Assembly (NCBI RefSeq): GCF_000302595.1
Contig: NZ_JH947126.1
Coordinates: 587,223-651,222, forward strand
DNA: 64,000 bases
Direction of reading: 5' to 3'
Source: Pedobacter arcticus A12
GTDB lineage: Bacteria > Bacteroidota > Bacteroidia > Sphingobacteriales > Sphingobacteriaceae
Shown: in pieces, positions 1 to 64,000 of the stretch
How the letters are laid out: every line of letters starts with the position of its first letter
How positions within the stretch are numbered: the stretch's first letter is position 1
Made by a program: the position numbers and the translations under genes
Notes under the pieces: model-generated
The model's database searches: none
What the model saw: only the letters and a program-made list of their open reading frames with translations
What the model was told of the DNA's origin: nothing

Positions 1-694
1 AAGTAGGTGTCTGCAGTTTGATGGACTCAAAAGTTTTTCCGCCCATAAACATCAAATATGGATTTCTGATGTTGGCGATGTTATTATAGGGCGAAGCTTT
101 CTGCCAGGTTGCCGGCTCACTAGTAAAAACCTTTAAAAAACCAGGAATATACGCATCATCGGTATTAATTTGATGTTCCAAATATTGGTGAATATCCAAC
201 CCAAATGGATCGTTTAAAATCACTCCTTTTATAGGATTTGGGGAACCCAATTTACCGAAATACGTTGGATCAGCATCAATTAACGCTGCCAAATGCCCGC
301 CGGCAGAATGTCCCATTACAAAAATACGATCGGGATTACCGCCGTACTTAGCGATGTTCTGCTTTACCCACGTTACTGCTCTGGCGCAATCAAATGCCAT
401 TTCTTGGTATTTTGCATCTGGAGAAAGTGGATAATTTATGATAACGGCAACTTTTCCTTTTCGGGCAAAGGCTCTTCCTAAAAACCAATAAGTATCTTTT
501 TTACCGCTATTCCAGGATCCTCCGTGAATAAAAATGATGACATCTTGCTGGGTTTTTATATTTCTCTGATGGTAAATATCTAAAAGGTTAGCTGTTCCTT
601 TATCAGCGTAAGCGATGTCTTTTTCTTTTTTAACTTTTGAAAAGCACAAAATGGTAACGAGTAGTAAAGTGGAAAATATAGCGAAGAATTTCAT
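1..694 (-). CDS. Alpha/beta hydrolase (esterase/lipase-like), 3' end off the window
   Basis: About 231 codons are visible, running off the left edge. The ATG at 694 is followed by a hydrophobic segment typical of a signal peptide or membrane anchor (ATLLLVTILCF-like). The oxyanion-hole motif HGGSWN lies near residue 57 and the nucleophile elbow GHSAGGH near residue 118. This combination is typical of the carboxylesterase/BD-FAE (alpha/beta hydrolase 3) group, which cleaves short esters. The catalytic Asp/His part would lie beyond the window. The substrate is unknown, and an exported location is inferred from the N-terminus. It is a single gene read away from the recR operon, with about 240 bases between them. 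Confidence 0.8.
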   Translation of the reverse strand, partial: MKFFAIFSTLLLVTILCFSKVKKEKDIAYADKGTANLLDIYHQRNIKTQQDVIIFIHGGSWNSGKKDTYWFLGRAFARKGKVAVIINYPLSPDAKYQEMAFDCARAVTWVKQNIAKYGGNPDRIFVMGHSAGGHLAALIDADPTYFGKLGSPNPIKGVILNDPFGLDIHQYLEHQINTDDAYIPGFLKVFTSEPATWQKASPYNNIANIRNPYLMFMGGKTFESIKLQTPT

Positions 695-888
695 TTTTAT
701 TGATGTATGGTAGCTTATTTAATTTAAACACAGCGTTAACACGTTAACCCATAATTATGCCATACCTAGTTTACGAAATTTGATTAAGGTTTGGTTTTTT
801 GAATGACGTTAAACTAGATAGAAACAGATTTTGCTTATTTGTTATGCAAATTCAAAAAGAGTCTGGAGACTGTAATCTATTCGTAAAA

Positions 889-918
889 TCTGTAGAACGC
901 TTCGCTTAATTCTACAGA
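889..918 (-). terminator. Hairpin after the SDR gene, possible terminator
   Basis: A perfect 9-bp stem (TCTGTAGAA/TTCTACAGA) with a 12-base loop lies just beyond the SDR stop codon. On the minus strand a short T-rich stretch (TTTTAC) follows. It could terminate the recR-GT2-SDR transcript, but the T-run is weak. Confidence 0.4.
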
Positions 919-935
919 CAGACAAGCGATAAACA

Positions 936-1751
936 TTATCTAATCAAAGGATCTTTCTCCTTTTTAAAATGGTTATAAACCAACTTATCTAAAAATGCAG
1001 GGATAAATTTTTGAAGTGTTACCGTCAATTTTCCTTGTCCGGTCATCACTAACAAACGTTTTCTTGCCTCAACACCATCTACAATGCGTTTAGCCACCTC
1101 GTCACTACTCATCATTTTGCCCTCATCCATAGACGTTTCTCCCTGAGGCTGTGCGCTATCATTCAGCGCAACATTACGGATGTTGGAAGCCGTAAACCCT
1201 GGGCAAGCAACCATTACATGTAAATTGTTTTTTAGGTTTTCCGTTCTCAACGATTCAAAAAAGCCATTTATCGCAAATTTAGAAGCCGAATAACCTGTAC
1301 GACCTGGCAACCCCTTAAAACCAGCGATTGACGAAACGCCAACTACAGATCCTCCCCTATTTAAAAGTTCATTAAGCGCATATTTGGTGCAATAAATTGT
1401 ACCCCAAAAGTTAATATCCATTACTTTTTTCAGTACTTCTAAATCCAGATCTTTAAACAAAGCCCGCATAGAAATACCTGCGTTATTTATTAAAATATCA
1501 ATCCCGCCAAAAGCAGAAACGGTTTGTAGCATTAAATGCTTACAATCTTCCTCAACGCTCACGTCTGTTTGTACAGCTAAAGTTTTTACGCCATATTGAT
1601 TATGAATCTGTTGGGTAATTTCGCAAAGCTTCACATATTGACGGGCAGCGAGAACTACATGTGCGCCTCTTTTAGCAAATTCATAAGCGCAAGATTCGCC
1701 AATACCACTTGATGCACCGGTAATTACAACAACTTTACCTTTTAAACTCAT
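936..1751 (-). CDS. SDR-family oxidoreductase
   Basis: 271 residues, a classical short-chain dehydrogenase/reductase. The Rossmann cofactor motif TGASSGIG is at residues 12-19, NNAG near 89-92, the catalytic Ser in SSIAG near 142, and the YSASK catalytic Tyr/Lys near 155-159. The R-rich segment after the second strand (AARQ) suggests NADP(H). Length is normal for the family. The C-terminal tail after residue 215 is typical of membrane-associated Bacteroidota SDRs. It is the last gene of a tight operon, with its start one base after the upstream glycosyltransferase's stop. The substrate cannot be told from sequence. Confidence 0.88.
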   Translation of the reverse strand: MSLKGKVVVITGASSGIGESCAYEFAKRGAHVVLAARQYVKLCEITQQIHNQYGVKTLAVQTDVSVEEDCKHLMLQTVSAFGGIDILINNAGISMRALFKDLDLEVLKKVMDINFWGTIYCTKYALNELLNRGGSVVGVSSIAGFKGLPGRTGYSASKFAINGFFESLRTENLKNNLHVMVACPGFTASNIRNVALNDSAQPQGETSMDEGKMMSSDEVAKRIVDGVEARKRLLVMTGQGKLTVTLQKFIPAFLDKLVYNHFKKEKDPLIR

Positions 1752-1752
1752 A

Positions 1753-2529
1753 TTAAAATTTTAAAAAATACTTTTTTGCAAAGATAAACATTGAGCCGTA
1801 AAAGCTCTTAATATATCGCACACTCAGTTTATGAGTACTTTGGCCTTTAAAATGCGTAATGTAAACTTCTGGGAAATAATAGTTTTTATAACCGGCTAAA
1901 GTTAGCCTGTAAGATAAATCAACATCTTCTCCGTACATGAAAAAATGCTCATCAAACAAACCGATTTTTTCTAATACATTTTTCCGCAACAGCATAAATG
2001 CACCGGTCAAAACAGCTACTTCCTGGGTTTTAAATTCATTAACCCAGCCCATATAATAACGGTTAAACATCTTTGATTTTGGAAACAATCGATAAAGACC
2101 TGATAGTTTACAGAAGGAGACCCATGGTGTTGGCAGTCCCCGTTTGGATTCTGGAAGAAACTTGCCGTTACCGTCAAGTATCCGTACGCCTAAACTTCCA
2201 GCATCAGCATGTGAATCTAAAAAATCAATCGCTTTAAGTAAAGTGTTGGGTTGTGTGATTGTATCGGGGTTTATAACCAATACATACTCACCTTTTGCTC
2301 GCGATAGTGCTTGGTTATTTGCAACAGAGAAACCTAAATTTTTTGTGTTTGCTATTAAATTGATTGTTGGGTACGCCTGCTTTACAAAATCTACAGTTCC
2401 GTCTTTAGATGCATTATCTACCACAAAAAACTCCGTATCAATAGTTGCAGAAGCCACAAATAAAGAATCTATCGCTTGTTTAAGCAAATCTTTAACGTTA
2501 TAGCTCACAATTATGATTGACAGCTTCAC
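1753..2529 (-). CDS. Glycosyltransferase family 2, rhamnosyltransferase-like
   Basis: 258 residues with a GT-A fold. The N-terminal SIIIVSYN strand, the VVDNASKDGT nucleotide-sugar loop and the INPDT metal-site motif near residue 89 are visible. A later MYGEDVDLSYR acceptor/catalytic segment lies near residue 199. This pattern (NPD in place of DxD, then GEDxDLxxR) is typical of the WbbL/RfbF-like enzymes that add rhamnose or a similar sugar to surface polysaccharide. No membrane helix is obvious, so it probably acts at the inner face of the inner membrane. It sits between recR and an SDR gene with 1-3 base gaps. The donor sugar is unknown. Confidence 0.85.
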   Translation of the reverse strand: MKLSIIIVSYNVKDLLKQAIDSLFVASATIDTEFFVVDNASKDGTVDFVKQAYPTINLIANTKNLGFSVANNQALSRAKGEYVLVINPDTITQPNTLLKAIDFLDSHADAGSLGVRILDGNGKFLPESKRGLPTPWVSFCKLSGLYRLFPKSKMFNRYYMGWVNEFKTQEVAVLTGAFMLLRKNVLEKIGLFDEHFFMYGEDVDLSYRLTLAGYKNYYFPEVYITHFKGQSTHKLSVRYIKSFYGSMFIFAKKYFLKF

Positions 2530-2532
2530 AGG

Positions 2533-3150
2533 TTATTTACTAAGCGAGTTTTCGTACGGAACTCTGGTTGTAATCGACCTACCCAAAGTGAGTTCATCGG
2601 CATATTCAATCTCGCCACCAAAAGCAATTCCTCTGGCCAAAGTGCTGATTTTTATATTCGATGGCTGTAGCTTTTTGTTGAGGTAAAAAATGGTAGTATC
2701 ACCTTCCATTGTGGCACTTAAAGCAAAAATCACTTCCTCTACTTCTTCTTTCCCAACTCTTTCTACCAATTGGTTTATGGTTAAATCACTAGGTCCAACA
2801 CCATCCATTGGCGAAATTAATCCATTTAAAACATGGTATAAACCATGATATTGATTGGTATTTTCGATGGCCATTACATCCCTGCTATCCTCCACAACAC
2901 AAACAATATTCTGGTTTCTTTTATTGGAAGTGCATATCTCGCAATATTCGGAATCGGAAATATGATGGCATTTTTTGCAAAACTTAATGTTGTTTTTAAG
3001 CAGTGTTAAACTTTCAGTAAATTTGCTAACCTCGCTATTTTCCTGGTTTAACAGATGTAAAACCAAGCGTAAAGCTGTTTTTTGTCCGATACCGGGCAGT
3101 TTTCCGAATTCTGAAACGGCGTTCTCTAATAATTTAGAGGAAAAATTCAT
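2533..3150 (-). CDS. recR: Recombination protein RecR
   Basis: 205 residues, full length. It has an N-terminal helix-hairpin-helix ([14 protein letters not shown], residues 16-29) and a C4 zinc finger with Cys58, Cys61, Cys70 and Cys73. A Toprim domain follows (VVEDSRD near 85-91), and the conserved Walker-like C-terminus ends in TLGRSI..R. RecR works with RecO and RecF to load RecA on gapped DNA. It is the first gene of a three-gene operon, and the downstream glycosyltransferase begins three bases after its stop. The divergent symporter gene starts 76 bases away, so the short gap must hold both promoters. Confidence 0.96.
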
Positions 3151-3225
3151 TTTGCTAAATTAAAAATTAAATGCTAATTAGCGATTGCTTTTTAAGCATT
3201 AACCTGTCAATAAATACTGACCACT

Positions 3226-4725
3226 ATGTCTCCAAATATTTTGTTATCCTTTATTATCGGATATTTTTTAGTCCTAATTTTTGTAGCGTTTTTAACGTCT
3301 AAAAAATCATCGGATAATTCGGCTTTTTTTATTGCCAACAGAAACTCGAAATGGTATCTGGTGGCTTTCGGCATGATTGGAACGGCTTTAAGTGGCGTAA
3401 CTTTTATATCCGTACCTGGGCAGGTTGGCTCCTTGGCAGGGCATCAGTTCGAGTATTTCCAGTTTGTGCTGGGGAATGCCCTTGGTTTTGTTATCGTTGC
3501 CACCGTGTTGCTCCCACTCTATTACAGACTGAATTTAACTTCCATTTACGGCTATATTGAACAAAGACTTGGCACCGTGAGCTATAAAACTGCCGCTGGG
3601 ATATTTTTGGCGAGCCGTACAATTGGCTCGGCTTTTCGGCTGTATCTGGTAGTTATTGTACTGCAAAAATTCGTTTTTGACAGTTATGGTATTCCATTTT
3701 TTGCAACCGTTTTAATTTCGCTTACGCTGATTTGGCTCTACACCTTTAGAGGAGGTTTAAAAACAATCATCATCACAGATACTTTACAAACTTCTTTTTT
3801 AGTTTTATCTGTGATTTTAACCATCTATTTTACCTGCGACAGCTTAAACTTAGGTGTTGTTGAGGCTTTTGAAACGATAAAAAACAGTGGTTATTCCAAG
3901 ATGTTTTTTGTAGACGATTTTATGACCAATAGGTTTCATATAAGCAAACAGTTAATTGGTGGCATGTTTGTTACCATTGCCATGATTGGACTAGACCAAG
4001 ATTTAATGCAGAAAAACCTAAGCTGTAAAAACATCGGCGAAGCACAAAAAAACATGTTCACCTTTACGGGGATTTTTGTAATCATCAACCTGTTTTTTTT
4101 AAGTGTTGGAGCATTGCTTTACGTTTATGCACAAAAAAATGGAATCGCTATCCCAACAGATTCACATGGTGCAATACGTACAGATTTTCTTTTTCCGGAA
4201 ATTGCTTTAAACCATTTGAGTGTTGTGCCAGCCATCGTATTTATGTTAGGTTTAACGGCGGCAACGTTCGCTACTACAGACTCTGCTTTAACGGCATTAA
4301 CCACCTCTTTTTGTGTTGACTTTTTGGGTTTCAATAAAAAAGAAGATATAAATTCCAAAAAAAGCATCAACCAAAGGCATTGGGTACATGTGGGCTTTTC
4401 TTTATTGATGTTTTTAACAGTTATTTTGTTTAATGAAGTAAACAACAAAGCTGTTGTTGGCGCTATATTTACCGTTGCCTCTTATACCTACGGCCCGTTA
4501 TTGGGGCTTTACGCTTTCGGGTTGCTTATGAAACAAAGAGGCGTACACGACAAACTGGTTCCAATAATATGCTTGCTCTCTCCCGCTATCTGTTACTTTT
4601 TAAACCTCAACTCGCAAACATTAATGGCCGGCTATGTGTTTGATAATGAACTGATTTTGGTAAATGGTTTAATAACCTTTGTAGGTTTACTATTTATTTC
4701 GAATAAAAAAGCTCAAATTGCTTAA
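3226..4725 (+). CDS. Sodium:solute symporter family protein
   Basis: 499 residues with about 13 hydrophobic transmembrane segments. The family's signature early helix (GMIGTALSGVTFISVPG, near residues 49-65) and the SSS core are recognisable. The Na2-site region around TAATFATTDSALTALTTSF (residues 344-362) is also present. Members import sugars, amino acids, sialic acid, vitamins or similar solutes with sodium. The ligand cannot be assigned here, because the flanking genes are not catabolic. The start ATG at 3226 puts the first membrane helix at residues 5-25. The LOG gene follows after 12 bases and is probably co-transcribed. Confidence 0.9.
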   Translation: MSPNILLSFIIGYFLVLIFVAFLTSKKSSDNSAFFIANRNSKWYLVAFGMIGTALSGVTFISVPGQVGSLAGHQFEYFQFVLGNALGFVIVATVLLPLYYRLNLTSIYGYIEQRLGTVSYKTAAGIFLASRTIGSAFRLYLVVIVLQKFVFDSYGIPFFATVLISLTLIWLYTFRGGLKTIIITDTLQTSFLVLSVILTIYFTCDSLNLGVVEAFETIKNSGYSKMFFVDDFMTNRFHISKQLIGGMFVTIAMIGLDQDLMQKNLSCKNIGEAQKNMFTFTGIFVIINLFFLSVGALLYVYAQKNGIAIPTDSHGAIRTDFLFPEIALNHLSVVPAIVFMLGLTAATFATTDSALTALTTSFCVDFLGFNKKEDINSKKSINQRHWVHVGFSLLMFLTVILFNEVNNKAVVGAIFTVASYTYGPLLGLYAFGLLMKQRGVHDKLVPIICLLSPAICYFLNLNSQTLMAGYVFDNELILVNGLITFVGLLFISNKKAQIA

Positions 4726-4737
4726 TTGATATAAAAT

Positions 4738-5445
4738 ATGACTGGTGACGATAAAATAAGAAGTGCGTTTGAAAATAAAACGTGGCAAGAGATTAAAGTA
4801 ACAGATTCCTGGCAGATTTTCAAAATCATGGCCGAGTTTGTTGATGGTTTTGAAAAATTAGCTAAAATTGGCCCTTGTGTTTCCATTTTTGGTTCTGCCC
4901 GTACAAAAAACGAAAATAAATATTATCAAACTGCCGTAGAAATAGGGCGTAGATTGACTGAGAGAGGTTACGGTGTGATTACCGGTGGTGGTCCAGGCAT
5001 AATGGAAGCTGGCAATAAAGGCGCTTACGAAGCCGGCGGAAAATCTGTAGGTATAAACATCGAACTGCCTTTTGAGCAGTTCAATAACCGATATATCGAC
5101 AGAGATAAAATTCTGGATTTCGATTACTTTTTTGTGAGGAAGGTAATGTTTATGAAATACTCCCAAGGCTACATTGTATTGCCTGGAGGTTTTGGTACCA
5201 TGGACGAACTTTTTGAAGCAATGACTTTAATACAGACTGGCAAAATTGCCCGTTTCCCTATTGTATTGGTAGGTGTAGATTATTGGAAAGGTTTAATTGA
5301 TTGGATTAAAACTACGATGCTAGAATCGGAACACAATATTAACCCTGAAGATTTGAATTTATTTAGGCTGGTTGATACTGCCGAAGAAGCAGCCGAACAT
5401 ATATTTAGGTTTTACGAGAAATACGTATTGAAACCTAACTTTTAA
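4738..5445 (+). CDS. LOG-family protein (TIGR00730-type Rossmann fold)
   Basis: 235 residues. The lysine-decarboxylase-like LOG signature is complete: GGGPGIMEAGNKGA at residues 83-96 and PGGFGTMDE at 149-157 (the PGGxGTxxE motif). Family members are cytokinin-riboside 5'-monophosphate phosphoribohydrolases or related nucleotide hydrolases. In bacteria the physiological nucleotide substrate is often unclear. There is an N-terminal extension of about 40 residues before the Rossmann core (VSIFGSARTK), as in the longer bacterial subgroup. It lies 12 bases behind the symporter gene and probably shares its transcript. A hairpin terminator follows. Confidence 0.9.
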   Translation: MTGDDKIRSAFENKTWQEIKVTDSWQIFKIMAEFVDGFEKLAKIGPCVSIFGSARTKNENKYYQTAVEIGRRLTERGYGVITGGGPGIMEAGNKGAYEAGGKSVGINIELPFEQFNNRYIDRDKILDFDYFFVRKVMFMKYSQGYIVLPGGFGTMDELFEAMTLIQTGKIARFPIVLVGVDYWKGLIDWIKTTMLESEHNINPEDLNLFRLVDTAEEAAEHIFRFYEKYVLKPNF

Positions 5446-5452
5446 AAATAAG

Positions 5453-5478
5453 AAAACCAGATTTATTCTGGTTTTTTC
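5453..5478. terminator. Bidirectional terminator between the LOG and haemoglobin genes
   Basis: Stem AAAACCAG/CTGGTTTT with a 7-base loop, flanked by T-runs on both strands. It serves the two convergent genes. The stop codon and last codons of the minus-strand haemoglobin gene are inside the hairpin. Confidence 0.75.
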
Positions 5479-5858
5479 GTTTGTGCCTGAGTAATAATTT
5501 TATAAAGCATTAAATCGGCAATAGTTTTTGCTCTACCTTTTGCCAGCTCTGCTACTTCTCCCGCAAAAAGCTCATTAACAGTCTCGTTAAATAATAGTTT
5601 CCAGCCGTTGAAATGCGCTTCGGTTAACGAAATTTTATCATTCAATTTAAAATGTGCATCAATCAAATAACCTTTATACGCTGTGGTTCCTAATAAATTA
5701 GCACTCCAAAATCCGTACATAATTGGCAAATGCTTTTCCCAGTTTACTTTTGCAACATCGTTAAAAATATAGCCTAAGGTTTTATCGTCAATCACTTTTG
5801 TGTAAAACCGATCTACCAGTAATTTGATATCCTCTTCTGTACGTATATCTGCTTTCAT
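5463..5858 (-). CDS. Group III truncated haemoglobin
   Basis: 131 residues, the usual size of a 2-on-2 globin. Visible features are a B10 Tyr (Tyr19 in DRFYTKV), the proximal haem-ligand His at residue 82 in the EAHFNGWKLLF segment, and conserved Trp at 51 and 86. Group III globins are cytosolic haem proteins linked to oxygen, peroxide or nitric oxide chemistry. The exact role of this one is not evident. It is convergent with the LOG gene. The retropepsin-like gene lies upstream on the same strand, 24 bases away, so the two may be co-transcribed. Confidence 0.88.
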   Translation of the reverse strand: MKADIRTEEDIKLLVDRFYTKVIDDKTLGYIFNDVAKVNWEKHLPIMYGFWSANLLGTTAYKGYLIDAHFKLNDKISLTEAHFNGWKLLFNETVNELFAGEVAELAKGRAKTIADLMLYKIITQAQTKKPE

Positions 5859-5882
5859 AAATCCAGTTTTACAATTAAAGCA

Positions 5883-6362
5883 TTAGGCTCTTAACGTTAA
5901 AGTCAGCTTTTTATAATCAATAACGGCGTTATAGTCTTTTAAGATATCGCCACCTAAAACACCTATAACTGGCGGTAATTCTAGTTTTTCGTAAGCAAAT
6001 TTGATTGCAGCTAAATCAAAAACCGGTGCTTCATAATCTTTAATAACCAAATCGCCCAATTTTAACTCGGGGCAAATCACATAATAACGCTCCATGGTAG
6101 TTGTGCCTAAACCAATTGCATGATGATCTGGTACATGGATAATTTGATCTTCTGGCGCTAAGCCAGAAACAATCTCCATATCAAAAGCAGATTTGGAAGC
6201 ACCTGTATCTAAAACAGCCTTAAAGGTTTGTCCAAAAACCAACAAATCCACCAAAAGGTGGAATCCGTCGCCCTGTAAGTCTATGAGTTCGAGGGGAAGA
6301 GAAAAAGCCTCACCCCAACCCTCTCCGAAGGAGAGGGGGCCACTTTCATTGTTGATATTCAA
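5883..6362 (-). CDS. Retropepsin-like aspartic protease (clan AA) with a REP-derived start
   Basis: 159 residues in the open frame. The DTGASKSAFD motif places the catalytic Asp at residue 52. The later hydrophobic-hydrophobic-Gly turn (PPVIGVLGGDILKDYNAVIDY) is typical of single-domain retropepsin-like proteins that act as dimers. The first 22 codons are unusual: residues 8-20 (GPLSFGEGWGEAF) are the translation of a REP-like palindrome that lies across the 5' end of the gene. The natural start may once have been next to LPLELIDLQ (residue 22 on), where the conserved part begins, and no ATG is now present there. The real start could be the ATG at 6362 or a downstream TTG/GTG near 6255. The substrate is unknown. 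Confidence 0.7.
   Translation of the reverse strand: MNINNESGPLSFGEGWGEAFSLPLELIDLQGDGFHLLVDLLVFGQTFKAVLDTGASKSAFDMEIVSGLAPEDQIIHVPDHHAIGLGTTTMERYYVICPELKLGDLVIKDYEAPVFDLAAIKFAYEKLELPPVIGVLGGDILKDYNAVIDYKKLTLTLRA
6307..6340 (+). repeat. REP-like palindrome, left member of a head-to-head pair
   Basis: The core CCCTCTCCGAAGGAGAGGG palindrome is preceded by the tail GCCTCACCCCAA. The same unit in inverted orientation is at 6421-6453, and two further copies are at 52587-52620 and 52702-52732. This one overlaps the 5' coding end of the retropepsin-like gene. Confidence 0.85.
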
Positions 6363-6420
6363 TATTGACTATTTGTTAAAATAAATTTGTCGCCCTAGTT
6401 TTCCGTAAAATAAGAAAAAT

Positions 6421-6453
6421 CCCTCTCCTTCGGAGAGGGATTTAGGGTGAGAC
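6421..6453 (-). repeat. REP-like palindrome, right member of the pair
   Basis: The core CCCTCTCCTTCGGAGAGGG with the tail ATTTAGGGTGAGAC is inverted relative to 6307-6340 and is separated from it by about 80 bases. It directly abuts the mdh stop codon, so the mdh transcript would end in this stable hairpin. Confidence 0.85.
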
Positions 6454-7379
6454 TATAAATCCAACACGTTATTCATTGTTCTAACAGCATCAGCACTTTT
6501 GTTGAATTGCGCTTGCTCATCGGCACTTAGTTTAAAGTCAAGGATTTTCTCCCAGCCATTTTTACCCAAAATAACCGGAACCACCAATGAAATATCTTTT
6601 TGTCCGTACTCTCCATCTAAAGCAACACCACAAGAAATCAGTTTTTTCTGATCACGTACAATTGACTCAACCATAAAAGCTGTTCCAGCACCTGGCGCAA
6701 ACCAAGCAGAAGTACCAATCAGTTTAGTTAAGGTTGCACCACCCACCATTGTTGCGGCAACTACTTTATCTTGTTGTTCTTTACTTAATAACTGAGTTAC
6801 CGGAACGCTGTTCCAAGTAGCATGATGAATTAAAGGAATCATCGTAGTATCACCATGACCACCAATAACTACCGAGTTTAAATCTGCCGGAGAACAGTTT
6901 AATTCTTGACTTAAGTAATATTTGAAACGAGCAGAATCTAAAGCACCGCCCATACCAATAATTTTTTCTTTAGGTAAACCAGAGCTTTTTAAAGTTAAAT
7001 AGTTCATGGTATCCATTGGGTTAGCAACCACAATGATAATAGTGTTTGGAGAGTACTTCAACACGTTTTCTGTTACCGATTTAACGATGCCAGCATTTGT
7101 GCCGATTAACTCTTCACGGGTCATCCCTGGTTTACGAGGAATACCAGATGTAATCACAACCACTTCAGAATCCGCAGTTGCAGCGTAGTCGTTAGTAACT
7201 CCTTTAATTTTTGTATCGAAGCCATTGTAAGCAGCCGTTTGCATCATATCAATAGCCTTACCTTCAGCAAAACCTTCTTTGATGTCTAACAAAATTAATT
7301 CTTCCGATAACTCTCTTCTAGAGATGTTATCAGCACAGGAAGCTCCAACGGCACCCGCTCCAATTACGGAAATTTTCAT
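6453..7379 (-). CDS. mdh: Malate dehydrogenase
   Basis: 308 residues, an LDH-like NAD-dependent malate dehydrogenase of the TCA cycle. The dinucleotide-binding GAGAVG motif is at residues 7-12 and the acidic NAD-selecting Asp at 32. The substrate-specificity loop IPRKPGMTR carries Arg82 and Arg88. Asn120, Asp148/Arg151 and the catalytic His175 (GGHGDTTM) are in place. Arg82 in the mobile loop selects oxaloacetate over pyruvate, which supports MDH over LDH. It is transcribed away from hscA, and the 352-base divergent gap presumably holds both promoters. A REP-like hairpin abuts its stop codon. Confidence 0.95.
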   Translation of the reverse strand: MKISVIGAGAVGASCADNISRRELSEELILLDIKEGFAEGKAIDMMQTAAYNGFDTKIKGVTNDYAATADSEVVVITSGIPRKPGMTREELIGTNAGIVKSVTENVLKYSPNTIIIVVANPMDTMNYLTLKSSGLPKEKIIGMGGALDSARFKYYLSQELNCSPADLNSVVIGGHGDTTMIPLIHHATWNSVPVTQLLSKEQQDKVVAATMVGGATLTKLIGTSAWFAPGAGTAFMVESIVRDQKKLISCGVALDGEYGQKDISLVVPVILGKNGWEKILDFKLSADEQAQFNKSADAVRTMNNVLDL

Positions 7380-7731
7380 GATTTATTTCGATTTTATGTT
7401 GTTGATTAAATAATGAGCACAAGTTAAGTACTAAAGTTTTCAAATGAAAAGATTTCTGGCACTTAGTGTCAAATTAATGTACAATTTCTTTTAAAGAGTA
7501 TAATGAACCATGACATAAGAGTAAGAGCCAGGACAAATTATCCTGAAGACAGATTTCGACTTCGAGTATTCAGTAGTTCTCTCATTCAAAATTCAATCCC
7601 TTAATCATTATTTACTCAAAACTCAATCATTCAATCATTCAAAACGCTATCCTCCACTCATTATTAATCAATGACATTTTTTTAACACGCAATCTATCAA
7701 AACATCTTACATTTGCCATTACAGAAAGATT
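7380..7731. other. Divergent intergenic region between mdh and the hscA-type gene
   Basis: The region is AT-rich with no coding potential. A short stretch of degenerate repeats of the type AATCATTCA lies at about 7620-7645. The only clear signal is the hscA-side promoter at 7708-7715. Confidence 0.6.
7708..7715 (+). promoter_or_regulatory. Bacteroidota -7 promoter element for the hscA-type gene
   Basis: TACATTTG matches the TAnnTTTG consensus exactly. It sits 16 bases before the ATG at 7732, which implies a very short leader. No clear -33 TTG was found at the expected distance. Confidence 0.5.
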
Positions 7732-9570
7732 ATGGCAAAAGTTTCGATAAACCTGACAACGGGTTCTATACAAAAAGAAGATATCATAGTAGGTATTGAT
7801 TTAGGCACCACAAACTCTTTAGTAGCTTTTATTGATCCTAACGGAAATGCAAAGGTAATCAACGATACCGGTAAAGGTGTTTTAGTACCATCTGTAGTGC
7901 ATTTTGACGCTAATGGCGAGGTGGTAGTTGGTAATGAGGCCAGAGACTTTCTAATTCAAGATCCACAGCATACTATTTTTTCTGTAAAACGATTATTAGG
8001 ACGCTCATATCAAGATCTACAATCGCATGAAGCCTATTTTTCTTATAGAATTATCGATGATGCAAACGATGAAAGTCTGGTAAAGATTAAAGTTGGAGAT
8101 ACTTTTTATACACCAATTGAACTTTCTGCACTGATATTAAAAGAATTGAAAGCCAGAGCAGAGCATGCTTTAAAAACAAATGTTAACAGAGCAGTAATTA
8201 CCGTACCGGCTTATTTTAACGATTCGCAACGCCAAGCGACCAGAGATGCGGGTAAACTAGCAGGTTTAGATGTTCTACGTATTGTAAACGAACCAACAGC
8301 CGCTTCTTTAGCGTACGGAATTGGCTTAAACCCCGATGAACAAAAAACCATCGCTGTTTACGATTTAGGAGGTGGAACTTTTGATGTTTCTATCTTAAAA
8401 ATAGAAAACGGAATTTTTGAAGTTTTAGCGACTAACGGAAACACATTTTTAGGTGGCGATGATTTTGACCGAGCCATAGTTGACTATTGGATTGCGCAGA
8501 ACAATCTTTCTGGAGAAATCCCGATGCAGGAACTTCGCTTAAAAGCTGAGGAAGCTAAAAAAGCACTTTCCCATCAGAATTTATTCAATGAAAAAATTGG
8601 TGATATTTTTTGCACCATCGATAAACAAACTTTTGAAAGTTTAATCAACGATAAAGTACAGGAAACCATATCAGCCTGTAAAAACGCATTGAAAGATGCA
8701 GAATTAACTGCTTCGGATATTGATGAAATAGTGATGGTTGGAGGTTCTACTCGCACTGACTTGGTTAAAAAAGAAGTTTCTGCATTTTTTGAAAAACCTG
8801 TCAACGACTCTATAAATCCAGATGAAGTAGTTGCTTTAGGTGCTGCTTTACAAGCCGATGTTTTATCTGGAAACAGAAAAGACATCTTGTTGTTGGATGT
8901 CACTCCTCTTTCTTTAGGGATTGAAACAATGGGTGGTTTAATGGATACAATTATCCCAAGAAATTCAAAAGTACCCACAAAAGCAGGCAGACAATATACA
9001 ACCTCTATTGACGGGCAGGTAAATATGAAAATCGCGGTTTATCAAGGTGAAAGGGATTTGGTAAAAGAGAACCGTAAACTAGCCGAGTTTGAATTGAAAG
9101 GAATTCCTTCTATGCCAGCAGGCTTACCTAAAGTAGATATTAACTTTTTGCTTAACGCAGATGGTATATTAAGAATTCAAGCAGTAGAATTACGCTCTGG
9201 CGTAAAACAGGAAGTTGATGTAAAACCAACTTATGGTTTAAAAGATGAAGAGGTGGAGCAAATGCTTTTAGATGCTGTTACATATGCTAAAGATGACGTT
9301 TCTCAGAGAATGGTTGTGGAAGCGAAAACTGAAGGCGATCAAATGGTGTACACAGTTGAGCGGTTTCTGAATAAGAACGGAAGCTTTTTAAACCAAGAAG
9401 AAACTAGCCACACCAAAGAGTTAGTCACTAAACTAAAAGTAGCCATAAAAAACACCAATAAAGACGAAATCTTGAGTGCAATTGATGCCTTGAACGAATA
9501 TACGCGTCCATTTGCAGAGCGCTTAATGGACGAGGCGGTTTCACAGGCGATGAGAGGGAAAAATATTTAA
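7732..9570 (+). CDS. hscA: HscA-type Hsp70 chaperone (Fe-S assembly chaperone-like)
   Basis: 612 residues, close to E. coli HscA (616). The Hsp70 phosphate-1 motif GIDLGTTNS is near residues 21-29. The actin-like connect and phosphate-2 motif YDLGGGTFD is at about 209, and the adenosine motif MVGGSTR is near 339. The substrate-binding domain contains HscA-like stretches ([19 protein letters not shown]). It lacks the long acidic tail ending in EEVD/KK of DnaK. The assignment as HscA over DnaK rests on these stretches, the short C-terminus and the N-terminal extension. No hscB, iscU or fdx gene is next to it. The downstream neighbour, 88 bases away, is a coiled-coil HisKA protein with no known link. 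Confidence 0.85.
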
Positions 9571-9658
9571 ATTATAACGAAAATTACAATTTATCCGTAT
9601 ATTGAAATCGCAAACTCCGAGTGTGATTGAAATGTTGATATAGTTTGTTTCATTATTT

Positions 9659-10489
9659 ATGAAATTTGTCTACGTCAAAATGAAAAACCCAAATTCCTCT
9701 ACTAATACAATCACAATTACCACTCCCGAACTTGCCTTTCAAAACCATGAAAGACAGAAAAAATCATTAGAATTAGCCATCGCAAGCGAACAGATTCAGC
9801 AACAAAAAAGGGAAAAGAAAAAGCGAGAAGGAGAATTATTGATTGCAAACGCTGAACTCTTTTTTCAAAATGAAGAGCGAGAAAAACGGGCGGCAGAATT
9901 GGCAATAGCTAATGAAAAATTAATTCTCGAAAACATATACAAAGAAAAAAGAGCCGAAGAATTAGTTATTGCAAACGCAGAGCTGGAGTTTCAAAACACC
10001 GAAAAAGAAAAAAGAGCGAATGAGCTCGTTATCGCGAATAAAGAGTTAGCTTATCAAAATCAAGAAAAAGAAAACAGAGCTGCTGAATTGATTATTGCAA
10101 ACAAGGAGCTAGCGTTTCAAAATAAAGAAAAAGAAAATAGGGCTAAGGAATTGGCTATTGCAAATACAGAACTAGCTTTTCAAAACCGGGAAAAAGAAAA
10201 AAGAGCGGTAGAACTCGAATCCTCCAATAAGGAACTTGAAAAAGTTGAAACTTATTTAAGAAACCATATCAAAGACTTGGAAAAAGTAACTTTTATGACC
10301 TCACATAAAGTTAGGCAACCAGTAACAAACATCCTAGGATTAGTAGCACTTTTGGAAAAAAAACAACCTTACAGTGAAATAATCAAAATTATGGATCACG
10401 TCAAAGACTCGGCATTAAAACTCGATATTTTCACCCAGGAACTTACTTTGTTTGTAAGTAAATTAGAAAGAAAGTGGAGAAAAAATTAG
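9659..10489 (+). CDS. Coiled-coil protein with a lone histidine-kinase dimerisation (HisKA-like) helix
   Basis: 276 residues (269 if the Met at 9680 is used, which looks equally plausible). Residues 38-184 are seven 21-residue units (three heptads each) of the form ELxIANxELxFQNxEKEKRAx, a long parallel coiled coil. They are followed by a helix with MTSHKVRQPVTNILGL, whose His216 lies in an H-box-like context. The protein then ends about 60 residues later, with no HATPase_c N, G1 or G2 boxes. Nothing resembling an ATPase domain is found in any frame downstream to 10708. In related proteins the same coil and SHKVRQPV segment precede a complete kinase. This one could dimerise with, or accept phosphate from, a partner kinase. 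That role is inference. Confidence 0.7.
   Translation: MKFVYVKMKNPNSSTNTITITTPELAFQNHERQKKSLELAIASEQIQQQKREKKKREGELLIANAELFFQNEEREKRAAELAIANEKLILENIYKEKRAEELVIANAELEFQNTEKEKRANELVIANKELAYQNQEKENRAAELIIANKELAFQNKEKENRAKELAIANTELAFQNREKEKRAVELESSNKELEKVETYLRNHIKDLEKVTFMTSHKVRQPVTNILGLVALLEKKQPYSEIIKIMDHVKDSALKLDIFTQELTLFVSKLERKWRKN
9770..10210 (+). repeat. Seven tandem 63-bp repeats in the coiled-coil gene
   Basis: Seven in-frame 63-bp units encode 21 residues each. The last four are the most similar at the DNA level. Units are diverged enough that slippage is less likely than in the fibre gene at 12784. Confidence 0.8.
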
Positions 10490-10683
10490 TTAACTCGTAC
10501 TAATTAACAGCTCTTTAACGCTTACTGCAAAATCATTCTTTACTGATTAACTCCACAAACCAAAGCTACATTGCGAATATTTGTTTACAACACCTACACC
10601 CTCTCGAGCACCTACTTACTTCTAATAAATTAAAAAGGTGGCTTTAACAAACGTATGTAATGCTACTACGCAAAAAATAAACT

Positions 10684-11197
10684 ACCTCGGGGCAGAGCCC
10701 CAGAGGTATTAGAACATTTCTAACTGTTGACTGTGTATTTTTTTATATTCTTCTGCTTTTCCTTGAGACTTTACATAATTCTGAATTGTACTCTCATCTC
10801 CATGTTTCCCAACTGTGTTAACATAAAACCCTTTAGACCAAAATTCTCCGCCCCACAATTTCAGCTTAACCTCAGGATGTCTTTTGAAAATCTCTTTTGC
10901 TGTGATACTTTTTACAGTTCTAATTATTTTTGTTGGACTTTCAATAGGTACACTCTGAATCAGAAAATGAACATGGTCTTTATCTGTCCCAATTTCAATG
11001 AAAATTATATCATACCGTTTAGAAATCTCAACACAAATTTCTTTTAGACTGATATCAACCGCTTCACTGAATACCACTCGCCTATATTTTGCCGGACATA
11101 CAAAATGATATAATAAAACTGATACATTATGCTTCTTATGAATATATTCGCTCACATACCGAAATTACAAAAAAATCGAAGCAGAGCTTCGAGGAAT
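10684..11197 (-). mobile_element. IS200-type insertion sequence (approximate ends)
   Basis: A single transposase gene is flanked by imperfect subterminal hairpins of one style. The left hairpin is at 10684-10707 (stem around GGGGC-AGA-GCCCC with one bulged base), touching the tnpA stop. The right one is at 11176-11192 (TCGAAGC-AGA-GCTTCGA) followed by GGAAT. Both have an AGA loop and the same orientation, as expected for single-strand transposition by IS200/IS605 elements, which have no terminal inverted repeats. The exact cleavage sites are not determined. Confidence 0.7.
10709..11155 (-). CDS. tnpA: IS200/IS605-family transposase TnpA (Y1 HUH)
   Basis: 148 residues. The HUH metal motif is His61-Val-His63 (DKDHVHFLIQ) and the nucleophile is Tyr127 (IQNYVKSQG), the same spacing as in the IS608 enzyme. 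The WGGEFWSKGFYVNTVG segment near 101-116 is typical of the family. It acts as a dimer on single-stranded DNA and recognises the subterminal hairpins that flank the gene. It is intact with no frameshift, so the element may be active. No tnpB accessory gene is present. Confidence 0.93.
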   Translation of the reverse strand: MSEYIHKKHNVSVLLYHFVCPAKYRRVVFSEAVDISLKEICVEISKRYDIIFIEIGTDKDHVHFLIQSVPIESPTKIIRTVKSITAKEIFKRHPEVKLKLWGGEFWSKGFYVNTVGKHGDESTIQNYVKSQGKAEEYKKIHSQQLEMF

Positions 11198-11301
11198 CAA
11201 ACCAAAAGAGATTGAAATTAACCAAATTTTGATCCCTTTTTAGCAACTAAACATACAAACCTTACGTAAGAGTAGTTTATAATAGATTCAACTTCACTTA
11301 T

Positions 11302-11787
11302 ATGAAATTAATTTTACTCATACTTTTTATCTCAATTACTCAAACTGCTTTTCCTCAGTCTGTTCAAAGGTCTGTTCTATCCTCACAAGGCACTTCCATT
11401 ACGTTGCCATCGGGACTTTTCATAAGCCAATCGATCGGTCAACAAGGAATTACTGGTGGTTTAGGAGCAGGTGTTTATACCATACAACAGGGGTATCAAC
11501 AGAATTTGCAATCCCTATATTCCCCAATTGTTGTGCTTAATCAAATGACAACTGACGTATTTCCAAAACCATTTAAAAACCTTGTCAACTTTAAATTTTC
11601 GGAAGCTATTATTTCGGAAATAATGGTAATTTTATTAAACCCAGTTGGAAACGTTGTCTATCAAAAAAAATTCCCAGCCCCAAATTTTTTATTGACGGTT
11701 GATTTTGGTGAGCTCATTCCTCAAAACTATATCGTAAAATTATCAGCAAAAGATTATCAATATTCCAGCTCTTTATTGCGAATTTAA
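11302..11787 (+). CDS. Small secreted protein with a T9SS-like C-terminal sorting domain
   Basis: 161 residues. The signal peptide is about residues 1-19 (LILFISITQTAFPQ). The middle (SLGISQSIGQQGITGG-like) is short and Gly/Gln-rich. The last 80 residues look like a Por-secretion (T9SS type A) sorting domain: a TTDVFPKPFKNLVNFKF beginning, a central LLNPVGNVVYQKKF hairpin and a final YIVKLSAKDYQYSSSLLRI strand. The export route to the surface by T9SS is inferred. It lies 42 bases before the giant repeat gene on the same strand. This close pairing suggests a shared transcript and perhaps an assembly partner or processing role. No enzymatic motif is seen. Confidence 0.65.
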   Translation: MKLILLILFISITQTAFPQSVQRSVLSSQGTSITLPSGLFISQSIGQQGITGGLGAGVYTIQQGYQQNLQSLYSPIVVLNQMTTDVFPKPFKNLVNFKFSEAIISEIMVILLNPVGNVVYQKKFPAPNFLLTVDFGELIPQNYIVKLSAKDYQYSSSLLRI

Positions 11788-11829
11788 AATTTTCAATTTC
11801 TATACACCCAAATTTTTTAATCGTTTTCT

Positions 11830-14800
11830 ATGAAAAAAATCATACTCTTTTTTTTCCTTTTCGCGAATGTTCAACTTTACGCACAAACCAACGGGATTAC
11901 TTACCAAGCTGTAATTATCAACCCGATAAGTAAGAATGCGGGCAGTACAACAAGCATTCCGCTAGCCAACAAACAGATCTGCATGATGTTTAAAATTGTA
12001 GATGCCAATGCTATAGTGGAATATCAAGAAACCAGCAAAATTACAACAGATGTTTATGGGCTGGTGAATTTAATTATCGGAAAAGGAACCCAGGTTGGTG
12101 GTTACGCAAGTACTTTTGATAAAATAAATTGGAATGCCACGACTAAAAATCTGATTGTAAGTGTAGATATTGAAGGTGCCTGTAATGCTTTTACAGAAAT
12201 AAGCAACCAACCTTTTACTGCTGTTCCTTATGCGCTTTTTGCAGCTAACACAACTATTAGCGAGGCCAGTAAAACAAACAAAGGGACAATACAATTAGCT
12301 GGAGATTTGGACGGAATAGGCTCTAGCGCTAATAATCCTATTATCTCTAATAATGCAGTTTCGACCATAAAAATACAAGATGGCGCTATCACTGACGCAA
12401 AATTATCAAGTGGAATTAGCGCTACTAAAGTTGGTTTGGGGAATGTGAACAACACCAGTGATACCGATAAGCCAATTAGTTTAGCAACACAAACCGCATT
12501 AAACATCAAATTGAACATTGCCGACACCACTGCGATGTTGAGTTCTTATGCGAAAACTGCTTCCAATTTAACTGCAGACTTAGCAATAGTTAAAACCGCG
12601 ATAGCAAATAATACAGCAAAAGTTGGATACTCCGAAGATTTGGTTTCTGCGAATCCAGACGTGGTTGCTAATACTACCAAAGTTGGGATTACATCTGCAC
12701 AAGCGAATGCTATTATAGCTAACACAGCCAAAGTTGGGATTACATCTGCGCAAGCAGAAGCAATTATAACGAACACAGCCAAAGTTGGATATACTGACGA
12801 ACTGGGTTCGGCAAATGCAGATGTTGTTGCTAATACTGCTAAAATTGGGATTACATCTGCGCAAGCAAGTGCAATTATAGCGAACACAGCCAAAGTTGGA
12901 TATACTGACGAACTGGTTTCGGCAAATGCAGATGTTGTTGCTAATACTGCTAAAATTGGGATTACATCTGCGCAAGCAAGCGCAATTATAGCGAACACAG
13001 CCAAAGTTGGATATACTGACGCTCTAGTTTCCGCAAATGCAGATGTTGTTGCTAATACTGCTAAAACTGGGATTACATCTGCGCAAGCAAGCGCAATTAT
13101 AGCGAACACAGCCAAAGTTGGATATACTGACGCTCTAGTTTCCGCAAATGCAGATGTTGTTGCTAATACTGCTAAAATTGGGATTACATCTGCGCAAGCA
13201 AGCGCAATTATAGCGAACACAGCCAAAGTTGGATATACTGACGAACTGGTTTCGGCAAATGCAGATGTTGTTGCTAATACTGCTAAAATTGGGATTACAT
13301 CTGCGCAAGCAAGCGCAATTATAGCGAACACAGCCAAAGTTGGATATACTGACGCTCTAGTTTCCGCAAATGCAGATGTTGTTGCTAATACTGCTAAAAC
13401 TGGGATTACATCTGCGCAAGCAAGCGCAATTATAGCGAACACAGCCAAAGTTGGATATACTGACGCTCTAGTTTCCGCAAATGCAGATGTTGTTGCTAAT
13501 ACTGCTAAAACTGGGATTACATCTGCGCAAACAGAAGCCATACTCGCTAATACCGCTAAAACTGGAATAACAACTGAGCAAGCAGAAGCCATACTCGCTA
13601 ATACCGCTAAAACAGGGATAACAACTGAGCAAACAGAAGCAATCATTGCCAATACTGCTAAAACCGGAATAACAACTGAGCAAACAGAAGCAATCATTGC
13701 CAATACTGCTAAAACGGGGATAACAACTGAGCAAGCAGAAGCAATCATTGCCAATACTGCTAAAACCGGAATAACAACTGAGCAAACAGAAGCAATCATT
13801 GCCAATACTGCTAAAACGGGGATAACAACTGAGCAAGCAGAAGCAATCATTGCCAATACTGCTAAAACCGGAATAACAACTGAGCAAACAGAAGCAATCA
13901 TTGCCAATACTGCTAAAATTGGTTATTCTGATGACTTGGTTTCTGCAAATCCAGATGTTATTGCTAACACAGCTGCCCTCGATTTAAAAGCCCCAGTTGA
14001 ATCACCAAATTTTACCGGTGATTTAGGTGGAGTTAATGCTAATTTCAGCGGTAGTTTGACAGGTGCTAAGTTTATATTGGGCACTGACTTATCTCTTATT
14101 CCTGTAGACGGTGGACAGTCGGTAGTATCATCTTGGCATGGCTTACAATTGGTTGGAAACAAGCAAAGTGATGTGGTGGATTATACGCCCGTAAATATTG
14201 GAGAAAACACAGATTTTTCTGTCATCGTTCCAAACCAACAGGCTGGAAGTATTGGTTTAATTATAAAAGGACAAGCATCGCAAACTGGAAACCTTTTAGA
14301 ACTCCGAGATATTGATGATACTGGATTATCGGCATTTGATGCTAACGGGAACTTGGCTTTAGGAAAAACTTCAGCAAGCGAAAAATTAGACATATTAGGA
14401 AACATTAAATCTAGCGGCTATACCATCTCTTCAAAATTTAAAACTCCCGAGGGAACATCTTCTCAGTTTTTAAAAGCAGACGGTAGCGTAGATGAGAATA
14501 CTTACCTCTCCGCGGCTTCTTTAGAATCTGACATTACAATCAATAGCAATAGAATTGGGCGAGGTATCGGTAATAACGAAGAAAATATAGCTTTAGGGAG
14601 AGACGCTTTGGGAACGGGAACTGGCTCGAGAAATACTGCAGTTGGCGTAGGTGCTTTAAGAAACTATGAGGGAACTTCTTTTGACAATAATACGAGTGTA
14701 GGCTTTTTCAATTCTAGTGGGATAACAACAGGACAACAAAATACTTCCGTTGGTGCTGAGGCGATGATGTCAGTAACTACCGGACAAGGAAACACATCTG

Positions 14801-15387
14801 TTGGTGCTCAATCGTTAATCAATTCGTCGGGCGATTCGAATACAGCAATAGGTGCTTCAGGCGGAACGAATATAACAACTGGAAGTGGAAACACATTTAT
14901 TGGGAGAAATGCGAATAGTAGCGACGGAGAATTATCCAACGCTACATCAATTGGATATGAGGCTATTGTTTCAGAAAGTAACACCATCCAACTAGGGAAT
15001 AGTGATGTTACGAAAATTAATACTTCAGCAACAATTAATGCCGGAGGTATAATCAACACGCCAATTATTTCTAATACTTATGAGGCATCAACTGCTAATT
15101 TATCCAACACCAATTCTTCTGGATCAATTATATATACTCAAAATGGAGAACTACCTAATTTCCCAGAGGATTTACCTGATGGATTTCACTGCACTATTGT
15201 CAATTATTCTGACCATCCGTTTTCCAGTAACACCTTAAATAGTACTAAATTTTATTCTAAAGATACAGGAAGTTACGGAGCTCCTATTTTCACACTTCCA
15301 AGCGGAGGCACAGCCTTTGTAAATGTTGTAACAGCTGGTGGTCTTAAACGTTATTATTTAAGCGGAGATGCAGTAGCTACTCCATAA
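11830..15387 (+). CDS. Giant secreted fibre/adhesin-like repeat protein
   Basis: 1185 residues. The signal peptide is about residues 1-19 (FFFLFANVQLYAQ). An N-terminal domain beginning TNGITYQAVIINP is common on Bacteroidota surface proteins. Next comes a tail-fibre-like GLGNVNNTSDTDKPIS segment. Residues about 265-715 are tandem repeats of a 20-residue (VGYTDELVSANADVVANTAK) and a 17-residue (TGITTEQTEAIIANTAK) unit. After this a beta-rich region contains YadA-head-like NTAVGVGAL/NTSVGAEAM repeats (about 935-1045), ending in a compact C-terminal domain. There is no YadA anchor barrel and no clear T9SS tail, so attachment is unknown. Trimeric fibre architecture is inferred from the repeat style. 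A strong terminator follows. Confidence 0.75.
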   Translation: MKKIILFFFLFANVQLYAQTNGITYQAVIINPISKNAGSTTSIPLANKQICMMFKIVDANAIVEYQETSKITTDVYGLVNLIIGKGTQVGGYASTFDKINWNATTKNLIVSVDIEGACNAFTEISNQPFTAVPYALFAANTTISEASKTNKGTIQLAGDLDGIGSSANNPIISNNAVSTIKIQDGAITDAKLSSGISATKVGLGNVNNTSDTDKPISLATQTALNIKLNIADTTAMLSSYAKTASNLTADLAIVKTAIANNTAKVGYSEDLVSANPDVVANTTKVGITSAQANAIIANTAKVGITSAQAEAIITNTAKVGYTDELGSANADVVANTAKIGITSAQASAIIANTAKVGYTDELVSANADVVANTAKIGITSAQASAIIANTAKVGYTDALVSANADVVANTAKTGITSAQASAIIANTAKVGYTDALVSANADVVANTAKIGITSAQASAIIANTAKVGYTDELVSANADVVANTAKIGITSAQASAIIANTAKVGYTDALVSANADVVANTAKTGITSAQASAIIANTAKVGYTDALVSANADVVANTAKTGITSAQTEAILANTAKTGITTEQAEAILANTAKTGITTEQTEAIIANTAKTGITTEQTEAIIANTAKTGITTEQAEAIIANTAKTGITTEQTEAIIANTAKTGITTEQAEAIIANTAKTGITTEQTEAIIANTAKIGYSDDLVSANPDVIANTAALDLKAPVESPNFTGDLGGVNANFSGSLTGAKFILGTDLSLIPVDGGQSVVSSWHGLQLVGNKQSDVVDYTPVNIGENTDFSVIVPNQQAGSIGLIIKGQASQTGNLLELRDIDDTGLSAFDANGNLALGKTSASEKLDILGNIKSSGYTISSKFKTPEGTSSQFLKADGSVDENTYLSAASLESDITINSNRIGRGIGNNEENIALGRDALGTGTGSRNTAVGVGALRNYEGTSFDNNTSVGFFNSSGITTGQQNTSVGAEAMMSVTTGQGNTSVGAQSLINSSGDSNTAIGASGGTNITTGSGNTFIGRNANSSDGELSNATSIGYEAIVSESNTIQLGNSDVTKINTSATINAGGIINTPIISNTYEASTANLSNTNSSGSIIYTQNGELPNFPEDLPDGFHCTIVNYSDHPFSSNTLNSTKFYSKDTGSYGAPIFTLPSGGTAFVNVVTAGGLKRYYLSGDAVATP
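12784..13560 (+). repeat. Seven tandem 111-bp repeats (37-residue units)
   Basis: Exactly seven 111-bp in-frame units. Each encodes one 20-residue VGYTD unit plus one 17-residue GITSAQ unit. The variant order (ELG, ELV, ALV, ALV, ELV, ALV, ALV) shows a higher-order 333-bp duplication: 12895-13227 repeats as 13228-13560. Confidence 0.9.
13561..13917 (+). repeat. Seven tandem 51-bp repeats (17-residue units)
   Basis: Seven 51-bp units encode TGITTEQ(T/A)EAI(I/L)ANTAK. The later units alternate between EQT and EQA, and between two DNA spellings, giving a 102-bp higher-order period. Confidence 0.9.
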
Positions 15388-15410
15388 ATAATTTTGAATA
15401 GCATTTATAC

Positions 15411-15451
15411 AAAGACCCTGAATTAGTTAAAAATTCAGGGTCTTTAGTTTA
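15411..15451 (+). terminator. Strong terminator after the fibre gene
   Basis: A 14-bp stem (AAAGACCCTGAATT/AATTCAGGGTCTTT) with a 7-base loop lies 24 bases after the stop codon, followed by a T-rich stretch. Confidence 0.8.
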
Positions 15452-15564
15452 TTGCATAGCTGTAATTCAACGTATGCTTTAGCCAAGTTGCCCATAAATT
15501 ATAAATGCTATCAAACACCACTTTAAATTCTTGAATACTGATTTGATTCAGACGGATTAAAAAA

Positions 15565-15597
15565 GAAAAAAAACCATCTTTTAGAATGGTTTTTTTA
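15565..15597. terminator. Hairpin with T-runs, terminator for the minus-strand lipoprotein cluster
   Basis: Stem AAACCAT/ATGGTTT with A/T runs on both sides, placed between the convergent fibre gene and the 15653-16702 gene. It can act on either strand. Confidence 0.6.
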
Positions 15598-15652
15598 TCC
15601 ACGATCTGCCTAAACAGCCTCTTATGATGGAATATTTAAGGTTGTGATATTA

Positions 15653-16702
15653 CTATTTTAAACTGCTGACTAAAGATTGCGTACCACTATCCAACATCTT
15701 TTTCGCAGCCATGTAAAGTCCGTTAGCATATTTTTTACTATCTACCTCAATCCAGTTTGTTGTCTTTGAAAACTTATCTGCAGTATCCATTAAACTTATA
15801 CTCTTAAAAGATGTGGACGTAGAGCTACCCTGTTTTTGAAAGGCAACCACTTTTTCTTTTTTAATTACACCATCCACTTCTAAAGGCTTTTTAAGATTGG
15901 TTGCGAAAGCTACTGGGCTACCTAAGCCCACTTTTCCCTGATTAAAGATTACACCACTACTCACTCTGTTAAAAGTTTGCTGTCCTTTAATAATTCCCTT
16001 ATCGTTAGGTGCCTGTACCGTAAAATCACCAACCATTCTCAGGTTAGTAAGTATTTTAACCTTCGCAGAATTTCCTTTAAACATATCACTTCCTTCTTCT
16101 GCAAACATAAAATAGAAATTTACGTTTGCTATAATGGCGTCGTCTAATTGACTGCTCAGTTTGGCAGGCATCATATTATCATCAAACATGCTTTTTTTCA
16201 CCTTTCCGTTAGCCTTCATTCCTCTGAAGTACTGGGAATGCCCGGCCGGTATACTAACTAATAATCCTGGAATTCCAGAGTCTCCTACGAAAGGACCGCT
16301 TGCCCGTTCCCAATCCTCATAAGCTGAGATTTTCCCTGCCACATCTGGCGAGATAATCTCCAGCCCCCCCTTTTTCAAATCAGCAACAAACTCATTATAA
16401 AGTTGATTGGCTTTCTGTTGGATATCATTACCATCAATGCCACCAAGACCAACTGCGGCTCTTGCGGTAGCGTTACTTGTTTGACCACCACCCAACATAC
16501 TGCCACCTTGTTTAAAATCTATGGCTTCTTTATAAACTTCGAGATATACATTAAAACTGGCTATATAAACTTTTTTGGGCGCCTTTTGAAGTTTCCCTTT
16601 CCCCATTTCGGAAGTTTTCACATCAAACTCTCCCAAAGTTTGCGATTGAGAAGTAAACACTGATATACAAATCAGTAGGGTAAGTATTATTAGTCTTTTC
16701 AT
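15653..16702 (-). CDS. Hypothetical exported protein
   Basis: 349 residues with a clear signal peptide (residues 1-20, ILTLLICISVFTSQSQ). I do not recognise the family. A Gly-rich patch lies near 66-92 (GGSMLGGG and AAVGLGG). Predicted alternating strands follow, and there is no Cys-containing lipobox. The mature protein looks globular and mixed alpha/beta (for example LYNEFVADLKKGGLEIISP near 102-120). It lies downstream of two lipoprotein genes on the same strand, with 50 bases to the nearest, so it may belong to their transcript. A terminator follows at 15565-15597. Confidence 0.7.
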   Translation of the reverse strand: MKRLIILTLLICISVFTSQSQTLGEFDVKTSEMGKGKLQKAPKKVYIASFNVYLEVYKEAIDFKQGGSMLGGGQTSNATARAAVGLGGIDGNDIQQKANQLYNEFVADLKKGGLEIISPDVAGKISAYEDWERASGPFVGDSGIPGLLVSIPAGHSQYFRGMKANGKVKKSMFDDNMMPAKLSSQLDDAIIANVNFYFMFAEEGSDMFKGNSAKVKILTNLRMVGDFTVQAPNDKGIIKGQQTFNRVSSGVIFNQGKVGLGSPVAFATNLKKPLEVDGVIKKEKVVAFQKQGSSTSTSFKSISLMDTADKFSKTTNWIEVDSKKYANGLYMAAKKMLDSGTQSLVSSLK

Positions 16703-16752
16703 AATTTCTTGTTTTTAAATGATAATGGTTCAATTATTTGTTGATTAATTGT

Positions 16753-17289
16753 TTAAATTTTGATTATAAAGCCAGTAAGCGTATCAGTAGCTGGATTTTT
16801 AGGGTCATTTGCTGTTCGGTTTTTCATGGTAATTGATTTAAGCTCGATATCTACTTTAGTAGCGTCTTCGGCATTTACGGTAACCACAACGGTTCCGGCT
16901 GTACCATCCCAACTGGTATAATTGTACTGTACCGATTCGATGATAAATTCTTTAGCACTAGGTTTTTCTGCTACTAGGCGGTAGGTACCTGGTATTGGTT
17001 TTTCACCAAATGTGAGTGTTATGGTAGGTCGGTATGTTTCGCCATTACATTTGTCGGTACCTAAATGAATAAGTTCTGGCAATACATGTTGTTGATTGGC
17101 ATACCCATCAGTAATTCCGCAGTCCTTTTTAGTAGAAGCAAACTTAAAAGTGGTGAATTTAGATTTTTCTTTCGGATTTGTGCCTTCTTCCTCCTTCGGG
17201 GCGCTGTCGTCTTTTTTATCGCAAGAAACTGTTAAAACCGAAAACATCATCAGTATAATTGTTGGTATTAAAATCAGCTTTTTCATCAT
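16753..17289 (-). CDS. Hypothetical lipoprotein
   Basis: 178 residues. The lipobox SVLTVSC gives Cys23 as the lipidated residue (Cys22 if translation starts at the second ATG, 17286). The next residues, DKKDD, resemble the lysine/acidic lipoprotein export signals that send Bacteroidota lipoproteins to the cell surface. The rest is a predicted beta-sandwich (YRLVAEKPSAKEFII, GTAGTVVVTVNAED) with no recognised domain. A (TTTA)n microsatellite sits 12 bases upstream of the start, which could influence expression. Confidence 0.7.
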   Translation of the reverse strand: MMKKLILIPTIILMMFSVLTVSCDKKDDSAPKEEEGTNPKEKSKFTTFKFASTKKDCGITDGYANQQHVLPELIHLGTDKCNGETYRPTITLTFGEKPIPGTYRLVAEKPSAKEFIIESVQYNYTSWDGTAGTVVVTVNAEDATKVDIELKSITMKNRTANDPKNPATDTLTGFIIKI

Positions 17290-17300
17290 TGTTTTTTTTG

Positions 17301-17322
17301 AATAAATAAATAAATAAATAAA
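17301..17322 (-). repeat. Tetranucleotide microsatellite (AATA)5 in the leader of the lipoprotein gene
   Basis: Five and a half copies of AATA on the plus strand, beginning 12 bases upstream of the lipoprotein start at 17289. It lies between that start and a lone IS200-like hairpin. Confidence 0.85.
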
Positions 17323-17348
17323 CCCCGAGGTAGAACCTCGAGGAATTC
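17323..17348. repeat. Lone hairpin resembling the IS200 element's ends
   Basis: Stem CCGAGGT-AGA-ACCTCGAGG with trailing AATTC. The AGA loop and the CGAGGAAT foot match the right-end hairpin of the IS200-type element at 11176-11197. There is no transposase here. It may be a relic end or a small non-autonomous palindromic element. Confidence 0.6.
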
Positions 17349-17378
17349 TTTAGATTAAACTTAAAATGAATTTAGTTG

Positions 17379-18974
17379 TTAATTCAAAGAGAGTTTATAG
17401 ATACCTGTACTGTCTGCGCTTCCTGAAATATGCGCATACATATTACCATTCTTATCTGCATAGAAATAATTTTTTCCGTTAAGACCAATAACATTGTAGA
17501 ATTTCAATGCCCCAGCTGCGCTAAAGCTTTCGATGATGAATGCCCCCTTTTTATCCCAGCTTGTTTGTGCAGTATTTAACCTTCCAATGGTATAAGTCTT
17601 TTTATTCTGAAAAGTAGGATCGCTGGTAATTGCTTCGCCTGCAACGCCATATTTATTTGTGCCTCCTATAGTTTGTGAGATCATTGCAAAGCCCGTTGGT
17701 TCGGCGAAATTTGTTTTCGTACCCAAGCCAGATGTTGTTGAATAGTCGTAATAATATTTCTCCCCTATTCCTGTTAGTACAATACGAACGGTGGTTGCAT
17801 TAACTTCAATTAATTGCGTAAAAGCCTCTAGTGCTATAGGCAAAGTATAAATTACTGTACGAACACTTAAATCGGCAGAGAACTTGCACAGCTCTCTACC
17901 GCTTTCATCGAATGCAATGATCTCGCCGTTGCCCATCACCTGGAATGGCGCATTTAAAGCAAAAGTAGGATATAGTCCAGGAATGGAAACACCAACGAAA
18001 CGGTTTCCTGCCAGCTTAGCTGTTTTGGCAACAGGGTCAATAACGAAAATATTACTACCCGTAGCAGGCTCTGTCCCTATAAAGGTAACCGATACGTAAA
18101 GCTTTCCATTTGCATCCACATCCATAGCAGAAAGGTCTGAGCTAAGGCTACCAGAGATAGTTTTGAAGGAAGAGTTAGCAATTACGGTAGAAACTGCATT
18201 TGTAGCCAAATCGATTTTTATAATTTGGTCTTTGGTACCTGCATAAATAACATTTCTTTCCTCATCAACGGTCATGCACTTGATCTCCCCGTAAGCACCA
18301 CTAGATTTCACAAGGTTAGTTATTGTTACAGAACCGTCGATAATCGTAAAGCCAGTGGTTGTTCCCGTTCCACCTCCACTGCTACTTATTGTAAAATTAG
18401 GTCCCTTTACTGGCGCCTTTGTTTTACGAGCTACAGTAATTACACCAGTAACAGCATCTAACGGAACTTTCACCGTCAGCGTAGTTGCGGTTGTCGCAGT
18501 AATCTCCGCAACTTTACCATTAAATTTCACTTCAAAATCGGTCGCTGTTGTGCCGAAATGTTTTCCTGTAATAACAAGCACATCACCCGCTTTACCAGAT
18601 GTGGTACTTAGCGAAGTGACTTCGGGTTCGTAATAATACATTGCACTGGTTGCAGTGGCTGTGCCCACTTTTACTTCAATGGTTCCGTGTGTGGCGTCAG
18701 CTGGGGCAGTTATTTTAAGTTGGGTAGCAGTTGCCGCTGTTACGGTAGCCACTTTCCCGCCTAGGGTAACGGTATTCGCCGCTACTGTAGCACCGAAATT
18801 TGTTCCGCTAATGATGATTTCTGTTCCGGCTTTGCCATAATCCGGGCTGATGCTGGTTATCGTAACCGCACCGGGCGGCGTAATAGGATCTGGTTTGGAA
18901 TCATCTTTTTTGGAGCAGGACGACACAAAAATTGCTAAGAGCAGGATTACTATCTTGAATAGTTTAGATTTCAT
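17379..18974 (-). CDS. IPT/TIG-domain lipoprotein with a beta-propeller-like region
   Basis: 531 residues. The lipobox AIFVSSC lipidates Cys20, followed by SKKDDSKPD, a possible surface-export signal. Two IPT/TIG immunoglobulin-like domains are at about 37-115 (ITSISPDYGKAGTEIIISG) and 116-196 (VTSLSTTSGKAGDVLVITG). The remaining 330 residues have NHL/SMP-like repeats (YAGTKDQIIKIDLATN, DVDANGKLYVS), suggesting a beta-propeller. Such proteins commonly bind glycans at the outer membrane of Bacteroidota. The ligand is unknown. The gene follows the AraC-type regulator, from which it is separated by a terminator, so it probably has its own promoter between 18975 and 19050. Confidence 0.85.
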   Translation of the reverse strand: MKSKLFKIVILLLAIFVSSCSKKDDSKPDPITPPGAVTITSISPDYGKAGTEIIISGTNFGATVAANTVTLGGKVATVTAATATQLKITAPADATHGTIEVKVGTATATSAMYYYEPEVTSLSTTSGKAGDVLVITGKHFGTTATDFEVKFNGKVAEITATTATTLTVKVPLDAVTGVITVARKTKAPVKGPNFTISSSGGGTGTTTGFTIIDGSVTITNLVKSSGAYGEIKCMTVDEERNVIYAGTKDQIIKIDLATNAVSTVIANSSFKTISGSLSSDLSAMDVDANGKLYVSVTFIGTEPATGSNIFVIDPVAKTAKLAGNRFVGVSIPGLYPTFALNAPFQVMGNGEIIAFDESGRELCKFSADLSVRTVIYTLPIALEAFTQLIEVNATTVRIVLTGIGEKYYYDYSTTSGLGTKTNFAEPTGFAMISQTIGGTNKYGVAGEAITSDPTFQNKKTYTIGRLNTAQTSWDKKGAFIIESFSAAGALKFYNVIGLNGKNYFYADKNGNMYAHISGSADSTGIYKLSLN

Positions 18975-19051
18975 AATTGTTTTTTACTTAAACTCGAATG
19001 GTTTCTATTGTTGATTAATCAAACAATAATGCAAACGTAACGAGGTAAAGG

Positions 19052-19083
19052 CATAAAAAAGGCTCATCTTATCGGATGAGCCA
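19052..19083 (-). terminator. Terminator of the AraC-type regulator gene
   Basis: Stem GGCTCATC/GATGAGCC with a 6-base loop, followed on the minus strand by TTTTTT. It isolates the regulator from the downstream lipoprotein genes. Confidence 0.8.
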
Positions 19084-19109
19084 ACAAAAAACAAAAAAAT
19101 ATGGTTTAA

Positions 19110-20300
19110 TTAATTCCCTGCTAAGGAAGATGTTATCTCACTATTCTGGTATTGAGAGGGAGTCATTCCCGCATGCTTTTTAAAAGCTCGTTGAAAGGTA
19201 GCCTTTGAATTAAAGCCACACATATAAGCCAACTCTTCAAGTTTGATATGTGCAAAAGCAGGATCTTTAAGCATTATCTTAAAGGCTTCAACGCGATAAA
19301 AATTTACGTAATCAAAAAAGTTCTTTTTGAACTTTTGATTAATTATCTGTGAAATATAATGCGTAGGAATATCACTTTTTGCTGAAAGCGTATTTAGGTT
19401 TAATTCAGGATCAAGGTGCCAATGCTTTCCTTCAAAACCTTCTTTCAATAATGCTGCATATCCATCCATTTGCGTTGATGACAGTGCAGATTTTAAATAT
19501 TTATTTGATTCAGATTCTTCTATGTACAGATTAAGGGGCTCATACAGGTCTTTATAAACCTTATAGTCTTTCTCCGAAAATAGCATCCCATAATTATAAC
19601 TCTTATAGATAATATAGAAATACATTGTGTTACCTAAAATTGGAACCCAAACTAAATCGACATACAGTACAGGGGTAAATGAGTAAGCAATAGCTAGAAC
19701 GATAATTTCAATAATCATTACCCAAATAAATTCTCGTATGTAATTTATTTTTAAAGTTTCGAGATTAGTAAAAATATCTTTAGAAATCTTTATTCTTTTA
19801 TGAACCAAATGCGCTGACACCAAAATGTATATAAACACGATTAAGGTTGCCCCTCCTGATGCAATAACCATTGCAAAAGTCATTTCCCCACCCAAAAGAA
19901 AACCCTCAACGAATTTATGTTGACTTATTTCTCCAGAAACTGCATAGTTAATCCATAACAGAAGCACCAAAATACAAGGAAGCAAATGAAGAAGTTGTTT
20001 TCTGTTACCCTTAAAGGGTATTCCCATCATTTCCTTACAATAAAGCAAATAGATTGGCCCAAAGAAACTAAAAATGGCTTGCGACAAGAATAAAGAGAAT
20101 GGAAAACAAAAAACACCTTTTGTATAAAATAGATAATTCGCCATTACAGGAAATGCTGGAAGTAAGATCAGCCAAGCAAGCATCTTGTTAGCCAAAGAAT
20201 TGTTTCTTCTAAAAAAGAACAATAAAAAAAGCAACAATTTATTAGTAATCGTAAATACATGCAAAAAACCAATTAAATCCATAGCAATAGAGAGCGACAA
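19110..20300 (-). CDS. Membrane-bound AraC-family regulator (7TM plus HTH)
   Basis: 396 residues. The N-terminal half (to about 240) has seven or so hydrophobic helices. The C-terminal 95 residues form an AraC/XylS double helix-turn-helix, with MCGFNSKATFQRAFKKHAGMTPSQYQ near 361-386 as the second HTH signature. This architecture is common in Bacteroidota, where the membrane part is thought to sense an envelope or small-molecule signal. Its position directly upstream of the lipoprotein cluster makes those genes candidate targets. The sequence does not prove this. Confidence 0.9.
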   Translation of the reverse strand: MSLSIAMDLIGFLHVFTITNKLLLFLLFFFRRNNSLANKMLAWLILLPAFPVMANYLFYTKGVFCFPFSLFLSQAIFSFFGPIYLLYCKEMMGIPFKGNRKQLLHLLPCILVLLLWINYAVSGEISQHKFVEGFLLGGEMTFAMVIASGGATLIVFIYILVSAHLVHKRIKISKDIFTNLETLKINYIREFIWVMIIEIIVLAIAYSFTPVLYVDLVWVPILGNTMYFYIIYKSYNYGMLFSEKDYKVYKDLYEPLNLYIEESESNKYLKSALSSTQMDGYAALLKEGFEGKHWHLDPELNLNTLSAKSDIPTHYISQIINQKFKKNFFDYVNFYRVEAFKIMLKDPAFAHIKLEELAYMCGFNSKATFQRAFKKHAGMTPSQYQNSEITSSLAGN

Positions 20301-20539
20301 TTACATTATGCACTGCAAAGTAATATTTTTCTATAAATAAATTACCCCAACTGTACTTACAGTTTCCCAATACTTTTTTTTATGCAGACTATGAAAGTTC
20401 TCATGTGCTACACAAACAGTTTGCTTAAATCGAGTAAACACAGCTTCTACTTCAAAAAAGAAACACCCCCTTTTGCTGCAGATTATAAGCTCATTACACT
20501 CCTTGTATCTAGAAACAAAAAGCCACAACGAAAAGTATT

Positions 20540-20968
20540 TTAAAACCCAACTCCCCAGGCCGTAACCACCAAATTTCTATTGCCACCGAAATCCCTATGC
20601 TCACACAGATAAATTCCCTGCCAAGTTCCTAAGGTCAATTTCCCATTACGAACAGGGATTGTTACAGAACTGCCGAGTAAAGCACTTTTTAAATGTGCTG
20701 GCATATCGTCAGGCCCTTCATAATCATGCTTATAATCTGGGTCATTTTCCTTTACTGTTTTATTAAAAAACATTTCAAAATCTTGCCGAACCGTTGGGTC
20801 AGCATTTTCATTGATGCATAAAGATGCTGAGGTATGTTGAATAAAAACCTGCAACATTCCTACTTTAATTTCTAAAATTTGGGGCAAACAAGCTTCAATC
20901 CTTCCGGTTATAATATGAAAACCTCGGCGTTTTTGCTCTAATCTTAATAATTCCTGAAAAAACTTCAT
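20540..20968 (-). CDS. yjbQ: YjbQ-family protein (secondary thiamine-phosphate synthase-like)
   Basis: 142 residues, full length for UPF0047. The conserved VFIQHTSASLCINENADPTV segment is at about residues 40-59. The C-terminal LGTWQGIYLCEHRD carries the metal-binding His/Glu residues. The E. coli homologue can substitute weakly for thiamine-phosphate synthase, and the true role is unsettled. It lies four bases after the lysozyme gene stop side (shared transcript on the minus strand). Confidence 0.92.
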   Translation of the reverse strand: MKFFQELLRLEQKRRGFHIITGRIEACLPQILEIKVGMLQVFIQHTSASLCINENADPTVRQDFEMFFNKTVKENDPDYKHDYEGPDDMPAHLKSALLGSSVTIPVRNGKLTLGTWQGIYLCEHRDFGGNRNLVVTAWGVGF

Positions 20969-20972
20969 CCAA

Positions 20973-21860
20973 TTAAAGGTTTACGTTTTGAATCAGCAGC
21001 GCACTTAAATCTTCCTCTACTCCACTAAAGACATTCATATCAACTTTGTGTTTGATGCCATCAATTCTGGCGTTATCCGCATGTTGCCAAAAATCCCAAT
21101 GTGTTTGCTTGTTCAATTTTAGCTTTGGCTGATAATAATGCGCAATCCATAAAGGATAATCATCAAACTCGCCTTTTAAATGATCTTTATAGAACTGATA
21201 ACCTGTATATATAATTGGTTTAACCTTGGTTTTTTGCTCTACCTCGTTTAAAAAATCCTGAATATTAGGAATCAGTTCATTTCTACTTAAGCCGGAATCC
21301 TCTTCAATATCGATTACTGGAGGTAAATCACCTGCCTCCATTTTTACAGTTTGTAAGAAAAAACGGGCCTGCCACAAACCAGACTTATTGGGCTTAAAAT
21401 AATGGTACGCACCACGAATTACCCCTGCATTTTTCGTCTCTCGCCAGTTCCGCTGAAAGTACGAATCTACCAAGGTAATCCCTTCGGTAGCTTTAATAAA
21501 TGCAAAAGAAACTTTGATTCCGTTATAATCTACTTTAGCAACTTTTTCCCAATCAATTTTACCTTGGTAATAAGAAACATCGATACCGTGGAGGTAATAT
21601 TTACGAGGAATCCGAATTCCAAATTGCTCGTAATGTGGGTATTCATCAAAAACAAATAAATCCCTAAACCACCTGCTTGTAGACACCGCAGTTTTAAGAA
21701 CTCTCCCATAGTAAAATGGAGATAAAACCAGTGCTACTATTAGAATAATGACAAACTTAATTTTTACGGAACTGCCTTTCTTTGGTTTTGGCTTCCGGGG
21801 CGCATAAGTTCTTTTCTTTACAGCTACTTTCTTCGGTACAACTTTTTTTTGAGGAGGCAT
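20973..21860 (-). CDS. Glycoside hydrolase family 25 (lysozyme-type muramidase), membrane-anchored
   Basis: 295 residues. A Lys/Pro-rich cytosolic N-terminus (residues 1-33) is followed by one transmembrane helix (34-50). The catalytic barrel begins at HGIDVSYYQGKIDW (Asp94) and includes FIKATEG and PPVIDIEEDSG, which supply the expected acidic active-site residues. GH25 enzymes cleave the MurNAc-GlcNAc bond of peptidoglycan. Single-helix anchoring suggests action on the periplasmic face during wall remodelling. It is the gene just upstream of yjbQ (4-base gap), and both are on the minus strand. Confidence 0.92.
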   Translation of the reverse strand: MPPQKKVVPKKVAVKKRTYAPRKPKPKKGSSVKIKFVIILIVALVLSPFYYGRVLKTAVSTSRWFRDLFVFDEYPHYEQFGIRIPRKYYLHGIDVSYYQGKIDWEKVAKVDYNGIKVSFAFIKATEGITLVDSYFQRNWRETKNAGVIRGAYHYFKPNKSGLWQARFFLQTVKMEAGDLPPVIDIEEDSGLSRNELIPNIQDFLNEVEQKTKVKPIIYTGYQFYKDHLKGEFDDYPLWIAHYYQPKLKLNKQTHWDFWQHADNARIDGIKHKVDMNVFSGVEEDLSALLIQNVNL

Positions 21861-21912
21861 TTAAAAAATCTATCTATAAACACAAAAACCAACAGGTAAA
21901 AAACAATACTTT

Positions 21913-22995
21913 TTACATTACAAATTTTTTGTGCAGATATTCGTAAAAACGAGCAACTGTTATTTGCTTACTTTCCCAATCGTTTTTAAGTGAATAGTTC
22001 TTTTGAAGAAAATTATCTGCTGCTTCAAAACTCTCAAATCTGTTCACAATCTCTATAGCCTCGCTATAAGCCAAGTTATAACCATTAAAAAGTTCTTTTA
22101 TAAAAACCATTTTATCGTTAATGCTTATCGCCGTCTTCAGATCGTCGAGCTTTTTTGTTTGGCGTTGCTGCCCGTTGCCTTGGTTTAGCTTTGCAGATAG
22201 CATCTCATTTAAAGTTAAAGGTCTGTCTTCTTTAACCAGAGAAGGAGCGCTAACGTTTGTGGGTGCTGATGCTTGTTGATCAAAAGCGCTTGGTTGCTTT
22301 TGTGCAGATGATGCCACAGGCTCTTGCTCTCTCTCAACTAATTTCTGTTCCTTTATAGGCTCACCTTTTTCTTCCTCTTTTACTGGTATTTCAACATCTT
22401 TATCGATAACATTGGTCAGTATATCATTAGAATTAGCAGTGCTTACTGTTTCCTCTTGTTTAACCATCAAAAATGGTTCAATATCTTCTTCTAAATCATT
22501 ACCTGTAAATTGGTTTTCAGTATCATCTAAAACGATAAACTCTTCTGGCGTTGCCATTGGCGCCCTTGACTTTTCTTCCAACAAACGACGTTCATCGTTA
22601 TTCAATGGTCTATCAAAAACTTCTTCAACGGCTATTTTTTTCTCAAAATCGAACACCATCTCTGTAGGTTCGTCATCAAAAGAAAAACTAAATTTCCTTT
22701 CCTTCTCTTCCTCTACCGGAATTTCCACTGGTTTCTGCGCTATTTCGGGCTCTGGCGCTCGAATTATGGGTGGTTGCCGTTCTGATATTGGCTGACTATG
22801 CGCTTCAATTTCAAATCTTTGATCGTTAAGTTTTTTTAAAATCTCTATATGATCAATCAAAAAATCAGCATTAGCGGTAAAAAGCTCTAGCTCTAACAAA
22901 TTGATTTTATTGGTACTAGCTAAATATTGTTGCTGTTCGCCTAATTCTTCTATAATATTTCCGATTTTTTTTAAAATCTGTGACTTATTCATCAT
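21913..22995 (-). CDS. Conserved hypothetical protein, disordered middle and helical C-terminus
   Basis: 360 residues. An N-terminal helical segment (residues 1-70) is followed by about 180 residues rich in Glu, Pro and Gln, probably disordered. A compact helical C-terminal domain (about 262-360) starts LTLNEMLSAKLN and contains the segment ISINDKMVFIKELFNGYN. I know this C-terminal segment as a conserved Bacteroidota hypothetical, without assigned function. It is cytosolic (no signal peptide or membrane helix). It is divergent from tdk, with 104 bases between. Confidence 0.75.
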   Translation of the reverse strand: MMNKSQILKKIGNIIEELGEQQQYLASTNKINLLELELFTANADFLIDHIEILKKLNDQRFEIEAHSQPISERQPPIIRAPEPEIAQKPVEIPVEEEKERKFSFSFDDEPTEMVFDFEKKIAVEEVFDRPLNNDERRLLEEKSRAPMATPEEFIVLDDTENQFTGNDLEEDIEPFLMVKQEETVSTANSNDILTNVIDKDVEIPVKEEEKGEPIKEQKLVEREQEPVASSAQKQPSAFDQQASAPTNVSAPSLVKEDRPLTLNEMLSAKLNQGNGQQRQTKKLDDLKTAISINDKMVFIKELFNGYNLAYSEAIEIVNRFESFEAADNFLQKNYSLKNDWESKQITVARFYEYLHKKFVM

Positions 22996-23099
22996 GATAC
23001 TAGAAACGTATTTTTTGGGTATTTATGTTGGTAAAACGCTATCAAAAATAACATATAATTCTGATATTAGCCGAAACGTTTACAGCAATTGGGTCAATT

Positions 23100-23672
23100 A
23101 TGTTTAATGACGATAGGTTTAAAAGGAAATTTGATTTGGGTGGAAGTATTGAGATAATCTGTGGGTCAATGTTTTCTGGAAAAACTGAAGAGCTAATTAG
23201 ACGGTTAAAAAGAGCCCAAATTGCAAAACTTCAGGTAGAGATTTTTAAACCCAAAACAGATACACGTTATGATGAAACAGCCGTAGTTTCTCATGATTTA
23301 AATTCTATTGCTTCAACCCCTGTTGATCATTCATCAGCGATATTACTTTACGGTAGCAACACACAAATCGTAGGGATAGACGAAGCACAGTTTTTTGACG
23401 ATGAATTGCCAGATGTTTGTGTGAAATTGGCAAATAAAGGTGTCCGTGTAATTATAGCAGGATTAGATATGGACTTTGAAGGAAAACCTTTTGGGCCCAT
23501 CCCAGCATTAATGGCCATTGCAGAAGAGGTAACCAAAGTACATGCGGTATGCGTTAGGTGTGGTGGCTCTGCATTGTTCAGTTATCGATTAACCGAAAAT
23601 AAAAGTCAGTTTTTATTGGGAGAAAAAGAAAACTATGAACCTAGGTGTAGGCTGTGTTTCAACCTCGATTAA
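23100..23672 (+). CDS. tdk: Thymidine kinase
   Basis: 190 residues, type II thymidine kinase. The Walker A motif GSMFSGKT is at residues 22-29. The GIDEAQFF segment (about 92-99) holds the catalytic Glu region. The lasso-domain zinc site is formed by two CxxC pairs (VCVRCGG and PRCRLC). It phosphorylates thymidine in the salvage pathway. The ATG at 23100 gives an N-terminus of normal length. The gene is convergent with the subtilase gene, with only two bases between the stop codons. Confidence 0.95.
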
Positions 23673-23674
23673 AG

Positions 23675-26530
23675 CTATTCCACCACAATCATTTTATGCA
23701 CCTTTTGTTGTCCTTTAAAAGTACACCTATAAAAATAAACACCTGTTTTTAAACCACTTAAATCTATAGAAGTCGTATAAACTCCTTGTTTCAAATCCTT
23801 AGCTAACACATCTTTCACCTTTCTACCTAAATAATCAAAAACCTCTAAACTTGTAAAACCGTTATCTGGAATATTTAGATCAACGCTGCTTAGTTTTTTC
23901 GCGGGGTTTGGATAGTTCTGAGACATTTTGAATTCGCTCTCCACAACTTTTAAGCTTTTTGTATATTTCTCGCTGGCGGCCATCGCCGATTTCTGTATAT
24001 CTGCTAAATCGTCTCCAACAATTACGGCAAATGCTATTTTTACACTTTTGCCTGGCGCAATAATATAAGGTCCGGCGCCAATCACACACATGATATCCAA
24101 ACCATCACCAGTGCCTAAGTTCGTTGCTTTTATACCGCTTGATAAGGTATGGTATTTTTCGGTTGTAGAAAAATTCCCATCGTATAAGGGATCACTCCCT
24201 AACTGATAAGATAGCGGGTAAAATAGAGGTTTCACATTTGTACTCAGTACTTGAATGCCAGCATAAGGTGTTAAAGGAGTACTTGCATATGCATAACTAA
24301 GACGTTTTTCTTCATCGTAGGCTAAAAAATTCTTTGAACTTTCATCAATATCCCAATCAGCAAACAAACCTATATACACATTATTCAAAGGCAGGTTAGT
24401 GGTGTTGGTGACTTCATATTCTACCACCACAAACTTGTCGTCTGGTGCATTTTTGTAAGCAATCTGCTTGTGATTTACTAACAAACCAATTGGTGAAACA
24501 CTCTTGCTGTCGTTAAAAGTGGAAATCCCTTCATAAGCCACCATAGCATCTTGAACGCGAGCTACACCTTTTACCTTAAAAAAATCTTCGTCGGTTTCTC
24601 CATTTGCAGATCTGGCATTATTTGATACTTGCGTAGGTGAAACGCCAATCATCAATGCACCTTCATAAAGCATGGAAAAATCTTTATAAAGCACCCCTAG
24701 CCCATCATGTGCATTAGCTCCACTATAGCCTATACGCCCATTACTGGAGATGGTGGTATACAGCTGGTTAACCGTAATATTTTGATAATCAAGATTTACC
24801 GTACTTGTAAAAAATTCCTTGGCGTTATAATTTGACAAGGGATTACTATAATTAAGTTTGAATAAAATATTGGTGTTTTCGGGGGTATTTGCATTTACCA
24901 CCACCTTAAAAGGTCCAACACTCTTGGTTTCTAAGGCATTAAACGCTCCAACATTTTTCAGTCCCGTAACAATTTTAATATTTGGATTATCAGTGCTCAA
25001 GCTAACTTCTAAGTTATTTGTAGCCAATAATATATTTTTCAGTTCAAAATAGTAACTCACCGTATCTCCCGCTGACAAAGCACCACTGGAACCATCATCA
25101 ATAGTAATTTTCTGATATCTAATGGATGGACTTGAACTGGCACTAACAGCTTTAAAAACATTCAGTCTTCCACTACCTAACTGATTAGTGTACAGCTCAT
25201 TTCCGACTTTATTGATATATATATCATCTGCGGTAATACGTAAAATCTCACCCGCTTGCAATCCGGTTAACAAAGGATTTTTCGCCAACACCAATGCCGC
25301 TGCACTAGAAACAATTGGCGCAGCCATAGATGTTCCACTTTTATAACCATAGTTATTGCCATTGGTTGTACTATAAATACCCGTACCGGGGGCCGCAATT
25401 GCTACATGGTAACCAAAACTAGATGAGCTAGCTTTTACATCATCACTCGTTACATTGGCTACGGCAAATGCACCGGAATATGCAGCCGGATAAATAGGCT
25501 CGTTAGTTTTACTGTTACCTGCTGCTGCAACCACCAAGCAACCTTTGCTCACTACATAATTAACTACATCCTGCCCATATGCACCTCCTCCGGGTCCACC
25601 CCAAGAACAATTGATAATTTTAGCACCATGATTTGCGGCATAAATAATACCTTCATAACCTTTATATATGGCTCTGGAGTTATCATCAGCCCCAACCTTT
25701 ATAATCATTAGTTTGGCATTTTCGGCAATACTAGCTATGCCAAGTCCGTTATTAGAAACAGCAGATGCCAATCCGCTAACATGTACACCATGATCCAGAG
25801 AATCGGCGGGTATATCTGGGTTATTATCTGCTACAATTTTACTTGCTGTAGCTCCTACAAAATCCCAACCCATATAATTGTCAATATAGCCGTCGCCATC
25901 GTCGTCAATACCATTAACTGGATCACTTGAGTTTAAGTAAATATTGCCCGCCAAATCCGCATGCTGTAAATCAGAGCCTGAGTCTACAATAGCAATAACT
26001 ACTTTATTTGCATTCGGCTGGATAGTCCAAGCCTCGGGAGCTTTAACTTGATCGAGGTAACTCTGCTTGCCATCCAAAAAATCTGGATCGTTAGGGGTAT
26101 CGAAAGTATAATAAACAAAACTAGGTTCTACATATTCAACCGAAGCATCTTTCTGTAGTTCGTCTACCACTTTTTCAATAGGCAATGAACTGTTATATTT
26201 AACTTGGTAAATTCTGTTTAGTCCAGCATTGTCGATACTTTTTTGCTCAGCAAGGGTTTGCAAAGTAGCCCCTTTAAATTGATAAATAGGGTTTATTGAA
26301 GTTATTGTAACAGCAGTGGTGCCGTTAAACTGCCTACTACCCACGCTAAGTGTGGATTTACCTAGGCTTACATTTTTGAATTTAACAATTAAGGTACTGG
26401 GTAAATAATCTGCAGATGTTAAACCTGCTGGTAAATGGTATTTTTTTAAAGGTTTGGGTTCGAAGATCGGCTTAAACGAAGGTAAAATCACCATTACGAG
26501 CACAACCAATACGGAGACTATCTTACCCAT
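23675..26530 (-). CDS. Secreted subtilisin-like (S8) protease with a T9SS sorting domain
   Basis: 951 residues. After a signal peptide (about 1-20) comes a propeptide-like region to about 165. The S8 catalytic domain has Asp183 (AIVDSGSDLQH), His247 (DHGVHVSG), Asn339 (AAAGNS) and Ser401 (SGTSMAAP), all in place. An acidic Ca-binding-like loop (NGIDDDGDGYIDN) lies between Asp and His. A long beta-rich region follows. The last 75 residues are a type A sorting domain (SQNYPNPAKK to HKMIVVE), so secretion through the type IX system is expected. It is complete and probably active, cleaving extracellular protein. Confidence 0.93.
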   Translation of the reverse strand: MGKIVSVLVVLVMVILPSFKPIFEPKPLKKYHLPAGLTSADYLPSTLIVKFKNVSLGKSTLSVGSRQFNGTTAVTITSINPIYQFKGATLQTLAEQKSIDNAGLNRIYQVKYNSSLPIEKVVDELQKDASVEYVEPSFVYYTFDTPNDPDFLDGKQSYLDQVKAPEAWTIQPNANKVVIAIVDSGSDLQHADLAGNIYLNSSDPVNGIDDDGDGYIDNYMGWDFVGATASKIVADNNPDIPADSLDHGVHVSGLASAVSNNGLGIASIAENAKLMIIKVGADDNSRAIYKGYEGIIYAANHGAKIINCSWGGPGGGAYGQDVVNYVVSKGCLVVAAAGNSKTNEPIYPAAYSGAFAVANVTSDDVKASSSSFGYHVAIAAPGTGIYSTTNGNNYGYKSGTSMAAPIVSSAAALVLAKNPLLTGLQAGEILRITADDIYINKVGNELYTNQLGSGRLNVFKAVSASSSPSIRYQKITIDDGSSGALSAGDTVSYYFELKNILLATNNLEVSLSTDNPNIKIVTGLKNVGAFNALETKSVGPFKVVVNANTPENTNILFKLNYSNPLSNYNAKEFFTSTVNLDYQNITVNQLYTTISSNGRIGYSGANAHDGLGVLYKDFSMLYEGALMIGVSPTQVSNNARSANGETDEDFFKVKGVARVQDAMVAYEGISTFNDSKSVSPIGLLVNHKQIAYKNAPDDKFVVVEYEVTNTTNLPLNNVYIGLFADWDIDESSKNFLAYDEEKRLSYAYASTPLTPYAGIQVLSTNVKPLFYPLSYQLGSDPLYDGNFSTTEKYHTLSSGIKATNLGTGDGLDIMCVIGAGPYIIAPGKSVKIAFAVIVGDDLADIQKSAMAASEKYTKSLKVVESEFKMSQNYPNPAKKLSSVDLNIPDNGFTSLEVFDYLGRKVKDVLAKDLKQGVYTTSIDLSGLKTGVYFYRCTFKGQQKVHKMIVVE

Positions 26531-26739
26531 TTATAAGTTAAAAAGATTTCTAAATTAATAATTTAACTTAAGTAACGGAAAATAATTTCACTAGAATTCA
26601 TACGTTCTACCTATCTCTACAAAAAAGAGAAAAAGTAGTTTTTAAAATAATTAAAAAACAATAAACATCTTTATAATTTTTAATAAATACATGACAGTTT
26701 CATGACAAGACAAATCATACTTAGTGTTACCTTTACACC

Positions 26740-26850
26740 AAGCAATTAGAGGAATACCTCATTGCTTTATTAAAGTTCCTATCGTTTAATTTAGGTTTAT
26801 AATTGGTTAGTTTAAGCTCCATTCTCCCCGTTTGGAGCTTAACTGTTTTT
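26740..26850 (+). ncRNA. Candidate small RNA (two hairpins, terminator-like 3' end)
   Basis: A 5' hairpin pairs AAGCAAT (26740) with ATTGCTT (26761) and GAGG with CCTC around an AATA loop. A second hairpin pairs TTAAGCTCC with GGAGCTTAA (26812-26842), followed by CTGTTTTT. A -7-like TACCTTTA sits at 26728-26735, just before the first hairpin. No open frame is present. It might be a 6S-like or other Bacteroidota sRNA; I cannot match a family by eye. Confidence 0.3.
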
Positions 26851-27020
26851 AAGCCAATTGGTTACGATTCTTAATGAACTATCTCTCTTAAATACAAAAC
26901 ATAGCATTTACGGTCAAATAAAGCGCATTAAAGTGTCGATTTTCAAAAATTGATGCCAAATTGATACTAACTTTCATCAAATACTGACAGCTATAACTAC
27001 ATACTCAAATCCGTTCCAAC

Positions 27021-27045
27021 AAAAAAAGCCACCAAAAAGGTGGCT
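27021..27045 (-). terminator. Terminator of the transaldolase-like gene
   Basis: Stem GCCACC/GGTGGC with an AAAAA loop, followed by a T-run of seven on the minus strand. It is placed 26 bases after the stop codon. Confidence 0.8.
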
Positions 27046-27070
27046 TCTAAATATTATCAATAAATAACGA

Positions 27071-27730
27071 TTATTTACCAGCTGCTTTAGCATGATCTGC
27101 TAAAAACTGCGCTAAACCGCTATCAGTTAATGGATGCTTCAACAATCCCAAGATAGAGCTTAATGGACCAGTCATCACATCAGCGCCTATTTTAGCACAT
27201 TCTACAATATGAACAGAGTTACGGATAGAAGCTGCTAAGATCTGAGTTTCATAACCATAGTTATCAAAAATCAAACGGATATCTTCGATAAGTCCAAAGC
27301 TATCAGCACCTATATCATCTAAACGACCTAAAAATGGAGAAACATATGTTGCACCTGCCTTAGCGGCTAACAATGCTTGACCAGCAGAAAAAATCAAAGT
27401 ACAATTTGTTCTAATTCCTTTATCGCTAAAGTACTTCAAAGCCTTAATCCCGTCTTTAACCATCGGAATTTTAACAACAATTTTATCATCAAGTGCAGCT
27501 AAAGCTTCACCTTCTTTAACCATTCCTTCAAAATCTGTAGAAATAACTTCTGCACTTACGTTATCATCAACAATTGCACAAATATCTCTGTAATGTTGCA
27601 ATACGTTTTTGTCTCCAGTAATGCCTTCTTTAGCCATTAAACTTGGATTGGTAGTTACACCGTCCAACACACCTAAATCTTGGGCTTCTTTAATCTGAGC
27701 TAAGTTTGCGGTATCAATAAAAAATTTCAT
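27071..27730 (-). CDS. fsa: Transaldolase/fructose-6-phosphate aldolase (TalC/FSA type)
   Basis: 219 residues, the size of the short decameric transaldolase subfamily. The N-terminal [14 protein letters not shown] and [13 protein letters not shown] segments are present. The Schiff-base Lys87 is in the [10 protein letters not shown] strand. The C-terminal loop ([20 protein letters not shown]) is typical. These enzymes either transfer dihydroxyacetone between sugar phosphates (transaldolase) or cleave fructose 6-phosphate. Sequence alone does not fix which. The gene stands alone with its own promoter and terminator. Confidence 0.9.
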
Positions 27731-27800
27731 ATTATTTTAGTTTTTCTTTTTAATAATTAAATCGACAGCTGGTATAAAACCAAAAAATCGATTCAATCTT

Positions 27801-27808
27801 CAAATATA
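27801..27808 (-). promoter_or_regulatory. -7 promoter element of the transaldolase-like gene
   Basis: On the minus strand TATATTTG matches the TAnnTTTG consensus exactly, giving a leader of about 60 bases before the ATG at 27730. Confidence 0.5.
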
Positions 27809-27943
27809 TCAAGTTCTTTGTTAAAACCGACCTAATATTTTGAATTTAGACATGAATCACACATTTGTTCAACAAAACAACTCGGTTGATAAACAAGAAA
27901 ATTTTAATGAGAAAACCTACTGGAAATTGGAGAGAAAAAAAAT

Positions 27944-28040
27944 GGGCTAGTCGTTTCTATCGCACCGCTACAACTTCTTACCCTTGCTGCGTTCCCACCC
28001 TGGGGGAGTTCAGAAGGAGCTGGTCGTAGATGACTAACCC
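27944..28040 (-). ncRNA. ffs: Signal recognition particle RNA, small bacterial type (4.5S)
   Basis: On the minus strand the closing stem GGGTTAGTC/GACTAGCCC encloses the universally conserved apical region: GAACTCCCCCAGGG, then GGAACGCAGCAAGGG, with the GGAA-type tetraloop and the SRP54 (Ffh) binding internal loop. Length is about 97 bases, as in other Bacteroidota. It pairs with Ffh to target membrane and exported proteins to the Sec translocon. The boundaries were set from the closing stem and could be a few bases longer. Confidence 0.92.
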
Positions 28041-28122
28041 GGCGCAAAGGTATCAATTTTTAACAGATTCTAAAAAACCAAATGTCTTTATATCTTAACC
28101 TGTTGATAATCAAAAAATAAAT

Positions 28123-29358
28123 TTATTTTTTCTTCTTTTTCTTGAACTTTTTCTCGGCTGCCTCGTTATCCGCAATCAAAGATTTCCAATCATTTAAGTG
28201 ACCTTCAGAAACAGCCAAAGTTTCCTCGTATTCGGTTTTCTTAATGCTCATTACCTTAATAGGTTGCGTCAAATAAGTTTCAATCTCTGCTAAAATTGGT
28301 TTTTCCTCCTCACTACAAAAAGAAACCGCATTTCCTCTATTGTTTCCTCTACCGGTACGCCCTACCCTGTGCACATAATTCTCGGCAACATCTGGCAAAT
28401 CATAATTCACCACATACTCCACCCCTTTTACATCTAAGCCGCGGGCGCTTACGTCTGTTGCAATTAAAATCTTTATTTTCCCCTCTCTAAAATCCTGTAG
28501 TACTTTAAAGCGTTCTTCTTGTTCCTTATCCCCATGTAATGTTGTGGTAACAATGTTTACGCGTTCCATGGCTTTAAAAACCCGCTCTGCCCGTACTTTT
28601 GTTCTCACAAAAACTAAAATCTTTTTATCCTGATTCTCTTTGATAACCCGCTCTAAAAAGAAACGCTTATCATCCATTTCAACATAAGCCACCGCATGGT
28701 CTACATTTTTAGAAACTGGGTCTTTTGGCGAAATCTGAATCCTAACTGGTTTGTTTACTAAAGCGTAAGCTAAATCTTTGATGTTTTCATCAATCGTTGC
28801 CGAAAAAAACATGGTCTGTCGGCGACGTGGTAAAAACTGAAGCAGATGTTTAATATCATCGTAAAAACCTCTATTCAACATATGGTCAGCCTCGTCAAGC
28901 ACCAAAAAGTCAATCTTTTTCAAGTTCAAATGCCCTTTATGCACCAAATCAGAAATTCTACCAGGAGTAGCAATCAACACATCAACCCCTTTGCGCAGTT
29001 TTTCTATCTGTGGATCAATATCAACCCCGCCTATCAAAGAAATAGTTTCCACGTCCGTATATTGTCCAAGTTCATTAAAAACCTGTTCAATCTGTATCGC
29101 CAGCTCACGCGTTGGCACCATTACCACAGCTTTTACATTTTGCTCTGGCTCTCGGCGTTTGTTATAATGCAGCATACTAATCAGCGGAATTGCAAAAGCA
29201 GCAGTTTTCCCCGTACCAGTTTGTGCTATGGCTAAAATATCCTGCCCCGAAAGAATCTGTGGAATAGATTTAAACTGAATATCAGTCGGTTTTTTAAAAC
29301 CTAAGTCGTCTAAACTTTTCTTTAATTCGGGAACAATGTGGTATTTACTAAATTTCAT
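28123..29358 (-). CDS. DEAD-box ATP-dependent RNA helicase (RhlE-like)
   Basis: 411 residues from the ATG at 29358, chosen because MKFSKYHIVPELKKSL matches the usual start. An ATG nine codons upstream is possible but less likely. Motifs are complete: Q-motif FKKPTDIQ, Walker A AQTGTGKT, Ia PTRELA, DEAD (VLDEADHM), SAT, ARGLD and HRVGRTGRGN. The tail is short and very basic (FKKKKKK), and the length is close to RhlE/CshA-type proteins. It unwinds RNA duplexes in ribosome assembly or mRNA turnover. Compare the degenerate paralogue at 36015-37199. Confidence 0.93.
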   Translation of the reverse strand: MKFSKYHIVPELKKSLDDLGFKKPTDIQFKSIPQILSGQDILAIAQTGTGKTAAFAIPLISMLHYNKRREPEQNVKAVVMVPTRELAIQIEQVFNELGQYTDVETISLIGGVDIDPQIEKLRKGVDVLIATPGRISDLVHKGHLNLKKIDFLVLDEADHMLNRGFYDDIKHLLQFLPRRRQTMFFSATIDENIKDLAYALVNKPVRIQISPKDPVSKNVDHAVAYVEMDDKRFFLERVIKENQDKKILVFVRTKVRAERVFKAMERVNIVTTTLHGDKEQEERFKVLQDFREGKIKILIATDVSARGLDVKGVEYVVNYDLPDVAENYVHRVGRTGRGNNRGNAVSFCSEEEKPILAEIETYLTQPIKVMSIKKTEYEETLAVSEGHLNDWKSLIADNEAAEKKFKKKKKK

Positions 29359-29433
29359 CGGGTGCAAATATAAGCATTGAATCAAGCTTTAATTTATTAT
29401 TTAGTGCAAAGGATATTTGAAGACGCTAATCCT

Positions 29434-29488
29434 GCTATCCGTTCATACGCCCGCAGGCCTTAGCCACAAGCCGGTATCCACTACTATC
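29434..29488. repeat. Interspersed 55-bp intergenic repeat, copy 1
   Basis: It begins GCTATCCGTTCATACGCC and ends GGTATCCACTACTATC. It aligns along its full length, with about nine differences, to 48961-49016. Both copies lie in intergenic DNA. Confidence 0.75.
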
Positions 29489-29505
29489 AGGGCTAAAAAA
29501 CATCC

Positions 29506-29985
29506 CTAAATATCCAACTTCAACCGCGAATCAAAATTGAAAGCAGTAATATCCAGAACTTTTATTTTAGAAAAATCCGGATGGGCCGGATTCAACAGAT
29601 AATTATATTCTCTATCGACAATTGCCGACGGAACTTTTAAAATCATCGAACTCGTTTCCGAAAGCCATTTATTCCCCAGTTTCTGCGTGATCGGATAATG
29701 CAGAACCTTAAACCATTCCGCATTTAACCTTTGTAATCCCGACAGTTTAATTTCTTCTACCACTAAATCCTCCGGAAACTCAATCATCGCCATAGAAAAT
29801 TTACCAGAATTTAAAGCAGAACCACTTTTATGCGCCAAAACTTCTAAACAAGCCAGTGAAGCTGAACCGGCAGTATAAATCATCCGCTCATTTTCACTAT
29901 TCCACCTACCCGCAAAACCGGGCGCAAATAATAAAGAAGCAAATTTTGTTTGAGTGATTCTGTAAACTAACATTTTTGGAGACAA
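29506..29985 (-). CDS. RES-domain toxin (NAD+ phosphorylase type)
   Basis: 159 residues (155 from the Met at 29973, MLVYRIT, a likely alternative start). The RES fold residues are visible: Arg27 in GRWN, Tyr37 in MIYTAGS, Glu48 in CLEVLAHKSG. A C-terminal VPSAIV..EYNYLLNPAHPDF segment carries the conserved Ser. RES toxins such as Res from Photorhabdus or MbcT deplete NAD+ in growth-arrested cells. It pairs with the upstream Xre/ParS-type antitoxin on the same strand, with a 90-base spacer. Confidence 0.88.
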   Translation of the reverse strand: MSPKMLVYRITQTKFASLLFAPGFAGRWNSENERMIYTAGSASLACLEVLAHKSGSALNSGKFSMAMIEFPEDLVVEEIKLSGLQRLNAEWFKVLHYPITQKLGNKWLSETSSMILKVPSAIVDREYNYLLNPAHPDFSKIKVLDITAFNFDSRLKLDI

Positions 29986-30075
29986 AAACTTAAAGCCGAA
30001 AGCTTAAAGCAAGGAATAGTTAGCTGAACACAATATAAGTCTTTTGACTTTTTACTTTGTACTTCCAACTTTACT

Positions 30076-30537
30076 TTAAGCCAAAATACCGTGATCAATA
30101 CGATTTAGCTCATTCATAACTATATTGATACCAGTGATAGAGTCTAATAAATCATTTGGTTTTGCATCAATACCTATATTATGTTGTGGCAACCAATTTT
30201 TAAACTCATCTACAGAACCAAAAGTATCTATACCTTTATCATATAGCTCTAATAAAAACAGAACATGCTCACTTAAACTAGTACTTAACTCTTTTGGGTT
30301 ACTTAAATGCTTACGTAGGGTTGGCTCTGTTAAATCTAAGTTTTTGGCCATATCAAAGCGAGTAGTACCACTTATCTGGAGCAGATCATTTAATGATTTT
30401 GAAGACAAACCACCTTTAATTACTTGTAACCTATTGATTGGAGACTCAAAATAGGTTTGATAAGGCGCAAGCGCTTCTGCAACCATAGATAGCCTGCGAT
30501 CATCATCGTCCAAAATCTCGTAGTTTTTCATACCCAA
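30076..30537 (-). CDS. Xre/MbcA/ParS-type antitoxin (DUF2384)
   Basis: 153 residues. The N-terminal region (about 45-95) includes a Xre-like helix-turn-helix (LLQISGTTRFDMAKNLDLTEPTLRKHL). The C-terminal DUF2384/MbcA toxin-binding domain is recognisable from FGSVDEFKNWLPQHN through PNDLLDSITGINIVMNEL to the RIDHGI end. It neutralises the downstream RES toxin and probably represses its own promoter. A perfect palindrome (TGAAAATATTTTCA, 30561-30574) lies 23 bases before the start and is a plausible operator. Confidence 0.88.
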   Translation of the reverse strand: MGMKNYEILDDDDRRLSMVAEALAPYQTYFESPINRLQVIKGGLSSKSLNDLLQISGTTRFDMAKNLDLTEPTLRKHLSNPKELSTSLSEHVLFLLELYDKGIDTFGSVDEFKNWLPQHNIGIDAKPNDLLDSITGINIVMNELNRIDHGILA

Positions 30538-30560
30538 ATGTAATAATTTTCTTTTTGATT

Positions 30561-30608
30561 TGAAAATATTTTCATTTTTTTTTTAAGAAAAAATCTAAAA
30601 CTTAGATT
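30561..30608. promoter_or_regulatory. Two palindromes in the xre/OMPLA-like divergent region, candidate operators
   Basis: TGAAAATATTTTCA at 30561-30574 is a perfect 14-bp palindrome near the antitoxin start. AATCTAA-AAC-TTAGATT at 30592-30608 is a second inverted repeat nearer the barrel-protein start. Xre-type antitoxins usually bind palindromes at such positions. Confidence 0.4.
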
Positions 30609-30625
30609 CTTTCGTTACTAAATCG

Positions 30626-31632
<1,007 letters not shown>

Positions 31633-31635
31633 AAA

Positions 31636-32229
31636 CTAATGTATAGAACTTACTCCGCCAGAAACGATAAACTTCATAGCTTGGGCAGATGTCATTTTTA
31701 AAGGTTTCACCTGCTCTGCTTTTACAATAAGTACTTGCCCAGCAAAAGAATACGACCACGGAAAATAAACCGCAACATCCCCTTTTAAACCTATAACAGT
31801 TAAATCTTTCTGGGTTAAAAACCCTATTCTTTTAAAACCATGGCTATCTTCCACCAATACAGGTTCGTTCAGCTTTTTATCATCCCCAACAAATGCCTCG
31901 GTTAAATCTTTAATAGATGAATAAATAAACTTAAAAATCGGAAGTTTGTTTAGCCATTTACTAAACCAATTATAAATAGGTTCGGTAATCAAATAAGTTG
32001 CTACAAAACCTGCAACTAAGATTACCAAAATTACAGAGAGCAACCCTAAACCTGGTATGTACAATGGTTTCCCAGTTGTAGGGTCCACAAAAATCCATTC
32101 ACTTAAATTAAGTGCATCGTCCACAGAAGAAAACGCCCAAAACAAAAGAAAAAATGCAGCTCCCAAAGGTAGAACCACCAATAAACCTTTTATAAAATAC
32201 CTTAATAAGGCTCTAAAAATCCGTTTCAT
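31636..32229 (-). CDS. DUF502-family membrane protein
   Basis: 197 residues. Two N-terminal transmembrane helices lie at about 12-35 and 55-85 (LLVVLPLGAAFFLLFW and GLGLLSVILVILVAGFVATYL). A soluble C-terminal domain follows with the conserved LVEDSHGFKRIGFLTQ and VYFPWSYSFAGQ segments. The family is widespread and its function in bacteria is not known. It lies three bases after murF-alr on the same strand and may be co-transcribed with it. The stop TAG is followed directly by the TTAG array. Confidence 0.85.
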   Translation of the reverse strand: MKRIFRALLRYFIKGLLVVLPLGAAFFLLFWAFSSVDDALNLSEWIFVDPTTGKPLYIPGLGLLSVILVILVAGFVATYLITEPIYNWFSKWLNKLPIFKFIYSSIKDLTEAFVGDDKKLNEPVLVEDSHGFKRIGFLTQKDLTVIGLKGDVAVYFPWSYSFAGQVLIVKAEQVKPLKMTSAQAMKFIVSGGVSSIH

Positions 32230-32231
32230 AA

Positions 32232-34694
32232 TTATTCGTAAAAGTACACCCTTTTTACACGTTGCGAAATGTTGGTGACCACTTCGTAAGGAATAGTATT
32301 CAATTGCTTGGCAAGTTCGTAAACAGTTAATCCACCCCCAAAAACAACTGCTTCATCTCCTTCGCTTACATCAATGCCTGTAATATCCAGCATGGTCATA
32401 TCCATACATATGTTTCCGATGGTTGGAACCAACTGATTATTCACCAACATAGTACCTTTTCCATTACCCAAAGCTCTGGGGTAACCATCGGCATAACCGA
32501 TTTTCACCGTTGCTGTTTTACCATCATGAGCCATTATACCACTCCTTCCGTAGCCAACCGTTTCTCCTTTTTTCAAAGTTTTAATTTGCGATATTGTAGT
32601 TTTCAAACTCGCTACGTTCGTCAACAATGGTTTTTCTTCCTCCACACTTTCAATTCCGTAAAGGCCAATACCTAACCTTACCATATCAAACTGCGCTTCT
32701 GGCCATTTACTAATACCCGATGTATTCGAAATATGGCGCAAAAAAGTATAGGAAAGGCAATCTTCCAAAATCTTCGTCATCGCTTCAAAATCAGCAATCT
32801 GCTGTAGCGTAAAATCACGATGTAGATCACTGTCGCTAGCAACCAAATGCGAGAAAACAGACTTTACTTTTAAAACGGCTTGTGCATTAAGCATAGTCGC
32901 CAGTTCATTGACCGTTTCCTTTTCAAATCCCAACCGGTGCATCCCAGTATCTAATTTGATGTGTACAGGGTAGTTATTTACTTTTTTATCACTTAAAAAA
33001 GTAGCAAAAGCCTGCAAAACTCTCAGCGAATATAATTCAGGCTCTAAATTGTAATCAAAAATTGCTTCGAAGGAGGAAACCTCAGGGCTCAACACCATTA
33101 TTGGAATATTTATACCTGCCTGCCTCAAAGCAACTCCTTCATCAGCGTAAGCTACGGCCAAATAATCTACACGGTGATGCTGCAATAAGTTGGCAATCTC
33201 ATCGCTCCCACTTCCATAAGCAAAAGCCTTAACCATTGCCATCAATTTTACACCAGGTTTCAGCTTCGCCTTATAGTGTTTTAGGTTATGGACTATAGCG
33301 TTTAAATTAATCTCCAAAACCGTGTCATGCACTTTTTGTGTTAACATTTTACTAATTCTTTCGAACTCAAAATCCCGAGCACCTTTTAGTAATATGGTTT
33401 CATTTTTAAAATCCTCACTATTAAACTGCGCTATAAACTCGTGTGTACTGTTGTAAAACAAGCTCCCCGCTGGAAATAGATTGCCATACAAACTAAGCTC
33501 TGGGCCAATACCTATAAACCTGTTTACACCTTTATTTTCGAGAAGATTTGCAACATCTTGATAAAGTTCTTTAGCAGATTTACCAGACTGATAAATATCT
33601 GACAGGATAAGTGTTTTTTTGGGATGCTGGTTCTGCTGGTTCAGAAAATCTATTGCAATATCTAAAGAAGAAAAATCGGAATTATAAGAATCATCAATCA
33701 CGGCTGACTGATTAATCCCATTTTTAAGTTCTAAACGCATTTTAACAGGTAAAAGTTTTTCCATTCTCTTGGCAATAACTTCCTGTTCTATCCCTAAATA
33801 AAGCAAGGTAGCCCAGCATATTATCGCATTCTCTACGGACACTTGGTTGCTAAATGGAATTATAATTTCAATATTATTTTGTTGATAGATGGCAGAAATG
33901 GTTGCTTTGGCGCCATCACGTATAATTTCATTAACCTTTAAATCTGCATCTTGTGCTATACTCCAAGTAAATACTATTTTATCTTTTGGAAGCGTTAATA
34001 CGTATTGGCTATTGCTAATTACAACTTTTGCATGGTCGAAAAGAGATAGCTTTTCCTGCAATTTCTGCGTTCTACTTTCAAAACCTTCATCATGTGCTGT
34101 AGCTATATTGGTCAAAATCCCGATATCGGGCCTAATTACCCGCTCCAAATTTTTCATTTCGTCAACAACAGAAATACCTGCTTCAAAAATTCCCAAATTA
34201 TAATCATCGCTCATGTGCCAAACCGACAGTGGTACGCCAATCTGCGAGTTATAGCTTTTAGGACTTCTTACAATATCATAATCTGGAGCCAAAAGCTGAT
34301 AAAGCCATTCTTTAACAATTGTTTTTCCGTTACTTCCTGTAATACCTATAACAGGATAGTCGAATTTTTCTCGGTGCACCGCAACAATTTGCTGCATTGC
34401 GGCGGTAGCATCTTTTACCCAAATAAAATTAGCGTTGGTATAGGTCTCGGTATTAAAATCTAGATCGGTTAAAATAAAACTATTTACACCTAGTTTATAA
34501 AGGGCATTAATATATTGATGTGCGTCTTTTGTGCCTTTTAATGTAAAAAAAACAGAGTTCCTTGCGTCGGTTATTTTCCTACTATCGGTTAGCAAGTGTT
34601 GAATAATTTGCTGCGGATTGTTAAGTAAGGACTTAAAACCCACTATTTCTGATAGTTCTTTGGCTGTAAAAGAAAACTGCGACATATTTCGCAA
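32232..34694 (-). CDS. murF-alr: Bifunctional MurF ligase / alanine racemase
   Basis: 820 residues (817 from the Met at 34685, MSQFSF, probably the real start). The N-terminal half (about 1-450) is UDP-MurNAc-tripeptide:D-Ala-D-Ala ligase, with GITGSNGKTIVKEWL as the ATP-binding loop and the DIGILTNIATAHDEGF segment. The C-terminal half (about 460-820) is alanine racemase, with LMAMVKAFAYGSGSDE carrying the PLP Lys and KIGYADGYPR the catalytic Tyr. The fusion makes D-Ala and adds D-Ala-D-Ala to the peptidoglycan precursor in one polypeptide. It is common in Bacteroidota. It is divergent from recX, with only about 40 bases between the start codons. Confidence 0.93.
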   Translation of the reverse strand: MRNMSQFSFTAKELSEIVGFKSLLNNPQQIIQHLLTDSRKITDARNSVFFTLKGTKDAHQYINALYKLGVNSFILTDLDFNTETYTNANFIWVKDATAAMQQIVAVHREKFDYPVIGITGSNGKTIVKEWLYQLLAPDYDIVRSPKSYNSQIGVPLSVWHMSDDYNLGIFEAGISVVDEMKNLERVIRPDIGILTNIATAHDEGFESRTQKLQEKLSLFDHAKVVISNSQYVLTLPKDKIVFTWSIAQDADLKVNEIIRDGAKATISAIYQQNNIEIIIPFSNQVSVENAIICWATLLYLGIEQEVIAKRMEKLLPVKMRLELKNGINQSAVIDDSYNSDFSSLDIAIDFLNQQNQHPKKTLILSDIYQSGKSAKELYQDVANLLENKGVNRFIGIGPELSLYGNLFPAGSLFYNSTHEFIAQFNSEDFKNETILLKGARDFEFERISKMLTQKVHDTVLEINLNAIVHNLKHYKAKLKPGVKLMAMVKAFAYGSGSDEIANLLQHHRVDYLAVAYADEGVALRQAGINIPIMVLSPEVSSFEAIFDYNLEPELYSLRVLQAFATFLSDKKVNNYPVHIKLDTGMHRLGFEKETVNELATMLNAQAVLKVKSVFSHLVASDSDLHRDFTLQQIADFEAMTKILEDCLSYTFLRHISNTSGISKWPEAQFDMVRLGIGLYGIESVEEEKPLLTNVASLKTTISQIKTLKKGETVGYGRSGIMAHDGKTATVKIGYADGYPRALGNGKGTMLVNNQLVPTIGNICMDMTMLDITGIDVSEGDEAVVFGGGLTVYELAKQLNTIPYEVVTNISQRVKRVYFYE

Positions 34695-34734
34695 AGTTGA
34701 TGATTATTCGCGAATATCACTAATTTTATCATTC

Positions 34735-35214
34735 ATGGAAGAAAAGAAACAAGAGTCTATTAGCTATCAATCTGCGCTAAAAAAAGCTGAAGCTTATTGC
34801 GCTTACCAAGAAAGGAGCCAGTACGAGGTTCGTGGAAAACTGATTTCATTAGGAGCGAGAGGTTTGGAGTTAGAAAATGTGATTACAACTTTAATTGAAA
34901 CTAATTTTTTGAATGAGGAACGTTTTGCAACAGCCTATGCTAAGGGAAAATTAAGAATCAAAAGCTGGGGACGAAGGAAAATTGCTGATGGCTTGAAATT
35001 TAAACAGGTATCTGCTCCGCTGATAAAAAAAGCTCTAAAAAATTTGGATGAAGATGAATATTTAGAAAAATTAAAAGATTTACTAGACAAAAAACGACCT
35101 TCTATCAAAGAAAAACAAGCATATAAACTCAATTATAAACTCAGCCAGTATGCAATAAGCAGAGGTTTTGAACCCGATTTGGTTTTTTATACATTGAAAA
35201 CTAACGAATTATAA
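34735..35214 (+). CDS. recX: Regulatory protein RecX
   Basis: 159 residues from the ATG at 34735, which matches the family's N-terminus (SALKKAEAYCAYQERS). The longer frame beginning at 34618 would overlap murF-alr and is not supported. Three helical repeats are visible, including LEENVITTLIETNFLNEERFA-like and WGRRKIADGLKFKQVS segments. RecX modulates RecA filaments. The gene is alone, and the tRNA cluster with its own promoter follows after 94 bases. Confidence 0.88.
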   Translation: MEEKKQESISYQSALKKAEAYCAYQERSQYEVRGKLISLGARGLELENVITTLIETNFLNEERFATAYAKGKLRIKSWGRRKIADGLKFKQVSAPLIKKALKNLDEDEYLEKLKDLLDKKRPSIKEKQAYKLNYKLSQYAISRGFEPDLVFYTLKTNEL

Positions 35215-35243
35215 AAAACTTTGAATTTATTTAACGTGGGTTA

Positions 35244-35273
35244 TTGCAAAGAATATTTTTCTGTCTATATTTG
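35244..35273 (+). promoter_or_regulatory. Promoter of the tRNA cluster
   Basis: The -33 TTG (35244) and -7 TATATTTG (35266-35273) are separated by 19 bases, matching the Bacteroidota consensus. It lies 34 bases before the tRNA-Gly. Confidence 0.65.
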
Positions 35274-35307
35274 CAACCCGCAAGGGAAACAAAGTTCTTT
35301 AAAATAT

Positions 35308-35380
35308 GCGAAAGTAGCTCAGTTGGTAGAGCACAACCTTGCCAAGGTTGGGGTCGCGAGTTCGAATCTCGTCTTTCGCT
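35308..35380 (+). tRNA. tRNA-Gly (GCC)
   Basis: Acceptor stem GCGAAAG/CTTTCGC, D-stem GCTC/GAGC, anticodon stem with loop TTGCCAA (anticodon GCC), T arm GCGAG-TTCGAAT-CTCGT, and discriminator T. All arms pair normally. An 18-base perfect palindrome (AGAAACTTTAAAGTTTCT) lies just after it, before the tRNA-Leu. Confidence 0.95.
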
Positions 35381-35417
35381 CTAGAAACTTTAAAGTTTCT
35401 ATCAAGCTTACATGCTT

Positions 35418-35502
35418 GCTCAGATGGTGGAACTGGTAGACACGCAGGACTTAAAATCCTGTTCCCGTTAAGGGAGTGCGGGTTCGATTCCCGCTCTGAG
35501 TA
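35418..35502 (+). tRNA. tRNA-Leu (TAA)
   Basis: 85 bases with a long variable arm (TTCCCGTTAAGGGAG), as for a class II tRNA. The anticodon loop CTTAAAA gives anticodon TAA. The T arm is GCGGG-TTCGATT-CCCGC and the acceptor is GCTCAGA/TCTGAGT with one G-U pair at the end. Confidence 0.93.
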
Positions 35503-35504
35503 CA

Positions 35505-35535
35505 AACCTCTCACATGCCCGTGAGAGGTTTTTTA
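35505..35535 (+). terminator. Terminator of the tRNA cluster
   Basis: A ten-base-pair stem AACCTCTCAC/GTGAGAGGTT with a 6-base loop and a following T-run. It begins two bases after the tRNA-Leu. Confidence 0.85.
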
Positions 35536-35545
35536 TTTTAACGAA

Positions 35546-35785
35546 ATGCAGTTTTTTGCCTATATATTGCAATCGGAAAAGTCAGGCAGGTTCTATATCG
35601 GACACACGCAAGATTTGATCGAAAGGTTAAAGAGACATAATTCGGGTATGGTTAAAGCAACAAAGAATAATTGACCTTGGTGATTAGTTTATTCTGAAGT
35701 TTTTGAAAATAAGTTAAAAGCAAATCAAAGAGAGCTGGATATTAAATCTAAGAAAAGCAGGATTTATATAGAAAGACTTCTTTAA
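35546..35785 (+). pseudogene. GIY-YIG endonuclease pseudogene (two in-frame TGA stops)
   Basis: 80 codons in one unbroken reading frame read MQFFAYILQSEKSGRFYIGH, the UvrC-type GIY-YIG fold start. After the KATKNN segment a TGA appears, then PW, another TGA, and LVYSEVFENKL with an intact C-terminus (KSKKSRIYIERLL). Intact homologues have residues such as Arg or Gly before PW and a charged residue after it, so both stops could be point mutations (for example CGA to TGA). There is no frameshift. The gene lies between two tRNA-Gly copies. Loss looks recent, because the rest of the sequence is well preserved. Confidence 0.8.
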
Positions 35786-35824
35786 AAATATAATTAGCAA
35801 AATTTATTCTGCTAATTTTCATAA

Positions 35825-35897
35825 GCGAAAGTAGCTCAGTTGGTAGACCCCAACCTTGCCAAGGTTGGGGTCGCGAGTTCGAATCTCGTCTTTCGCT
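35825..35897 (+). pseudogene. Altered tRNA-Gly copy (probable tRNA pseudogene)
   Basis: It is identical to tRNA-Gly 35308-35380 except in the D-stem/anticodon junction, where GAGCACAACC has become GACCCCAACC. The changes break one D-stem pair (C11-G24 becomes C-C). They turn the anticodon arm into a perfect 8-bp extended palindrome, CCCCAACC-TTGCCAA-GGTTGGGG. The anticodon GCC, T arm and acceptor are intact. No good promoter lies directly upstream. It may be transcribed from the first cluster, but the terminator at 35505 would interfere. Confidence 0.75.
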
Positions 35898-36014
35898 CTT
35901 CACATAATCCATTCTAATCAACATTTCAATTGCCTTCCGCTTAATCTGCATGCAATTGATGGTATAAATAATTTCCGAGCCCAAAACCAACAAAAACCGT
36001 ACTTTTGCAAATAT

Positions 36015-37199
36015 ATGGGCACATTAGATAAATTAAAATTAAGTAAGCAATTGCTTACCTCAATGACCAACAACGGATATTTGAGTCCTACCGAACTACA
36101 AGCTATTTTATTCCCGAGATTACATGGCGGACAAGATATTGTTGCTATTGGCCCTGATGGTTGTGGTAAAACAACAACTTGCGTATTAGCATCCTTAAAT
36201 AAAATCACTTATACCGAAGAAATAGCCCCACGCGTTCTTTACCTAGTGCCGGATATTGAAACCGGAGAAGAGGTTTTAGACCAATTCCATACCTTAAACA
36301 GAAACAGAGATTTACGCTTTTTAGGTCTTTTTGCAGATGGAAGCAGTTTAGATCAACAAGTTTTAGAGCTTACTGATGGCGTAGATATTATTGTTGCTAC
36401 ACCAGACAGAGCTAGGGCCGCCTATTTAAAACTCGGTTTAAACCTAAATAAAATATTGCTTTTTGTAATAGATGATGCTGACCTGATTATCAAAAAAGGT
36501 TTGGTTTTACCAACTACTGAACTGGTTAGAGGAATTAAAAAATCACAGTTCTTGGTTTGCTCTGCTGTTTCTCACGAAAGGTTAGAAAAGCTTTATAATG
36601 GATTTATTCCTTTAGCGAATGTTATTGAGGTAGAAGATTTAGGAGACAACCAAATGAATACGGTTGAACAATTGCTTTATCATGTACCCAACTTTGGCAC
36701 AAAGCTTTATCTTATACAATTATTAATGGAGGATAAAGATGTATTTGATAAGGTTCTGATTTTTACAAACACCCGCTTTACGGCAGAAACGGTTTATAAA
36801 AACCTGGCTAAAGATTTTAAAGATGAAACGGCGGTTTATCTGCCTGCTCATTTTACCGAAAATACTTTTAGTCAACTTATTGATTTTAAATTATCGCCTA
36901 AAAGTCGGATATTGGTTATTGCGAATGAGGATGTTGATGATTTAGATGTTTCGGATTTTCCTTGTGTTATTAATTTTGACATACCCGAAGATACGCTAAC
37001 CTACACTCAACGCGTTCTATTACGTACAGAAGCGCAAAAGGAGCAACTTGCAATTACCTTTTGCACCGACTTAGAACTTAGTCAAATACGCCGGTTAGAA
37101 CAGAAGCAAGGAAAGAAAATACAGCCCGTGAAGCTACCTGAAGACCTATATATTGTTAAAGACAAGCCAAAAAAGACTAGCGAAGATGAAAATAATTAA
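36015..37199 (+). CDS. DEAD-box-like protein with degenerate helicase motifs
   Basis: 394 residues from the ATG at 36015, chosen because the upstream part of the frame (from 35856) is antisense-like and overlaps the tRNA. The protein keeps the two-domain helicase layout and a Walker A (GPDGCGKTT, residues 46-54). Motif II is DDAD (153-156) instead of DEAD, motif Ib is TPDR, and motif III is CSAVS instead of SAT. The HRxGRxxR arginine-finger motif is replaced by YTQRVLLRT near residue 335. Without motif VI, ATP-driven unwinding is doubtful. It may be an RNA-binding scaffold or regulator derived from a DEAD-box helicase. Confidence 0.75.
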   Translation: MGTLDKLKLSKQLLTSMTNNGYLSPTELQAILFPRLHGGQDIVAIGPDGCGKTTTCVLASLNKITYTEEIAPRVLYLVPDIETGEEVLDQFHTLNRNRDLRFLGLFADGSSLDQQVLELTDGVDIIVATPDRARAAYLKLGLNLNKILLFVIDDADLIIKKGLVLPTTELVRGIKKSQFLVCSAVSHERLEKLYNGFIPLANVIEVEDLGDNQMNTVEQLLYHVPNFGTKLYLIQLLMEDKDVFDKVLIFTNTRFTAETVYKNLAKDFKDETAVYLPAHFTENTFSQLIDFKLSPKSRILVIANEDVDDLDVSDFPCVINFDIPEDTLTYTQRVLLRTEAQKEQLAITFCTDLELSQIRRLEQKQGKKIQPVKLPEDLYIVKDKPKKTSEDENN

Positions 37200-37227
37200 A
37201 AAATAGTCGCATTTAATTCGCAAAGTA

Positions 37228-37260
37228 TTTGCATATTATGATAAAAAATAAATATCTTCG
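37228..37260 (+). promoter_or_regulatory. Promoter of the histone H1-like gene
   Basis: -33 TTTG at 37228-37231 and -7 TATCTTCG at 37253-37260 (7 of 8 matches counting TAnnTTTG), with 21 bases between. The leader is about 32 bases. Confidence 0.5.
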
Positions 37261-37298
37261 TTTTAAACGAATAATTAATCATCAAATAAATATAAAAA

Positions 37299-37472
37299 AT
37301 GGACAAATTTAATGAACTAAAAGCACTTATCGGTGCAGCAGAAGCAGATGCAGTAGCTTTTTTTGACAAAGGAAACAAAGCTGCAGGAACAAGATTACGT
37401 AACGCTATGCAACAAACTAAGGTTTTAGCACAAGACATTCGTAACGAAGTTACCGCTAAGAAAAACGGATAG
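37299..37472 (+). CDS. Histone H1-like Hc1 DNA-binding protein
   Basis: 57 residues, too short for most gene finders. The sequence is Lys/Ala-rich with the block FDKGNKAAGTRLRNAMQQ near residues 23-40, which matches the conserved core of Bacteroidota histone H1-like (Hc1) proteins. These bind DNA and compact the nucleoid. A good promoter, a start codon at a suitable distance and a terminator at 37502-37532 support a real single-gene unit. It is placed between the degenerate DEAD-box gene and a glycosyltransferase gene. Confidence 0.75.
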   Translation: MDKFNELKALIGAAEADAVAFFDKGNKAAGTRLRNAMQQTKVLAQDIRNEVTAKKNG

Positions 37473-37501
37473 TAGTATTTTATACCATCTTCCAAAAAAC
37501 A

Positions 37502-37532
37502 AAAGCCTGACTTATTAAGTTAGGTTTTTTTG
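37502..37532 (+). terminator. Terminator of the histone H1-like gene
   Basis: Stem CCTGACTTA/TAAGTTAGG with a very tight turn (one G-U), followed by a T-run of seven. Confidence 0.75.
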
Positions 37533-37558
37533 TTTTTAGACAAACTCCCAATTAGCCT

Positions 37559-38428
37559 ATGCTAAGCATTTGTATCCCCCATTATAATTTCGTAAACCCT
37601 CATCTATTTGAAAGCCTATTTACGCAATGTAAGAACGCTGAAATTATTTTCGAGATTCTAATTGTGGATGATGCGTCTAGACCAATCTCAAAAACCTATC
37701 TAAAAAGCCTCACTAAGCCAGGATTCAAAATATTTTTTTTAAAGGAAAACATTGGCCGAGCTGCGATTAGAAATTTTTTAGCAAAACAAGCTCAATACCC
37801 TTATTTGCTTTTTTTGGATGGCGATGCAGCAATTATAACCGATCATTTCATCACTAGATATTTGGATTGTTGTGGTGATAGAATTGTTTCCGGCGGAAGG
37901 GTTTATGATAACAAGGTACCCAAACCTGAATATTTTCTTCACTACAAATATGGTACGCAAGTAGAACAGCTTGCCGAAGCACAATTTCAGTCTAATAATT
38001 TTTTAGTTCCAAAATCAATCTTCTCCAAAATAACTTTCGATGAAGAGATTAAAGGCTATGGCTACGAAGACGTGATTTTTGGTTGGGATGCAAAACGGTT
38101 GGGTTTAGAGCTAATCAGAATTAATAATCCGGTTCAGCATATTCAACTAAAAAGTAACCATGAGTTTATTTCAGATACAGAGCAGGCTTTGCTAAACCTA
38201 AAAAAGCTAATCGATCGTAGAAAAGATGGACAGTTGGAAAAAGAGGTGCGCATCTCTGCATTTTATCGTAAGCTAAAAAAATTCAGACTCACATTCTTGT
38301 TATCCATCAAACAAACGGAAATACTAGCAAAAGCAAGAGAATTATTGTGTTTGAACCTCCCGATTGGATCAACACTACTGATAGCTATTTACAAGCTTTA
38401 TTACTACCACTCCTTACAAAAAGTGTAG
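37559..38428 (+). CDS. Glycosyltransferase family 2
   Basis: 289 residues. The GT-A core has an N-terminal LSICIPHYNF strand, the LIVDDAS loop, the LFLDGDAAI metal-site motif near residue 87, and a C-terminal galactosyltransferase-like segment (GYGYEDVIFGWDAKRLG, near 159-175). No membrane helix is present. It may act in polysaccharide or glycolipid assembly. It is convergent with recQ, with the two stop codons adjacent, so there is no room for a separate terminator. Confidence 0.85.
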   Translation: MLSICIPHYNFVNPHLFESLFTQCKNAEIIFEILIVDDASRPISKTYLKSLTKPGFKIFFLKENIGRAAIRNFLAKQAQYPYLLFLDGDAAIITDHFITRYLDCCGDRIVSGGRVYDNKVPKPEYFLHYKYGTQVEQLAEAQFQSNNFLVPKSIFSKITFDEEIKGYGYEDVIFGWDAKRLGLELIRINNPVQHIQLKSNHEFISDTEQALLNLKKLIDRRKDGQLEKEVRISAFYRKLKKFRLTFLLSIKQTEILAKARELLCLNLPIGSTLLIAIYKLYYYHSLQKV

Positions 38429-40315
38429 TTAAAGATGATAGGTGTTTTCGTTCTTTTTAATTACGCCTGCGTCTAGCAAAGTTCTAATTAGACTTAGCTT
38501 TTCTTTCTCGTTTCCTTTTTTAATTGCCGACAGTAATTGTCTAGTATCTGATTTTTGGCTTTTTAAATGGTTTAAAACATTAGCAGTCATTTGCGATTCC
38601 AAATCCCCAATCTCACTCCTCTTTTCTGCCAAACAAACATCACAGATTCCACATTTCTTAGCATCGGTTTCGTCAAAATATTCCAAAATCTGCATGCTTC
38701 TACATTTCTCCTGTTCTACAAAGGCCAAGGTACTCAGCATTTTCTGATGGTAATTTTGTTTACGTTCAGCTAAGTACTGCCTATCGATCAGTAAATCCTC
38801 GGTTTTAAAACGTGGCTTTATAAAGGTCAACAGAGGTTGGTTGGTTTGTTGCTGATAGCTGATGATTTCTAACTTATCTAACTCTTGCAAGTACCTAATA
38901 GTCATCGCTTTTGAAAGGTTATTCTTTTTAGCAATATCCATTTCTTTGATATTGACAAACTGGTCGAAAGCACCACCGTAAGCTCGCAAAACCGATTTAA
39001 TAAAACCGTCGAATTTCGAATTCTCAACTTGGAAACGATATAAATCTTCCCCGTTTACCAGAAATTGAATCCGCGAAAGCATTAAAGCACTTTCATTCAG
39101 TACAAAATAATCGTCATGTTCTAAAAACTTGATTGCACTAATGGTGCTCACCACATCTAACTGAAATTTAGAACAAAAATCTGCGAGGTTAAATTCGTAA
39201 GTAATCCCTTCTCCCGATTCAAAAGGTATTTGCAGGTAATTACTGATGAAGTGATAAATTCTTTTGATTCCGTCTGGCGATGGGAAATTTTGCTCATAGC
39301 GCTTTTCAAAACTAATCCGGTCGCGGGGTTGAAACAGCACAACAGCATAAGCTTTACGTTCATCTCGGCCTGCCCTCCCCGCTTCTTGGTAATACGCTTC
39401 TAAACTTTCCGGGATTTCATAATGCACCACAAAGCGAACATTTGGTTTGTCAATACCCATTCCAAAAGCGTTAGTAGCAACCATTACCTTTACCTTATCA
39501 TTTAACCAAGCGCTTTGCTTTTCCGATCGTTCATCCAAATCTAAACCTGCATGGTAATATTGCGCAGGTATTTTATGCTGATTCAGATATTTTGCAAGCT
39601 CTACGGTATCTTTTCGAGTTCTTACATACAAAATACCACTCCCTACTACACCATTACAAACATCTAAAAGCTTTTGTAACTTATTTTCTTGATTGATAAC
39701 GGAGTAGCTCAGGTTCTTACGCTCGAAACTTTTTCTGAAGATATTTTTCTCTTTAAATTCTAGCTTCTCTACAATATCCAGCTGTACCTTCTCCGTTGCC
39801 GATGCGGTTAATGCTAAAACCGGTACACCGGGATGGATTGCTCTAAAATCTTTAATATGCAGGTATGGCGGACGAAAATCATAACCCCATTGCGAAATAC
39901 AATGTGCTTCATCAACAGCTAGTAAATTCACTTTCATGTATTTTACCCGTTCGCGTACCAAATCAGAAAGTAGCCTTTCTGGCGACAGGTACAAGAACTT
40001 AACCGGTCCGTAAACACAATTATCCAAAGCAATATCAATCTCACGTTTGCCCATTCCAGAAACAATCGCCACGGCATTAATTCCACGATGCTGTAAATTC
40101 TCGACCTGGTCTTTCATCAACGCAATCAGCGGAGAAATAACAATGCAGATACCTTCCATCGCCATCGCCGGCACTTGAAAACAGATTGACTTCCCTCCAC
40201 CAGTTGGCAATAAGGCTAAAGTATCTTTTCCGGCAAGTACAGCATCAATGATTTCTTCCTGTAAAGGTCTAAATTCATCATAACCCCAAAACTGCTTTAA
40301 AATATCTTTAGTCAA
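38429..40315 (-). CDS. recQ: ATP-dependent DNA helicase RecQ (short form)
   Basis: 628 residues. The helicase core has GYDEFRPLQEEII, Walker A LLPTGGGKS, DEAH (AVDEAHCISQWGYDFRP), motif III (ALTASAT) and GRAGRDE (motif VI). A Zn-binding region with KKCGICDVC near residue 565 follows, then a short winged-helix-like tail. The C-terminal HRDC domain of the longer RecQ is absent. Bacteroidota often have one long and one short RecQ, and this fits the short form. It unwinds DNA in recombination and replication repair. Confidence 0.93.
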   Translation of the reverse strand: MTKDILKQFWGYDEFRPLQEEIIDAVLAGKDTLALLPTGGGKSICFQVPAMAMEGICIVISPLIALMKDQVENLQHRGINAVAIVSGMGKREIDIALDNCVYGPVKFLYLSPERLLSDLVRERVKYMKVNLLAVDEAHCISQWGYDFRPPYLHIKDFRAIHPGVPVLALTASATEKVQLDIVEKLEFKEKNIFRKSFERKNLSYSVINQENKLQKLLDVCNGVVGSGILYVRTRKDTVELAKYLNQHKIPAQYYHAGLDLDERSEKQSAWLNDKVKVMVATNAFGMGIDKPNVRFVVHYEIPESLEAYYQEAGRAGRDERKAYAVVLFQPRDRISFEKRYEQNFPSPDGIKRIYHFISNYLQIPFESGEGITYEFNLADFCSKFQLDVVSTISAIKFLEHDDYFVLNESALMLSRIQFLVNGEDLYRFQVENSKFDGFIKSVLRAYGGAFDQFVNIKEMDIAKKNNLSKAMTIRYLQELDKLEIISYQQQTNQPLLTFIKPRFKTEDLLIDRQYLAERKQNYHQKMLSTLAFVEQEKCRSMQILEYFDETDAKKCGICDVCLAEKRSEIGDLESQMTANVLNHLKSQKSDTRQLLSAIKKGNEKEKLSLIRTLLDAGVIKKNENTYHL

Positions 40316-40495
40316 CGTATTTATGCTTTAAAACAAAGAAAGCGAATATTTATCATTTTTTGGCGTTCAGTTATTTTACAATAAATCTTTAGTATGCTTA
40401 TTGCCTACAAAATCAGTGTAAAAAACAGATAGATAAATATACGTTAAGCCTTCAAACTTTAAAATTCATAAATTGCAGGCTTTTAAATCATTGGA

Positions 40496-43400
40496 ATGAA
40501 AAATATAATTCTCCTTACATCGCTCTTCCTGATGTTATCAATTAGCCTTATCGCACAAGAAAAAGAAAACAAATGGAATGTAGAGAAGCCATTTGGCCCC
40601 AGTAAAACTATCAATTTCACTACAGACGAAGGTACTTACATGAATTTAGACGTTAGTGCAGATGGGAAAATGATTGTATTTGACTTATTGGGAGATATTT
40701 ACAAAATGCCTATTACGGGTGGAAAAGCCACCCTACTTTCGGGAGGAATGGCCTTTGAAGTACAGCCTCGGTTCTCGCCAGACGGAAAATACATTTCTTA
40801 TACCAGCGATAAAGATGGCGCAGATAATATCTGGGTAATGAATACCGACGGTAGCAACCAACGGGCAGTTACTAAAGAAAAATTTAGACTGTTGAATAAT
40901 GCGGTTTGGACTCCCGACAGCAAATATCTTATTGCCAGAAAGCATTTCACCGCCAGTAGGTCTTTAGGTGCTGGTGAGCTTTGGATGTACCATTTTTCTG
41001 GTGGTTTTGAGGGGATACAGCTCACCACAAAAAAGAATGATCAACAGGATTTGGGAGAACCTTGGGTATCACCCGATGGCAGATCGGTATATTTTAGTGA
41101 AGATGTTAGTAACGGTCCATATTTTCAATACAACAAAGACCCAAACGGAGAAATTTACGCCATTAAAAAGCTTGATTTAAATACTGGTGTTTTTGAAAAA
41201 GTAGCCGGAGGTTCTGGTGGTGCAGTGCGCCCGCAGGTTTCGCCTGATGGTTTGCAGATGGCTTATGTTAAAAGAGATCGTTTAAAATCTGTATTATATG
41301 TACAGGATTTAAACACTGGAGAAGAAAAGCCAATGTACACCGAGCTATCAAAAGATCAGCAAGAAACCTGGGCGATATTTGGTATTTATCCAAACTTTAA
41401 TTGGTTGCCCGATAGCAGAACGATTGTGTTTTACGCCAAGGGAAAGATTAGAAAGGTAGATACCATCACTTTTCTTGCGGAGGAAATTCCTTTTTCGGTA
41501 AATGTGAAACAAACCATAACAGAGGCTTTGCATTTTGATCAACCTGTTTTCAAAAATAATTTTGATGTTAAAATGATACGGCACCTCACCACTTCGCCCG
41601 ATGGCGAAAAAGTGGTTTTTAACGCTGCAGGCTATTTATACATCAAAGATTTGCCAAACGGAGAACCAGTAAGGTTAACGCAGGGCACCGACTGGGAATT
41701 TGAACCCAATTTTAGCCCCGATGGAAAATCTTTAGTGTTTACAACTTGGAATGATGAGTTGCGTGGCGCAGTAATGAAATATGATTTTAAAGGTAAAAAA
41801 CTAAACCCAGTAACTACGGAAAGAGGTCTCTATTACTCCCCAAAGTTTAACCGCAAAGGAGACTTAATTGTTTACAGAAAAGGTAGTGGAAACGAAACAT
41901 TAGGTTTCTCTTACGGAAAAAACCCAGGTATCTACACCATAGCGCCAGAAAAGGGAACGCCAAAACTCATCATAAACAAAGGAACAAACCCAACCTTTAA
42001 TAATCAAGACGATCGGATCTTTTATCAATCAGCTGCAAACGGCAAAAAGACTTTTAACAGCTGTGATTTAAACGGAAAGGATGAAAAAACACTTTATAGC
42101 TCTACTTACAGCACTAGCTTTATCCCAAGCCCGGATGGGCAATGGCTGGCATTCAACGAGCTATTTAATGTTTACATAACCCCAATGGTTAGCACTGGCG
42201 CAACCTTAGAACTGTCATCTGCCAACAAAGCGCTTCCTTTAAAAAAGTTGACAAAAGACGCCGGCACAGACATACATTGGAGTGCAGATAGCAGAATTAT
42301 ACACTGGACTTTAGGTTCCGAATACTTTTCTAAACCTCTAAAAGACGCATTTAGTTTTGTTGTAGATACAGACGACAAGTCGAAAAAAGAACCTGTTGAT
42401 ACCAGTGGAATTAACGTGGGGCTAAAATTGGCAACCGATAAACCCCAAGGCCGAATTGCTTTTAAAGGAGCAAGAATTATAACGATGGATGGCGAGGACG
42501 TAATTGAACGCGGTATCATTGTGGTCAACGAGAATAAAATTGAGCAGATTGGGAAAGAAGATGCAATCCAAATTCCTGGAGATGCAATAGTTTACGATGT
42601 AACAGGTAAAACAATTATGCCCGGTATTGTAGATGTGCATGCCCATATCCCTACCAGCCCCGATGGGATTTCTCCAAAACAGGACTGGCCTTATTATGTC
42701 AATTTAGCTTATGGGGTAACTACCTCGCATGATCCGTCTAGCAATACAGCAATGGTTTTTAGCCAGGCTGAAATGATCAAAGCGGGCCGAATGGTGGGGC
42801 CACGGATATATTCAACTGGCACTATTTTATATGGCGCAGACGGCGATTTTAAAGCAGAGATAAACAGTTTAGACGATGCCAGATCTCATCTACGGAGATT
42901 AAAAGCTGTTGGCGCTTTCTCGGTAAAATCTTACAATCAACCCCGGCGTGAACAAAGACAACAAATTATACAGGCCGCCAGAGAACTTAATATGGAAGTA
43001 GTGCCAGAAGGTGGTTCTACGTTTTTCACCAATATGAGTATGATTGCTGATGGACATACAGGTATAGAACATAATGTACCGGTTTTCCCGCTTTACAAAG
43101 ACGTAAACACATTTTGGAACGCAAGTAAAACCGGATACACACCCACTCTTATTGTTGCTTACGGCACCCAGTGGGGAGAAAACTATTGGTACGATAGAAC
43201 AAATGTTTGGGAAAACGAGAAGCTTTTGACATTTACGCCAAAATCGATTATTGATGAACGTAGCAGAAGAAGAACCACAGCCGAATATGGCGATTATGGG
43301 CACATTGATGCTTCACGAGCAGTAAATGAACTGGCAAAAGGTGGCACCAAAATTAATTTGGGAAGCCATGGGCAACTACAAGGTTTAGGCGCACATTGGG

Positions 43401-43723
43401 AACTCTGGATGCTAGCTCAAGGCGGAATGAAACCTATAGACTGTATTAAAGCCGCAACTATTAATGGCGCCGCTTATTTAGGAATGGACAAAGAGATTGG
43501 ATCGTTAAAACAGGGGAAATTGGCCGATTTAATCGTACTAAATGCCAACCCTTTGGATGATATCAGAAACTCAGAAAAAATACGATACACAATGGTAAAC
43601 GGGAGATTGTTTGATGTTTCTACCATGAATGAGATTGGAAACAAAGAAAAACCTAGAAATATGTTCTGGTGGCAGTTTAGCAAATCCGAGAATTACATTA
43701 TCCCGGAAAGCCAGTTGAACTAA
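40496..43723 (+). CDS. Secreted amidohydrolase with N-terminal WD40-like (PD40/TolB) propeller
   Basis: 1075 residues. The signal peptide is about residues 1-20 (LFLMLSISLIAQ). Residues 35-630 are TolB-type PD40 repeats (SPDGKYISYTSDKDG, SPDGRSVYFSED, SPDGEKVVFNAAG). The last 430 residues are an amidohydrolase with the metal motif MPGIVDVHAHI near 702 and a later metal His (IADGHTGIEHN). The architecture is known in Bacteroidota. The substrate (imidazolone-like, dipeptide or other) is not determinable. It acts outside the cytosol. A hairpin terminator follows. Confidence 0.88.
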   Translation: MKNIILLTSLFLMLSISLIAQEKENKWNVEKPFGPSKTINFTTDEGTYMNLDVSADGKMIVFDLLGDIYKMPITGGKATLLSGGMAFEVQPRFSPDGKYISYTSDKDGADNIWVMNTDGSNQRAVTKEKFRLLNNAVWTPDSKYLIARKHFTASRSLGAGELWMYHFSGGFEGIQLTTKKNDQQDLGEPWVSPDGRSVYFSEDVSNGPYFQYNKDPNGEIYAIKKLDLNTGVFEKVAGGSGGAVRPQVSPDGLQMAYVKRDRLKSVLYVQDLNTGEEKPMYTELSKDQQETWAIFGIYPNFNWLPDSRTIVFYAKGKIRKVDTITFLAEEIPFSVNVKQTITEALHFDQPVFKNNFDVKMIRHLTTSPDGEKVVFNAAGYLYIKDLPNGEPVRLTQGTDWEFEPNFSPDGKSLVFTTWNDELRGAVMKYDFKGKKLNPVTTERGLYYSPKFNRKGDLIVYRKGSGNETLGFSYGKNPGIYTIAPEKGTPKLIINKGTNPTFNNQDDRIFYQSAANGKKTFNSCDLNGKDEKTLYSSTYSTSFIPSPDGQWLAFNELFNVYITPMVSTGATLELSSANKALPLKKLTKDAGTDIHWSADSRIIHWTLGSEYFSKPLKDAFSFVVDTDDKSKKEPVDTSGINVGLKLATDKPQGRIAFKGARIITMDGEDVIERGIIVVNENKIEQIGKEDAIQIPGDAIVYDVTGKTIMPGIVDVHAHIPTSPDGISPKQDWPYYVNLAYGVTTSHDPSSNTAMVFSQAEMIKAGRMVGPRIYSTGTILYGADGDFKAEINSLDDARSHLRRLKAVGAFSVKSYNQPRREQRQQIIQAARELNMEVVPEGGSTFFTNMSMIADGHTGIEHNVPVFPLYKDVNTFWNASKTGYTPTLIVAYGTQWGENYWYDRTNVWENEKLLTFTPKSIIDERSRRRTTAEYGDYGHIDASRAVNELAKGGTKINLGSHGQLQGLGAHWELWMLAQGGMKPIDCIKAATINGAAYLGMDKEIGSLKQGKLADLIVLNANPLDDIRNSEKIRYTMVNGRLFDVSTMNEIGNKEKPRNMFWWQFSKSENYIIPESQLN

Positions 43724-43733
43724 CTGAATTTAT

Positions 43734-43764
43734 AAAGACGTTGTTTAAAAGCAACGTCTTTTTT
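43734..43764 (+). terminator. Terminator after the amidohydrolase gene
   Basis: Stem AAGACGTTG/CAACGTCTT with an 8-base loop, followed by TTTTTT, ten bases past the stop codon. Confidence 0.85.
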
Positions 43765-43981
43765 GCTTCAGCTGATTTTCCTTAAAAAGAAATAATACCT
43801 AAGCTATCCTTCATCATCAACTAATAAGCAATAGATTTAAACAATGTAGCTTATAGCGCTTTGTAAATACAAACTCAGTGACTTTAAACACCTACACAGT
43901 CGAATATCCTATCAACAAGAGGTTTCAATTTCAACCGTTTAATTAGCTGTAGTTTTCTTATACTGTCATTTCCATGGCAAC
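43765..43981. other. Gene-free intergenic region between the amidohydrolase and TonB receptor
   Basis: The convergent gap spans 43724-44032 in total. Apart from the two flanking terminators nothing recognisable was seen. There are no open frames with coding character. Confidence 0.6.
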
Positions 43982-44009
43982 AAAAAAAGCCACCTTTAAC
44001 AAGGTGGCT
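43982..44009 (-). terminator. Terminator of the TonB-dependent receptor gene
   Basis: Stem AGCCACCTT/AAGGTGGCT with an AAC-type loop and a T-run of seven on the minus strand. Confidence 0.85.
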
Positions 44010-44032
44010 TCTGTAATTAAATTGAATTGTAA

Positions 44033-47000
44033 TTAGTTAAAGATATATCTTATTCCGAATTGACCCGACCAAGTGGAGTCAAAAGCAGCTTCTTGATAGC
44101 CTTTTCCATTTGATGGCGCTCTAAAAGTAAATCCGGCATTGGCTGGATTAGCGTTTGAGACATAAGTAACCAACGTCAAAGCTTGGTTTGAAACAAAGTA
44201 TGAACGTCCCCAATCTTTATTGATAAGGTTTCCTACGTTAAAAACATCAAACGTTAACTGTAATCTGTTTTTAGTACCTTTTAAAATCGCACCCAAATCT
44301 TGAGTTATTCTAGCGTCAAACTGGTGTTGCCAAGGAGTTCCTGCACCATTTCTTTCAGTATATTCCCCTCTAATTGTTTTTAAGTATGGATCAGACTCAA
44401 TAAATGCATTTAACGCAGTCCATTGATCAGCAGCACTTACTTGAGATGCACCACTACCTAGTGGGAGTAACTTGATCTCGCTTTGGGTCCGTGGAACATA
44501 AAACAGATCGTTGCTAAAGTGACCATCGCCGTTTAAATCTCCATTGTATAAATAGGTGAATGGTGTTCCAGAGAAACCTGCGTAAAACACAGAGATTCCA
44601 GTTCCGAAAGCCTTATCCTTACCATAGCTAATTTTATAATTTAAAGATCCAACTAACCTGTGCCTTGTCTGGAAAGACGAAGTAGCCAATCGAGGGTTGT
44701 TTGGATCATTTACTACCTGAAGGAACTCCCAGTTAGAGAGAGCAGTACTACTTGTACCATCATTTAGAGATTTCGCTTCTGTGTTAGTGTATGCAAAACT
44801 TGCAGAAACTCCATTACCGAAATTCTTTTGCAATTGAGCCGTTAAATTATAGGTGTAGCCTTTGCTTGTGTTATCTAACAAAATCGCATTTGTAAAGTTT
44901 GTACCGTCGACCTTTGCACCGTAAACTAATCTATTATCCGCATTATTAGAAAGCAGTGGATTTAACCTAGCTGAAGTTGTGTTTGGTGCTAAGTTGATAT
45001 CAGTATATAAAACGTTATTAATAGTTTTAGAATAAATACCTTCCAAAGTACCTGTTACACCAAAAGGTAATTTAAAATCTAAAGCCAAGTTACTTCTAAA
45101 CACTTGAGGTATTTTAAAATCTTCAGTGATTAAATTTACTTCTGCTTTGTTAGAACCTGCACCAGCTGATTGTTGATTATTTGCATCTGGCACAAATGTT
45201 AAAGGATTTCCGGTAGAAGTTTTTCTATCAACCGTACCAAATAAAACCCCACTGTTACCGTATTGATTAGACAACCAAACGAAAGGAACCCTACCTGTGA
45301 AAATTCCGGTTCCACCTCTCAATTGAACACTTCTATCTCCTTTAATATCGTAATTAAAACCTAATCTTGGTGCAAACAATGGTTTACTTTTCGGTGTCAT
45401 ATCCGTTCTATAACCTGGAAAAGAGGTTTCAACCAAAGTATTTCTTAGAGGGGCATCTCCAAATATAGGTAAGTCTACCCTTAAGCCAGCCGTTAATTTT
45501 AATCCTGCAAGAACTTCAAAATCATCCTGAGCATAAAACGCTAACTGAGCTGCGCTAAATTCTGCAGCTGGAAGTGGGTCTCCTGCTATTCGAGAGTATG
45601 TTGCTCTAACTCTACTAGGTTTCCCTGCTAGATAATCCGCTACACTATTGTAATCCCATCTTCCGTTAGCATTATTAATGAATAAATTTCTGAAAGAAAA
45701 GAATTCATTGTGCGTACCAAAAGTAAGGTTATGCTTCCCTAAGTTTAGCTTGAAATTGTCGGTAAATTCAAAAATATCCTGATCTAATTGATTCGCTGTC
45801 GAACTTCTTTGAGAACCCAGCTCTGCACTAGAACCCGAAACACCCTCTAAATTAAGTATCGTGATTTGAGGAAACAATCCCCCAGCAATCTCTCTCGCAT
45901 CTCTTACTCTGGTATATCCTAAAATAAGATTGTTTGACATTCTGTCTGAGATTTTGGTTCTCAATTCCGCAACGCCCACGTGTTGTTTGTTAGTGAATTT
46001 ATAACCATTGTTACCAAATCTAAAAAATGTACCTGATCTGCTAATGTTATCATCAAAAGCGTCGATATAGTTATATCTGGCAGTTAATTGGTTCTTATCG
46101 TTAATATTCCAATCTAACTTTGTAAAAATCTTATCGTTTTCCGTCGCAGCATCGATGCTGGTAAAATTACCTACATCATAGCCGTAAGTCTGTTGCGTGA
46201 AATTTGCAATACTTTGAGCTGTAGCTAAAGTCATCGCGGCTCCAGCCTCGCCAGCATTGTTAGACAGCGGTGCTGTTCTTCTACCTAATTCGGCGTTTAC
46301 AAAGAAGAACAATTTATCTTTCAAAATTGGTCCACCTAATCTAAATCCGTATTGGTTATTAGTAAAAGGAGCAGACTTAGCACCAGTTAAAATGTTTTTA
46401 CCAGTAGTGTTTTCATTTCTACCAAAAAAATAAACAGAACCCTCTGTAGTATTTGTTCCTGATCTAGTTACCGCATTAATTCCTGCTCCGGTAAAATTAC
46501 CAGAAGTTACATCGTAAGGTGCAATCACCACTTGAATTTCTTGAATAGCATCAAGCGAAATTGGTTGAGTTCCTGCCGGACCACCTGGGGTTCCGCTTGA
46601 AGACAGTCCAAAAACATCATTGTTTACTGCACCGTCTATTGTAATGTTATTGAACTTATTATTTGCGCCACCGAAAGAGTTTCCGTTTGCTTGTGGTGTT
46701 AACCTTGTGAAATCTTGAAGAGATCTACTCAAAGTAGGCAAGTTTTCTATTTGCTCTCTTGAAATATTTGTTGCAGCACCTGTTCTTTTGCTGTTTAAAA
46801 CATTATCGCGAAGTCCAACAACTGTAACGCCTTGAAGTTCTCTGCCTTCATCGGCCAAAGTAACACTCAATACTTCTGCGTTACCTAATTTCAAATTCAC
46901 ATTAGATAACTCATAACCTTTCAAACCAATGAACGAAACCAATATCTTATAAGGGCCGCCAACACGCATATTAGAAATATTAAATCTGCCATCAACGTTA

Positions 47001-47191
47001 GTAATAGTAGTATAGTTTGTACCCGTTGGCGTATGGACTGCCTTTACCGTTGCTCCTGGCAAAACATCACCTTTTGCATCTTTAACCAAACCACCTAAAC
47101 TACTAGTGGTAACCTGTGCAAACACCGTAAACGTTGTTAATAACAACGTCATTAGTGAGAGTGCTAATTTTTTACGTAATTTTTGTCTCAT
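44033..47191 (-). CDS. TonB-dependent receptor, Oar-like, with CarboxypepD regulatory domain
   Basis: 1052 residues. After the signal peptide (about 1-25, TTFTVFAQ) comes a carboxypeptidase-regulatory-like domain (SLGGLVKDAKGDVLPGATV, about 31-120). The plug domain follows (RTGAATNISREQIENLPTL, SLDAIQEIQVVIAPYDV). The remainder is a large outer-membrane barrel, ending in a typical final strand (WSGQFGIRYIFN). The GINAVTRSGTN segment resembles the Oar-type receptors that transport or export large substrates. It is not SusC-like and there is no SusD gene nearby. The ligand is unknown. Confidence 0.9.
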   Translation of the reverse strand: MRQKLRKKLALSLMTLLLTTFTVFAQVTTSSLGGLVKDAKGDVLPGATVKAVHTPTGTNYTTITNVDGRFNISNMRVGGPYKILVSFIGLKGYELSNVNLKLGNAEVLSVTLADEGRELQGVTVVGLRDNVLNSKRTGAATNISREQIENLPTLSRSLQDFTRLTPQANGNSFGGANNKFNNITIDGAVNNDVFGLSSSGTPGGPAGTQPISLDAIQEIQVVIAPYDVTSGNFTGAGINAVTRSGTNTTEGSVYFFGRNENTTGKNILTGAKSAPFTNNQYGFRLGGPILKDKLFFFVNAELGRRTAPLSNNAGEAGAAMTLATAQSIANFTQQTYGYDVGNFTSIDAATENDKIFTKLDWNINDKNQLTARYNYIDAFDDNISRSGTFFRFGNNGYKFTNKQHVGVAELRTKISDRMSNNLILGYTRVRDAREIAGGLFPQITILNLEGVSGSSAELGSQRSSTANQLDQDIFEFTDNFKLNLGKHNLTFGTHNEFFSFRNLFINNANGRWDYNSVADYLAGKPSRVRATYSRIAGDPLPAAEFSAAQLAFYAQDDFEVLAGLKLTAGLRVDLPIFGDAPLRNTLVETSFPGYRTDMTPKSKPLFAPRLGFNYDIKGDRSVQLRGGTGIFTGRVPFVWLSNQYGNSGVLFGTVDRKTSTGNPLTFVPDANNQQSAGAGSNKAEVNLITEDFKIPQVFRSNLALDFKLPFGVTGTLEGIYSKTINNVLYTDINLAPNTTSARLNPLLSNNADNRLVYGAKVDGTNFTNAILLDNTSKGYTYNLTAQLQKNFGNGVSASFAYTNTEAKSLNDGTSSTALSNWEFLQVVNDPNNPRLATSSFQTRHRLVGSLNYKISYGKDKAFGTGISVFYAGFSGTPFTYLYNGDLNGDGHFSNDLFYVPRTQSEIKLLPLGSGASQVSAADQWTALNAFIESDPYLKTIRGEYTERNGAGTPWQHQFDARITQDLGAILKGTKNRLQLTFDVFNVGNLINKDWGRSYFVSNQALTLVTYVSNANPANAGFTFRAPSNGKGYQEAAFDSTWSGQFGIRYIFN

Positions 47192-47419
47192 ATTTTAGTT
47201 ATTTTAGTTCCTACAAAGGTCTCAACTATTCCTTACATATTACTGCCTCAGTATATTAAATAATTATAAACATTGTAACTTTTATACACCATCGGCAGTT
47301 TTTATTATGCTATAACACTCGCAACAACTATTGAATACAAACTTGACGAGTATCTTTTTTTTAAAATCTTAAAATGTTTAGATTTGCCCCACACAAAAAC
47401 GACAATTCAATTTTTTGAT

Positions 47420-48808
47420 ATGAATTATGATTTAATAGTTATTGGCAGCGGCCCGGGTGGTTATGTTGCTGCAATCAGAGCCGCACAATTAGGATTAAAA
47501 ACTGCTATCGTAGAAAAAGAATCTTTGGGTGGTATATGCTTAAACTGGGGCTGTATCCCAACAAAAGCATTGCTAAAAAGTGCTCAGGTTTTCGAATACA
47601 TCAACCACGCTGCCGACTATGGAATTAATGTAGGTGAAGCTTCTGCAGATTTTGACGCTGTTGTTAAAAGGAGTAGAAGTGTTGCTGATGGCATGAGCAA
47701 AGGAATTCAGTTTTTGATGAAGAAAAACAAAATTGATGTTATCAATGGTTTCGGAAAAATTAAAGCTGGTGGTAAAGTTGAAGTAAAAGCTACAGACGGA
47801 ACTACTAAAGAATATACTGCAACAAGCACTATTTTAGCTACTGGTGGACGCTCACGCGAATTGCCCCACATCAAACAAGATGGCAAAAAAGTAATTGGCT
47901 ACCGCGAAGCAATGACTTTGCCTAAGCAACCCAAAAGCCTAATTGTAATGGGTTCTGGCGCTATCGGTGTTGAGTTTGCTTATTTCTATGCAACTATGGG
48001 CACTAAGGTAACCATCGTAGAGTTTATGGATAACATTGTTCCGGTTGAGGATGAAGATGTATCAAAACAACTAAATCGTTCTTTCAAAAAAGTAGGTATC
48101 GATATTTTAACCAAATCATCTGTTGAAAAAATTGATGCAAGTGGAGATCTTTGCAAAGTAACTGTTAAAACAGAAGCTGGGGAAAAGGTTTTAGAAGCCG
48201 AAATCGTTTTATCTGCCGTAGGTTATACCCCAAATTTAGAAGGTATTGGCTTAGAAGAAGTAGGAGTAAAAGTAGATAAAGGCCGCGTGGTTACAGACGA
48301 TTTCTACAAAACAAATATAAACGGAGTATATGCAATCGGCGATATTGTTGCTGGTCAGGCTTTAGCCCACGTAGCATCTGCCGAAGGAATTATCTGTGTT
48401 GAAAAAATTGCTGGTCACCACCCAGAGCCGTTAAATTATGGTAACATTCCAGGCTGTACTTATTGCTCCCCAGAAATTGCCTCTGTTGGTATGACAGAGA
48501 AAAAAGCAAAAGAAGCAGGTTACGAGCTTAAAATTGGTAAGTTTCCATTCTCAGCGTCCGGTAAAGCAAGTGCTTCTGGCGCAAAAGACGGTTTTGTAAA
48601 ACTAATTTTTGATGCTAAATACGGCGAACTTTTAGGCGCACACATGATTGGCAACAACGTTACCGAAATGATTGCCGAACTGGTAGTTGCCCGCAAATTG
48701 GAAACTACGGGGATGGAATTGATTAAAGCTGTACACCCACACCCAACCATGAGCGAAGCCGTAATGGAAGCTGCTGCTGATGCTTACGGAGAGGTGATAC
48801 ATTTGTAG
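47420..48808 (+). CDS. lpdA: Dihydrolipoyl dehydrogenase
   Basis: 462 residues from the ATG at 47420. A TTG-started frame 12 codons upstream is unlikely, because the FAD-binding motif begins immediately at MNYDLIVIGSGPGG. The redox-active disulphide is Cys40/Cys45 (GGICLNWGCIPTKA). The NAD domain begins IVMGSGAIGVEFA. The dimer interface near the C-terminus has the HPHPTMSEAVMEA segment with the active His/Glu. It is the E3 component of pyruvate and 2-oxoglutarate dehydrogenase complexes. No E1 or E2 gene is adjacent. The stop TAG leads straight into a TTAG microsatellite. Confidence 0.95.
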   Translation: MNYDLIVIGSGPGGYVAAIRAAQLGLKTAIVEKESLGGICLNWGCIPTKALLKSAQVFEYINHAADYGINVGEASADFDAVVKRSRSVADGMSKGIQFLMKKNKIDVINGFGKIKAGGKVEVKATDGTTKEYTATSTILATGGRSRELPHIKQDGKKVIGYREAMTLPKQPKSLIVMGSGAIGVEFAYFYATMGTKVTIVEFMDNIVPVEDEDVSKQLNRSFKKVGIDILTKSSVEKIDASGDLCKVTVKTEAGEKVLEAEIVLSAVGYTPNLEGIGLEEVGVKVDKGRVVTDDFYKTNINGVYAIGDIVAGQALAHVASAEGIICVEKIAGHHPEPLNYGNIPGCTYCSPEIASVGMTEKKAKEAGYELKIGKFPFSASGKASASGAKDGFVKLIFDAKYGELLGAHMIGNNVTEMIAELVVARKLETTGMELIKAVHPHPTMSEAVMEAAADAYGEVIHL

Positions 48809-48874
<66 letters not shown>

Positions 48875-48960
48875 CGGTGGTTTGTTTGTTAGGTGGTTAG
48901 GCTTTACGAAGTCGGATAAAACACCTCAATAATTATTTTTTAACTTGGGCATTTTAACAC

Positions 48961-49016
48961 GCTATCCACTCATACGCCCTCAGGCATTAGCCACATGGCC
49001 GGTATCCGTTGCTATC
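48961..49016. repeat. Interspersed 56-bp intergenic repeat, copy 2
   Basis: It begins GCTATCCACTCATACGCC and ends GGTATCCGTTGCTATC. It aligns to 29434-29488 with about nine differences including one indel. Confidence 0.75.
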
Positions 49017-49048
49017 GTTAATGCAAATTCCAGCTAAAAATAAAAATC

Positions 49049-49086
49049 AGACTTGCGAAAACTAAACATCGCAAGTCTTTTTTTTT
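49049..49086 (+). terminator. Strong hairpin terminator in the lpdA downstream region
   Basis: A 10-bp stem AGACTTGCGA/TCGCAAGTCT with a 10-base loop and a run of nine T. It lies about 240 bases after the lpdA stop, so an lpdA transcript could include the whole microsatellite and repeat region. Confidence 0.75.
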
Positions 49087-49108
49087 AACTTGGTTTATGA
49101 GAAACTCC

Positions 49109-49212
49109 CACACCGTCATGTCGAACGAAGTGAGATATCTCGCAAGCAAAGTAGCCATGCGCTCTGAATACCTACTTGTGAGATGTTTCGTTTCACTCAA
49201 CATGACGGCGTG
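49109..49212. repeat. MITE-like 104-bp imperfect inverted repeat
   Basis: The two arms (CACACCGTCATGTCGAACGA start, ending TCATGACGGCGTG-like) form a long hairpin with about 34 paired positions at each side and some mismatches. The central part is about 35 bases. It looks like a non-autonomous palindromic element of a type common in Bacteroidota intergenic regions. It has no clear target duplication. Confidence 0.65.
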
Positions 49213-49408
49213 TTTATCGTACCCCTAATTTTTTGCAATTGTTAAAACTGAGTTAAAGTAAACACTAATACCGAATGCACCAACGACTTAACTAGCCATT
49301 ACGCAAATCCTAACGACTAATGAACCACTTAACTATTTACCATTCAGCAAATCCTAACAACCTAACCACCTAAAAACCTAACCAACTAAAACCTAACCAC
49401 CTAAAATC
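49213..49408. other. Gene-free leader region before the MBL hydrolase, with CCTAACCA-type repeats
   Basis: The whole lpdA-MBL gap is 48809-49408 and holds only repeats. From about 49305 to the start codon there are degenerate CCTAAC units. Two exact copies of CCTAACCACCTAA (49361-49373 and 49392-49404) are the reverse complement of 48889-48901. No gene was seen. Confidence 0.7.
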
Positions 49409-50248
49409 ATGAAACTCCACGCAATAAATACCGGCTTTTTTAAATTAGATGGTGGCGCTATGTTTGGCGTTGTGCCCAAAGTTATTTGGCAAAAAACCAA
49501 TCCCGCAGATGAAAACAACCTTTGTACGTGGGCTTTACGCTGTTTGTTAATTGAAGATGAAGGTCGGTTGATTCTAATAGACACTGGCATCGGCGATAAG
49601 CAGGACGAGAAATTTTTCAAGCATTATTATCTGCATGGCGATGATACTTTAGAAAAATCATTAGCTAGTTTAGGTTTTACCAAAGATGATATTACGGATG
49701 TCTTTTTAACCCATCTCCATTTTGATCACGTGGGTGGTGCAGTAATCCGCGAAAATGGAGAGCTAAAACCAGCTTTCAAAAATGCAACTTACTGGAGTAA
49801 CAAACAACATTGGGACTGGGCGGTAAATCCGAATGCTAGGGAAAAAGCATCCTTTTTAAAAGAAAACATTTTACCCATTCAAGAAAGCGGGCAATTAAAA
49901 TTTATTGAAGCGATAGATGGCATCCAGTTCAGTAAGAATATCAAAGTTAGGTTCGCTTACGGACATACTGACGCCATGATGCTTCCGCAGATTGATTACA
50001 AAGGTAAAACGTGGGTCTATATGGCAGACCTTTTGCCATCAATCGGTCATATCCCCCTACCCTATGTCATGTCGTATGATATGTTCCCGATAAAGACTTT
50101 AAACGAAAAATCTGTCTTTTTAAAGGAAGCAACGGAAAACAACTATATTCTTATTTTAGAGCATGACCCAATACATGAATGCTGCACTTTACAATCAACA
50201 GAAAAAGGGATAAGATTAGATAAAACATTTGCAATTGCCAGTATCTAA
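49409..50248 (+). CDS. Metallo-beta-lactamase-fold hydrolase
   Basis: 279 residues. The metal site HLHFDHVGG lies near residues 109-117 (HxHxDH), with later metal residues in KIRFAYGHTDAMM and a C-terminal LEHDPIHE. No signal peptide is present. The length and the N-terminal KLHAINTGFFKLDGGAMFG resemble the lactonase-like (AHL-lactonase/AttM-type) branch, but the substrate could equally be another ester or thioester. The start codon is immediately preceded by CCTAACCA-type repeats, so the leader is repeat-derived. Confidence 0.85.
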   Translation: MKLHAINTGFFKLDGGAMFGVVPKVIWQKTNPADENNLCTWALRCLLIEDEGRLILIDTGIGDKQDEKFFKHYYLHGDDTLEKSLASLGFTKDDITDVFLTHLHFDHVGGAVIRENGELKPAFKNATYWSNKQHWDWAVNPNAREKASFLKENILPIQESGQLKFIEAIDGIQFSKNIKVRFAYGHTDAMMLPQIDYKGKTWVYMADLLPSIGHIPLPYVMSYDMFPIKTLNEKSVFLKEATENNYILILEHDPIHECCTLQSTEKGIRLDKTFAIASI

Positions 50249-50625
50249 GGAGGTACCGTTTTAAATCACAACAGGGGTAAACAAATATTCCACTATTCTC
50301 AATCTCTTTTTTGGTTGCGATAGTTTATCACCCCAACCAATTTCTCCATACGAAACTAGGGTTGAGTTTATTTTTTTGTAAATTTTGTCATGATTGGCTG
50401 GTTAAAGTCATGATTTGAAAACTTAATGTTTAAACATTGTTAAATGACGCAACAATATGCTGACAACCTTTCAATGGCTTGATTTTTGTAGGGTGACACC
50501 CGAATTGTTGTACAAAAATAAAATCAAATAATCCCAACATTTTCATACAATTAACGTTAAATGATACAAAGTTTCTTAACTTTGCAGACTTTTAGTTTTA
50601 AGAATAGCGCAATTAATTAGTTTAA
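50249..50625. other. Intergenic region upstream of the primary sigma factor gene
   Basis: AT-rich and non-coding, with a -7 promoter element at 50577-50584. No riboswitch or other structure was recognised. Confidence 0.6.
50577..50584 (+). promoter_or_regulatory. -7 promoter element of the primary sigma factor gene
   Basis: TAACTTTG matches the TAnnTTTG consensus exactly. The leader is about 35 bases to the ATG at 50626. Confidence 0.55.
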
Positions 50626-51486
50626 ATGAGACAACTCAAGATTACTCAATCCATCACCAACCGTGAATCACAGTCGTTAGACAAATACCTTCACGAAATT
50701 GGCAAGGTTGATCTAATTACCGCCGAAGAGGAAGTTATCCTGGCACAAAAAATCAGAGAAGGTGATCAAGCCGCTCTTGAACGTTTGACTAAAACAAATT
50801 TACGTTTCGTTGTTTCCGTAGCAAAACAATACCAAAATCAAGGCCTTACCTTGGGCGATTTAATCAATGAAGGTAACTTAGGCTTAATCAAAGCCGCAAA
50901 AAGATTTGATGAAACCAAAGGTTTCAAATTCATTTCCTATGCTGTTTGGTGGATTCGCCAATCAATTTTACAAGCCATCGCGGAACAATCACGTATCGTA
51001 CGTTTGCCGCTAAACCAAGTAGGTTCTTTAAGTAAAATTAGTAAAGCTTTCTCCAGACTAGAGCAGGAATTTGAAAGAGAACCATCTCCAGAAGAACTGG
51101 CAGACACTTTAGAAACCACTGTTGAGAAAATCTCAGACACATTGAGTAACTCTGGCCGTCACGTTTCTATGGATGCTCCTTTTGTACAGGGAGAAGAAAA
51201 CACATTGTTAGATGTTTTGGAAAATGATAATCCAAACACCGACAGTAATCTAATCGACGAGTCTTTATCAGAAGAAATCAAGCGTTCTTTATCTACTTTA
51301 ACAGAAAGAGAAAGAGAAATTATCGTTTTATTCTTCGGATTAAGCACTAATCATCCACTTTCATTAGAAGAAATTGGAGAAAAATTCAACTTAACCCGCG
51401 AACGTGTTCGTCAGATTAAAGACAAAGCATTACAAAGGTTGCGTCACACATCAAGAAGTAAAATTTTGAAATCCTATTTGGGTTAA
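50626..51486 (+). CDS. rpoD: Primary RNA polymerase sigma factor (Bacteroidota SigA/RpoD)
   Basis: 286 residues, the short form typical of Bacteroidota, lacking the long region 1.1 and the non-conserved region of E. coli RpoD. Region 1.2 ([14 protein letters not shown]), region 2 ([54 protein letters not shown]), region 3 and region 4.2 ([30 protein letters not shown]) are complete. It recognises the TTTG/TAnnTTTG promoters seen across this window. A terminator follows at 51505-51538. Confidence 0.95.
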
Positions 51487-51504
51487 TAAAATACAACCTC
51501 TACA

Positions 51505-51538
51505 AAAAAGCATTCATCATTTGATGGATGCTTTTTTT
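51505..51538 (+). terminator. Terminator of the primary sigma factor gene
   Basis: Stem AGCATTCATC/GATGGATGCT with a 4-base loop and a following run of seven T, 20 bases after the stop codon. Confidence 0.85.
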
Positions 51539-52094
51539 GTTTTCCAAGCATGTAGTATAACCTGAGTTTTGGGTCTTGTCGAACGGGAATTCCATCACTA
51601 ATGCCTTTTCAACACAACCTCGCCTGCCCTCACCCCGGGCATCGGCATTTATTTTTTTCATTATTTGTTTATTTCTTTGTTCGGCATTCAAGAGTGCTTC
51701 GCAATTTTTTCAGCAAAAAAGTAAACAAAACCCGAGCGGAGCGAACACATGAAAGCCAATAAAAAAACAATAAACTAAATGAATAAACCCTCGACTACGC
51801 CCTTTGCTACGAAGCAAGTACTTTTACGCTCTTCATCTGTACTGCAAAGTTCTAAGGTCGAAGAATAAGGTCCACTTCAGGCTGTGCTTGGGCTAGAGTG
51901 ATTGAAAACAGACTTAATTTGCATTACTTTGGCGTATTTTATTACAAATAAACTGATAATCAATTGATTGCATACAAAATTCACGTTAGCATATCGAAAC
52001 AGCACACTGAAAACATCATTGTTGGGTTAAAAATCTTACGGCTTATAATTTGATTATTGAGCCAGAACAAGCTAGCATCGTTAATTATATCTTT
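51539..52094. other. Gene-free region between the sigma factor and smpB genes
   Basis: About 550 bases with no coding frame of convincing composition. Short GC-richer patches near 51610-51640 and 51735-51800 have no recognised structure. No repeat family of this window occurs here. Confidence 0.6.
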
Positions 52095-52102
52095 TATCTT
52101 TG
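52095..52102 (+). promoter_or_regulatory. -7 promoter element of smpB
   Basis: TATCTTTG matches the TAnnTTTG consensus exactly and lies 20 bases before the ATG at 52123. Confidence 0.55.
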
Positions 52103-52122
52103 CTGATTAGGAATTGAAAAAC

Positions 52123-52575
52123 ATGGCATCAGATATCAACATCAGAAACAAAAAAGCAAGGTTCGAATACAACCTTTTAGAAACTTTTGTTGCTGGAATA
52201 AAGTTATTAGGGACAGAGATTAAGTCTATCAGAGAAGGAAAAGCCAACATCAGTGATTCCTTTTGCACTTTCATCAATAACGAACTCTACATCAGAAACC
52301 TACATATATCTGAATACTCCCACGGTTCTTTTTACAACCACGAAGCAAAAAGAGACCGAAAACTGCTCCTCACAAAAAAAGAGATCAAAAAGCTATTGAT
52401 CAAAGGCGAAGATAAAGGCTTAACCATAATCCCTTTGAAGATATTTATCAGCGACAGGGGTTTCGCCAAAATGGAAATCGCTTTAGCACAAGGTAAAAAA
52501 GCTTTTGATAAACGTGATTCTTTAAAAGAACGTGACGTTAAAAGAGAAATGGATAAAGCGATGAAGAATTTTTAG
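52123..52575 (+). CDS. smpB: SsrA-binding protein SmpB
   Basis: 150 residues from the ATG at 52123 (MASDINIRNKKARFEYN). A TTG three codons upstream is less likely. The OB-fold core is recognisable: LLETFVAGIKLLGTEIKSIREGKANISDSF, IRNLHISEYSHGSFYNH and RDRKLLLTKKEI. The C-terminal tail is basic (KRDSLKERDVKREMDKAMKNF) and helical on the ribosome. SmpB delivers tmRNA to stalled ribosomes. A REP-like pair follows 12 bases after the stop. Confidence 0.95.
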   Translation: MASDINIRNKKARFEYNLLETFVAGIKLLGTEIKSIREGKANISDSFCTFINNELYIRNLHISEYSHGSFYNHEAKRDRKLLLTKKEIKKLLIKGEDKGLTIIPLKIFISDRGFAKMEIALAQGKKAFDKRDSLKERDVKREMDKAMKNF

Positions 52576-52586
52576 TTATAGAAAGC

Positions 52587-52620
52587 CTCACCCCCCAACC
52601 CCCTCTCCGAAGGAGAGGGG
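52587..52620 (+). repeat. REP-like palindrome, left member of the second pair
   Basis: A core CCCTCTCCGAAGGAGAGGG with a CCTCACCCCCCAACC tail. It is head-to-head with 52702-52732 at about 80 bases spacing, as at 6307-6453. Confidence 0.85.
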
Positions 52621-52701
52621 GAGCAAAGGATGTGCATAGTGGCTATTTTTTCATTGGGTTATTAATAAGTTCATTAGTCATTACCGTTAGCAGGTAACTC
52701 C

Positions 52702-52732
52702 CTCTCCTTCGGAGAGGGTTGGGGTGAGGCCT
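52702..52732 (-). repeat. REP-like palindrome, right member of the second pair
   Basis: A core CCCTCTCCTTCGGAGAGGG with a TTGGGGTGAGGC tail, ending one or two bases from the pcm stop codon. Confidence 0.85.
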
Positions 52733-52733
52733 C

Positions 52734-53390
52734 CTACCAAGCCTGATCGCCTAGCAAAGGAACAAACCTAAAGGTATCGAGTACAATTTTGTCGAAATCA
52801 TTTTCTCCCACCCTAATTACCGTCACCATTTTCTGTTCTTTCTCATCGCCTACCGGAATTACCAATATACCACCAATCTTAAGCTGGCGAAGCAATACCT
52901 GTGGAACCAAAGGTGCACCAGCAGTTACAATAATTTTATCATAGGGTGCATGATCTGCTATACCTTTAGAACCGTCGCCTAAAAAGAAATTTGGCTTATA
53001 GCCAAGATGTGGCAAAACCTGAATAGTTCTGTTAAACAGCTTCTCTTGGCGTTCAATCGTGTAAACTTTAGCACCCAACTCTAACAAAACACAGGTTTGA
53101 TAGCCACAGCCTGTTCCTATTTCCAAAATCTTATCACCTTTTTGAATATGAAGGAGTTCTGTTTGATAGGCAACGGTGTACGGATTTGAAATTGTTTGCC
53201 CCTCTCCAATCGGAAAGGCTTTATCCAAGTACGCTTGAGCCCAAAAAGTTTCATCGAAGAAATAATGACGTTTTACATTCCCTATCGCTTCAAGTACTTT
53301 TTTATCAGAAATACCTTTTTTCTGTAATTCAAGCACCAGTTTTTTCCTCGCTCCTCTTTCCCTGTAATTGTCAATATATTTGTAAGCCAT
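52734..53390 (-). CDS. pcm: Protein-L-isoaspartate O-methyltransferase
   Basis: 218 residues. The SAM-binding motif I (ILEIGTGCGYQTC, residues about 95-107) and the following VYTIERQ (motif post I) are present, as is the IVTAGAPLVPQVLL segment typical of the isoaspartyl enzymes. It repairs isomerised Asp residues in aged proteins. It is divergent from the sugar transferase gene and convergent with smpB. A REP-like hairpin touches its stop codon, in the same way as at mdh. Confidence 0.92.
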   Translation of the reverse strand: MAYKYIDNYRERGARKKLVLELQKKGISDKKVLEAIGNVKRHYFFDETFWAQAYLDKAFPIGEGQTISNPYTVAYQTELLHIQKGDKILEIGTGCGYQTCVLLELGAKVYTIERQEKLFNRTIQVLPHLGYKPNFFLGDGSKGIADHAPYDKIIVTAGAPLVPQVLLRQLKIGGILVIPVGDEKEQKMVTVIRVGENDFDKIVLDTFRFVPLLGDQAW

Positions 53391-53490
53391 TTAAGTACAA
53401 AAGTATAATCTCTAACCGATATTTGGCGTATTTTATTAGTTTTACATCCAATAACACCCATACTTATTGAATAACAGACCATTAATTTTA

Positions 53491-54858
53491 ATGATAAAAA
53501 AAACAACACTCAGTTACATAGTTTTGAATGTGGCGGGAAGTCTTTTTTTTATTTATTTAGCCCTAAGTTTTAAACTTACCCATCCTTTATCTTTTGTAAA
53601 TTATCTGATTTATTCAACAGCATTAAACTTGCTGTATTTAATGTCTGGTGTTTTTACCGATACTAAAAGAAAATCAAGATATAAAGAGTTGGTTACCACG
53701 TTAAATCAATCGCTTATTATTGCCATTGGTTTATTAATCTACAGTTACTTCTTTTATCAGAACAATAGAGTTTCAACTGATGTACCCTATGTTCTTAAAA
53801 TTGTAGGTCTGCATTTTTTTCTGATGGCTGTACTTAGGCTGGGCTACCTAAGCATCATTAAAAAGCTTATACAAAAGAAAATCATTGGTTTCAATACTTT
53901 AATTATCGGCAATAAAGCAAATGCAAAAAACATTATCGACGAAATTAATCAGCAAAAAAAATCACTTGGTTTTAATATCGTCGGCTTCTTTGATATCGAT
54001 AAAACAACAGTAAGCAATCATCAGCTTAATCTTACCGAACTTGGAAATGGCAGTTCAATACAAAATGTAATTAAAGAAAACCAAATTCAGGAAGTAATTG
54101 TTGCTATTGAAACTTCGCAACACCTACTTTTAAAATCCTTATTAGACCAACTAGAGACATGCGAGGTTACAGTACATATTATACCGGATGTGTACGACAT
54201 CGTTTCTGGCTCAGTAAAAATAAATTATCTTTTCTCTATCCCCTTAATCACCCTACACAAACAATTTATGCCTTTTTGGCAACGCATTGTTAAAACTTTT
54301 TTAGATTACTTTTTGAGCATCATTATATTAGTGGCGTTAAGTCCCCTTTATCTTTTAATAGCGCTACTGATAAAATTCACCAGCAACGGATCAATACTTT
54401 ACTCGCAAGAAAGAATTGGTAAAAACGGTAAACCTTTTAAAATCCATAAATTTAGAACCATGGTGCAAGATGCAGAAGAAAACGGGCCAGCACTTTCTAG
54501 CTACGATGATCAACGGATTACCAAAACGGGGCTTATACTACGGAGAGTTAGGTTAGATGAGTTGCCACAGTTTTTTAATGTTTTAAAAGGTGAAATGTCC
54601 ATTGTTGGCCCCAGGCCAGAAAGGCAATTTTACATCAATCAGATTTTAGAAAAAGCACCCCACTATCATCATTTACAAAAAGTATTACCAGGAATAACCT
54701 CTTGGGGGCAAGTAAAGTTTGGCTACGCCGAAAACATAGACCAGATGATCAAACGTTTAACGTTTGATATTATTTATATACAAAACAGATCTCTTGCTTT
54801 AGACTTTAAAATAATGGTTTATACAATTGTGATTATTATACAAGGAAGAGGAAAATAA
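53491..54858 (+). CDS. Polyprenyl-phosphate sugar phosphotransferase (WbaP/PglC-type)
   Basis: 455 residues from the ATG at 53491 (MIKKTTLSYIV). The frame start at 53467 is less likely. Four or five membrane helices lie in the N-terminal 130 residues, followed by a CoA-binding-like Rossmann region (about 125-200). The C-terminal bacterial sugar transferase domain has ERIGKNGKPFKIHKFRTM, RVRLDELPQFFNVLKGEMS and VGPRPER motifs. It starts undecaprenyl-linked exopolysaccharide or O-unit synthesis at the inner membrane. No complete polysaccharide cluster lies around it. Confidence 0.9.
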   Translation: MIKKTTLSYIVLNVAGSLFFIYLALSFKLTHPLSFVNYLIYSTALNLLYLMSGVFTDTKRKSRYKELVTTLNQSLIIAIGLLIYSYFFYQNNRVSTDVPYVLKIVGLHFFLMAVLRLGYLSIIKKLIQKKIIGFNTLIIGNKANAKNIIDEINQQKKSLGFNIVGFFDIDKTTVSNHQLNLTELGNGSSIQNVIKENQIQEVIVAIETSQHLLLKSLLDQLETCEVTVHIIPDVYDIVSGSVKINYLFSIPLITLHKQFMPFWQRIVKTFLDYFLSIIILVALSPLYLLIALLIKFTSNGSILYSQERIGKNGKPFKIHKFRTMVQDAEENGPALSSYDDQRITKTGLILRRVRLDELPQFFNVLKGEMSIVGPRPERQFYINQILEKAPHYHHLQKVLPGITSWGQVKFGYAENIDQMIKRLTFDIIYIQNRSLALDFKIMVYTIVIIIQGRGK

Positions 54859-54884
54859 TCTCTAATTTTGCAGAAATTCAATCA

Positions 54885-55562
54885 ATGAAAAAGCTATCCT
54901 TACTTATTTTTTTATTAGCCTCTGCTGTTACCGGTTTCGCTCAATCTCAAAGCGACTCTAATTATTCGCTAGGATTTAAATTATTATCTGTAGATGAGCA
55001 GCCAAAACTACTTAACGAGGTTAGAGACAACGCCACATTTTATACCTCGGGGCTTAACGGCTTAATGCTAAAAATCAATGATAATCAGATTTCTTACCGA
55101 TTCTCTGCACAAACGTTTAAGAAAACTGATTACACTTTCATAAACGAGTGCTCAAACTGCGAAATTGTTGAAGGCAAGTACAACTCATTAGATTTAAAAA
55201 TAGGTTTTGAACGTAGCATTTCTTACAGCAGGTTACAGCCTTTTTACGGATTAGATTTAGGTTTCAAAAAAGCGACATTTGATGGGATTTCTACCGACAA
55301 AACAAGCTCTACCTTCCGGTATAATGTAAATATAGAAAAGAATGCTATAACTGTAAACCCGTTTATTGGTCTAAAGTTTAATATTATTAGGGCTTTAACG
55401 CTTAGCGCAGAAGCTGGTTTTGATTTTATAAAAACCTACGATAAGGAAATAAAAACAACGGATACCAATATGATGATTTCAAGCAATAACTTTGACAGGT
55501 GGCAATATAATTCAAGACCTTTGGCCCAACTAAGCTTACAGTTTAATTTCGGCACAGATTAA
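54885..55562 (+). CDS. Putative outer-membrane beta-barrel protein
   Basis: 225 residues with a signal peptide (residues 1-19, LIFLLASAVTGFAQ). The mature part has alternating amphipathic strands (YSLGFKLLSV, NAITVNPFIGLKF, ALTLSAEAGFDF) and ends in a Phe-containing terminal strand (QLSLQFNFGTD), as expected for an 8-stranded barrel. It lies 26 bases after the sugar transferase gene. It is probably in the same transcript but its role is unknown. Its stop codon overlaps the priA stop by four bases. Confidence 0.65.
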   Translation: MKKLSLLIFLLASAVTGFAQSQSDSNYSLGFKLLSVDEQPKLLNEVRDNATFYTSGLNGLMLKINDNQISYRFSAQTFKKTDYTFINECSNCEIVEGKYNSLDLKIGFERSISYSRLQPFYGLDLGFKKATFDGISTDKTSSTFRYNVNIEKNAITVNPFIGLKFNIIRALTLSAEAGFDFIKTYDKEIKTTDTNMMISSNNFDRWQYNSRPLAQLSLQFNFGTD

Positions 55563-58039
55563 TAAGGATCAACATCAATAACCACAAAAACTCCTTTATT
55601 ATCTTTTGAGGCTTCAAAAACACTAACCTGCTCTTTCAGCAGGTTTTTTATTTTAATCAAGGATTGGCTTTTCCAGTCGATTTTTATGGTAATGGTTTGG
55701 ATATAATAATTACGCACTCTTGCCACTAAAGGACTGTGTGGACCTAAAACCATATCACCTAAATGGTGGCGCAACAACTTAGCAAAGCTTTCTGAGATGC
55801 GTAGCAATACACCTAAATCTTTATGTTTGATATTGAGCTGTATAATTTTAAAAAATGGCGGATACTTGAACTGTAACCGTTCAATCATTTCCTCCCGATA
55901 CATCCCTTCATAATCATTATCAACTACCTGCTGTATCACACGGTGCTTGGTATCGTAAGTTTGGATAATAACCTTACCCTGTTTGCTCCGCCTACCTGCC
56001 CGTCCCGCAACTTGTGACAACAACTGAAAACTACGCTCATAAGCTCTAAAATCCGGAAACTGAATGATACTATCCGCATTGATGATACCGATAAGCGTAA
56101 TGTTTTCAAAATCCAAACCCTTCGCAACCATTTGCGTACCAACAAGAATGGATATTTTCCGTTCCTCAAAATCATTTAAAATCACCTGATGGGCGTTTTT
56201 ATTTCTGGTAGTATCATAATCCATCCGAGCGATACTCACATCTGGCAAAATAACTTTCAGATCATCCTCAATCTTTTCTGTGCCTAAACCTTTGTATTCG
56301 ATATGTTTTGAAGCACAGGCTGGGCATTCGGTAATATTATCCTCTTTATAACCGCAATAATGGCAGTGCAATTTACCACCCGCTTTATGGTAAGTTAAAC
56401 TTACATCACAGTTGATACATTTGGGTGTATTTCCACAAGTTTTACAGATGAGTATAGGTACATAGCCTCTCCTGTTCTGAAACAGGATAACCTGTTCTTT
56501 TAAAGCAAGAGTCTCGTTTATTTTATCCAGCAAAACGCTGGTAAAGTTTTCTTTGATCAACTTTCTGTTTCGCTCTTCCGATATGCTTACCACTTCTATT
56601 TCTGGCATTTTAACGCCTCCATAGCGAGTGCTCAGTTTTACTAAGCCATATTTCTCATTTAAAGCATTAAAATAAGTTTCTAAAGATGGCGTGGCAGAGC
56701 CTAATAAAACCTTAGCATGGGTTATATTGGCCAGCACAATTGCGGCATCTCGGGCATGGTACCTTGGCGCTGGTTCAAACTGCTTAAAACTGGCTTCATG
56801 CTCTTCATCAATAATGATAAATCCCAAATCAGCGAAAGGCAAAAACACAGCAGACCTTGCTCCTAATACAATCTTGACTTCCTTATTTAAAACTTTTTGC
56901 CAGATCTCTGCCCGTTCATTATCGTTGAATTTACTATGGTAAACAATAATCTGATCTTTAAAATAAACCTTTAAACGGTCGATCATCTGCCCGGTCAACG
57001 CAATCTCCGGAAGCAGATATAAAATCTGTTTATCTTTAGCAAGGTACGCTTCAATAAGTCGGATATATATCTGCGTTTTACCCGCAGAAGTTACGCCGTG
57101 AAGCAAAACAACGGGTTTCTCCTCAAAAGACAAGTTGAGCTCGGTTAAGGCTTGCTGTTGTTCATCACTCAAAGTAAAATCAGAAATAACCGCTAAATCT
57201 TCTGAAGAAAATCTGCTGATTATTTTTCGATCAATTAAAAAAACGCCCTTATCTACCAAAGTTTTTAATATTGCTGAACTAACGCCAGAAGCTTCCATCA
57301 ATTCGGCTTTTTTAACTTCTGATTGATCTTTGGACAGTTTTAAAAATGCAAGCAAGGCATCAACTTGTTTTGGTGCTTTCTCTAATTCATTAAAAAGATA
57401 TTTTAGATTTTCTTTATCCTGATAGTTTTCATGTAAACTAACAATCGCTATTTTTTTGGGCTGAAATTTTTCTTCAATCTCTTCCAAAATAAAAACCACC
57501 TTTTTATCCAACAGTGATTTCAGAATTGGAAAAACAGATTTTTGGGCAAGAATTTTGGTGATTTCTGTAATGCTAAGCTCTTGTTTAAGCTCCAAGGCAT
57601 CCAAAATCAAAAACTCCCTATCGTTCAGTAAATTTTTATCAAAAGTATGTTGAGGGTTTAACACCACACGGGTTTCACTGGCCAGTTTCAACGCTGATGG
57701 TAAAGCGGCAGCCATAACTTCGCCCAAGGTGCACAAATAATAATCAGAAAGCCAGCGCCATAACTGCAATTGCGCATTAGTCACAATCGGGTTCTCGTCT
57801 AAAATATCTAAAAGATATTTCGCCTCATATTTGATAGGTGCTTTGGTGCCGATTGCAAAAATTATAGCGGTATAAATTTTACTTTTCCCGAATTGCACCA
57901 CCACTCGTCTGCCCTTTTCTACACGCTCATTAAGGTGTTTTGGAACACGGTAAGTATAAGTCCCCGGAATTGCCAACGGCAGCACAACCTCAACAAATAG
58001 GGTTTGTTGAAATTCATCATCAACCTCAAAATCTAACAT
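55559..58039 (-). CDS. priA: Primosomal protein N' (replication restart helicase PriA)
   Basis: 826 residues. The N-terminal 3'-DNA-binding domain (about 1-110) is followed by a circularly permuted wing. The helicase core has Walker A HGVTSAGKTQIY (a variant of GVTGSGKT), DEEH (IIIDEEHEASFKQ), and motif V/VI regions (VAGRAGR). The two zinc clusters are formed by Cys-rich stretches (ICKTCGNTPKCINCD and HCHYCG..ECPAC). It reloads the replisome at stalled forks. It overlaps the last four bases of the upstream convergent gene. DUF423 starts immediately upstream on the same strand. Confidence 0.93.
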   Translation of the reverse strand: MLDFEVDDEFQQTLFVEVVLPLAIPGTYTYRVPKHLNERVEKGRRVVVQFGKSKIYTAIIFAIGTKAPIKYEAKYLLDILDENPIVTNAQLQLWRWLSDYYLCTLGEVMAAALPSALKLASETRVVLNPQHTFDKNLLNDREFLILDALELKQELSITEITKILAQKSVFPILKSLLDKKVVFILEEIEEKFQPKKIAIVSLHENYQDKENLKYLFNELEKAPKQVDALLAFLKLSKDQSEVKKAELMEASGVSSAILKTLVDKGVFLIDRKIISRFSSEDLAVISDFTLSDEQQQALTELNLSFEEKPVVLLHGVTSAGKTQIYIRLIEAYLAKDKQILYLLPEIALTGQMIDRLKVYFKDQIIVYHSKFNDNERAEIWQKVLNKEVKIVLGARSAVFLPFADLGFIIIDEEHEASFKQFEPAPRYHARDAAIVLANITHAKVLLGSATPSLETYFNALNEKYGLVKLSTRYGGVKMPEIEVVSISEERNRKLIKENFTSVLLDKINETLALKEQVILFQNRRGYVPILICKTCGNTPKCINCDVSLTYHKAGGKLHCHYCGYKEDNITECPACASKHIEYKGLGTEKIEDDLKVILPDVSIARMDYDTTRNKNAHQVILNDFEERKISILVGTQMVAKGLDFENITLIGIINADSIIQFPDFRAYERSFQLLSQVAGRAGRRSKQGKVIIQTYDTKHRVIQQVVDNDYEGMYREEMIERLQFKYPPFFKIIQLNIKHKDLGVLLRISESFAKLLRHHLGDMVLGPHSPLVARVRNYYIQTITIKIDWKSQSLIKIKNLLKEQVSVFEASKDNKGVFVVIDVDPY

Positions 58040-58423
58040 CTACTTATCTTTTATAGCCGCAAGCAATAAACCTATCCATCCAAAAATGAATAGCAAACCA
58101 CCAAAAGGAGTTACTGGACCTATAAATTTTGTATTTATAGCAAGTACATCTTTTAACGCTATCAGATAAAGTGACCCAGAAAAAAAGATGATCCCAAAAA
58201 TGAAACAATAGGACGAAATATTGATGAGGCTATTCTTAAATCTGGCAAAAGTTGATAAAAAAAGCAAGGCCAAAGTGTGGAAAAAGTGATATTGTACCGC
58301 AGTATGCCAAGTTTCTAGCTGGCTTGCAGAAATCATACTTTTAACCACGTGAGCTCCAAAAGCCCCTAAAATGACTGCTAGAACGCCAAAAATCGCTGCT
58401 GTAATAATTATTCTCTTATTCAT
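58040..58423 (-). CDS. DUF423-family membrane protein
   Basis: 127 residues with four predicted transmembrane helices (for example IIITAAIFGVLAVILGAFGAHVV at 4-26). The conserved GAFGAH and TAVQYHFFHTLALL motifs identify the DUF423/YgdD-like family, of unknown function. It ends exactly where priA begins (stop next to start), so the two are co-transcribed. Confidence 0.88.
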   Translation of the reverse strand: MNKRIIITAAIFGVLAVILGAFGAHVVKSMISASQLETWHTAVQYHFFHTLALLFLSTFARFKNSLINISSYCFIFGIIFFSGSLYLIALKDVLAINTKFIGPVTPFGGLLFIFGWIGLLLAAIKDK

Positions 58424-58516
58424 TTCGTTGTGATGGTTCTGCTAATTTAATAAAGATGAAAGCAATTTCCAGCCTTTGCGGTAAAAATCTATTTTTGTAG
58501 CTTAGGATTTTGTGAA

Positions 58517-60124
58517 ATGAAGAAGATAATTATAATAATAAGTGCACTTTGCTTAGGAATTTTAGCCGTTACCTGGCTGTATTTTAAAAAAATAAATTCA
58601 TCAAATATATCGAACGAACAAATTTTCAATGTTATACCTAATGATGCTTCCATCATATTCGAATATAAAAACGAAGCTTATTTTTACGATATATTTAAAG
58701 ATTTTATGCTTTTCGATGATATTTTAGGTAAAAATAACCTCACTCACCTAAAAGTACTTAAGCAGATTTTTGTAGATGACGCAGCCATTAGCGAAGCGTT
58801 TACACAAAGCGACCTGTTTTTTTCTATACACCCAACCGGACAATACCTTGCAGACCTATTAATTGTTGCACCAATTGCCAACCAAAATGCAAGTGAAGCA
58901 GAAATTTTGCAGATCCTAAAAACAAAATACAAGATCAGTCAAAATCCAGAAAAAGAAAACACCATTTACCAATTGGCTTTTAGCAATAAGTCTGCATTTA
59001 GTTTTTTTGTTTACAAAAATTTAGTGGTTGGTAGTTTTGAAGAGAAACTGGTTAAAAAAAGCATTGCACAGATTGAAAAAGGTACAGAGAACACAAGCTT
59101 TAATGTTGATTTTAGTGCACAAAGAAATAAAAACTCTATTGCCAACCTTTACCTAAACTTTTCAAAAATTCGTGACTTCGCCAATCATTTTTCGGCCCGG
59201 AAAAACCCTTACGAAACCTACTTTCTAAAATCGTTTGATGCATCTGCATCCTTAAATATCAACTATCAGAAAAATGCTTTTATGTTTAGTGGAATCACCA
59301 ACCCAAATCTAAAAGCAAAAAACTACTTTAACTTATTTTTAGACCAGCAACCTGGCGTAATAACCTTGGCTAAGCGCTTACCTTTAGACGTAGCTAATTA
59401 CGCTTTGTATTATGTATCGGACTATAAAAAGTTCAAAGACGGATTAAAAGAACTATTAATCTATCAAAAAGAATTTGAGGGGTTGAATACCCAGATTTCA
59501 AATATTTCCATTAAACATGCCATTAACCTGGACAAAGAAATTATCCCCGTATTTGGTAAAGAGTTTGGCGTTTTCCAGCTTGCATCTGGAGATAATATTG
59601 GGATTATCAAAACTACAAATACCAACCGTCTGTCGTTTTTGTTATCTACAATAAGTTCTGAAGTATCTGCCGATATTAGACATTTTGACGATTCTTTTAT
59701 CTTATACAACTACTTTGGAGATCCGTTTAAACAATTTAAACGACCTTATTACACCACCATCGAAAATCATTTAATCGTGGCAAATAGTACTGTTGCTTTA
59801 ACTCGATTTGTAGCGAACTATAAGGCACAAAGGTTAATCGGTTTAACAGATAAAAATATTGATTTCCAGCAATACTTATCGAATCAAGGAAACATATTCT
59901 ATTTTATCCATAACGGTAACTCAAAAGCTATTTTCCGCTCTTTTTTAAGCAAGCCCGCCTACAAAGATTTTAGAAGTGATAATTTTAACTGGAAAGATCT
60001 TTACGGTTTTGCAATTCAATTTAGTGCAGATAAGGATAAATTTTACACCAATCTTTATATGAACCATACGCCAGAGCGTGAGGAGCTTTTACCACAAATT
60101 GACAGCACCGCATTGAAATTTTAA
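58517..60124 (+). CDS. Hypothetical membrane-anchored protein
   Basis: 535 residues. One N-terminal hydrophobic helix (residues 4-22) acts as an uncleaved anchor or signal. The rest is soluble and of mixed alpha/beta character, with no family I can name. Segments such as IPNDASIIFEYKN and GNIFYFIHNGNSKAIFR suggest a repeated two-lobed layout, since similar stretches occur near residues 40 and 450. The next gene lies 50 bases downstream on the same strand and both products are exported. A shared envelope role is possible. Confidence 0.65.
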   Translation: MKKIIIIISALCLGILAVTWLYFKKINSSNISNEQIFNVIPNDASIIFEYKNEAYFYDIFKDFMLFDDILGKNNLTHLKVLKQIFVDDAAISEAFTQSDLFFSIHPTGQYLADLLIVAPIANQNASEAEILQILKTKYKISQNPEKENTIYQLAFSNKSAFSFFVYKNLVVGSFEEKLVKKSIAQIEKGTENTSFNVDFSAQRNKNSIANLYLNFSKIRDFANHFSARKNPYETYFLKSFDASASLNINYQKNAFMFSGITNPNLKAKNYFNLFLDQQPGVITLAKRLPLDVANYALYYVSDYKKFKDGLKELLIYQKEFEGLNTQISNISIKHAINLDKEIIPVFGKEFGVFQLASGDNIGIIKTTNTNRLSFLLSTISSEVSADIRHFDDSFILYNYFGDPFKQFKRPYYTTIENHLIVANSTVALTRFVANYKAQRLIGLTDKNIDFQQYLSNQGNIFYFIHNGNSKAIFRSFLSKPAYKDFRSDNFNWKDLYGFAIQFSADKDKFYTNLYMNHTPEREELLPQIDSTALKF

Positions 60125-60174
60125 TTTATCACCTAAAAATTTCAATCTTCCGGATTAATACGATAAATTTAGGG

Positions 60175-61644
60175 ATGAAGAAAATAACTGGTTTGATTAT
60201 CGTTTTTCTTTCTCCTTTACTCCTATTTTCCCAAAATATTTCGCTTAACCACAGCGGCACCCAGTATGATAGTTTTGAAAATCCCGTTCAGCAGAGTTTT
60301 GAAAAGGATTTCAGTAGAAAATACGCTGTTACTTTATTACCTCATTTAAATGGATTTTTAAGCTTTAAAGGCGACGAAGAAAAATCATTTAAAAAATTCC
60401 TTTTTACAAGAGTGGTTTCTGAAAGCAGTTTTACTGATTTGGGTAACGCAAAAATAAACCAACTTAACCTAAATTCTAATATTTACTTGGTTAATTACCG
60501 CATTTTTAAAACCCGAAATTACAATAGAGAGTTGGGTTTTTCTTTACAACTAAGAGAAGAAGGTTTAGCCAATATTACAAACGAAATCATCTCGTTTATT
60601 GATGATTATAGAAAATTTTCAAAGACAACTTACCAAAACCCGTTCAACGGTAACGGATACAATCAAACTTATTGGCAACTTGGCTTGACATACCGAGAAA
60701 ACTACGATAAACGTTGGGCATTTGGCGGTAAATTAAGCTTGCTGAACGGCTTAACTTACAATAAAGCAAATGTATATGCTTCTCAACTTACCGTCAACCA
60801 AAACGGCTCGTACAACGCCAGCGTTACGGGCAATTATATTTCCAGCTTTGGCTTTAACAGCTTATCATTAACAAAATTGCTCCCTAATTTGAAGAATATA
60901 GGTGTGGCAGCAAGTTTAGCAACATCTTATCAAACACCATCCGGTTTTTATTTCACCGTAAACCTAAAGGATATGGGTTTTATACATTGGGGAAAAAGCA
61001 CTTCTAAATATAGCTTTAATACCAATACAACCATACTAAATCCATCTGGTAATAATGCTATATCGCAAGTATTAGATCCTATAATCGCAGACTCAAAGGC
61101 CCACGAAATAAACAAGCCTTTCAATAGTAAAATAGACACCAAAATAGAATTTGCAGCATCAAAACAGTTTGGTTTTTATAAACCTGTATTCATATTTTCG
61201 AAAAGCACTTTTAACCCGCAAGGGCAAATTGCGGTGGTCAATAACTTCCAGAAAAACAGTTTTGTATTTAGTTTAAGTCCCATTTACGATTTACAAAGCA
61301 AACTCAACTTAGGCTCCCAAATAATGGTAAAATCGTCTAATATGGAATTTTACACGGGTAGCGAACAGGTTTTCCCAACTTACTATTTAGCTAAATCTTA
61401 CCTCACCAAAAATGAGAATATTGGAAAAAGCAATCCCAGAGCAAGTTTTTACATCGGCATAAACGTGAAGTTTGGTCCCAAAATGCAAAATATCGGAACT
61501 GCTGAAGAAATACCCGGTTTAAATGATAAAGAAACGGGCTACGTTGTAAGGTTAAGCAAAAAGGAACGTAAAAAACTTCAGAAGAAGAATAAGCAAATCG
61601 ATAAAAATTGGAATAAAAATAACAAGAGAAACCGCAGACGTTAA
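60175..61644 (+). CDS. DUF5723-like outer-membrane protein
   Basis: 489 residues. The signal peptide covers about residues 1-19 (IIVFLSPLLLFSQ). Long runs of alternating strands (GFSLQLREEGLANITNEII, YWQLGLTYRENYDKRW, GLNAKINQL-type) and a barrel-like centre resemble the DUF5723 (PorV/PorP-like) barrels of Bacteroidota. The C-terminus is unusually basic (KKERKKLQKKNKQIDKNW), which is not barrel-like and may face the periplasm. A T9SS-related role is a family-based guess. It is in tandem with the 58517-60124 gene. Confidence 0.6.
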   Translation: MKKITGLIIVFLSPLLLFSQNISLNHSGTQYDSFENPVQQSFEKDFSRKYAVTLLPHLNGFLSFKGDEEKSFKKFLFTRVVSESSFTDLGNAKINQLNLNSNIYLVNYRIFKTRNYNRELGFSLQLREEGLANITNEIISFIDDYRKFSKTTYQNPFNGNGYNQTYWQLGLTYRENYDKRWAFGGKLSLLNGLTYNKANVYASQLTVNQNGSYNASVTGNYISSFGFNSLSLTKLLPNLKNIGVAASLATSYQTPSGFYFTVNLKDMGFIHWGKSTSKYSFNTNTTILNPSGNNAISQVLDPIIADSKAHEINKPFNSKIDTKIEFAASKQFGFYKPVFIFSKSTFNPQGQIAVVNNFQKNSFVFSLSPIYDLQSKLNLGSQIMVKSSNMEFYTGSEQVFPTYYLAKSYLTKNENIGKSNPRASFYIGINVKFGPKMQNIGTAEEIPGLNDKETGYVVRLSKKERKKLQKKNKQIDKNWNKNNKRNRRR

Positions 61645-62330
61645 TCTTTCTTTTTCCCAGCTATAAATTCTTTTAGATAAAAAGGCTCAAAATAAGCCAC
61701 ATCAACAAAATCTTTATTTTCGAATTTTTCTAGGGCTGGCAAAGTAAGATCTTTTGCAGAATTTTGATAATCGCCCATTACCCTTGCGTTCAAGTGCAAG
61801 CCAAGCATTTCTTCGCATTTTTCAGCACCATCTCCAAAGAAATACACAATGTGGTTATTCAACACGTCATTAAAGCTAGTTTCATCTATAATTTTAGCTT
61901 CCGTATGCAGTATCACATTCAAATTATCGTCAAAAACACTACAGTAAACTTCCATCCTACGAGCATCAATCATTGGACAAAAAAGGGTGTTTGCCTGTAC
62001 AGAAAAGCACTTGCTTTTAAAACCACTTGTCATGGCTTGTAAAGTATTGATGGCGATCAAAGGGATATCAAGTGCATAACACAGACCTTTAGCAGTGGAC
62101 ACCCCAATTCTTAAACCTGTGTAAGAACCAGGCCCCATACTCACCGCAATGGCGTCCAAATCTTTAAAGGATTTATTGCTCTGCTTTAAAACCTCTTCAA
62201 TAAACAAAGTAATATTTGATGCGTGAATATTTCTATCCGTTTTTTCGATAACGTTTAGCAATTCGCCGTTTTGGGCAAGTGCAACAGAACAAGTTTGTGT
62301 AGCCGTTTCTATTTGAAGTATTAAAGACAT
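61641..62330 (-). CDS. tsaB: tRNA threonylcarbamoyladenosine biosynthesis protein TsaB
   Basis: 229 residues. The actin-like ASKHA fold starts ILQIETATQTCSVAL, with the conserved MGPGSYTGLRIGVSTAKGL segment at about 66-84 and the CPMIDARRMEVY loop near 117. TsaB forms the TsaBDE complex with TsaD that adds t6A to ANN-decoding tRNAs. The stop overlaps the upstream convergent gene's stop by four bases. A pyrimidine-rich low-complexity stretch separates it from yidD. Confidence 0.92.
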   Translation of the reverse strand: MSLILQIETATQTCSVALAQNGELLNVIEKTDRNIHASNITLFIEEVLKQSNKSFKDLDAIAVSMGPGSYTGLRIGVSTAKGLCYALDIPLIAINTLQAMTSGFKSKCFSVQANTLFCPMIDARRMEVYCSVFDDNLNVILHTEAKIIDETSFNDVLNNHIVYFFGDGAEKCEEMLGLHLNARVMGDYQNSAKDLTLPALEKFENKDFVDVAYFEPFYLKEFIAGKKKD

Positions 62331-62380
62331 TTTATGATGATATAAAATCTAACAGTTAATTTATCCTGTATAAAAGTTTT

Positions 62381-62458
62381 CGCTTTCAGTTTTTTCCTTT
62401 TCACTTTCAACTTTTTACTTTTTACTTTCTACTTTTCACTTTCTACTTTTCACTTCTT
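62381..62458. repeat. Pyrimidine-rich low-complexity repeat
   Basis: Loose tandem units of the type ACTTTCTACTTTTC. A related stretch is at about 30040-30075 (GACTTTTTACTTTGTACTT). Confidence 0.6.
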
Positions 62459-62711
62459 AAGGAACAGGATCATGGCCGTGACTTCCCCATGGATGGCACC
62501 TGCCAATTCGTTTAAGCGTTAGCCAACCACCTTTAAAAGCACCATGTTTTTTGATGGCTTCTATTCCGTACTGAGAACAAGTGGGCGTAAACCTACATGA
62601 ACTACCTAAAAGTGGAGAAATAGCGTATTGATAAATCTTGATGATCGCTAAAAACAAAAAACCAATAAGCTGTTGAAAAAGGCGTATCATTTGATTACCT
62701 GATTTAAACAT
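62457..62711 (-). CDS. yidD: Membrane protein insertion efficiency factor YidD
   Basis: 84 residues (77 from the Met at 62690, [11 protein letters not shown], the more likely start). Conserved features are the N-terminal amphipathic helix ([13 protein letters not shown]), [16 protein letters not shown] and [17 protein letters not shown] with three Cys. It acts with YidC at the inner membrane. The start overlaps the rnpA end, as in the conserved rpmH-rnpA-yidD order. Confidence 0.92.
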
Positions 62712-63085
62712 TCAACAAACATAAGGTTTAATTTTTTCTCAAGAAAAGAAGAATCATGCGCCTGGTTACCAACATAGTTTATTGCTAAAACAAGTTTGGT
62801 GTTGTGGGCTACAAGTGCTTGATAAAAGTGTTGTTCTTTATTTAAACGATAAGCTTCTTTGATGCGCCTTCTGATTAAATTACGATCAACGCTACGTTTA
62901 AATCTTTTCTTGGGCACAGCGATAACTACTTGCGCAGGAAAAAGCTGATCTAGGTTTGGAGACCTTAGCCAAGTAACCCGATAAGGGTATAATAAAAAAG
63001 AAGAACCGTTTTTAAAAAGCTCATCTAAGAGTTTTTTACTATATAACCGTTCTTCTTTTTGAAAATTGTATATTTTGGATGCCAT
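62687..63085 (-). CDS. rnpA: Ribonuclease P protein component
   Basis: 132 residues. The signature [15 protein letters not shown] is at about residues 66-80, with [15 protein letters not shown] before it. The N-terminus matches the [20 protein letters not shown] pattern. With RnpB RNA it removes 5' leaders from pre-tRNAs. It is placed between rpmH (upstream) and yidD (overlapping downstream). Confidence 0.93.
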
Positions 63086-63151
63086 TACCGACTTTTAAAT
63101 CTTTAAACACCGGCTAACTATCAAATTATTGATAATTAAAAGCAATCAAAA

Positions 63152-63310
63152 TTATGCTTTATGACGACGTTCGTCTGATACGGTTAGTCTTTTTCTGCCT
63201 TTTGCTCTTCTAGAAGCTAATACTCTTCTACCGTTAGCAGTAGACATTCTTTCTCTGAATCCGTGTTTATTTCTTCTTTTTCTTTGAGAAGGCTGGAATG
63301 TTCTTTTCAT
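63152..63310 (-). CDS. rpmH: Large ribosomal subunit protein bL34
   Basis: 52 residues, a very basic protein. It begins [18 protein letters not shown], continues with [21 protein letters not shown] and ends with [13 protein letters not shown], which is the bL34 pattern with the Bacteroidota C-terminal extension. It is too short to appear in most gene scans but is certain by sequence. It heads the rpmH-rnpA-yidD cluster. Confidence 0.96.
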
Positions 63311-63433
63311 GATGTTATATTGTAAATCTCTCTTTTAAAATCAAGAGTGCAAATATAGGGTTGTTATTTTAAAAAAGCAATGATTAAATAAAAAAATCAA
63401 TCTTTATTTAATCATTGCTAAAGATCAACCAGC

Positions 63434-63817
63434 TTACTTGTTTTTCAATAAATCTCTGATTTCTGCAAGTAACACTTCTTCTTTGGTTGGAGCTGGTGGC
63501 GCAACTGGCGCAGCAACTTCTTTCTTTTTTAACGAGTTAATGCCTTTGATAAGCATAAACAACACTAAAGCAACAATTACAAAACTGATTATTGCTGATA
63601 AAAAGCTACCGTATTTAACCGTTCCAAAAATAGTGAGTTCTTCAATATTTGTTAAATGTGCAGCATCTAAAGCTGGCTTTAGCAATAATGGCGTAACAAT
63701 ATCCTCAATAAATGAGTTAATTATTTTACTAAAAGCTGCTCCAATAACAACTGCAACAGCCAAATCTACCACATTCCCTTTTACGGCGAATTCTTTAAAC
63801 TCTTTTACAAATCCCAT
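63434..63817 (-). CDS. mscL: Large-conductance mechanosensitive channel MscL
   Basis: 127 residues. The N-terminal FVKEFKEFAVKGNVVDLAVAVVIGAAF segment is the first membrane helix with the pore-lining pattern. The second helix is SAIISFVIVALVLFMLIKGIN (near 73-93). The C-terminal helix is charged (PTKEEVLLAEIRDLLKN). It opens under membrane tension to release solutes after hypo-osmotic shock. It stands alone. Confidence 0.95.
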   Translation of the reverse strand: MGFVKEFKEFAVKGNVVDLAVAVVIGAAFSKIINSFIEDIVTPLLLKPALDAAHLTNIEELTIFGTVKYGSFLSAIISFVIVALVLFMLIKGINSLKKKEVAAPVAPPAPTKEEVLLAEIRDLLKNK

Positions 63818-63936
63818 AATTTTATATTTTTTAGAATATCCAAGTTAATAAATTGAAATATTAAATGTTAAAAAAAATTAATTATTTTTAAGAAAATTGG
63901 TTTGAAAATTGATAACGCCAATGCTCTAGCTTTTTT

Positions 63937-63944
63937 TAACTTTG
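63937..63944 (+). promoter_or_regulatory. -7 promoter element upstream of rpoN
   Basis: TAACTTTG matches the TAnnTTTG consensus exactly and is identical to the element before the primary sigma factor gene. The ATG follows 20 bases later. Confidence 0.5.
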
Positions 63945-63964
63945 GATTTAACTTACATTTATAC

Positions 63965-64000
63965 ATGCTAAAACAGAACCTTCAACAAAAACTTTTACAA
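63965..64000 (+). CDS. rpoN: RNA polymerase sigma-54 factor, first 12 codons only
   Basis: The 36 bases encode MLKQNLQQKLLQ, matching the start of Bacteroidota RpoN (region I). The gene leaves the window. The assignment rests on this short match plus the promoter element, so it is good but not certain. Confidence 0.7.
   Translation, partial: MLKQNLQQKLLQ

Follow-up and report, generated by a model that had tools for sequence, protein, structure and literature searches.

In-frame REP palindromes at the probable start of a retropepsin-like gene of Pedobacter arcticus and a possible link of these palindromes to DUF559 nucleases

The window analyzed here is a stretch of 64,000 nt of Pedobacter arcticus A12 (GCF_000302595.1, contig NZ_JH947126.1, positions 587,223–651,222 of the forward strand), whose genome is called G000 below. 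Between the genes for malate dehydrogenase (mdh) and a retropepsin-like protease lies a doublet of two inverted REP palindromes with their heads outward, 146 bp in length and composed of units of ∼32–36 bp (Table 1). The stem CCTCTCCGAAGGAGAGG is found at 6320–6336 and its inverted copy at 6422–6438. With up to three mismatches, eight strand-hits of this stem were observed in the window (both strands at each of four sites), where shuffles predict 0.06, and with up to two mismatches the whole genome contains 50 strand-hits, corresponding to 49 sites; the palindrome is thus multi-copy and dispersed. At one mismatch or fewer, the window genome shows 41 strand-hits and the 17 other genomes of the genus 0–15, a comparison that favors the window genome because the query was its own stem. 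The majority of copies are single, and inverted doublets are represented by the two pairs in Table 1 and a few further pairs. The head is of the CCTCACC type (GCCTCACC / GGTGAGGC), and a GTAG or CGTC tag is absent from the REP end. Read by eye, the consensus is open in five of six frames. Against the junction spacer, no signal came from those of the pairs at 52602, L087, and L092, whose scores were equaled by 95 to 398 of 500 shuffles; for the spacer of L078, the score was reached by 17 of 500 shuffles locally and 133 globally. These comparisons do not point to a common spacer of the REP pairs.

Table 1. Features of the mdh/retropepsin junction and related elements in the window
Feature	Position	Strand	Remarks
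Retropepsin-like aspartic protease gene, read from TTG 6362	5883..6362	-	159 aa, the conserved core beginning with LPLEL at residue 22
Small hairpin, retropepsin codons FHLLV	6247..6262	-	TCCACC-TTTT-GGTGGA; kept in many relatives
Inner REP	6307..6338	+	Head GCCTCACCCC, stem CCCTCTCC-GAA-GGAGAGGG; minus strand open in frame, part of residues 8–20
Spacer between the two REPs	6339..6416	.	Contains the TTG and first codons; ATG 6349 there is out of frame
Putative TTG start codon	6360..6362	-	No other ATG/GTG/TTG precedes the core in frame, as also in G008, G010, G012, G013
Outer REP of the inverted pair	6417..6452	-	Adjoins the mdh stop codon; on the mdh strand resembles a terminator, with TTCTTATTTT after the hairpin
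mdh (malate dehydrogenase)	6453..7379	-	C terminus VLDL*; stop codon 6453–6455
Second inverted REP pair, same family, other spacer	52586..52731	.	Stem matches in the window

From TTG 6362, the minus-strand ORF reads MNINNESGPLSFGEGWGEAFS, followed by the conserved core LPLELIDLQGDGFHL. The protein matches Pfam PF13650 (Asp_protease_2) at 1.2e-7, above the cut-off, and carries a DTGA motif. An AlphaFold2 model built from 26 alignment rows has a mean pLDDT of 83.7, with residues 19–28 as the first predicted strand. In Foldseek, the model matches best to 5c9b_B, the Rickettsia conorii retropepsin-like protease (TM 0.54 by query length, E 1e-5), and a profile search of PDB sequences with the window protein returned nothing at E 0.01. 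By family profile and predicted fold, the window protein is a retropepsin-like aspartic protease. The leader (residues 1–20) has pLDDT block means of 41 and 64, which proves little, since this part is missing from the other alignment rows, which start at the core.

An earlier, sequence-only reading of this locus had taken residues 8–20 of the open frame to be a translated palindrome, and indeed these residues (GPLSFGEGWGEAF) are encoded by the palindrome plus its head. It had also placed the beginning of the conserved protein at LPLEL with no in-frame ATG upstream, which the homologue alignment and the inventory of starts confirm: an in-frame stop lies 24 codons upstream of the core, and the candidates in between are ATA, TTG, and ATC. 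Its suggestion that a new ATG in the spacer took over fails, as ATG 6349 sits in the +1 frame and reads MKVAPSPSERVGVRLFLFPS; an in-frame spacer ATG was rejected as the start for this reason. Of the alternative it offered, a TTG or GTG within the frame, the TTG fits as far as the sequence tells. TTG is a weak start codon.

The retropepsin-like gene was found in 40 of the 60 genomes of a first search (the window's own included), in 364 of 399 genomes of the family, and in 13 of 18 genomes of the genus. Eight of the 13 genus homologues have an ATG 5–9 codons before the core, and in four of these (G011, G006, G004, and G002) it overlaps the mdh stop as TAATG. The remaining five (G000, G008, G010, G012, and G013) have TTG alone, 16–21 codons before the core. 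Outside the genus, an in-frame ATG is present 3 to 23 codons before the core in 32 of 35 loci, the exceptions being L016 and L017 with TTG only and L022 with GTG only. The REP pair fills the junction in G000, G008, and G010, where the inner REP is open in frame after the TTG; the outer REP has diverged in G008 and G010. The mdh tail is VLDL* or VLEL* in these three genomes and VLxDSNLI* or similar in the ATG types. G012 and G013 combine the TTG with a 16-codon leader and a VLEL* mdh tail without a recognizable REP; as no more than a guess, their leader (CTCTCTTTCAATTAGAGA) might be a decayed REP. In G014, a decayed REP lies at the junction behind an intact mdh stop and is followed by the ATG. 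A pattern search for REP plus retropepsin detected the arrangement in at least two of the 399 family genomes (G000 and G008), a lower bound since the exact pattern misses G010. The sequence-only reading had expected relatives without the palindrome to have an ATG at the core; among the ten genus homologues without a recognizable in-frame REP, an ATG lies near the core in eight, but only a TTG is available in G012 and G013, and these two speak against that reading.

In a tree of rpoB DNA, the window genome groups with seven ATG-type species in one clade (95/98). G008, G010, G012, and G013 form a separate clade, with ATG-type G002 as sister (99/99), although the branching within these four is unsure (70/48). 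A constraint grouping the five TTG types was rejected on rpoB (p-AU 8e-48), and the mdh and retropepsin protein trees likewise separate the window genome from the other TTG clade. Because the three carriers of the REP pair among the TTG types fall in two clades, REPs probably entered the mdh/retropepsin junction at least twice, in addition to the insertion in G014. In the clade of G008, G010, G012, and G013, the TTG may predate the REP: given TTG and VLEL* in REP-less G012 and G013, the change of start there need not be due to the REP. Either these two may have lost the REP, or G008 and G010 may have gained it later.

Nei-Gojobori estimates for the core gave dN 0.017 and dS 0.113 for G008/G010, dN 0.065 and dS 0.595 for G008/G013, and dN 0.016 and dS 0.184 for the ATG-type pair G006/G004. 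The core in the TTG clade is under purifying selection, like the ATG-type pair. The leader of G008/G010 shows five nonsynonymous and two synonymous changes; with dN far below dS in the core and a freely changing leader, the protein is kept and the leader is free to vary. For G000/G017 (core dN 0.095, dS 1.14), much of the divergence may predate the insertion; selection in the window lineage alone was not separable.

Taken at the level of sequence, these comparisons suggest that a REP doublet probably entered the junction, that the ATG was lost, and that translation now starts at TTG 6362 and passes through the inner REP. The doublet would have inserted at the place of the relatives' start, an ATG that overlaps the mdh stop or closely follows it, leaving the window lineage without the original ATG and with an mdh tail shorter by about four residues. 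Initiation would most likely occur at the TTG in the spacer, and the 13-residue translation of the REP would be a tolerated leader ahead of the first conserved strand. Two species of the second clade, G008 and G010, share this layout, with a TTG that is perhaps older than the REP. The proposal of the sequence-only reading that a REP supplies coding sequence is favored indirectly by the sole start codon, the purifying selection on the core in the TTG clade, and the same layout in G008 and G010; the arrangement is not unique in the genome. Its further proposal, insertion over the original ATG, agrees with the seven ATG-type clade-mates of the window genome and with the 32 of 35 outgroup loci that have an ATG; G012 and G013, which are REP-less yet have only the TTG, do not conform to it. 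On the mdh side, a terminator scan picks out the outer REP and its T-rich tail, read along the mdh strand, as one of four predicted sites in the window (1.3 from shuffles), and the junction RNA folds strongly (z −8.4), as expected of an inverted pair. The outer REP may end mdh transcripts and uncouple mdh from the retropepsin gene.

Whether the leader is translated at all bears on this reading. A start inside the core, at a TTG or GTG among codons 15–19, or loss of the start with decay of the window gene, would leave the REP untranslated. Alternative start codons do occur at core codons 15–16 in 12 of the 13 genus genes (elsewhere in the core in G001), and in a survey of other bacteria many N-terminal REPs, including most of those at the 5′ end of ORFs in P. 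putida, C. koseri, and S. maltophilia, were judged probably not coding (PMC3733652). Since the window REP agrees with the consensus, its insertion seems to be of recent date, and gene decay might not yet be visible. However, starts at core codons 15–19 would remove the first predicted strand and the invariant residues L29, G33, F34, and H35, and in the TTG clade purifying selection acts on the core, the window lineage alone not being separable; an untranslated REP thus appears quite improbable. Initiation at ATG 6349, with the protease produced by frameshifting or re-initiation, would make use of a stronger codon in an A-rich context, but the frame of this ATG closes at a TAG early in the core and G008 and G010 have no ATG at the corresponding place, and this possibility is given very little weight.

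The order and number of insertions can also be viewed differently. The TTG could have come first, with REPs inserted later into an already long leader that they merely lengthened. The REP-less TTG genomes G012 and G013, next to REP-bearing G008 and G010, are what such an order would leave behind; however, the window genome's seven clade-mates that have the gene are all of the ATG type, the branching among the four TTG genomes is unsure, and the leader of G012 and G013 may itself hold a decayed REP, if our guess is right. For the junction as a whole, this order is considered rather unlikely. A single insertion, in which an ancestral REP pair was kept in both TTG clades and lost elsewhere, or was passed sideways, would account for the shared junction, orientation, and TTG and for the VLDL* and VLEL* mdh tails. 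The spacer of the window also shows weak similarity to those of G008 and G010, the global score being reached by 15 and 3 of 500 shuffles and the local score by 46 and 25. Since this is locally no better than for the unrelated L078 (17 of 500), the similarity neither shows nor excludes a shared or transferred insertion. Against a single event stand the three gene trees and the decayed REP of G014, which lies at the same junction after an intact mdh stop. The ATG types and outgroups also have in common a longer mdh tail and a nearby ATG, both of which loss would have to restore repeatedly. A single origin is therefore unlikely, and separate insertions, with a TTG start in the window lineage, remain the preferred reading.

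The junction would be part of a wider pattern, in which the same palindromes lie in frame in many genes. In the window genome, 18 of the 49 REPs fall within 15 Pfam-supported ORFs, the retropepsin gene included; ORFs of at least 90 aa were considered, and the count leaves out L098 (a 334-aa ORF with a REP and no Pfam hit) and a 130-aa ORF of L072. The REP is N-terminal in four ORFs (retropepsin, a Cys/Met enzyme, MurD, and an amino acid kinase) and C-terminal in six, where it may simply have supplied the last codons. Internal REPs occur in AspRS, ValRS, LeuRS (three), a MiaB-like radical SAM enzyme (two), and a semialdehyde dehydrogenase. REP-less homologues were compared for the retropepsin, AspRS, ValRS, and LeuRS. 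The MiaB-like enzyme (L078, 1273–2892), named so from its domains, contains a whole inverted REP pair with its spacer in frame within the radical SAM domain.

The aspS gene was compared across the 17 genus genomes that have it (L136–L152). One loop of AspRS holds an in-frame REP in ten of them, in one orientation in G000, G017, G014, and G013 and in the opposite orientation in G004, G007, G008, G005, G015, and G016. The REP is decayed in an eleventh (G003) and absent in G011, G006, G001, G010, G012, and G002. Closely related species differ in the state of this loop. The solved AspRS structure 6wom has a gap at the REP-bearing loop. The ValRS REP was found in G000 and G007. In their sequences, the palindromes are present in frame in unrelated conserved genes, as in RPE-type coding palindromes.

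A candidate for the enzyme that moves these palindromes was suggested by leuS. In the window genome (L096/L134), a DUF559 domain lies in frame between the first two REPs, in the editing domain of LeuRS, flanked by inverted palindromes with their heads outward (L134). Across the genus (leuS loci L156–L172), this REP-DUF559-REP arrangement is present in six members with the same REP family and absent in close relatives, while leuS of G003 and G015 carries DUF559 with other repeat translations (PPEGGS/PPSGAGG). In this alignment, the row of G004, a genome with a listed contamination of 7%, is a foreign ORF and was set aside, and the rows of G005 and G015 are partial. By eye, REPs appear more numerous in genus members with a DUF559-bearing leuS.

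DUF559 is present in 57 of 99 genomes of the class Bacteroidia. Thirty loci were analyzed, namely the best-scoring locus from each of 29 other genomes plus L134, and 17 of them are in ORFs of 780 aa or more. Ten of the large ORFs were scanned with Pfam and comprise LeuRS (four), MetH (three), acetyl-CoA synthetase (two), and HsdR (one). DUF559 is in frame in the large ORFs L196–L200, L204–L206, L208, L212–L214, L216, L220, L222, and L223, many of which have palindrome-like translations beside it. REP-like hairpins, defined by pyrimidine or purine arms, accompany 29 of the 30 loci (on both sides in 21, on one side in eight, and on neither in one); 50 of the 60 flank windows contain such a hairpin, against 15/380, 14/356, and 1/408 in controls (≤4%). 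CCTCACC-type heads lie on the outer side of the hairpin in 20 of 25 upstream and 15 of 25 downstream windows and on the inner side in four upstream and nine downstream windows; a hairpin with this head occurs in 0/326 controls. The two flanks match each other best in inverted orientation in just 11 of 30 loci, and no REP of this family lies beside the other DUF559 gene of the window genome, both of which argue against a simple transposon picture.

In classical REP systems the palindromes are moved by a RAYT, a Y1 transposase, and the window genome does have ten Y1_Tnp hits. Three of these are short and divergent like RAYTs, and we presume them to be such. However, the REP stem is found at none of the ten Y1 loci (∼1.5 kb on each side), the RAYT-like loci L111 and L113 have, by eye, other repeats on both sides, and the REP head is CCTCACC without the GTAG or CGTC tag. 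A RAYT as the cognate enzyme was rejected, no stem being shared with the REP family, and mobilization by a RAYT more generally is regarded as doubtful. The association at the DUF559 loci suggests that the mover is more likely the REP-flanked, Vsr-like DUF559 nuclease. Tentatively, and with somewhat less confidence than an even chance would warrant, the CCTCACC palindromes can be pictured as the ends of a mobile REP-DUF559-REP unit of Bacteroidia, a RAYT-less REP system spread by the nuclease. The unit and its short REP derivatives would reside in frame and unspliced in host proteins (LeuRS, AspRS, ValRS, MetH, Acs, and HsdR), would come back to the same sites in related species, and would have re-made the start at mdh/retropepsin. 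With five of the palindrome's six frames open, life in frame within host proteins would be possible. Separately, the RAYT-like gene of L111 (1255–1800) lies inside an array of a different repeat (GAACGAGCTACAAGCTCGCACTAGCGGAG), and the window itself carries at 10763–11125 (minus strand) one of five IS200-like Y1_Tnp copies of identical score and ORF length.

Coding palindromes are already known. In Rickettsia, mobile palindromic elements (RPEs) lie in frame in unrelated genes, some at shared or hot-spot positions (PMC10969869; PMC3767692), and REPs inside ORFs, including those of tRNA synthetases, have been described; in two Xanthomonas, recB carries one at roughly the same position (PMC3733652). 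Compared by published description, the palindromes reported here resemble RPEs in lying in frame inside unrelated genes, at some positions shared between relatives. They differ in belonging to another phylum, in their ∼32–36-bp units or 146-bp doublet, in the CCTCACC head, and in the REP-flanked nuclease domain. Like the GTAG/CGTC REPs and REPINs that go with RAYTs (PMC3733652; PMC6006769), they are short, multi-copy, and single or in inverted doublets, some of them in ORFs, but the head tag is different and the REP lies beside a DUF559 domain and at no Y1 locus of the window genome. RAYTs of Bacteroidetes have been described (PMC6006769), and in the part seen of a paper on P. gingivalis repeats, "palindromic" is used for CRISPR alone (PMC5771137). 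DUF559 is a Vsr-like nuclease domain represented by Caulobacter VsrA, a predicted mismatch-repair enzyme (PMC12907096). The Bacteroidia proteins share with VsrA the DUF559 domain of the PD-(D/E)XK superfamily; unlike it, they have REP-like flanks and are often inside host enzymes. The modeled protease has the fold of the R. conorii retropepsin-like protease (PDB 5c9b/5c9f), with 17%–20% identity over the match, but its gene lies next to mdh and has a REP-derived leader. In literature judged partly from abstracts and passages, with subscription journals and preprints mostly outside its scope, no link of DUF559 with REPs was found, nor any report of the CCTCACC REP family in coding sequence. Within that scope, the DUF559-REP pairing and the repeatedly hit sites look new.

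If the proposed reading is true, selfish DNA has been placed repeatedly within enzymes, tRNA synthetases included, beyond mere intergenic tolerance, and at one spot has replaced the start of a gene. Were DUF559 the mover, this would assign a task to a domain whose function is still given as unknown in Pfam, and REP spread would gain a second enzymatic route. For annotation, the case would be a warning that such N-terminal extensions can be real and that start codons are not transferable between relatives.

A further palindrome lies within the retropepsin core. The hairpin TTCCACC-NNNN-GGTGGAA over the codons FHLLVE retains at least six of seven pairs in 21 of the 35 loci outside the genus, and apparent paired changes occur in L018 and L020 (6247–6262 in the window). 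This hairpin may reflect a codon constraint or an RNA element.

Follow-up and report, generated by a model that had tools for sequence, protein, structure and literature searches.

A tRNA-Gly(GCC) duplicate of Pedobacter arcticus A12 with an anticodon arm probably rewritten into a perfect hairpin by one templated event

Organization of the tRNA locus

The window, i.e. the whole stretch of 64,000 nucleotides of Pedobacter arcticus A12 that was analysed, contains a tRNA locus with two tRNA-Gly(GCC) genes, one tRNA-Leu(TAA) gene and a small GIY-YIG endonuclease pseudogene, all on the forward strand. The first tRNA-Gly gene (copy 1; 35308..35380; ARAGORN and Rfam) is intact, identical to copies in congeners and represents the ancestral form. 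It is preceded by a Bacteroidota-type promoter (35244..35273, forward strand; recognised by motif and sequence), in which a TTG at 35244 lies 22 nt upstream of TATATTTG (35266-35273), and by a putative boxA-like leader, GTTCTTTAA (35294-35302, same strand). The tRNA-Leu gene (35418..35502; ARAGORN and Rfam) is also intact and is followed on the same strand by an intrinsic terminator of 11 pairs and a T run (35504..35531).

The GIY-YIG pseudogene (35546..35785; Pfam PF01541, 53.9 bits) carries two in-frame TGA codons (35672-35674 and 35681-35683). The second tRNA-Gly gene (copy 2; 35825..35897; ARAGORN and Rfam) begins 39 bp past its end, and an AT-rich inverted repeat, AATTAGCA...TGCTAATT (35792..35817, forward strand), lies in between. 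Relative to the start of the pseudogene, tRNA-Leu starts at -128 and copy 2 at +279, a spacing that recurs in the other loci described below.

The open reading frames between 32 and 40 kb of the window are, by eye, of the MurF-Alr, RecX, DEAD-box helicase, glycosyltransferase and RecQ types; the first is an 820-aa frame resembling a fusion of MurF and alanine racemase (32232-34694, reverse strand). A Bacteroidales small SRP RNA (RF04183, 96.1 bits) is located at 27940-28047 on the reverse strand. Duplication of an integrase attachment site was considered as a source of copy 2 and rejected, as no integrase gene was recognised beside it.

The two tRNA-Gly copies

Copies 1 and 2, both located where the first-pass annotation had placed them, differ in two of 73 bases and are identical in the other 71. 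Position 24 of the tRNA is G in copy 1 (35331) and C in copy 2 (35848), position 26 is A in copy 1 (35333) and C in copy 2 (35850), and both changes are transversions. The first-pass annotation of this DNA had confined the differences to the junction of the D stem and the anticodon arm, and this was borne out, positions 24 and 26 alone being affected.

Positions 22-48 of copy 2 (35846..35872, forward strand) form a perfect hairpin, GACCCCAACCTT-GCC-AAGGTTGGGGTC, with 12 consecutive Watson-Crick pairs (positions 22-33 with 37-48, paired throughout from 22-48 to 33-37) around the loop GCC. Ten of the 12 pairs are present in copy 1, which lacks only 24:46 and 26:44, and ten also in the tRNA-Gly(GCC) copies of congeners. 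In copy 2 both mismatches have become pairs with nothing else altered, so that the 5' arm is made complementary to the 3' arm just as the annotation had read it, and the repeat continues for two more matched pairs beyond the outer correction. Its description of an imperfect palindrome in copy 1 and a perfect one in copy 2 likewise stands; the arms it gave as 8 bp proved to be 12 bp long.

Predicted fold and expression of copy 2

Under the Rfam tRNA model copy 1 scores 71.4 bits and copy 2 57.2 bits, i.e. about 14 bits less, in the comparison of covariance scores that had been proposed at the outset; ARAGORN and Rfam still call copy 2 a tRNA. A cloverleaf is predicted for copy 1 (MFE -26.0 kcal/mol, D-stem pairing 0.95), and the 12-bp hairpin for copy 2 (-34.6 kcal/mol), with a D-stem pairing probability of 0 and the acceptor and T stems retained. 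The cloverleaf D stem is absent from copy 2, which has a C11-C24 mismatch, in agreement with the earlier statement that a D-stem pair is broken and the T arm and acceptor are intact. In an RNA from copy 2 the hairpin would take the place of the D stem and the 5-bp anticodon stem, which makes it very probable that copy 2 is no working tRNA.

No exact TAnnTTTG, as part of a promoter of the TAnnTTTG plus TTG type, was found for copy 2 in the 320 nt that separate it from tRNA-Leu; a site with one mismatch, 5 nt 5' of copy 2, is without a TTG. The terminator, a strong one, separates tRNA-Leu from copy 2. On these sequence features copy 2 is probably untranscribed, and it is probably dead as a tRNA because the D stem is lost, the model score has dropped, no promoter was found and a terminator lies upstream.

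Comparison with related genomes

A search of the genus covered 18 genomes, including that of the window, with matches in all 18. The tRNA-Gly(GCC) genes in the congener loci that were fetched read GAGCACAACC or GAGCGCAACC at the changed place, never the form of copy 2, and the arrays at the locus are Gly-Leu, Gly-Leu-Gly or Gly-Leu-Gly-Leu. In one congener (G005) the genes stand in the order found in the window, Gly-Leu-Gly-DEAD helicase-small ORF-glycosyltransferase-RecQ; the second Gly gene there, at the site of copy 2, has kept the ancestral bases. The comparison of related tRNA-Gly(GCC) genes at this locus, also proposed in the first-pass annotation, gave ancestral bases in every congener gene inspected.

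Two findings had been named in advance as contradicting a single templated change: sister genomes with stepwise intermediates, and a tRNA gene that already carried the bases of copy 2. One-base intermediates (24C without 26C, or 26C with 24G) are absent from the 401 genomes of the family that were searched, in which the only match to the 26C form is copy 2 itself. Gene conversion from another tRNA was rejected, since no donor was found in the genome of strain A12 (in which the copy 2 product occurs once), in the 401 family genomes or, by search with an exact 30-mer of copy 2, in any other genome among 84,980 species, a set to which strain A12 itself possibly does not belong. Viral contigs also held no donor with these bases.

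Hairpin-armed tRNA copies at the same locus and elsewhere

In three congeners (G002, G016 and G017), the tRNA-Leu of this locus is followed by an intact homologue of the GIY-YIG gene. Degenerate tRNA copies at the locus were searched by blastn with tRNA probes, i.e. they were not chosen for a hairpin, and five were found, in G002, G014, G016 and G017 (two). In all five, the 5' part of the tRNA is followed by a TCCCGA(T)...(A)TCGGGA hairpin in place of the anticodon arm, and the T arm has also been replaced in G016, G017 and G002. The tRNA remnants at the tRNA-Gly/Leu locus of G016, G017, G002 and G014 (L044, L045, L046 and L037) have the T arm (CCCCGAT...ATCGGGG) or the D loop (TTAGCTCA-TCCCGATAGCTATCGGGA-GGTAGAGC) swapped for hairpins. 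Copy 2 keeps its own CAACC/GGTTG stem in extended form, with no TCCCG(A)/(T)CGGGA replacement, and was therefore not filed as a hairpin-armed member of such a GIY-YIG unit, though it occupies that slot. As a donor for copy 2 the TCCCGAT hairpin was rejected: its sequence does not match, and none lies in the window.

The pattern of a D arm followed by a TCCCG hairpin was found in 13 of 151 family genomes, with 18 matches as compared to 4 for a reversed control, some of the 18 being plainly not derived from tRNA. A scan of 84,980 genomes, in which the search required one stem sequence, TCCCG/CGGGA, gave at least 117 stretches, mostly from Bacteroidota, about one third of the listed ones being chance-like or unassignable; other groups among them include Ignavibacteria, Kiritimatiellae, Parcubacteria/Magasanikbacteria, SR1 and Marinimicrobia. 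Among the matches listed, 55 hairpin-armed copies have an intact tRNA close downstream (Leu, Lys, Gly, Thr, Ala, Pro, Val or Asn), which their 5' part matches at 0.78-1.0, mostly 1.0. The stem of all 55 is TCCCG/CGGGA, as the search dictated. The loops of these 55 copies share with the anticodon loop of the parent a longest common word of 3.33 on average, as compared to a mean of 2.48 (sd 0.12) in shuffled pairs, and none of 2000 shufflings reached the observed likeness. The replaced arms mostly start at position 27, adjoining the changed bases of copy 2.

The TCCCG/CGGGA copies (L111-L227, L074-L079, L099-L110) mostly precede an intact tRNA of their own kind by 50-100 nt and are often in tandem (L131, L189, L212, L221); three tandem units of a hairpin copy with tRNA-Lys are located at a contig end with N in the assembly (L106/L110, G021:C4). 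ARAGORN accepts some of these copies as tRNAs (L193, L131 and L235, as Asn-ATT, a second Lys and 'tRNA-Stop(tta)'), so that the tRNA gene numbers and anticodons given by automatic annotation may be false.

The TCCCGAT hairpin is also dispersed in genomes, often with GGTAGA before it, and hairpins of this type close arms of the RNase P RNA of several congeners. In rnpB of 18 congeners (L080-L097), CCCGAT...ATCGGG is present at the P3 region in G001, G003, G007, G014 and G017; G004 comes close to it, in G009 a different arm is affected and G005 has a related CGATAGCTATCG, whereas the other congeners have unrelated stems at those places.

Association with GIY-YIG genes

A small GIY-YIG gene lies within 500 bp of 36 of the at least 117 listed stretches, and the number is still 36 at a limit of 2.5 kb. 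Among the matches listed, 27 of the 76 loci with a clear tRNA copy have such a gene within 500 bp, on the same strand in all 27. The spacing is stereotyped: a tRNA or tRNA copy is located about 100-190 bp before the start of the GIY-YIG gene, and/or the following one some 220-290 bp past that start. The order Gly-Leu-GIY-hairpin-armed copy, which is that of the window, recurs at four loci (L153, L171, L172 and L220).

In one genome assembled as a single contig (G001), seven identical tandem units of 358 bp are located near two intact tRNA-Val genes (L233; G001:C1:2471500-2477800). Each comprises a TCCCGATATATAATCGGGA hairpin, the 3' half of tRNA-Val, a terminator and a GIY-YIG gene with a reading frame that extends into the D arm; shorter units of 132 bp, without the GIY-YIG gene, are also present. 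Units in G002 are about 345 bp long, and two hairpins in G008 are 375 bp apart.

Taken together, the tRNA-GIY units look like an undescribed parasitic or self-amplifying element. Tentatively, an approximately 80-aa GIY-YIG gene with its TCCCG/CGGGA tRNA copy might form a widespread parasitic unit that resides in the tRNA clusters of Bacteroidota and other phyla, multiplies in tandem and encodes a nuclease acting on the hairpins of tRNA genes, with copy 2 as a scar of that action that outlasted the local nuclease gene. The recurrence of hairpin-armed tRNA copies next to GIY-YIG genes means that copy 2 may be no isolated accident. If the units are mobile, they would be a common cause of tRNA gene duplication and inactivation, one undescribed in the literature searched; these nuclease-loaded tRNA clusters would be a larger result than the mutation in copy 2. 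In a literature search that took in few subscription papers and no preprints, the string CCCGATAGCTATCGGG was found in no paper, and a search for GIY-YIG genes with tRNA genes in Bacteroidetes gave one unrelated phage paper only.

Origin of the perfect hairpin

By far the best explanation of copy 2 is that a redundant duplicate of tRNA-Gly(GCC) had its D-stem/anticodon junction rewritten in one hairpin-templated event, to which we assign a probability of about three in four. Quasi-palindrome correction had been proposed from the first, and it is strongly supported by the polarity of the changes, by the ancestral second copy in G005 and by the absence of intermediates from the 401 family genomes. 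As suggested by the geometry, a 3' end of the bottom strand within positions 27-38 would have folded back on the anticodon arm, used the opposite arm (tRNA positions 44-48) as template for at least 3 bases and then gone back to the regular one. On the top strand the 5' arm would thereby be rewritten to match the 3' arm, with C at positions 24 and 26 and a quasi-palindrome raised from 10/12 to 12/12. That the event was single, that it involved this strand and that copy 2 is dead are inferred. A stalled fork could have supplied the 3' end, or else a nick made by the adjacent GIY-YIG nuclease before its gene decayed, and a nick with self-templated repair would give the same product as a switch during replication.

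A specific form of the nuclease route is possible, if doubtful: the GIY-YIG enzyme nicked copy 2 near positions 26/27, and self-templated repair gave the perfect hairpin, which would make copy 2 the local form of the hairpin-armed copies. This is a special case that overlaps the best explanation. The recurrent spacing and order of tRNA-Leu, pseudogene and copy 2, the usual start of replaced arms at position 27 and the same-strand GIY-YIG genes near other copies are in line with it; against it, copy 2 extends its own anticodon stem instead of carrying the TCCCG/CGGGA of the element, the extra tRNA-Gly in G005 exists without a GIY-YIG gene, and a template switch at a fork requires no nuclease.

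Two independent substitutions in a dead gene, completing the palindrome by luck, are improbable. Dead genes gather changes, and the adjacent GIY-YIG gene has decayed; however, a full enumeration of the double substitutions of copy 1 gave a perfect stem of more than 9 bp in 4 of 23,652 cases (1.7e-4), each with a 12-bp stem and a loop of 3-8 and none with a stem of 10 or 11 bp. Both changes are moreover transversions in a gene otherwise unchanged at 71 bases, and neither one-base state was seen in the family.

Retention of the hairpin for a function, as a tRNA-like hairpin RNA, a DNA signal or a non-cleavable decoy, is slightly less probable still. Hairpin-armed copies recur in many phyla with a 5' half near-identical to the adjoining intact tRNA, and those copies are for this reason not plain debris; copy 2, in contrast, has no promoter, a form unique to its own genome and a broken GIY-YIG gene beside it. 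Of the two fates that the first-pass annotation had offered, a dead gene or a hairpin put to other use, the former is thus the likelier and the latter is disfavoured.

An artefact, i.e. fold-back copying in library preparation or a consensus error at the hairpin, is the least probable origin: hairpins are easily miscopied in vitro and there is a single assembly, but this assembly, of 16 contigs, is 100% complete, and the false bases would need to prevail among the reads of just one gene of a near-identical pair, each with unique flanks.

Comparison with known systems

In Escherichia coli, quasipalindrome mutation arises when the polymerase uses the nascent strand as template, and the repeat is made more perfect (PMC7202029). 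Such events are known from the thyA and lacZ reporters of E. coli, rIIB of phage T4 and CYC1 of yeast, and copy 2 resembles them in the probably concerted change of an imperfect into a perfect inverted repeat templated by the other arm (PMC7202029). It differs from the reporters in being natural, fixed in a tRNA duplicate and seen by comparison. As a natural example of arm-to-arm copying in a bacterial tRNA gene, copy 2 is unusually clean, with built-in controls in the ancestral copy 500 bp away and in the G005 copy at the same place.

It has been suggested that RNA stems arise and persist through template switching (PMC8794818), and there, too, RNA genes gain or perfect stems via the opposite strand of the stem; those are rRNA and microRNA genes, whereas the new stem of copy 2 destroys the RNA fold. 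Template switching has also been seen in the supF suppressor tRNA reporter (PMC9584611), likewise as a cluster mutation driven by a quasi-palindrome in a tRNA gene; that case is a loop inversion at the 5' end of a laboratory reporter gene, and copy 2 a correction in the anticodon arm.

The scattered TCCCGAT hairpins recall REP and REPIN sequences, which are short palindromes of GTAG- and CGTC-tagged repeats (PMC3733652) dispersed in genomes; the enzyme associated with the bacterial units is a GIY-YIG protein. A REP/REPIN origin was rejected: units of the Val type have GGTTCAGAGCA before the hairpin and no GTAG tag, and GGTAGA in copy 2 is plain tRNA sequence.

For the GIY-YIG units the closest comparison is SegB, a free-standing GIY-YIG homing endonuclease of T-even phages; tRNA genes and segB are reported to be amplified together through double-strand breaks and recombination, with microhomology between the 5' end of the tRNA and the 3' end of the nuclease gene (PMC13096335). 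Common to both are a GIY-YIG gene inside a tRNA cluster and, apparently, the tandem amplification of a tRNA-nuclease unit. SegB is a phage and not a chromosomal system, and hairpin-swapped tRNA copies are not known from it; the bacterial units combine GIY-YIG genes of about 80 aa with a common TCCCG/CGGGA anticodon stem. The resemblance is one of working, not of membership. If the units are mobile, they would be the counterpart, on bacterial chromosomes, of the amplification of tRNA genes by SegB in phages.
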